DNA from: Candidatus Helarchaeota archaeon
GTDB taxonomy: Archaea; Asgardarchaeota; Lokiarchaeia; Helarchaeales; JABXJV01
NCBI GenBank assembly: GCA_013375355.1
Contig: JABXJV010000284.1
Location: 1-11,975 of the forward strand
Direction of reading: 5' to 3'
DNA length: 11,975 nucleotides
The number at the start of each line of letters is the position of its first letter. Within the stretch, counting starts at the first letter, position 1. Shown piece by piece: positions 1 through 11,975 of the stretch. Made by a program: the position numbers and the translations under genes. The notes under the pieces are model-generated. The model saw only the letters and a list, made by a program, of their open reading frames with translations. It was not told the origin of the DNA and ran no database searches.

Positions 1-30
1 GAATAACCTTTAATTACAAAATAATTAGAA

Positions 31-41
31 AATATCATATA
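31..41 (+). promoter_or_regulatory. Possible TATA box of the acyl-reductase operon
   Basis: The A+T-rich element AAATATCATAT lies about 25-35 nt before the ATG at 66. That is the distance expected if transcription starts at or just before that ATG, giving a leaderless mRNA. No Shine-Dalgarno site precedes this first gene, which agrees with leaderless initiation. The whole region is A+T-rich, so the motif could occur by chance. Confidence 0.3.
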
Positions 42-65
42 ACTGCTTGATAGTTGATTAAAGTC

Positions 66-305
66 ATGGGTAACTTGGAAAAATTCTTGGAGTATATCTC
101 TGAAGTATTTGAAATAGATCAATCAGAAATATCTGATGAGTTAACGCCAGACGATATCGAGGTCTGGGACTCAATTAGCCACATGGATCTAATGGCTAAA
201 TTCGAGGAAGAGTGGGAAGTTACATTTGATGTTGAGGAATTAACAGAAATGGAAACAATCGGTCTTATAAAGAAAGCCTTGATTCGTCATGGAGTTAAAT
301 TATGA
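66..305 (+). CDS. Acyl carrier protein (phosphopantetheine-binding)
   Basis: This is a small acidic carrier protein of 79 residues from ATG 66, the usual length for a discrete ACP. It should carry an acyl group as a thioester on a 4'-phosphopantetheine arm. The attachment site is visible as WDSISHM, with the modified serine at residue 36 of this start, the same place as in bacterial AcpP. An in-frame TTG at 54 would add four residues. I prefer ATG 66 because of the Ser36 spacing and a possible TATA box placed for a leaderless start. The stop overlaps the ATG of the acyl ligase by 4 nt (ATGA), so the two are translationally coupled and the ligase probably loads this carrier. Free-standing ACPs are unusual in archaea, which generally lack type II fatty acid synthesis. 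The family call is firm; the acyl cargo is unknown. Confidence 0.9.
   Translation: MGNLEKFLEYISEVFEIDQSEISDELTPDDIEVWDSISHMDLMAKFEEEWEVTFDVEELTEMETIGLIKKALIRHGVKL
291..294 (+). promoter_or_regulatory. Shine-Dalgarno site of the acyl ligase gene
   Basis: GGAG lies 7 nt before the ATG at 302, inside the end of the ACP gene. With the ATGA overlap it supports translational coupling and fixes the ligase start. Confidence 0.6.
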
Positions 306-1813
306 ATTTAACACAAGAACTTTTTAAAGATTCACATAAATTAGATAAAATCGCCTTTTTTCATAGAGATGAGACTATCTCCTATCCAGATCTATATGCT
401 AAAATTTGCACTGTTATAGAAGAACTTAAAAAGCAAGGGTGTAAGAAGGGAGAAAAAATCGCTATTTTTGCAAATAATTCAATTTTTACAGTCATCGCGT
501 ATTTTGGGATTATTGGAAATGGAATTGTTGCAATTCCTCTTTATCCAAGAATTTCAGAAGAACATTTGAATTATATTATTAAGGGCTGTGAAATAAAAAC
601 GCTCTTTATACAAAATAAACTTCTCAAACGCTTTGAAGAACGATGTAAAGTTAAGATGAAAAATTATTTTATTGATGCTGAAAGTGAATTTGGAATAAAT
701 ATAAATGCTTTACCAAAAAAAGAAATAAAATTTCCAGAAATTGATGAAAAAAAGGAAACCGCTGTAATAGTGTTTACATCCGGATCCACTGGAGTTCCTA
801 AAGGGGTGATGGTGTCTCATCATAACGTTAATTATAATGCAGATTCAATAATTGAATATTTAAAACTCACTGAAAAAGATAGATTTATGGAAGTATTGCC
901 TTTTTCTTATTGTTATGGAACATCATGGCTCCATACGCATATGAAAGTAGGTGGACAATTAGTTATTAATAATCGCTTTATGTTTCCAGGAAAGGTATTG
1001 GATGAAATAAATGAAAAAGAATGTACGGGATTTGGAGGAGTGCCTGCACATTATCAAATTTTATTGAGAAGATCAAATATACATAAAAGAAAATTTCCTT
1101 CATTGAGGTATTTTGCTCAAGCAGGAGGCAAATTAGCAGTTCCTTTTATTAAAGAATTAATGGAACTTTTCCCAAATAAACAAATTTTTATTATGTACGG
1201 TCAAACAGAAGCTACTGCTCGGCTTTCTTATTTGCCACCAGATTTATTGGAAAAAAAATTAGGGTCAATTGGTAAAGGTATTCCTAGAGTTACTCTTGAA
1301 GTATTAAAAAAAGATGGATCTCCGATAAAACCTGGTGAAGTCGGTGAAATTGTGGCAGAAGGTGGTAATATAATGCAAGGATATTGGAATGATCCCGAAG
1401 GTACAAAAAAGACACTTAAAGAAGGGAAATTATATACGGGAGATCTTGCAACAATTGATGAGGAAGGCTTTCTTTTTCTAGTTGATCGAGAAAAAAATAT
1501 AATTAAGAGTGGTGGATATCGAGTTTCACCTCAAGAAATTGAAAATGTAATCTTTCAAATCCCAAATGTTGTTGAAGCAGCAGTTATTGGAGTACCGGAT
1601 GAAATTTTGGGAGAAGCAATTAAAGCGTTTGTTGTGACTATTAAAGACGCTAAAAGTTTAATAGATAAAGATTATATTGTAAAATATTGCAGAAAGCAAT
1701 TACCATCTCATAAAATCCCAAGATATGTGGAATTTATAAGGAATTTACCAAAAAGTAGTTCAAATAAAGTAATGTATGAAGTTTTAAAGAAACAGGAAAG
1801 GGAGAAAAAATGA
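302..1813 (+). CDS. AMP-forming acyl ligase (ANL superfamily), probable acyl-ACP synthetase
   Basis: A 503-residue adenylate-forming enzyme of normal family length. Visible core motifs are the phosphate loop FTSGSTGVPKG (158-168), YGQTEA (299-304), YTGD (378-381), the hinge region around D396-REK, and GGYRVSPQEIE (404-414). The C-terminal lysine in the SSSNK stretch (K489) fits the catalytic lysine. The family makes an acyl-AMP from a carboxylic acid and ATP, then passes the acyl group to a thiol. The substrate stretch (LPFSYCYGTSWLHTH, 199-213) looks like acyl-CoA synthetases and lacks the Asp that binds an alpha-amino group, so a plain carboxylic acid is more likely than an amino acid; this is inference. 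It overlaps both neighbours by 4 nt. The adjacent carrier gene makes ACP the likely acceptor, although CoA cannot be excluded. Confidence 0.9.
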   Translation: MNLTQELFKDSHKLDKIAFFHRDETISYPDLYAKICTVIEELKKQGCKKGEKIAIFANNSIFTVIAYFGIIGNGIVAIPLYPRISEEHLNYIIKGCEIKTLFIQNKLLKRFEERCKVKMKNYFIDAESEFGININALPKKEIKFPEIDEKKETAVIVFTSGSTGVPKGVMVSHHNVNYNADSIIEYLKLTEKDRFMEVLPFSYCYGTSWLHTHMKVGGQLVINNRFMFPGKVLDEINEKECTGFGGVPAHYQILLRRSNIHKRKFPSLRYFAQAGGKLAVPFIKELMELFPNKQIFIMYGQTEATARLSYLPPDLLEKKLGSIGKGIPRVTLEVLKKDGSPIKPGEVGEIVAEGGNIMQGYWNDPEGTKKTLKEGKLYTGDLATIDEEGFLFLVDREKNIIKSGGYRVSPQEIENVIFQIPNVVEAAVIGVPDEILGEAIKAFVVTIKDAKSLIDKDYIVKYCRKQLPSHKIPRYVEFIRNLPKSSSNKVMYEVLKKQEREKK

Positions 1814-2889
1814 TAAAAAAGAATGTAATGATCCCCCATATTTACTATGTAAATGAACTTTTTATGGGAAAAGGGGCACTGTCAACTTTAAAATATTTAG
1901 GAGAAGAAAAATTTTTAATTTTCGTTTCCAAAACCGTGAAGGGTTTGGAGAATTACCAAAAGATAGAGAAATATTTGGATGGTAAAACTTATACCGAAGA
2001 AATTATAGAAGATTGCTTAGAAAAAAAGATATTAGAATTTAGAAATAAATACAAAGATTATAATCCTGATGTTGTTGTCGCTATCGGAGGAGGTAAGGTT
2101 ATAGATTCTGCAAAAATTGTAAAATTTTTAATAGAGAATCCCGATCATGATTTAGAAACGCTTAAAAAAGAGTATTTTAATTTTAATAAGAAAATCAAGC
2201 TCGTTGCTGTCCCGACTACTCCTTCGACAGGTTCTGAATCTAATTCTACTGCATTGACAAAAACAGAACAAAATGAAAAAATTGCATATATAAATCGTTC
2301 TTTCATCCCCGATATGGCAATTTTAGACTATGCTTTTTTGGAATCGATTCCATTGGATAAACTTATTCCGATGACAGGGGATATATTTGGGCACTCTTTT
2401 GAAGCTTTTTTCTCCAAATTAAGTAAACAACTAATTATAATATATGCAAAATCTAGTATGAAATTTTTAAAAAAAGGCATTCTAGGACTTAAAAAGAATA
2501 AAGAGGATAAAAAAAGTCTTGAAAGTATCATGGTTGCAGGACATGTTGGTGGAATTGCTGCAGGAAATGCATTTGTAGGTGCTTGTCATGCCCTTGCTCA
2601 TGCGGCAGAAATAAAAATTAACAAGGGACATAGTAGCCTAATTATGAACTTAATTAAACCAACCCTTACTTGGCATCAGAAAAAAACAGAAAATCCAGAT
2701 TATGAACAATTCATAAATGCTTATAATGAGATAGGATACGACTCTTATTTGGAACCAGGGATTTTCGACGCTTTAGATAATAACTGGTGGGCAGAAACTG
2801 CTCTTAAAGATCCCGCTGTTAAAACAAATCCTATTAGAATGAAATTGGAATCTATGCTGGAGTTGGTCAATTGGATCAAGACCAAATAA
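1810..2889 (+). CDS. Iron-type (group III) alcohol dehydrogenase
   Basis: A 359-residue member of the Fe-ADH family (PF00465 type), which interconverts aldehydes and alcohols with NAD(P)H. The dinucleotide motif is AIGGGKVIDSAK (91-102), followed by PTTPSTGSESN (135-145). By alignment from memory with E. coli FucO, the metal ligands are intact: D191 and H195 (GDIFGHSFEAF), H260 (GACH) and H274 (NKGHSS), with H264 at the catalytic His position. The 14-residue spacing of H260 and H274 matches the family. The start overlaps the ligase stop by 4 nt and follows GGAG at 1801-1804 with a 5-nt gap. In context it should reduce the aldehyde made by the LuxC homologue to an alcohol, or run in reverse. 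Substrate and cofactor preference cannot be read from the sequence. Confidence 0.9.
   Translation: MIKKNVMIPHIYYVNELFMGKGALSTLKYLGEEKFLIFVSKTVKGLENYQKIEKYLDGKTYTEEIIEDCLEKKILEFRNKYKDYNPDVVVAIGGGKVIDSAKIVKFLIENPDHDLETLKKEYFNFNKKIKLVAVPTTPSTGSESNSTALTKTEQNEKIAYINRSFIPDMAILDYAFLESIPLDKLIPMTGDIFGHSFEAFFSKLSKQLIIIYAKSSMKFLKKGILGLKKNKEDKKSLESIMVAGHVGGIAAGNAFVGACHALAHAAEIKINKGHSSLIMNLIKPTLTWHQKKTENPDYEQFINAYNEIGYDSYLEPGIFDALDNNWWAETALKDPAVKTNPIRMKLESMLELVNWIKTK
2859..2862 (+). promoter_or_regulatory. Shine-Dalgarno site that decides the luxE TTG start
   Basis: GGAG lies 8 nt before TTG 2871 within the end of the dehydrogenase gene. The next in-frame Met is at about residue 72, far inside the conserved protein, so the TTG is the only sensible start. 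The result is a 19-nt overlap between the two genes. Confidence 0.6.
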
Positions 2890-3986
2890 TTAAGGAAATA
2901 ATAACAGCTAATCAATATAATCTTGCTCAAAAAGAGAAAGAAGCTAAATTACTTCCTATTTTTAAAGAACAAATAAAAACACAAATTGAGAGTTTAAATA
3001 ATTTAAAATCTTTTTATAATAAATTTAATGTAAATATTGATGATATAAATTCATTAAATGAGTTACCACCTATTCCTGTAAACATGTTTAAAAAATTTGA
3101 TTTGAGAACATGTAAAAAAGAAGATGTATTAAGGGTTTTACACTCCAGTTCCACAACAACCGGAATTCCAAGTAAAATATATATTGATAAAAAAACTGCC
3201 TTTCGTCAAACTCGTTCCTTCCTTTCTACAATTAAGAATTTTATTGGAAAAGAAAGAAGACCATTATTAATTATAGATACGGAAGAAGTCGATAAGGCTA
3301 AAACGGATACATTAACCGCAAGAGGTGCTGCAATTCGGGCAATAACTAACTTTGCAACTAAAAAAACTTATGTAATGGATCTAAAAAATGGAGATCTCGA
3401 TGTAAATTTCGATAGACTCAAAGAATTTTGCAATAATTTCGAAGGACAAGATATAATAGTCTATGGTTTTACTTATATCATTTGGAGTCGATTTTATAAA
3501 ATTTTAAAAGAAAAAAATCTTCAATTAAATTTTCCAAATATTAAAATTCTTCATAGTGGTGGTTGGAAAAAATTAATTGAACAACAAGTTGATAAAAGAA
3601 CATTCAATTCTGAAATCGCTAGCATTTTTAATACAAGTCCAAAAAATGTCATTGATTATTACGGAATGGTTGAACAAGTAGGGGTTGTTTTTGTTGATTG
3701 TGAGGAAGGCTGGAAGCATGTTCCTGATTTTGCAGAAGTTATAATAAGAGATTTCTATACCATGAGTGAAAATGAGCCAAAAAATCCTGGGTTAATCGAA
3801 ATTTTGAGTATATTACCAACAAGTTATCCAGGACAAGCTTTATTAACGGAAGATGTTGGTGAAATTATTGGTATAGATGATTGTCCATGCGGAAGAAAAG
3901 GGAAATATTTTACTTTTAGATCTAGAGTGCAAAAAGTAGAATTACGAGGGTGTGGAGATACTTTTGCTGAAAGGAGGGGAGATTGA
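2871..3986 (+). CDS. luxE: LuxE-family acyl-protein synthetase
   Basis: A 371-residue protein, very close to bacterial LuxE length. LuxE activates an acid with ATP, becomes acylated on a cysteine and passes the acyl group to LuxC. Visible features are the phosphate-binding loop HSSSTTTGIPSK (91-102), YYGMVEQ (263-269), TEDVGE (326-331), CPCGRKG (338-344), and a C-terminal RGCGDT with Cys361. Vibrio LuxE is acylated on a cysteine in the same C-terminal position (Cys364), so the acyl-enzyme route looks intact. It is followed directly by a LuxC homologue (TTGA overlap), the standard partner. Because an ACP and a separate ligase are encoded upstream, this protein may take acyl groups from acyl-ACP rather than from free acid; that is inference. 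PaaK/CapK-type ligases are the nearest alternative, but the C-terminal RGCGDT favours LuxE. Confidence 0.9.
   Translation: MDQDQIIKEIITANQYNLAQKEKEAKLLPIFKEQIKTQIESLNNLKSFYNKFNVNIDDINSLNELPPIPVNMFKKFDLRTCKKEDVLRVLHSSSTTTGIPSKIYIDKKTAFRQTRSFLSTIKNFIGKERRPLLIIDTEEVDKAKTDTLTARGAAIRAITNFATKKTYVMDLKNGDLDVNFDRLKEFCNNFEGQDIIVYGFTYIIWSRFYKILKEKNLQLNFPNIKILHSGGWKKLIEQQVDKRTFNSEIASIFNTSPKNVIDYYGMVEQVGVVFVDCEEGWKHVPDFAEVIIRDFYTMSENEPKNPGLIEILSILPTSYPGQALLTEDVGEIIGIDDCPCGRKGKYFTFRSRVQKVELRGCGDTFAERRGD
3972..3977 (+). promoter_or_regulatory. Strong Shine-Dalgarno site that decides the luxC TTG start
   Basis: AGGAGG lies 5 nt before TTG 3983, the strongest ribosome site in the window. It supports the TTG start and the 4-nt TTGA overlap with luxE. 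Confidence 0.75.
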
Positions 3987-5284
3987 TTATTCAAGTTTTG
4001 TTCTTTAAAAATAAAATTTACAAATTAAATGAAAAAACTGTTAGCGATTTAAAAGAAATTAAGTCTGAAATTGAAAAGAGCAGGGAAATTTTTAAAAGTA
4101 TCACTATTGAAAAAATTATTGACCTTTTTCACCAATTTGGTAGAGAATTACTCCATAATAAGGAATTTATATCATTTGAAGGGGTTCCCTTTCTCTCTAA
4201 TTGGCTTAGGAAAGGTAATATTGAAAAAATTGTAATTAAGAATTTAGGTTCTTTTAAAGTTTTGAAAGATTTTATTGGTGAAGGGCGGAAAAAGGTAAAG
4301 GCTCAACCGAGGGGTGTTATTTGCCACTGGATTGCTGGAAATGTCCCTACTTTAGGATTTTTTTCATTAATTCAGTCTATTTTAGTTGGAAATTCAAATA
4401 TAGTTAAAATCCCTCCTGAAAGTCAATTCATTTTCCTTGAATTAATTAAATTATTTGGAAAAACTGAAATAGAAGGTCTAAAAGGTTCTGATATTTTAAA
4501 AACGGTAGCAGTTATTGATTTTTCACCCTCAGACACAAAATCCAACTTAAATTTTTCATTAACTGCTGATGCGAGAGTAATCTGGGGGGGTCAAGAAGCA
4601 GTAGATGCTATTTCAAAAACAAGCAAAATGAGTCATTGCGATGATATTGTTTTTGGTCCAAAGTATTCTTTTGGTATAGTGGATAAAAAGGCACAGGAAT
4701 CTGAAGAGTTTCCTAAATTAATCCGCCGATTCGTTAATGATATTATAATTTTTGATCAAAGTGCATGCTCTTCACCCCAAGTAATCTTTTTTGAAAAAGG
4801 GCCACTAGATTTAGAATCAATTGGAAAATTCTTTGAAGATGAATTTAAATTAGCTTCAAAACGCTTCCCAAAAAATGGGATTGATCAATTTATTGCATCA
4901 AAAATAATTAATATTAGAGCAGAATACGCTCTTGCTCCAGAAAAAAAGGTAATTGCTTCTAAAGAAAACGATTGGACAATACTGATGGATGATAATATTA
5001 GATTAGAGGAACCAGTCCAATCACGAACTATTTTTTTAAAAGAAGTAGACTCTGTCATGGACTGTGTTGACTTAATTACTCCAAGAATTCAAACTATCGG
5101 CACTGCTATTTATAATAGAAATAAATTATTAGAGTTTACTGATGCCGTGACATACAAAGGAGTGGCAAGATGCGTTTTACCAGGTCAAATGAATTTTTAT
5201 GATTCTCCTTGGGATGGGATCTATTTTTTAAATAGATTAGTAAGATGGGTAACTTTATATATGCCAGCTGATGAAAAATTATAA
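3983..5284 (+). CDS. luxC: LuxC-family acyl reductase
   Basis: A 433-residue LuxC homologue (LuxC is usually about 480 residues), which reduces an enzyme-bound or thioester acyl group to an aldehyde with NADPH. Recognisable blocks are VICHWIAGNVPTLG (112-125), WGGQEAVDA (201-209), HCDDIVFGPKYSFG (218-231), the active-site segment FDQSACSSPQ with nucleophile Cys262, TIGTAIY (371-377), and the C-terminal VARCVLPGQMNFYDSPWDG (394-412). The start is the TTG at 3983, set by AGGAGG and a 4-nt overlap with luxE. Together with luxE it forms the core of a fatty-acid-reductase complex. The thioesterase LuxD and the luciferase subunits are absent here. The aldehyde should feed the iron alcohol dehydrogenase encoded upstream. 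The family call is very secure; chain length and physiological product are unknown. Confidence 0.93.
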   Translation: MIIQVLFFKNKIYKLNEKTVSDLKEIKSEIEKSREIFKSITIEKIIDLFHQFGRELLHNKEFISFEGVPFLSNWLRKGNIEKIVIKNLGSFKVLKDFIGEGRKKVKAQPRGVICHWIAGNVPTLGFFSLIQSILVGNSNIVKIPPESQFIFLELIKLFGKTEIEGLKGSDILKTVAVIDFSPSDTKSNLNFSLTADARVIWGGQEAVDAISKTSKMSHCDDIVFGPKYSFGIVDKKAQESEEFPKLIRRFVNDIIIFDQSACSSPQVIFFEKGPLDLESIGKFFEDEFKLASKRFPKNGIDQFIASKIINIRAEYALAPEKKVIASKENDWTILMDDNIRLEEPVQSRTIFLKEVDSVMDCVDLITPRIQTIGTAIYNRNKLLEFTDAVTYKGVARCVLPGQMNFYDSPWDGIYFLNRLVRWVTLYMPADEKL

Positions 5285-5291
5285 CACAATA

Positions 5292-5297
5292 AGGGGA
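5292..5297 (+). promoter_or_regulatory. Shine-Dalgarno site pointing to an ATA start
   Basis: The AGGGGA-like element lies 8 nt before ATA 5306, the same spacing as the luxE site. It follows an in-frame stop region and sits just after luxC. The first conventional start codon in the open frame is a TTG more than 200 nt downstream. Confidence 0.45.
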
Positions 5298-5305
5298 TTT
5301 AATTT

Positions 5306-6124
5306 ATATCAATTTCTAACTCAATCGGAAATCATTGGAAGATTGTTCTTTATAGCACAATATTTAACTTTTTATTTGAATATGCAGTTCGTGGTTTCGA
5401 TAACATATTAGAAATTCCCATACTGCTTTTTGGTATTATTGGTATATATTTCACCTATTTTATTTTATTAGAAGATCTAATTGTAAGGTTTAGACTTAAG
5501 GATTATGAGCTCTTCTTGATCGCATTTTTTTACTGTCTTATTGGGATGGTGCTTAATTCAGGCTATATATTTTGGGAGCCAGGTCCATTCCAACAAAATT
5601 ACTTAATTTTTGGAGTTAATTATTTGATAGTCATTTTTGTAGGTATTTTTTGGTGGTCTGAATTTCAAACTGTTCTTACTTTTTACTTTGCAAATAGAAT
5701 TTCAACAAGAGATTGGGATCAACCATTTCTTGGTAGAAAAGGATGGATATTAACCTTATCTATAAATGGTTTATTGCTTTCATTATTTTTTCTAAGTGGA
5801 AAGATAATTTACGGGACAATAGAGGGTTATATTTCAATGTTTATAATTTGGGTTGTATTTGGAATTCTTTGTTATATAATGTTAAAGAATAAAGATCGTA
5901 ATGAACAGCCAAAATTTGAATCTTCAAAAATTTTAGACATTATAATGATATCTACTATAATTTTATCGATTTTTTGCGCTACTTTTCTTATTTATGACCC
6001 CGTTATTATTGGGGCGTCTCATGTTAATAGTCTTGCAATAAGAATTACAATACTTTGGGCCTGGACGTTTGGTATTTTTGTAATTTTTTTTCGTATTCTA
6101 TTAAAAAAACCAATTTCGGTATGA
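5306..6124 (+). CDS. Multi-pass membrane protein, last gene of the acyl-reductase operon
   Basis: The frame is open from the stop at 5300-5302 to 6124. A start at ATA 5306 gives 272 residues; the first ordinary start, TTG 5516, gives 202 and would cut into hydrophobic segments. Residues 1-70 of the long form read as protein, with hydrophobic stretches such as IPILLFGIIGIYFTYFILL, so I take the upstream part as coding. About seven membrane segments are visible, with short charged loops including FANRISTRDWDQPF and a basic end (LLKKPISV). I do not recognise the family. The gene begins 21 nt after the luxC stop and so is probably co-transcribed. It may transport or use the alcohol or aldehyde in the membrane, but no motif shows this. 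The start is uncertain: a rare ATA start or a sequencing error at an ATG are both possible. Confidence 0.65.
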   Translation: MSISNSIGNHWKIVLYSTIFNFLFEYAVRGFDNILEIPILLFGIIGIYFTYFILLEDLIVRFRLKDYELFLIAFFYCLIGMVLNSGYIFWEPGPFQQNYLIFGVNYLIVIFVGIFWWSEFQTVLTFYFANRISTRDWDQPFLGRKGWILTLSINGLLLSLFFLSGKIIYGTIEGYISMFIIWVVFGILCYIMLKNKDRNEQPKFESSKILDIIMISTIILSIFCATFLIYDPVIIGASHVNSLAIRITILWAWTFGIFVIFFRILLKKPISV

Positions 6125-6146
6125 TAAAACCGCTATTTCTAACCAA

Positions 6147-6977
6147 TTAGGTTTTAAGACGTCTAAAATAGTCCAATATAGATAGATTATCTATATCACC
6201 TGATAAGCATACTATTGTTTCTTCCTTATCTTTTTTGTAAAATTTTGAAAATGCTTCTTTTAAGGATAAAATCATAAAATTCTTTTTTTTATTAATAATT
6301 TTAATAAACCCCTCCAAAATTTCGACATATTTAACTTGTCCCATTCTAATTGGATGCAGATCATAAACTAAGACTCCAGTTCTACCATAATCTAAAGCTT
6401 CAACAAAGTGTCTTAAGATGACATTATTATTATTTAGTCCAAGATTATCTATAAGAACATCATCTGACACACCAATCAAAGGGAGTGTAATCACTCCCGA
6501 TTTATGTTTAATGGGATGTGGAGGTTCTTTCCATGGTGGTTTTTGGATATTTATTGAAGTGTCATATAATATTCCTAACTTTTTCTCATATTCAAAAAAT
6601 AAATCAGAATTTTTCTCAATTCGGGTAATTCCATAAGGAGCCCTAAAAATCCAAGGATTTTGATTAAATTTTTTAAAAACTGAAATTGCTTCTCTCATAT
6701 CCTTAAAAGCTGCCTTTCTTCCTATTAGAGAATAATCTGGATGAGTATGTCCATGTGGACCATAATCATGATCGCCAAAATGTGAAAAAAAGGTTGGTTG
6801 ATTTTCAATTAAATAAGTAGAAATAAAATAAGTCATTTTAACGTCATATTTTTCAAAAATTCGATTCATTCTCGCTATTAAACTAACCATATTTGCAGAA
6901 AATAAACTCAAATAATTAGAAATCTTCTTGATTAATACAGGAATTTTATTTTTATATGTTAGGATTCTTCTAAACAA
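6147..6977 (-). CDS. NodB-type polysaccharide deacetylase homologue, unusual N-terminus
   Basis: A 276-residue protein from TTG 6977, which is the only common start before the upstream stop. NodB-fold enzymes remove N- or O-acetyl groups from glycans with a metal held by an Asp and two His. Seen here are GPHGHTHPD (73-81) with H75 and H79 in the HxxxH arrangement, FRAPYG (111-116), LYDTS (137-141) and LVYDLHP (203-209). The usual first motif (TFDD) is missing from the N-terminus, which instead starts with a basic stretch and enters the helix before KMTYF (47-51). The C-terminus carries a strand ending in SGDIDN (259-264), which resembles the missing motif. No signal peptide is apparent, so it probably acts in the cytoplasm or at the inner membrane face. 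It is convergent with the acyl-reductase operon, separated by 22 nt, and need not be functionally linked to it. Confidence 0.75.
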   Translation of the reverse strand: MFRRILTYKNKIPVLIKKISNYLSLFSANMVSLIARMNRIFEKYDVKMTYFISTYLIENQPTFFSHFGDHDYGPHGHTHPDYSLIGRKAAFKDMREAISVFKKFNQNPWIFRAPYGITRIEKNSDLFFEYEKKLGILYDTSINIQKPPWKEPPHPIKHKSGVITLPLIGVSDDVLIDNLGLNNNNVILRHFVEALDYGRTGVLVYDLHPIRMGQVKYVEILEGFIKIINKKKNFMILSLKEAFSKFYKKDKEETIVCLSGDIDNLSILDYFRRLKT

Positions 6978-7087
6978 AGAATTTTCACTCTCTATCCAAA
7001 ACCATTAAAAGTTGAAAATTAATAAATCTTAATTTATTAAATTATACATAATGCCTTAAAATAAAGATAATTTAGACTGTTATTTAA

Positions 7088-7098
7088 TTTAAATATAG
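7088..7098 (+). promoter_or_regulatory. Possible TATA box of the helicase gene
   Basis: The TTTAAATATAG element lies about 30-40 nt before ATG 7128. That fits a short or absent leader, and no Shine-Dalgarno site is seen before the start. The region is A+T-rich, so this is suggestive only. Confidence 0.35.
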
Positions 7099-7127
7099 GT
7101 AAATATAGTAATTTTTATAATATTTTA

Positions 7128-8759
7128 ATGTGTCTTGGAATGGAAAGTCTAAAATACCTAAAATTTGAGCCAAGGGAGTATCAATCCATATCTGCAAAGG
7201 AAGCTTTAGATGAAATAGAAAAGGGGAAAAGACTTATAATTATACTTCTCCCAACGGGCACTGGAAAAACAAAAGTAGGGGAATTGATAATTACTGAATA
7301 TATATTAAAAGGAAAACTAAAAAAACAAGATAAGATTCTATTTTTGGCTCCAGATAGGAAAATGAAACATCAACTTTATGAAGTTGCAAATGAAGATGGA
7401 CTTTCACACTTTGGAAATTTATTTATATTTCCTGAAGGAAAAACAGTTCCTCCAAAAATGATAAGAAAACATTTTAAATTTTCAAAATTCATTTTTTCTA
7501 CTCCCGAACTTTTATTTAATGCTGTATTTCCGAGAAATCCGCGCATGAGAAAAGTTGAACTTGAAGATATGAAAAAAATTAAACTCGTAATTATTGATGA
7601 GATCTTAGAGGTTCTCGCACAAAAATTTGGAAAAGAGAAATTTCGGGTTAATTTAAGATTTAGACCTCTTCTAGAAATATTAGGTGTATTTGATCCTAAT
7701 TCAACGAATGTATTTGTAGGATTAACTGCTACAATAAGTCAATTTAAAAAACGAGAGATATTGATTGATTTATTTGGAGGGAAAGAAAAGGCTGCGGAGG
7801 TAAAACCTACTCAAACTGAAGATTATAAAGAACATGCACCCGCAATTATTGTAAAAAAATTCTATGCTTTTGATGATTTTGTAAAAGGTATTGATGTTTT
7901 ATTCATGAGTTTGAATTCTAGGTGTTTAAGTATTTTACGACAAGCCCATCGAATTCTTACAGGTTCTCCTTTAGAAGGCGACCGCACTTTATTATTTGCC
8001 AATGAAATGTTAAAAAAACAAGATGTAGTAAAAGAACATTTTATAAAACGAAAACGAGGCGAATTATTTGAAAGGGCAAGGGGATACGCAGGAGCATATT
8101 TAGATTTAGTAGTTGCAAGGCAGATGTTGTTCGAACATGGACTTCCAACTTTATATAAATTCATCCATTCAGTTAAGAATTCAATACTTTTAAAGTCTGA
8201 TGAATGGAATGATATCATTGAGCAGTTGCAAATTAGGTGGGAAAGCCCTGACGGCATAATCACTAAAAAAGAAGAAAGATTAATTGAACTACTAAAGCGG
8301 AAAGTCATTAAAGAAAAAAAACGTGGGATTGTATTTTGCAGATTTGTTCTAATGACTAAGAACCTTTACCGTCTTGCTGAAGCAGTAAATATAAAATCTA
8401 CTTTCATTCATGGAAAAATGGAAGGTGTAAGTCAGAATAGTCGAATTAATCAATTCAAAAATGGTGAAGTAGACGTTTTATTTGCATCAAAAAAATTGAT
8501 TGAACGTGGAACCGATATTCCCCAGGCAGATTTCGCAATTCATTATGGAACGACAATGTCCGCCTCACGGAGGGAACAAAGTATGGGAAGAATTAGATCT
8601 ACTATGAAAAATTTGAAAGAAGATATTACAATTCTCTACCACGAAACCGCGGAACAATCTAAATTTTCAAAATTAATTGAAGATTTTATGCAGAATGTGG
8701 AAAAGGTTAAGGTCGAAGGCTGGACTATTTTTAAAGATGGAGAAATTTCGGAAAAATAA
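7128..8759 (+). CDS. SF2 DNA helicase/translocase, XPB (RAD25)-like, with DEIL Walker B
   Basis: A 543-residue two-domain ATPase. The first RecA-like domain shows an entry motif REYQ (16-19), Walker A LPTGTGKT (41-48), Walker B VIIDEIL (154-160) and motif III GLTATIS (198-204). The second shows IVFCRF (401-406), FASKKLIERGTDIPQAD (452-468) and motif VI REQSMGRIRS (482-491). A basic region of about 150 residues (250-400) sits between the domains. Motif III and the RREQSMGRIRS block look most like XPB and related ResIII-type helicases; a Hef/FANCM relation is the other option, but no ERCC4 nuclease domain follows. Position 160 is Leu where DEAH/DEVH proteins have His, the residue that couples ATP use to strand movement. 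A second ATG at 7140 (residue 5) is an alternative start. The stop directly abuts a remnant of psmA on the other strand. Confidence 0.8.
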   Translation: MCLGMESLKYLKFEPREYQSISAKEALDEIEKGKRLIIILLPTGTGKTKVGELIITEYILKGKLKKQDKILFLAPDRKMKHQLYEVANEDGLSHFGNLFIFPEGKTVPPKMIRKHFKFSKFIFSTPELLFNAVFPRNPRMRKVELEDMKKIKLVIIDEILEVLAQKFGKEKFRVNLRFRPLLEILGVFDPNSTNVFVGLTATISQFKKREILIDLFGGKEKAAEVKPTQTEDYKEHAPAIIVKKFYAFDDFVKGIDVLFMSLNSRCLSILRQAHRILTGSPLEGDRTLLFANEMLKKQDVVKEHFIKRKRGELFERARGYAGAYLDLVVARQMLFEHGLPTLYKFIHSVKNSILLKSDEWNDIIEQLQIRWESPDGIITKKEERLIELLKRKVIKEKKRGIVFCRFVLMTKNLYRLAEAVNIKSTFIHGKMEGVSQNSRINQFKNGEVDVLFASKKLIERGTDIPQADFAIHYGTTMSASRREQSMGRIRSTMKNLKEDITILYHETAEQSKFSKLIEDFMQNVEKVKVEGWTIFKDGEISEK

Positions 8760-8954
8760 TTAAGGAACTTTCTTTATATATTCTTCTTTCTCTTCTTTTG
8801 AGAATATTCTAAAAATTTTCTCATCTGTTCTTATAACTCCAACATCGGTATGATCTGGCACAAATTCTTTAGAGATTACCTTTTTTAAAGCGGAAAGGGC
8901 AAGAATTATGGTCTCTTCTATACTCATCTTTTCTTTGTATTCTTTCTCTAAAAA
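8701..8954. repeat. Direct repeat, left copy (helicase 3' end plus psmA 3' end)
   Basis: This stretch matches 9657-9910 at a constant offset of 956 nt without gaps. By hand count there are about 40 mismatches in 254 positions, so roughly 84% identity. It spans the last 19 codons of the helicase gene and 64 codons plus stop of a psmA-like sequence on the other strand. Similarity stops at about 8956, where an in-frame stop breaks the psmA remnant, and fades to the left of 8701. Confidence 0.85.
8760..8954 (-). pseudogene. Truncated proteasome alpha subunit remnant (C-terminal 64 codons)
   Basis: The minus strand encodes 64 residues, from FLEKEYKEKM to a C-terminal KKVP, matching the C-terminus of the intact PsmA encoded downstream at 55 of 64 positions by eye. 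The codon before the Phe is TAG (8955-8957), where the intact gene has GAG, and no coding sequence for the first three quarters of PsmA is present. Within the remnant there are no stops or indels, and many of the base differences from the intact gene are silent. This implies the sequence spent time under protein-level selection, in a paralogue or in a related strain, before it was truncated. An internal ATG (8925-8927) could give a 55-residue peptide, but nothing suggests it is used. Confidence 0.85.
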
Positions 8955-8957
8955 CTA

Positions 8958-9126
8958 TAATGAAGAATGTATGGAATTTCATAATTGCTTTGGATTGGAA
9001 TATTAATTAATTAATTTTGTTCTCTTATATTTGCGCATTCTAAATGGCTCTAAAGACTTAAATGTGATAGATTATTTTTTGTTAAATAGATGTCTAGTCT
9101 TCTTTTTAATAAAATTAAATTATTAA
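8958..9126. other. A+T-rich spacer between psmA remnant and TPR gene
   Basis: About 170 nt with no gene-like frame. It includes a run of TTAA/AATT near 9000-9018 and a TATA-like GTTAAATAGA at 9081-9090, about 36 nt before the TPR start. I see no inverted repeats, transposase fragment or similarity to the other sequences in the window. Confidence 0.4.
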
Positions 9127-9684
9127 ATGTGTGTAATAAAAATGAGCTATAGTGAAGATGATTGGGATTGGGATGAAGATGGGAATACGAGTACTGGTTG
9201 GGTTCATAAGGGAAATTATTATAATAAAATAGGGAGACGTCGTGAAGCTATTAAATGTTATAAAAAAGCTATTGGGTTAGATCCTAAAAATAATGTCCCA
9301 TGGAATAATATGGGACTTACATATGGCCGTTTAGGTGATCGTGAGAATGCTCTTGAATGTTATAAAAAAGCTATTGAATTAGATCCTAAAGATAACACTC
9401 CTTGGATAAATATGGGTTGTTATAAAAAAGCGGTCGAAGTAAATCCTAAGGATTCTAACGCTTGGTCTTTATTGGGAGGTACTTTTTGGAAAAAAGGAAA
9501 TTATGAGGAGGCAATAAAATGCTATAAAAAAGCGGTTGAAGTAAATCCTAAGGATTCTAACGCTTGGTCGTATTTGGGAGAACTTTATGAAGAAATTGGT
9601 GAAAGTAGTGAAGCTACTCAATGTGTTTTAAAAGCAAGAGCTATACGTTCTTCTAAAAAATTAAAAGTTGGAAGGTTGGACTAA
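9127..9684 (+). CDS. TPR-repeat protein
   Basis: A 185-residue protein built mainly of tetratricopeptide repeats, helical-hairpin units that bind other proteins. After an acidic, Trp-rich leader (SYSEDDWDWDEDG, 7-19) come about five units with period 34, marked by CYKKA-(I/V)-(E/G)-(L/V)-(D/N)-PK at each end. The third unit lacks about 13 residues between INMG (residue 98) and CYKKA (99). The gene lies between the two copies of the 254-bp direct repeat, and its last nine codons read into the helicase-tail stub in another frame, stopping at TAA 9682-9684. It was therefore probably brought in with, or cut by, the rearrangement, and its true C-terminus may have been lost. Start options are ATG 9127 and ATG 9142. 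The partner is unknown. Confidence 0.8.
   Translation: MCVIKMSYSEDDWDWDEDGNTSTGWVHKGNYYNKIGRRREAIKCYKKAIGLDPKNNVPWNNMGLTYGRLGDRENALECYKKAIELDPKDNTPWINMGCYKKAVEVNPKDSNAWSLLGGTFWKKGNYEEAIKCYKKAVEVNPKDSNAWSYLGELYEEIGESSEATQCVLKARAIRSSKKLKVGRLD
9421..9569 (+). repeat. Near-identical 47-nt repeat inside the TPR gene
   Basis: Positions 9421-9467 and 9523-9569 differ at one base in 47 and are 102 nt (34 codons) apart, exactly one TPR unit. The close match points to recent unit duplication or gene conversion. Confidence 0.85.
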
Positions 9685-9910
9685 ATTTAAAGGTGGAGAA
9701 ATTTCAAAAAAATAATTAATGTATTTTCTTCATGTAGGCTTCTTTCTCATCTCCTGAAAATATTCTAAAAACTTTTTCATCTGTTCTAATGACTCCAACA
9801 TCGGTATGATCTGGAGCAAATTCCTTAGAAATTACTTTTTTTAAAGCAGTTAGTGCAAGAATTATTGTCTCTTCAATACTCATCTTTTCTTTATATTCTT
9901 TCTCTAGAAA
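9657..9910. repeat. Direct repeat, right copy (helicase 3' stub plus psmA 3' end)
   Basis: This is the partner of 8701-8954. On the plus strand it still encodes the helicase tail in frame (KLEGWTKFKGGEISKK then TAA at 9713-9715), close to the intact helicase end KVEGWTIFKDGEISEK. No further helicase sequence lies upstream; the TPR gene is there instead. The right part is the 3' end of the intact psmA. Confidence 0.85.
9666..9715 (+). pseudogene. Stub of a second helicase C-terminus
   Basis: Sixteen codons reading KLEGWTKFKGGEISKK and a stop match the last residues of the helicase gene at 8759 in 12 of 16 positions. The stub overlaps the end of the TPR gene in another frame and has no body. 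It is a leftover of the duplicated junction, not a gene. Confidence 0.75.
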
Positions 9911-10432
9911 CTCTCTAGCTGTTGGAGCACCTAAACCTATGGCTTGCGCACTGTATTTATTAAAAGCACCTGATGGTGCGGTCATATATAGTTCTGCTTT
10001 AGAATCAACACCAACTCCTGCAATAAGCATGGCGACGCCAAAAGGTCTTACTCCTGCATTCATGGTATATAATTGTTTTAGATTACAAACTCGTCTTACA
10101 AGCATTTTAACATCTATTGGTTCATCATAATTAAGACGGTTAATCTGAGCTTGCACTCGTGCGTGTTCTATTAAAACTTGAGCATCTGCAGTCAAACCTG
10201 CTATTACGCAACCAATATGTTCGTCAATTTTAAAAATTTTCTCAACTTTTTCTGAGATTTGTAAAGATTTTAATCTTTTTTCCGCAACTAGAGCTGCACC
10301 TTCTGCACTTTGAACTCCAATTGCTATTGTCCCTTGCTTTATGGCCTCTGAGGCATATTCTACTTGGAATAAACGACCTTCAGGTGAAAAAATAGTGATT
10401 GCTTGATCGTAGGTGGCTTCGTGTGGCTGCAA
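9716..10432 (-). CDS. psmA: 20S proteasome alpha subunit
   Basis: The alpha-type ring subunit of the archaeal 20S proteasome, which forms the outer gated rings around the proteolytic beta rings. The N-terminal family signature YDQAITIFSPEGRLFQVEYA is complete, with the gate residues Tyr, Asp, Pro and Tyr all present; the usual YDR reads YDQ. The lysine in the VEKI block matches T. acidophilum Lys66, which contacts the HbYX tail of activating ATPases. I start at TTG 10432, giving 238 residues and Tyr8-Asp9 as in T. acidophilum, with GGAG at 10447-10444 on the minus strand 11 nt upstream. TTG 10441 (three residues longer) is the alternative but sits only 2 nt from that site. The stop abuts the helicase-tail stub with no gap. 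The beta subunit and PAN are not in the window. Confidence 0.93.
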   Translation of the reverse strand: MQPHEATYDQAITIFSPEGRLFQVEYASEAIKQGTIAIGVQSAEGAALVAEKRLKSLQISEKVEKIFKIDEHIGCVIAGLTADAQVLIEHARVQAQINRLNYDEPIDVKMLVRRVCNLKQLYTMNAGVRPFGVAMLIAGVGVDSKAELYMTAPSGAFNKYSAQAIGLGAPTAREFLEKEYKEKMSIEETIILALTALKKVISKEFAPDHTDVGVIRTDEKVFRIFSGDEKEAYMKKIH

Positions 10433-10441
10433 TTTCTTCAA

Positions 10442-10572
10442 TTCTCCAATTTTTTCTAATCTAACTTGTTTTAAATTTTTAAATAATTCTTTTTAAGATA
10501 ATTACAGAATTAACCAAATAAAAATTCGTCTATGAATTTTACAAAATATCAAATTTAAGAAGCTTAAACACA
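10442..10572. promoter_or_regulatory. Divergent promoter region of psmA and the HEAT-repeat gene
   Basis: This 131-nt spacer separates divergent genes and must hold both promoters. On the minus strand ATTATTTAAAAA (about 10476-10487) is a plausible TATA box for psmA, with a leader containing the GGAG site. On the plus strand TATGAATTTTA (10531-10541) is at a suitable distance from ATG 10573. Both calls rest on A+T-rich motifs only. Confidence 0.35.
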
Positions 10573-11109
10573 ATGGAGACTCCCTCTAAAAATCTTGAAT
10601 TCTGGTTTAAACAGCTTGAAGACTCAGATCCTAATAAAAAAATACAAGCTATTGAAAAATTAATTGAATTGAGACATCCCAAAATAGTGGATATCTTAAT
10701 TGAAGTCGCAGAAGCGGAAAAAAGTGAGACTACTCGTATTATAGCAATTCGAGCTCTTGGTAAAATAGAAGTATCTAATCATTCTGAAATATTTGATATC
10801 CTTAAAAATTTGTTAATCGGTGAAAATCCAAAAATCAGAAAAGCTGTTCTTCGAACTATTGTCGATTTAGGTGATGTCAGTGCAATTAAATATCTAACAA
10901 AATATTATTATTCCGATCATAGTGTTGGGATAAAACCAGACGTTAGCAAGGCTCTGGCCGATCTCTCAAAAGTCTTGGATGAAATCAAAAAGGATAGCAA
11001 ATTAAAGAAATTGAATAAGAAAATAATACAGAAAAAATTACCTGGAAAATCACCAAAAAAAGAAAATGATATAGATTATAAGAAACATATTAAAAAATTT
11101 TTTGATTAG
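10573..11109 (+). CDS. Small HEAT-repeat protein
   Basis: A 178-residue protein with about three HEAT-type helical repeats in residues 8-135, seen as paired amphipathic helices such as NKKIQAIEKLIELRHPKIVD, TTRIIAIRALGKIEVSNHSE and NPKIRKAVLRTIVDLGDVSA. Such repeats usually form a protein-binding scaffold. From residue 137 on, the sequence is very lysine-rich (KKDSKLKKLNKKIIQKKLPG and on to KKHIKKFFD), which suggests contact with nucleic acid or an acidic partner. No catalytic motif is seen; related repeats occur in PBS-lyase-like proteins without enzyme activity. The start is ATG 10573 with no clear Shine-Dalgarno site. It is followed after 30 nt by an unrecognised gene on the same strand, probably co-transcribed. 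Confidence 0.7.
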   Translation: METPSKNLEFWFKQLEDSDPNKKIQAIEKLIELRHPKIVDILIEVAEAEKSETTRIIAIRALGKIEVSNHSEIFDILKNLLIGENPKIRKAVLRTIVDLGDVSAIKYLTKYYYSDHSVGIKPDVSKALADLSKVLDEIKKDSKLKKLNKKIIQKKLPGKSPKKENDIDYKKHIKKFFD

Positions 11110-11139
11110 CTAATTATTAAGGAGTTTTAAGGTGATTAA

Positions 11140-11487
11140 ATGGAATTAGTTTTAAAAATGAATAATTTTAAATTTCCTTTCATTAACATAGCATTCCAAA
11201 AACTTGGTCAAACAGTTCCAAATCCCGATTTAAGTGAAACTGAAGAATTGATCTTTGTTTTACGTGCATATTCAGGTGCAACTGGACAAAAACTAAATAT
11301 AGAAAAAATTGTCCAATCTGAAGAGAATCCCGATTATTTATACGCCCTTTTGAATAGGGGTGATTCCGAAGCAACAAGGGACCCAATGGGAAGAAAATTG
11401 GTAGGAATTAATAAATTTAATGCTTGGCTGCAAGATCATGGATTGCCTATAAGAATAATTCCAAATAAACTTTATATAGATACTTAA
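11140..11487 (+). CDS. Uncharacterised 115-residue protein
   Basis: I do not recognise this protein. It is soluble-looking, with no signal peptide or membrane segment. Visible landmarks are DLSETEELIFVLRAYSGATG (30-49), ALLNRGDSEATRDPMGRKL (69-87) and a C-terminal NAWLQDHGLPIRIIP (94-108). The regular alternation of helix-like and strand-like stretches and the balanced composition argue for a real gene rather than a chance frame. ATG 11140 follows AAGGTGA with a 4-nt gap, and a stronger AAGGAG lies 15 nt upstream; ATG 11158 (residue 7) is an alternative. It follows the HEAT-repeat gene by 30 nt and precedes a probable terminator. Confidence 0.6.
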   Translation: MELVLKMNNFKFPFINIAFQKLGQTVPNPDLSETEELIFVLRAYSGATGQKLNIEKIVQSEENPDYLYALLNRGDSEATRDPMGRKLVGINKFNAWLQDHGLPIRIIPNKLYIDT

Positions 11488-11495
11488 ATCATCCG

Positions 11496-11520
11496 ATAAA
11501 AGTTTTTATGCTTTTTTTTT
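11496..11520 (+). terminator. Probable oligo-T terminator
   Basis: A short hairpin-like ATAAAA/TTTTAT element is followed by nine T residues at 11512-11520, just after the plus-strand stop at 11487. T-runs end transcription in archaea. It lies between convergent genes and would serve the plus-strand pair. Confidence 0.5.
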
Positions 11521-11548
11521 CATTAAGAGAGAAATCATTAAAGAGAAA

Positions 11549-11975
11549 TTACGGCAATTTAAACCAAATTTTGCCCATTCTGAGTGATGGCATATATTTG
11601 CCTCTACGTTTCCGCTTCCGTTCGATAACTTTTTTTATTCCATCAGCAAAGCGATTGAATTCAACCTCAGCTTTTTTCGGGTCAGTTACAGCCATAGCTG
11701 AAATCTTACCCGATAATAAGGCACCTGTAATTCCACCTCCGAATGCAGGTTCTACAAATCCAGCCATAGTTCCCGTCAAAATAAAATCTTTATAAAATAG
11801 GCGTGGACCTTTTGGTGTATTACCTAAAAATCGTCTCCACTTATCAAAGGAGCGCCCCTCTATTGACTCTAATTGTTTTTTAAAGGATTCCAAAACTTCT
11901 GGTGTAACCCCTCTGCGAGCAAACAAGAGAACATACCAAATTCCGTTCATTGCACAAGTGTAACCATACTCATTA
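11549..11975 (-). CDS. FAD-dependent oxidoreductase, geranylgeranyl-reductase-like, C-terminal part
   Basis: The frame is open from the stop at 11549 to the right edge, giving about 141 C-terminal residues; the N-terminal FAD-binding half lies outside the window. An internal ATG at 11950 is not the start, since NEYGYTCAMNGIWY continues through it. The key block is GTMAGFVEPAFGGGITGALL, typical of the second FAD-contact segment in geranylgeranyl reductases and related flavoproteins. These reduce isoprenoid double bonds, for example in archaeal membrane lipids. Most relatives have GD in place of the GT seen here. A very basic tail follows (KKVIERKRKRRGKYMP). Another FAD oxidoreductase of the same fold is possible, since the substrate-binding part is not visible. 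Confidence 0.7.
   Translation of the reverse strand, partial: NEYGYTCAMNGIWYVLLFARRGVTPEVLESFKKQLESIEGRSFDKWRRFLGNTPKGPRLFYKDFILTGTMAGFVEPAFGGGITGALLSGKISAMAVTDPKKAEVEFNRFADGIKKVIERKRKRRGKYMPSLRMGKIWFKLP

Follow-up and report, generated by a model that had tools for sequence, protein, structure and literature searches.

A probable acyl carrier protein-dependent LuxE-LuxC acid-activation and reduction operon in Asgard archaea

A Helarchaeota contig (JABXJV010000284.1, assembly GCA_013375355.1) carries an operon in which genes for an acyl carrier protein (ACP), an AMP-forming acyl ligase (LIG), an iron-containing alcohol dehydrogenase (Fe-ADH), LuxE, and LuxC overlap in a single row. This operon is real, and adds an archaeal form to a bacterial cassette that is already known but uncharacterised. 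We slightly favor a model in which it serves as an ACP-dependent acid-activation and reduction cassette, whose product would most likely be used by a hexapeptide acyltransferase on a sugar of a surface glycan or glycolipid. The basis of this model is gene content, key residues in place, gene fusions, conserved neighbors, and the single ACP and phosphopantetheinyl transferase (PPTase) of a related genome.

Organization and active sites of the operon

The window analyzed here is the whole stretch of 11,975 nucleotides, in which the five genes occupy positions 54-5284, all on the plus strand, with overlaps of 4 nt (ACP/LIG, LIG/Fe-ADH, and LuxE/LuxC) or 19 nt (Fe-ADH/LuxE).

54..305, plus strand: acyl carrier protein (ACP); PF00550, 3.7e-05; TTG at 54, ATG 66 the likelier start
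302..1813, plus strand: AMP-forming acyl ligase (LIG), probable ACP loader; PF00501, 1.4e-73, and C-terminal domain PF13193, 1e-19
1810..2889, plus strand: iron-containing alcohol dehydrogenase (Fe-ADH); PF00465, 4e-31
2871..3986, plus strand: LuxE acyl-protein synthetase; PF04443, 3.1e-63; PDB 7xc6_E, 3e-20
3983..5284, plus strand: LuxC acyl-thioester reductase; PF05893, 1.1e-74; PDB 7xc6_A, 4.2e-21
Frame open from 5303, first standard start 5516, end 6124, plus strand: membrane protein; no Pfam match
6147..6977, minus strand: polysaccharide deacetylase flanking the operon; PF01522, 8.7e-09

Every gene named in an initial annotation of this DNA was recovered in its place among the window's open reading frames. 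The same annotation counted six tightly packed genes, which holds for the five that overlap but not for the membrane gene, whose frame opens at ~5303, just past LuxC, with no ATG, GTG, or TTG until 5516. At a related locus (L015), the membrane gene starts with an ATG 20 nt past LuxC, and a search with its product retrieved 25 proteins, counting itself and the window's, some of them from Nanoarchaeota, Theionarchaea, and Anaerolineae. Pfam gave no match to the membrane protein, and scanning a relative was no more informative. The protein was seen at none of the other Asgard cassettes (judged by ORF comparison only at L027, L028, and L062-L065) and at 0/11 Clostridium loci; it does not belong to the conserved part of the cassette.

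Active-site motifs had been described as intact in all five enzymes, and the key residues, which we take to be catalytic or metal-binding sites, were indeed found in place. In the ACP, for which alignment to homologues places the start at ATG 66, Ser40 lies within a WDSIS motif, and this serine is kept in 7/7 Asgard cassette ACPs. LIG, whose top NCBIfam model (ligase_PEP_1) scored under its cut-off, has the motif residues Lys167 and Lys489. The candidate metal positions of Fe-ADH are Asp191, His195, His264, and His274; the first three match their counterparts in 3zdr, a solved AdhE domain, His274 sits two columns away from the matching His of that structure, and all four positions, including His274, are conserved in 8/8 aligned Asgard copies. 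The C-terminal Cys361 of LuxE and Cys262 of LuxC align with cysteines of the solved LuxC-LuxE complex 7xc6.

Gene fusions link these enzymes further. Among 102 LuxE-region matches (lengths about 404-1284 aa, counted by hand), 62 were LuxE+LuxC, 22 LuxE alone, 13 AMP-ligase+LuxE, 4 FeADH+LuxE (including the query), and 1 ligase+LuxE+LuxC. Natural fusions of the FeADH-LuxE, ligase-LuxE, and LuxE-LuxC types tie the enzymes into one line. The carboxylate-to-alcohol gene set originally proposed is supported.

Bacterial contamination of the contig, which was initially considered archaeal, was ruled out since the window carries an archaeal proteasome alpha subunit, and an almost identical operon (LuxC 93%) was found on a Helarchaeota contig of 1.48 Mb (genome G001). 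Directly upstream of the operon in this relative are genes for a MaoC hydratase, a PPTase, and a hexapeptide acyltransferase, a region that the window cuts off; the phosphopantetheinyl transferase that the initial annotation had suggested looking for adjoins the operon in the relative. Pfam detected one ACP and one PPTase in G001, both at the cassette locus, in agreement with a dedicated carrier protein.

Distribution across Asgard archaea and Clostridium

LuxE with at least 54% identity was found in 7 of 227 Asgard genomes, and ACP, LIG, Fe-ADH, LuxE, and LuxC occurred together in all seven, with a similar gene order recovered in bacterial cassettes. A PPTase was present at 6/7 of these loci, four of the six being below the Pfam cut-off. 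In genome G015, ACP-LIG and a PPTase match too weak to pass the cut-off lie, with no reductases beside them, amid cytidylyltransferase, GNAT, and capsule-synthesis genes. LuxC carriers also include the cultured Asgards Prometheoarchaeum syntrophicum and Lokiarchaeum ossiferum.

The nearest named sequences outside of the Asgards were those of Clostridium (LuxC 41-45%, LuxE 53-59%, LIG 51-54%), whose ACP-LIG-LuxE-LuxC cassette shares its order with the Asgard operon, lacks an Fe-ADH, includes MaoC at 5/11 loci, and has other neighbors. In a LuxC tree of 78 rows, drawn from part of 120 listed proteins and 20 loci and with 39 rows unlabelled, the Asgards fell to one side, although this placement was weakly supported (76). 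They did so again in a concatenated LIG-LuxE-LuxC tree of 22 rows (weak support, 69/57), in which Clostridium formed one branch (98/97). Archaea are not alone in carrying the gene set: it is shared by Clostridium, and distant similar layouts occur in bacterial glycan islands.

Literature searches yielded no paper combining LuxC, LuxE, and Asgard, no function for the Clostridium operon, and nothing useful for this operon under archaeal acyl-CoA reductase, Helarchaeota, Asgard ACP, or viosamine; the portions of PMC9385802 available to us contain nothing on an Asgard acyl carrier protein.

Clostridium neighborhoods do not look like glycan loci. Beside the 11 cassettes, the queries used found no PPTase or acyltransferase, and the neighbors instead included a sigma-54 activator cluster (11/11 loci) and an HpaB-family cluster (8/11), with families read by Pfam on L016 and L018 only. 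The HpaB-family neighbor is, we presume, possibly a 4-hydroxybutyryl-CoA dehydratase. Together with nearby CoA-transferase genes, a histidine-degradation cluster near some cassettes, and the relatedness of AdhE to Fe-ADH, these neighbors would fit a fermentative redox valve, in which a short acid is reduced to an alcohol as electron disposal. We consider such a role quite improbable, given that ATP-dependent activation and a dedicated ACP and PPTase would be costly for bulk fermentation, that the cassette is patchily distributed among Asgard genomes, and that sugar acyltransferases adjoin it in three genera.

Possible surface-glycan context and proposed function

A hexapeptide acyltransferase gene was found at 5/7 Asgard loci, from 3/5 genera, a small count for a neighbor that was chosen after being seen. 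At L064 (lineage G193), an LpxD homologue directly follows LuxC; its best PDB matches are LpxD, and it scored 236.8 bits against PRK00892 (cut-off 207) and missed TIGR01853 (lipid_A_lpxD, 217.1 vs 242.5). L028, L062, and L063 carry a QdtC-like gene just upstream of the ACP, and L015 a WbbJ-like acyltransferase, all under NCBIfam cut-offs. Three queries revealed no hexapeptide acyltransferase at L027, L065, or the 11 Clostridium loci.

Glycosyltransferase, epimerase, DUF354, or sugar acyltransferase genes lie near several Asgard loci; in the window, the only glycan-type gene among the proteins scanned is the deacetylase. Homologues of this protein (24-30%) occur as deacetylases at 15 of 22 FkbH-type Asgard ACP loci, and the six other Asgard lux-type loci yielded none; it is a possible partner of the operon. 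Similar cassettes with an SDR lie in a Deinococcus EPS cluster and, according to the portions available of two studies (PMC7874193; PMC4875605), in the flagellin islands of Aeromonas and enterobacteria. Surface-glycan decoration, raised as one option at the outset, is supported both by sugar-type acyltransferases beside Asgard cassettes and by bacterial cassettes within glycan clusters.

Under the proposed model, the adjacent PPTase would convert the ACP to its holo form, and LIG would adenylate a carboxylic acid and presumably load it onto the ACP, with MaoC, where present, hydrating or dehydrating the acyl chain. LuxE may then transfer a carboxyl group to LuxC in thioester form for reduction to the aldehyde, which Fe-ADH would reduce to the alcohol. 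Finally, an acyl, hydroxyacyl, or alcohol product could be transferred by the LpxD-, QdtC-, or WbbJ-like acyltransferase to what is probably a sugar of a surface glycan or glycolipid.

The same enzyme sequence, from acid to acyl-ACP, aldehyde, and alcohol, could also yield a long-chain alcohol for membrane ether lipids or wax-like storage esters. In luminous bacteria, LuxC and LuxE use long-chain acids. Acyl-CoA dehydrogenases in 11/11 genomes point to an acyl-CoA pool, ElbD, an ether-lipid enzyme of Myxococcus xanthus, has reductase, ligase, ACP, and acyltransferase domains in combination (PMC9131029, as far as seen), and a reference title in the accessible part of PMC3533463 mentions straight-chain fatty alcohols of Pyrococcus furiosus. 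Likewise, plsY and plsC are cited for Asgard metagenomes in the part of PMC13400652 available. We nonetheless judge fatty-alcohol synthesis unlikely: a full-length ketosynthase had no match in G001, G023, G044, or G161, PlsX was found in 0/11 genomes and PlsY in 1/11 (G099), no alkyl-glycerol or wax synthase was seen among the scanned neighbors, and the acyltransferases next to the cassette are sugar-type. In G001, where the condensing enzyme of a type II fatty acid synthase was not found, ketosynthase matches were limited to three segments of ~50 residues inside frames of 388-510 aa. For G001, a role in supplying phospholipid synthesis through PlsX/PlsY was set aside based on the PlsX and PlsY searches, notwithstanding the genes cited for Asgard metagenomes.

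Oxidation in the reverse direction, with alcohols or aldehydes converted to acids that feed beta-oxidation, appears highly improbable. Fe-ADHs are reversible and the genomes in question encode numerous acyl-CoA dehydrogenases (15 matches in G001), but LuxE and LIG spend ATP on activating acids, which argues for reduction, and ACP is, to our knowledge, not a beta-oxidation carrier.

Aldehyde supply to a luciferase was ruled out, as neither LuxAB nor LuxD was present among the ten window proteins scanned with Pfam. The initial description of the operon as lacking luciferase holds for these ten proteins, but not for the genomes at large: the luciferase superfamily (PF00296) occurs elsewhere in 5/7 operon-bearing genomes, G001 among them, vs 10/14 controls. 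The Asgard genes are related to the aldehyde-making enzymes of glowing bacteria but do not appear to serve light production.

Relation to known systems and significance

A close layout is that of the bacterial glycan-island cassette (Aeromonas FGI group II, Enterobacteriaceae FGIs, and the Deinococcus NW-56 plasmid), in which ACP, AMP ligase, LuxE, and LuxC follow the same order as here; an acetyltransferase comes next in Deinococcus, and the genes stand in a rearranged order in Ponticoccus and Rhizobium. This cassette has a FabG-type SDR between ACP and ligase, whereas the Asgard operon has Fe-ADH between ligase and LuxE, often MaoC and its own PPTase, and an archaeal host. Three plasmid SDR cassettes are distant from it (LuxC 22-25%, LIG 30%, LuxE 36-38%). 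The LuxC-LuxE-LuxD system of luminous bacteria (7xc6) shares the LuxC Cys and the LuxE C-terminal Cys; the Asgard operon lacks a LuxD-like thioesterase and LuxAB among the window proteins scanned, and adds ACP, ligase, and Fe-ADH. Carboxylic acid reductases (A-T-R) combine adenylation and carrier parts that are separate LIG and ACP proteins here, but use an SDR-type thioester reductase domain (PF07993) absent from the Asgard operon, in which LuxC would perform the reduction. Myxococcus ElbD likewise joins ligase, ACP, and reductase functions, but as a single protein that has a FAR1-like reductase and an AGPAT-like domain (PMC9131029, in the part seen); the Asgard operon has neither domain.

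We tentatively suggest a broader scheme, in which Asgard modules with one ACP per genome acylate surface sugars through a core of ACP and hexapeptide sugar acyltransferase, with swappable loading by either FkbH (glyceryl-ACP) or ligase-LuxE-LuxC-FeADH. Since the acyltransferase is LpxD-like in at least one lineage (G193), an archaeon in which no fatty acid synthase is recognised could, under this scheme, make an N-acylated sugar from acyl-ACP in a reaction similar to a step of lipid A synthesis.

Asgards are the closest archaeal relatives of eukaryotes. Most archaea are described, in the portion of PMC3533463 available, as lacking ACP together with the machinery that processes it. An acid-reduction line with its own ACP and PPTase in several Asgard lineages would reveal how these organisms make acyl modifications in the absence of a fatty acid synthase. 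The Asgard operon also provides a defined enzyme set for testing, and opens a way to learn what the bacterial LuxE-LuxC glycan cassettes do.

The operon and its archaeal setting

Five overlapping genes (open reading frames and Pfam matches) span positions 54-5284 of the window, which is an entire contig of 11,975 bases, and encode an acyl carrier protein (ACP), an AMP-forming ligase (LIG), an iron alcohol dehydrogenase (Fe-ADH), LuxE, and LuxC. In both LuxC and LuxE, the key cysteine lines up with its counterpart in the solved LuxC-LuxE complex (7xc6). For Fe-ADH, three of the four ligand positions match the solved AdhE domain in alignment, and all four are kept in 8/8 Asgard copies. The initial annotation had described six packed genes: the five cassette genes hold up, but the sixth, a membrane-protein gene downstream of LuxC, has no link to the operon at other loci. 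Its annotated start is doubtful (5285-5516 region), with a reading frame open from ~5303, and the start codon of its counterpart at L015, the operon locus of Candidatus Helarchaeota archaeon LW55_61 (genome G001), is not kept in the window.

Two observations identify the contig as archaeal rather than a contaminant. Genes for a helicase, a TPR protein, and the alpha subunit of an archaeal proteasome (NCBIfam NF003075 scoring 304.9 bits, cut-off 219) are located downstream of the operon, and in LW55_61, the nearest genome compared, the operon and membrane gene sit on a 1,484,684-base contig at 87-94% identity (tblastn). Among the best 120 of 787 LuxC relatives, the top named sequences belong to many different Asgard lineages; Clostridium and one Auribacterota come next. 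The TPR-repeat gene between the helicase and proteasome genes (9127-9684) lacks a counterpart in the otherwise syntenic L015.

Gene content and natural fusions lend good support to the predicted single line from carboxylate to alcohol that was initially proposed. Locus L027 encodes a 734-aa Fe-ADH-LuxE fusion (10293-12497), also found in a Hermodarchaeota contig. Searching with its LuxE part, within a length window admitting only proteins of ~404-1284 aa, returned 102 matches, and the fusions of LuxE with Fe-ADH, ligase, and LuxC among them support a shared pathway.

Domain composition of the 102 LuxE-region matches (sorted by Pfam domains, counted by hand)
Fe-ADH and LuxE: 4/102, query included
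AMP-ligase and LuxE: 13/102
LuxE and LuxC: 62/102
Ligase, LuxE, and LuxC: 1/102
LuxE alone: 22/102

Distribution, bacterial parallels, and evolution

Of 227 Asgard genomes, seven encode a LuxE at ≥54% identity and 36 others gave only weaker matches; all seven carry the five genes together. Gene order, proposed initially as a check, matches the window at six of these seven loci, counting L027 with its fused Fe-ADH-LuxE; at L065, ACP and LIG follow LuxC on the opposite strand. MaoC occurs at four loci (L015, L027, L064, L065) and a phosphopantetheinyl transferase (PPTase) at six, falling under the Pfam curated cut-off at four of them. Eleven Clostridium loci have ACP, LIG, LuxE, and LuxC with no Fe-ADH inside the cassette (at one, an Fe-ADH of 23% identity lies about 7 kb off), and five include MaoC. 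Several Asgard genomes also carry a second, divergent LuxE-LuxC pair (L030 on G001:C8, ~7263-10115 within the locus; L004-L010), with LuxC frames of ~550-590 aa and 22-32% local identity; the loci compared among these had no ACP, ligase, or Fe-ADH relatives.

LuxE matches occur in 35 plasmid records, five of which were examined. A Deinococcus NW-56 plasmid carries ACP-SDR-AMP ligase-LuxE-LuxC-acetyltransferase downstream of glycosyltransferases, and a Ponticoccus plasmid ACP-SDR-ligase-LuxE with LuxC close by on the opposite strand. LuxE-LuxC accompanies an aminotransferase, acyltransferase, and ligase on the Rhizobium plasmid and stands by itself on the Chloroflexota plasmid; Priestia has LuxE, a carrier protein, and a ligase, with no LuxC in the annotation. 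According to excerpts of PMC7874193, Aeromonas group II flagellin islands encode ACP, 3-oxoacyl-ACP reductase, AMP synthetase, luxE, and luxC, then a glycosyltransferase; its authors propose a "liposugar", as an excerpt of PMC4875605 does for Enterobacteriaceae. The A. piscicola AH-3 glycan contains an unidentified 102-Da group (PMC7874193, excerpt), whose connection with the cassette would be hypothetical. The operon is a genuine Asgard variant of this bacterial ACP-ligase-LuxE-LuxC cassette, in which Fe-ADH replaces the SDR and a PPTase is usually included. No paper combining LuxC, LuxE, and Asgards was found in the open-access journal literature searched.

One change accounts for the Asgard rows both in the LuxC tree (support 76; 78 rows, 39 unlabelled) and in the concatenated LIG-LuxE-LuxC tree (69/57; 22 rows), where Clostridium forms a single clade (98/97). 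These phylogenies, also an initially suggested check, group the Asgards with weak support and do not settle the direction of transfer. Since the cassette spans several Asgard lineages, its distribution argues against a recent one-off acquisition by Helarchaeota.

Carrier protein and use of the product

At L015, a MaoC hydratase gene immediately precedes ACP, and divergent to it are genes for a PPTase (PF01648 at 1.7e-16) and for a hexapeptide acyltransferase. Pfam models detect one PP-binding domain and one PPTase across G001, both at this locus, so the PPTase that the initial annotation suggested seeking is present in this relative. Because ketosynthase matches (PF00109) in G001 are short segments only, as in G023 and G193, no type II fatty acid synthase can be recognised there for the ACP to serve. 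Whole-genome searches of G044 and G161 gave no ketosynthase match; G159 and G099 have long ones, so the conclusion drawn for G001 does not extend to them. Among the Asgard genomes, L073 (G024:C1:860000-879000) and G099:C301 hold very long reading frames that combine ketosynthase, PPTase, and tandem ACP domains and resemble polyunsaturated fatty acid or polyketide synthases.

Hexapeptide acyltransferases neighbour the cassette at five of the seven Asgard loci.

Hexapeptide acyltransferases at Asgard cassette loci
L015: WbbJ-like
L028, L062, L063 (one genus): QdtC- or VioB-like gene directly before ACP
L064: LpxD homologue starting ~60 nt past LuxC

Only the L064 homologue passes an NCBIfam curated cut-off (PRK00892, a subfamily model), and it falls below the equivalog TIGR01853. 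With 11-42 hexapeptide matches per genome (at most ~7 per Mb, repeats within one gene counted apart), the chance of such a neighbour in at least three of five genera is 0.003 at 0.07 per 10 kb and 0.022 at 0.14 (20 kb), rough values because the neighbour was picked once already noticed. DUF354 genes also occur at L028, L062, and L063, a glycosyltransferase lies near the cassette in L062, and an epimerase in L028, with the same cluster in L063.

The surface decoration suggested initially is favoured by sugar acyltransferases at 5/7 Asgard loci, but none was found at L027, L065, or the 11 Clostridium loci with the queries used. L027 is flanked by CotH and VTC genes and L065 by a RIO-type kinase and transporters, neither with a glycan signature. 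The Clostridium neighbourhood points elsewhere than sugar modification: a sigma-54 activator cluster occurs at 11/11 loci and an HpaB-family cluster at 8/11 (Pfam identities from L016 and L018), and some loci also carry CoA transferases or a cluster for histidine degradation. Lipid-alcohol synthesis and a fermentative role are the alternatives; sugar modification is the best-supported use of the product, at about even odds.

FkbH-type ACP modules in Asgard genomes

A profile of cassette ACPs found one ACP apiece in 41 of 227 Asgard genomes, and the Pfam model adds domains inside the long synthase frames found in G024 and G099. The LIG type accounts for eight of the 41, namely the seven cassette genomes and G015. 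In G015, an ACP-LIG pair and weak PPTase, without reductases, share their neighbourhood with a GNAT protein, two cytidylyltransferases, and a protein of capsule synthesis. Loci were obtained for 30 of the 41 genomes, and all 22 that are not LIG-type (L086, L088-L108) have an FkbH homologue beside ACP (domain confirmed for three). Within 1.5-kb flanks, 18/22 have a hexapeptide acyltransferase and 15/22 a polysaccharide deacetylase related to the window's own. Glyceryl-ACP is the proposed product of FkbH proteins (PMC7489565, excerpt), and these modules probably represent a glyceryl-ACP system in archaea. In family f28, G193 is of the LIG-LuxE-LuxC type amid 15 other members, with loci compared, of the FkbH type, which suggests that loading modules have been swapped on a common ACP-acyltransferase core.
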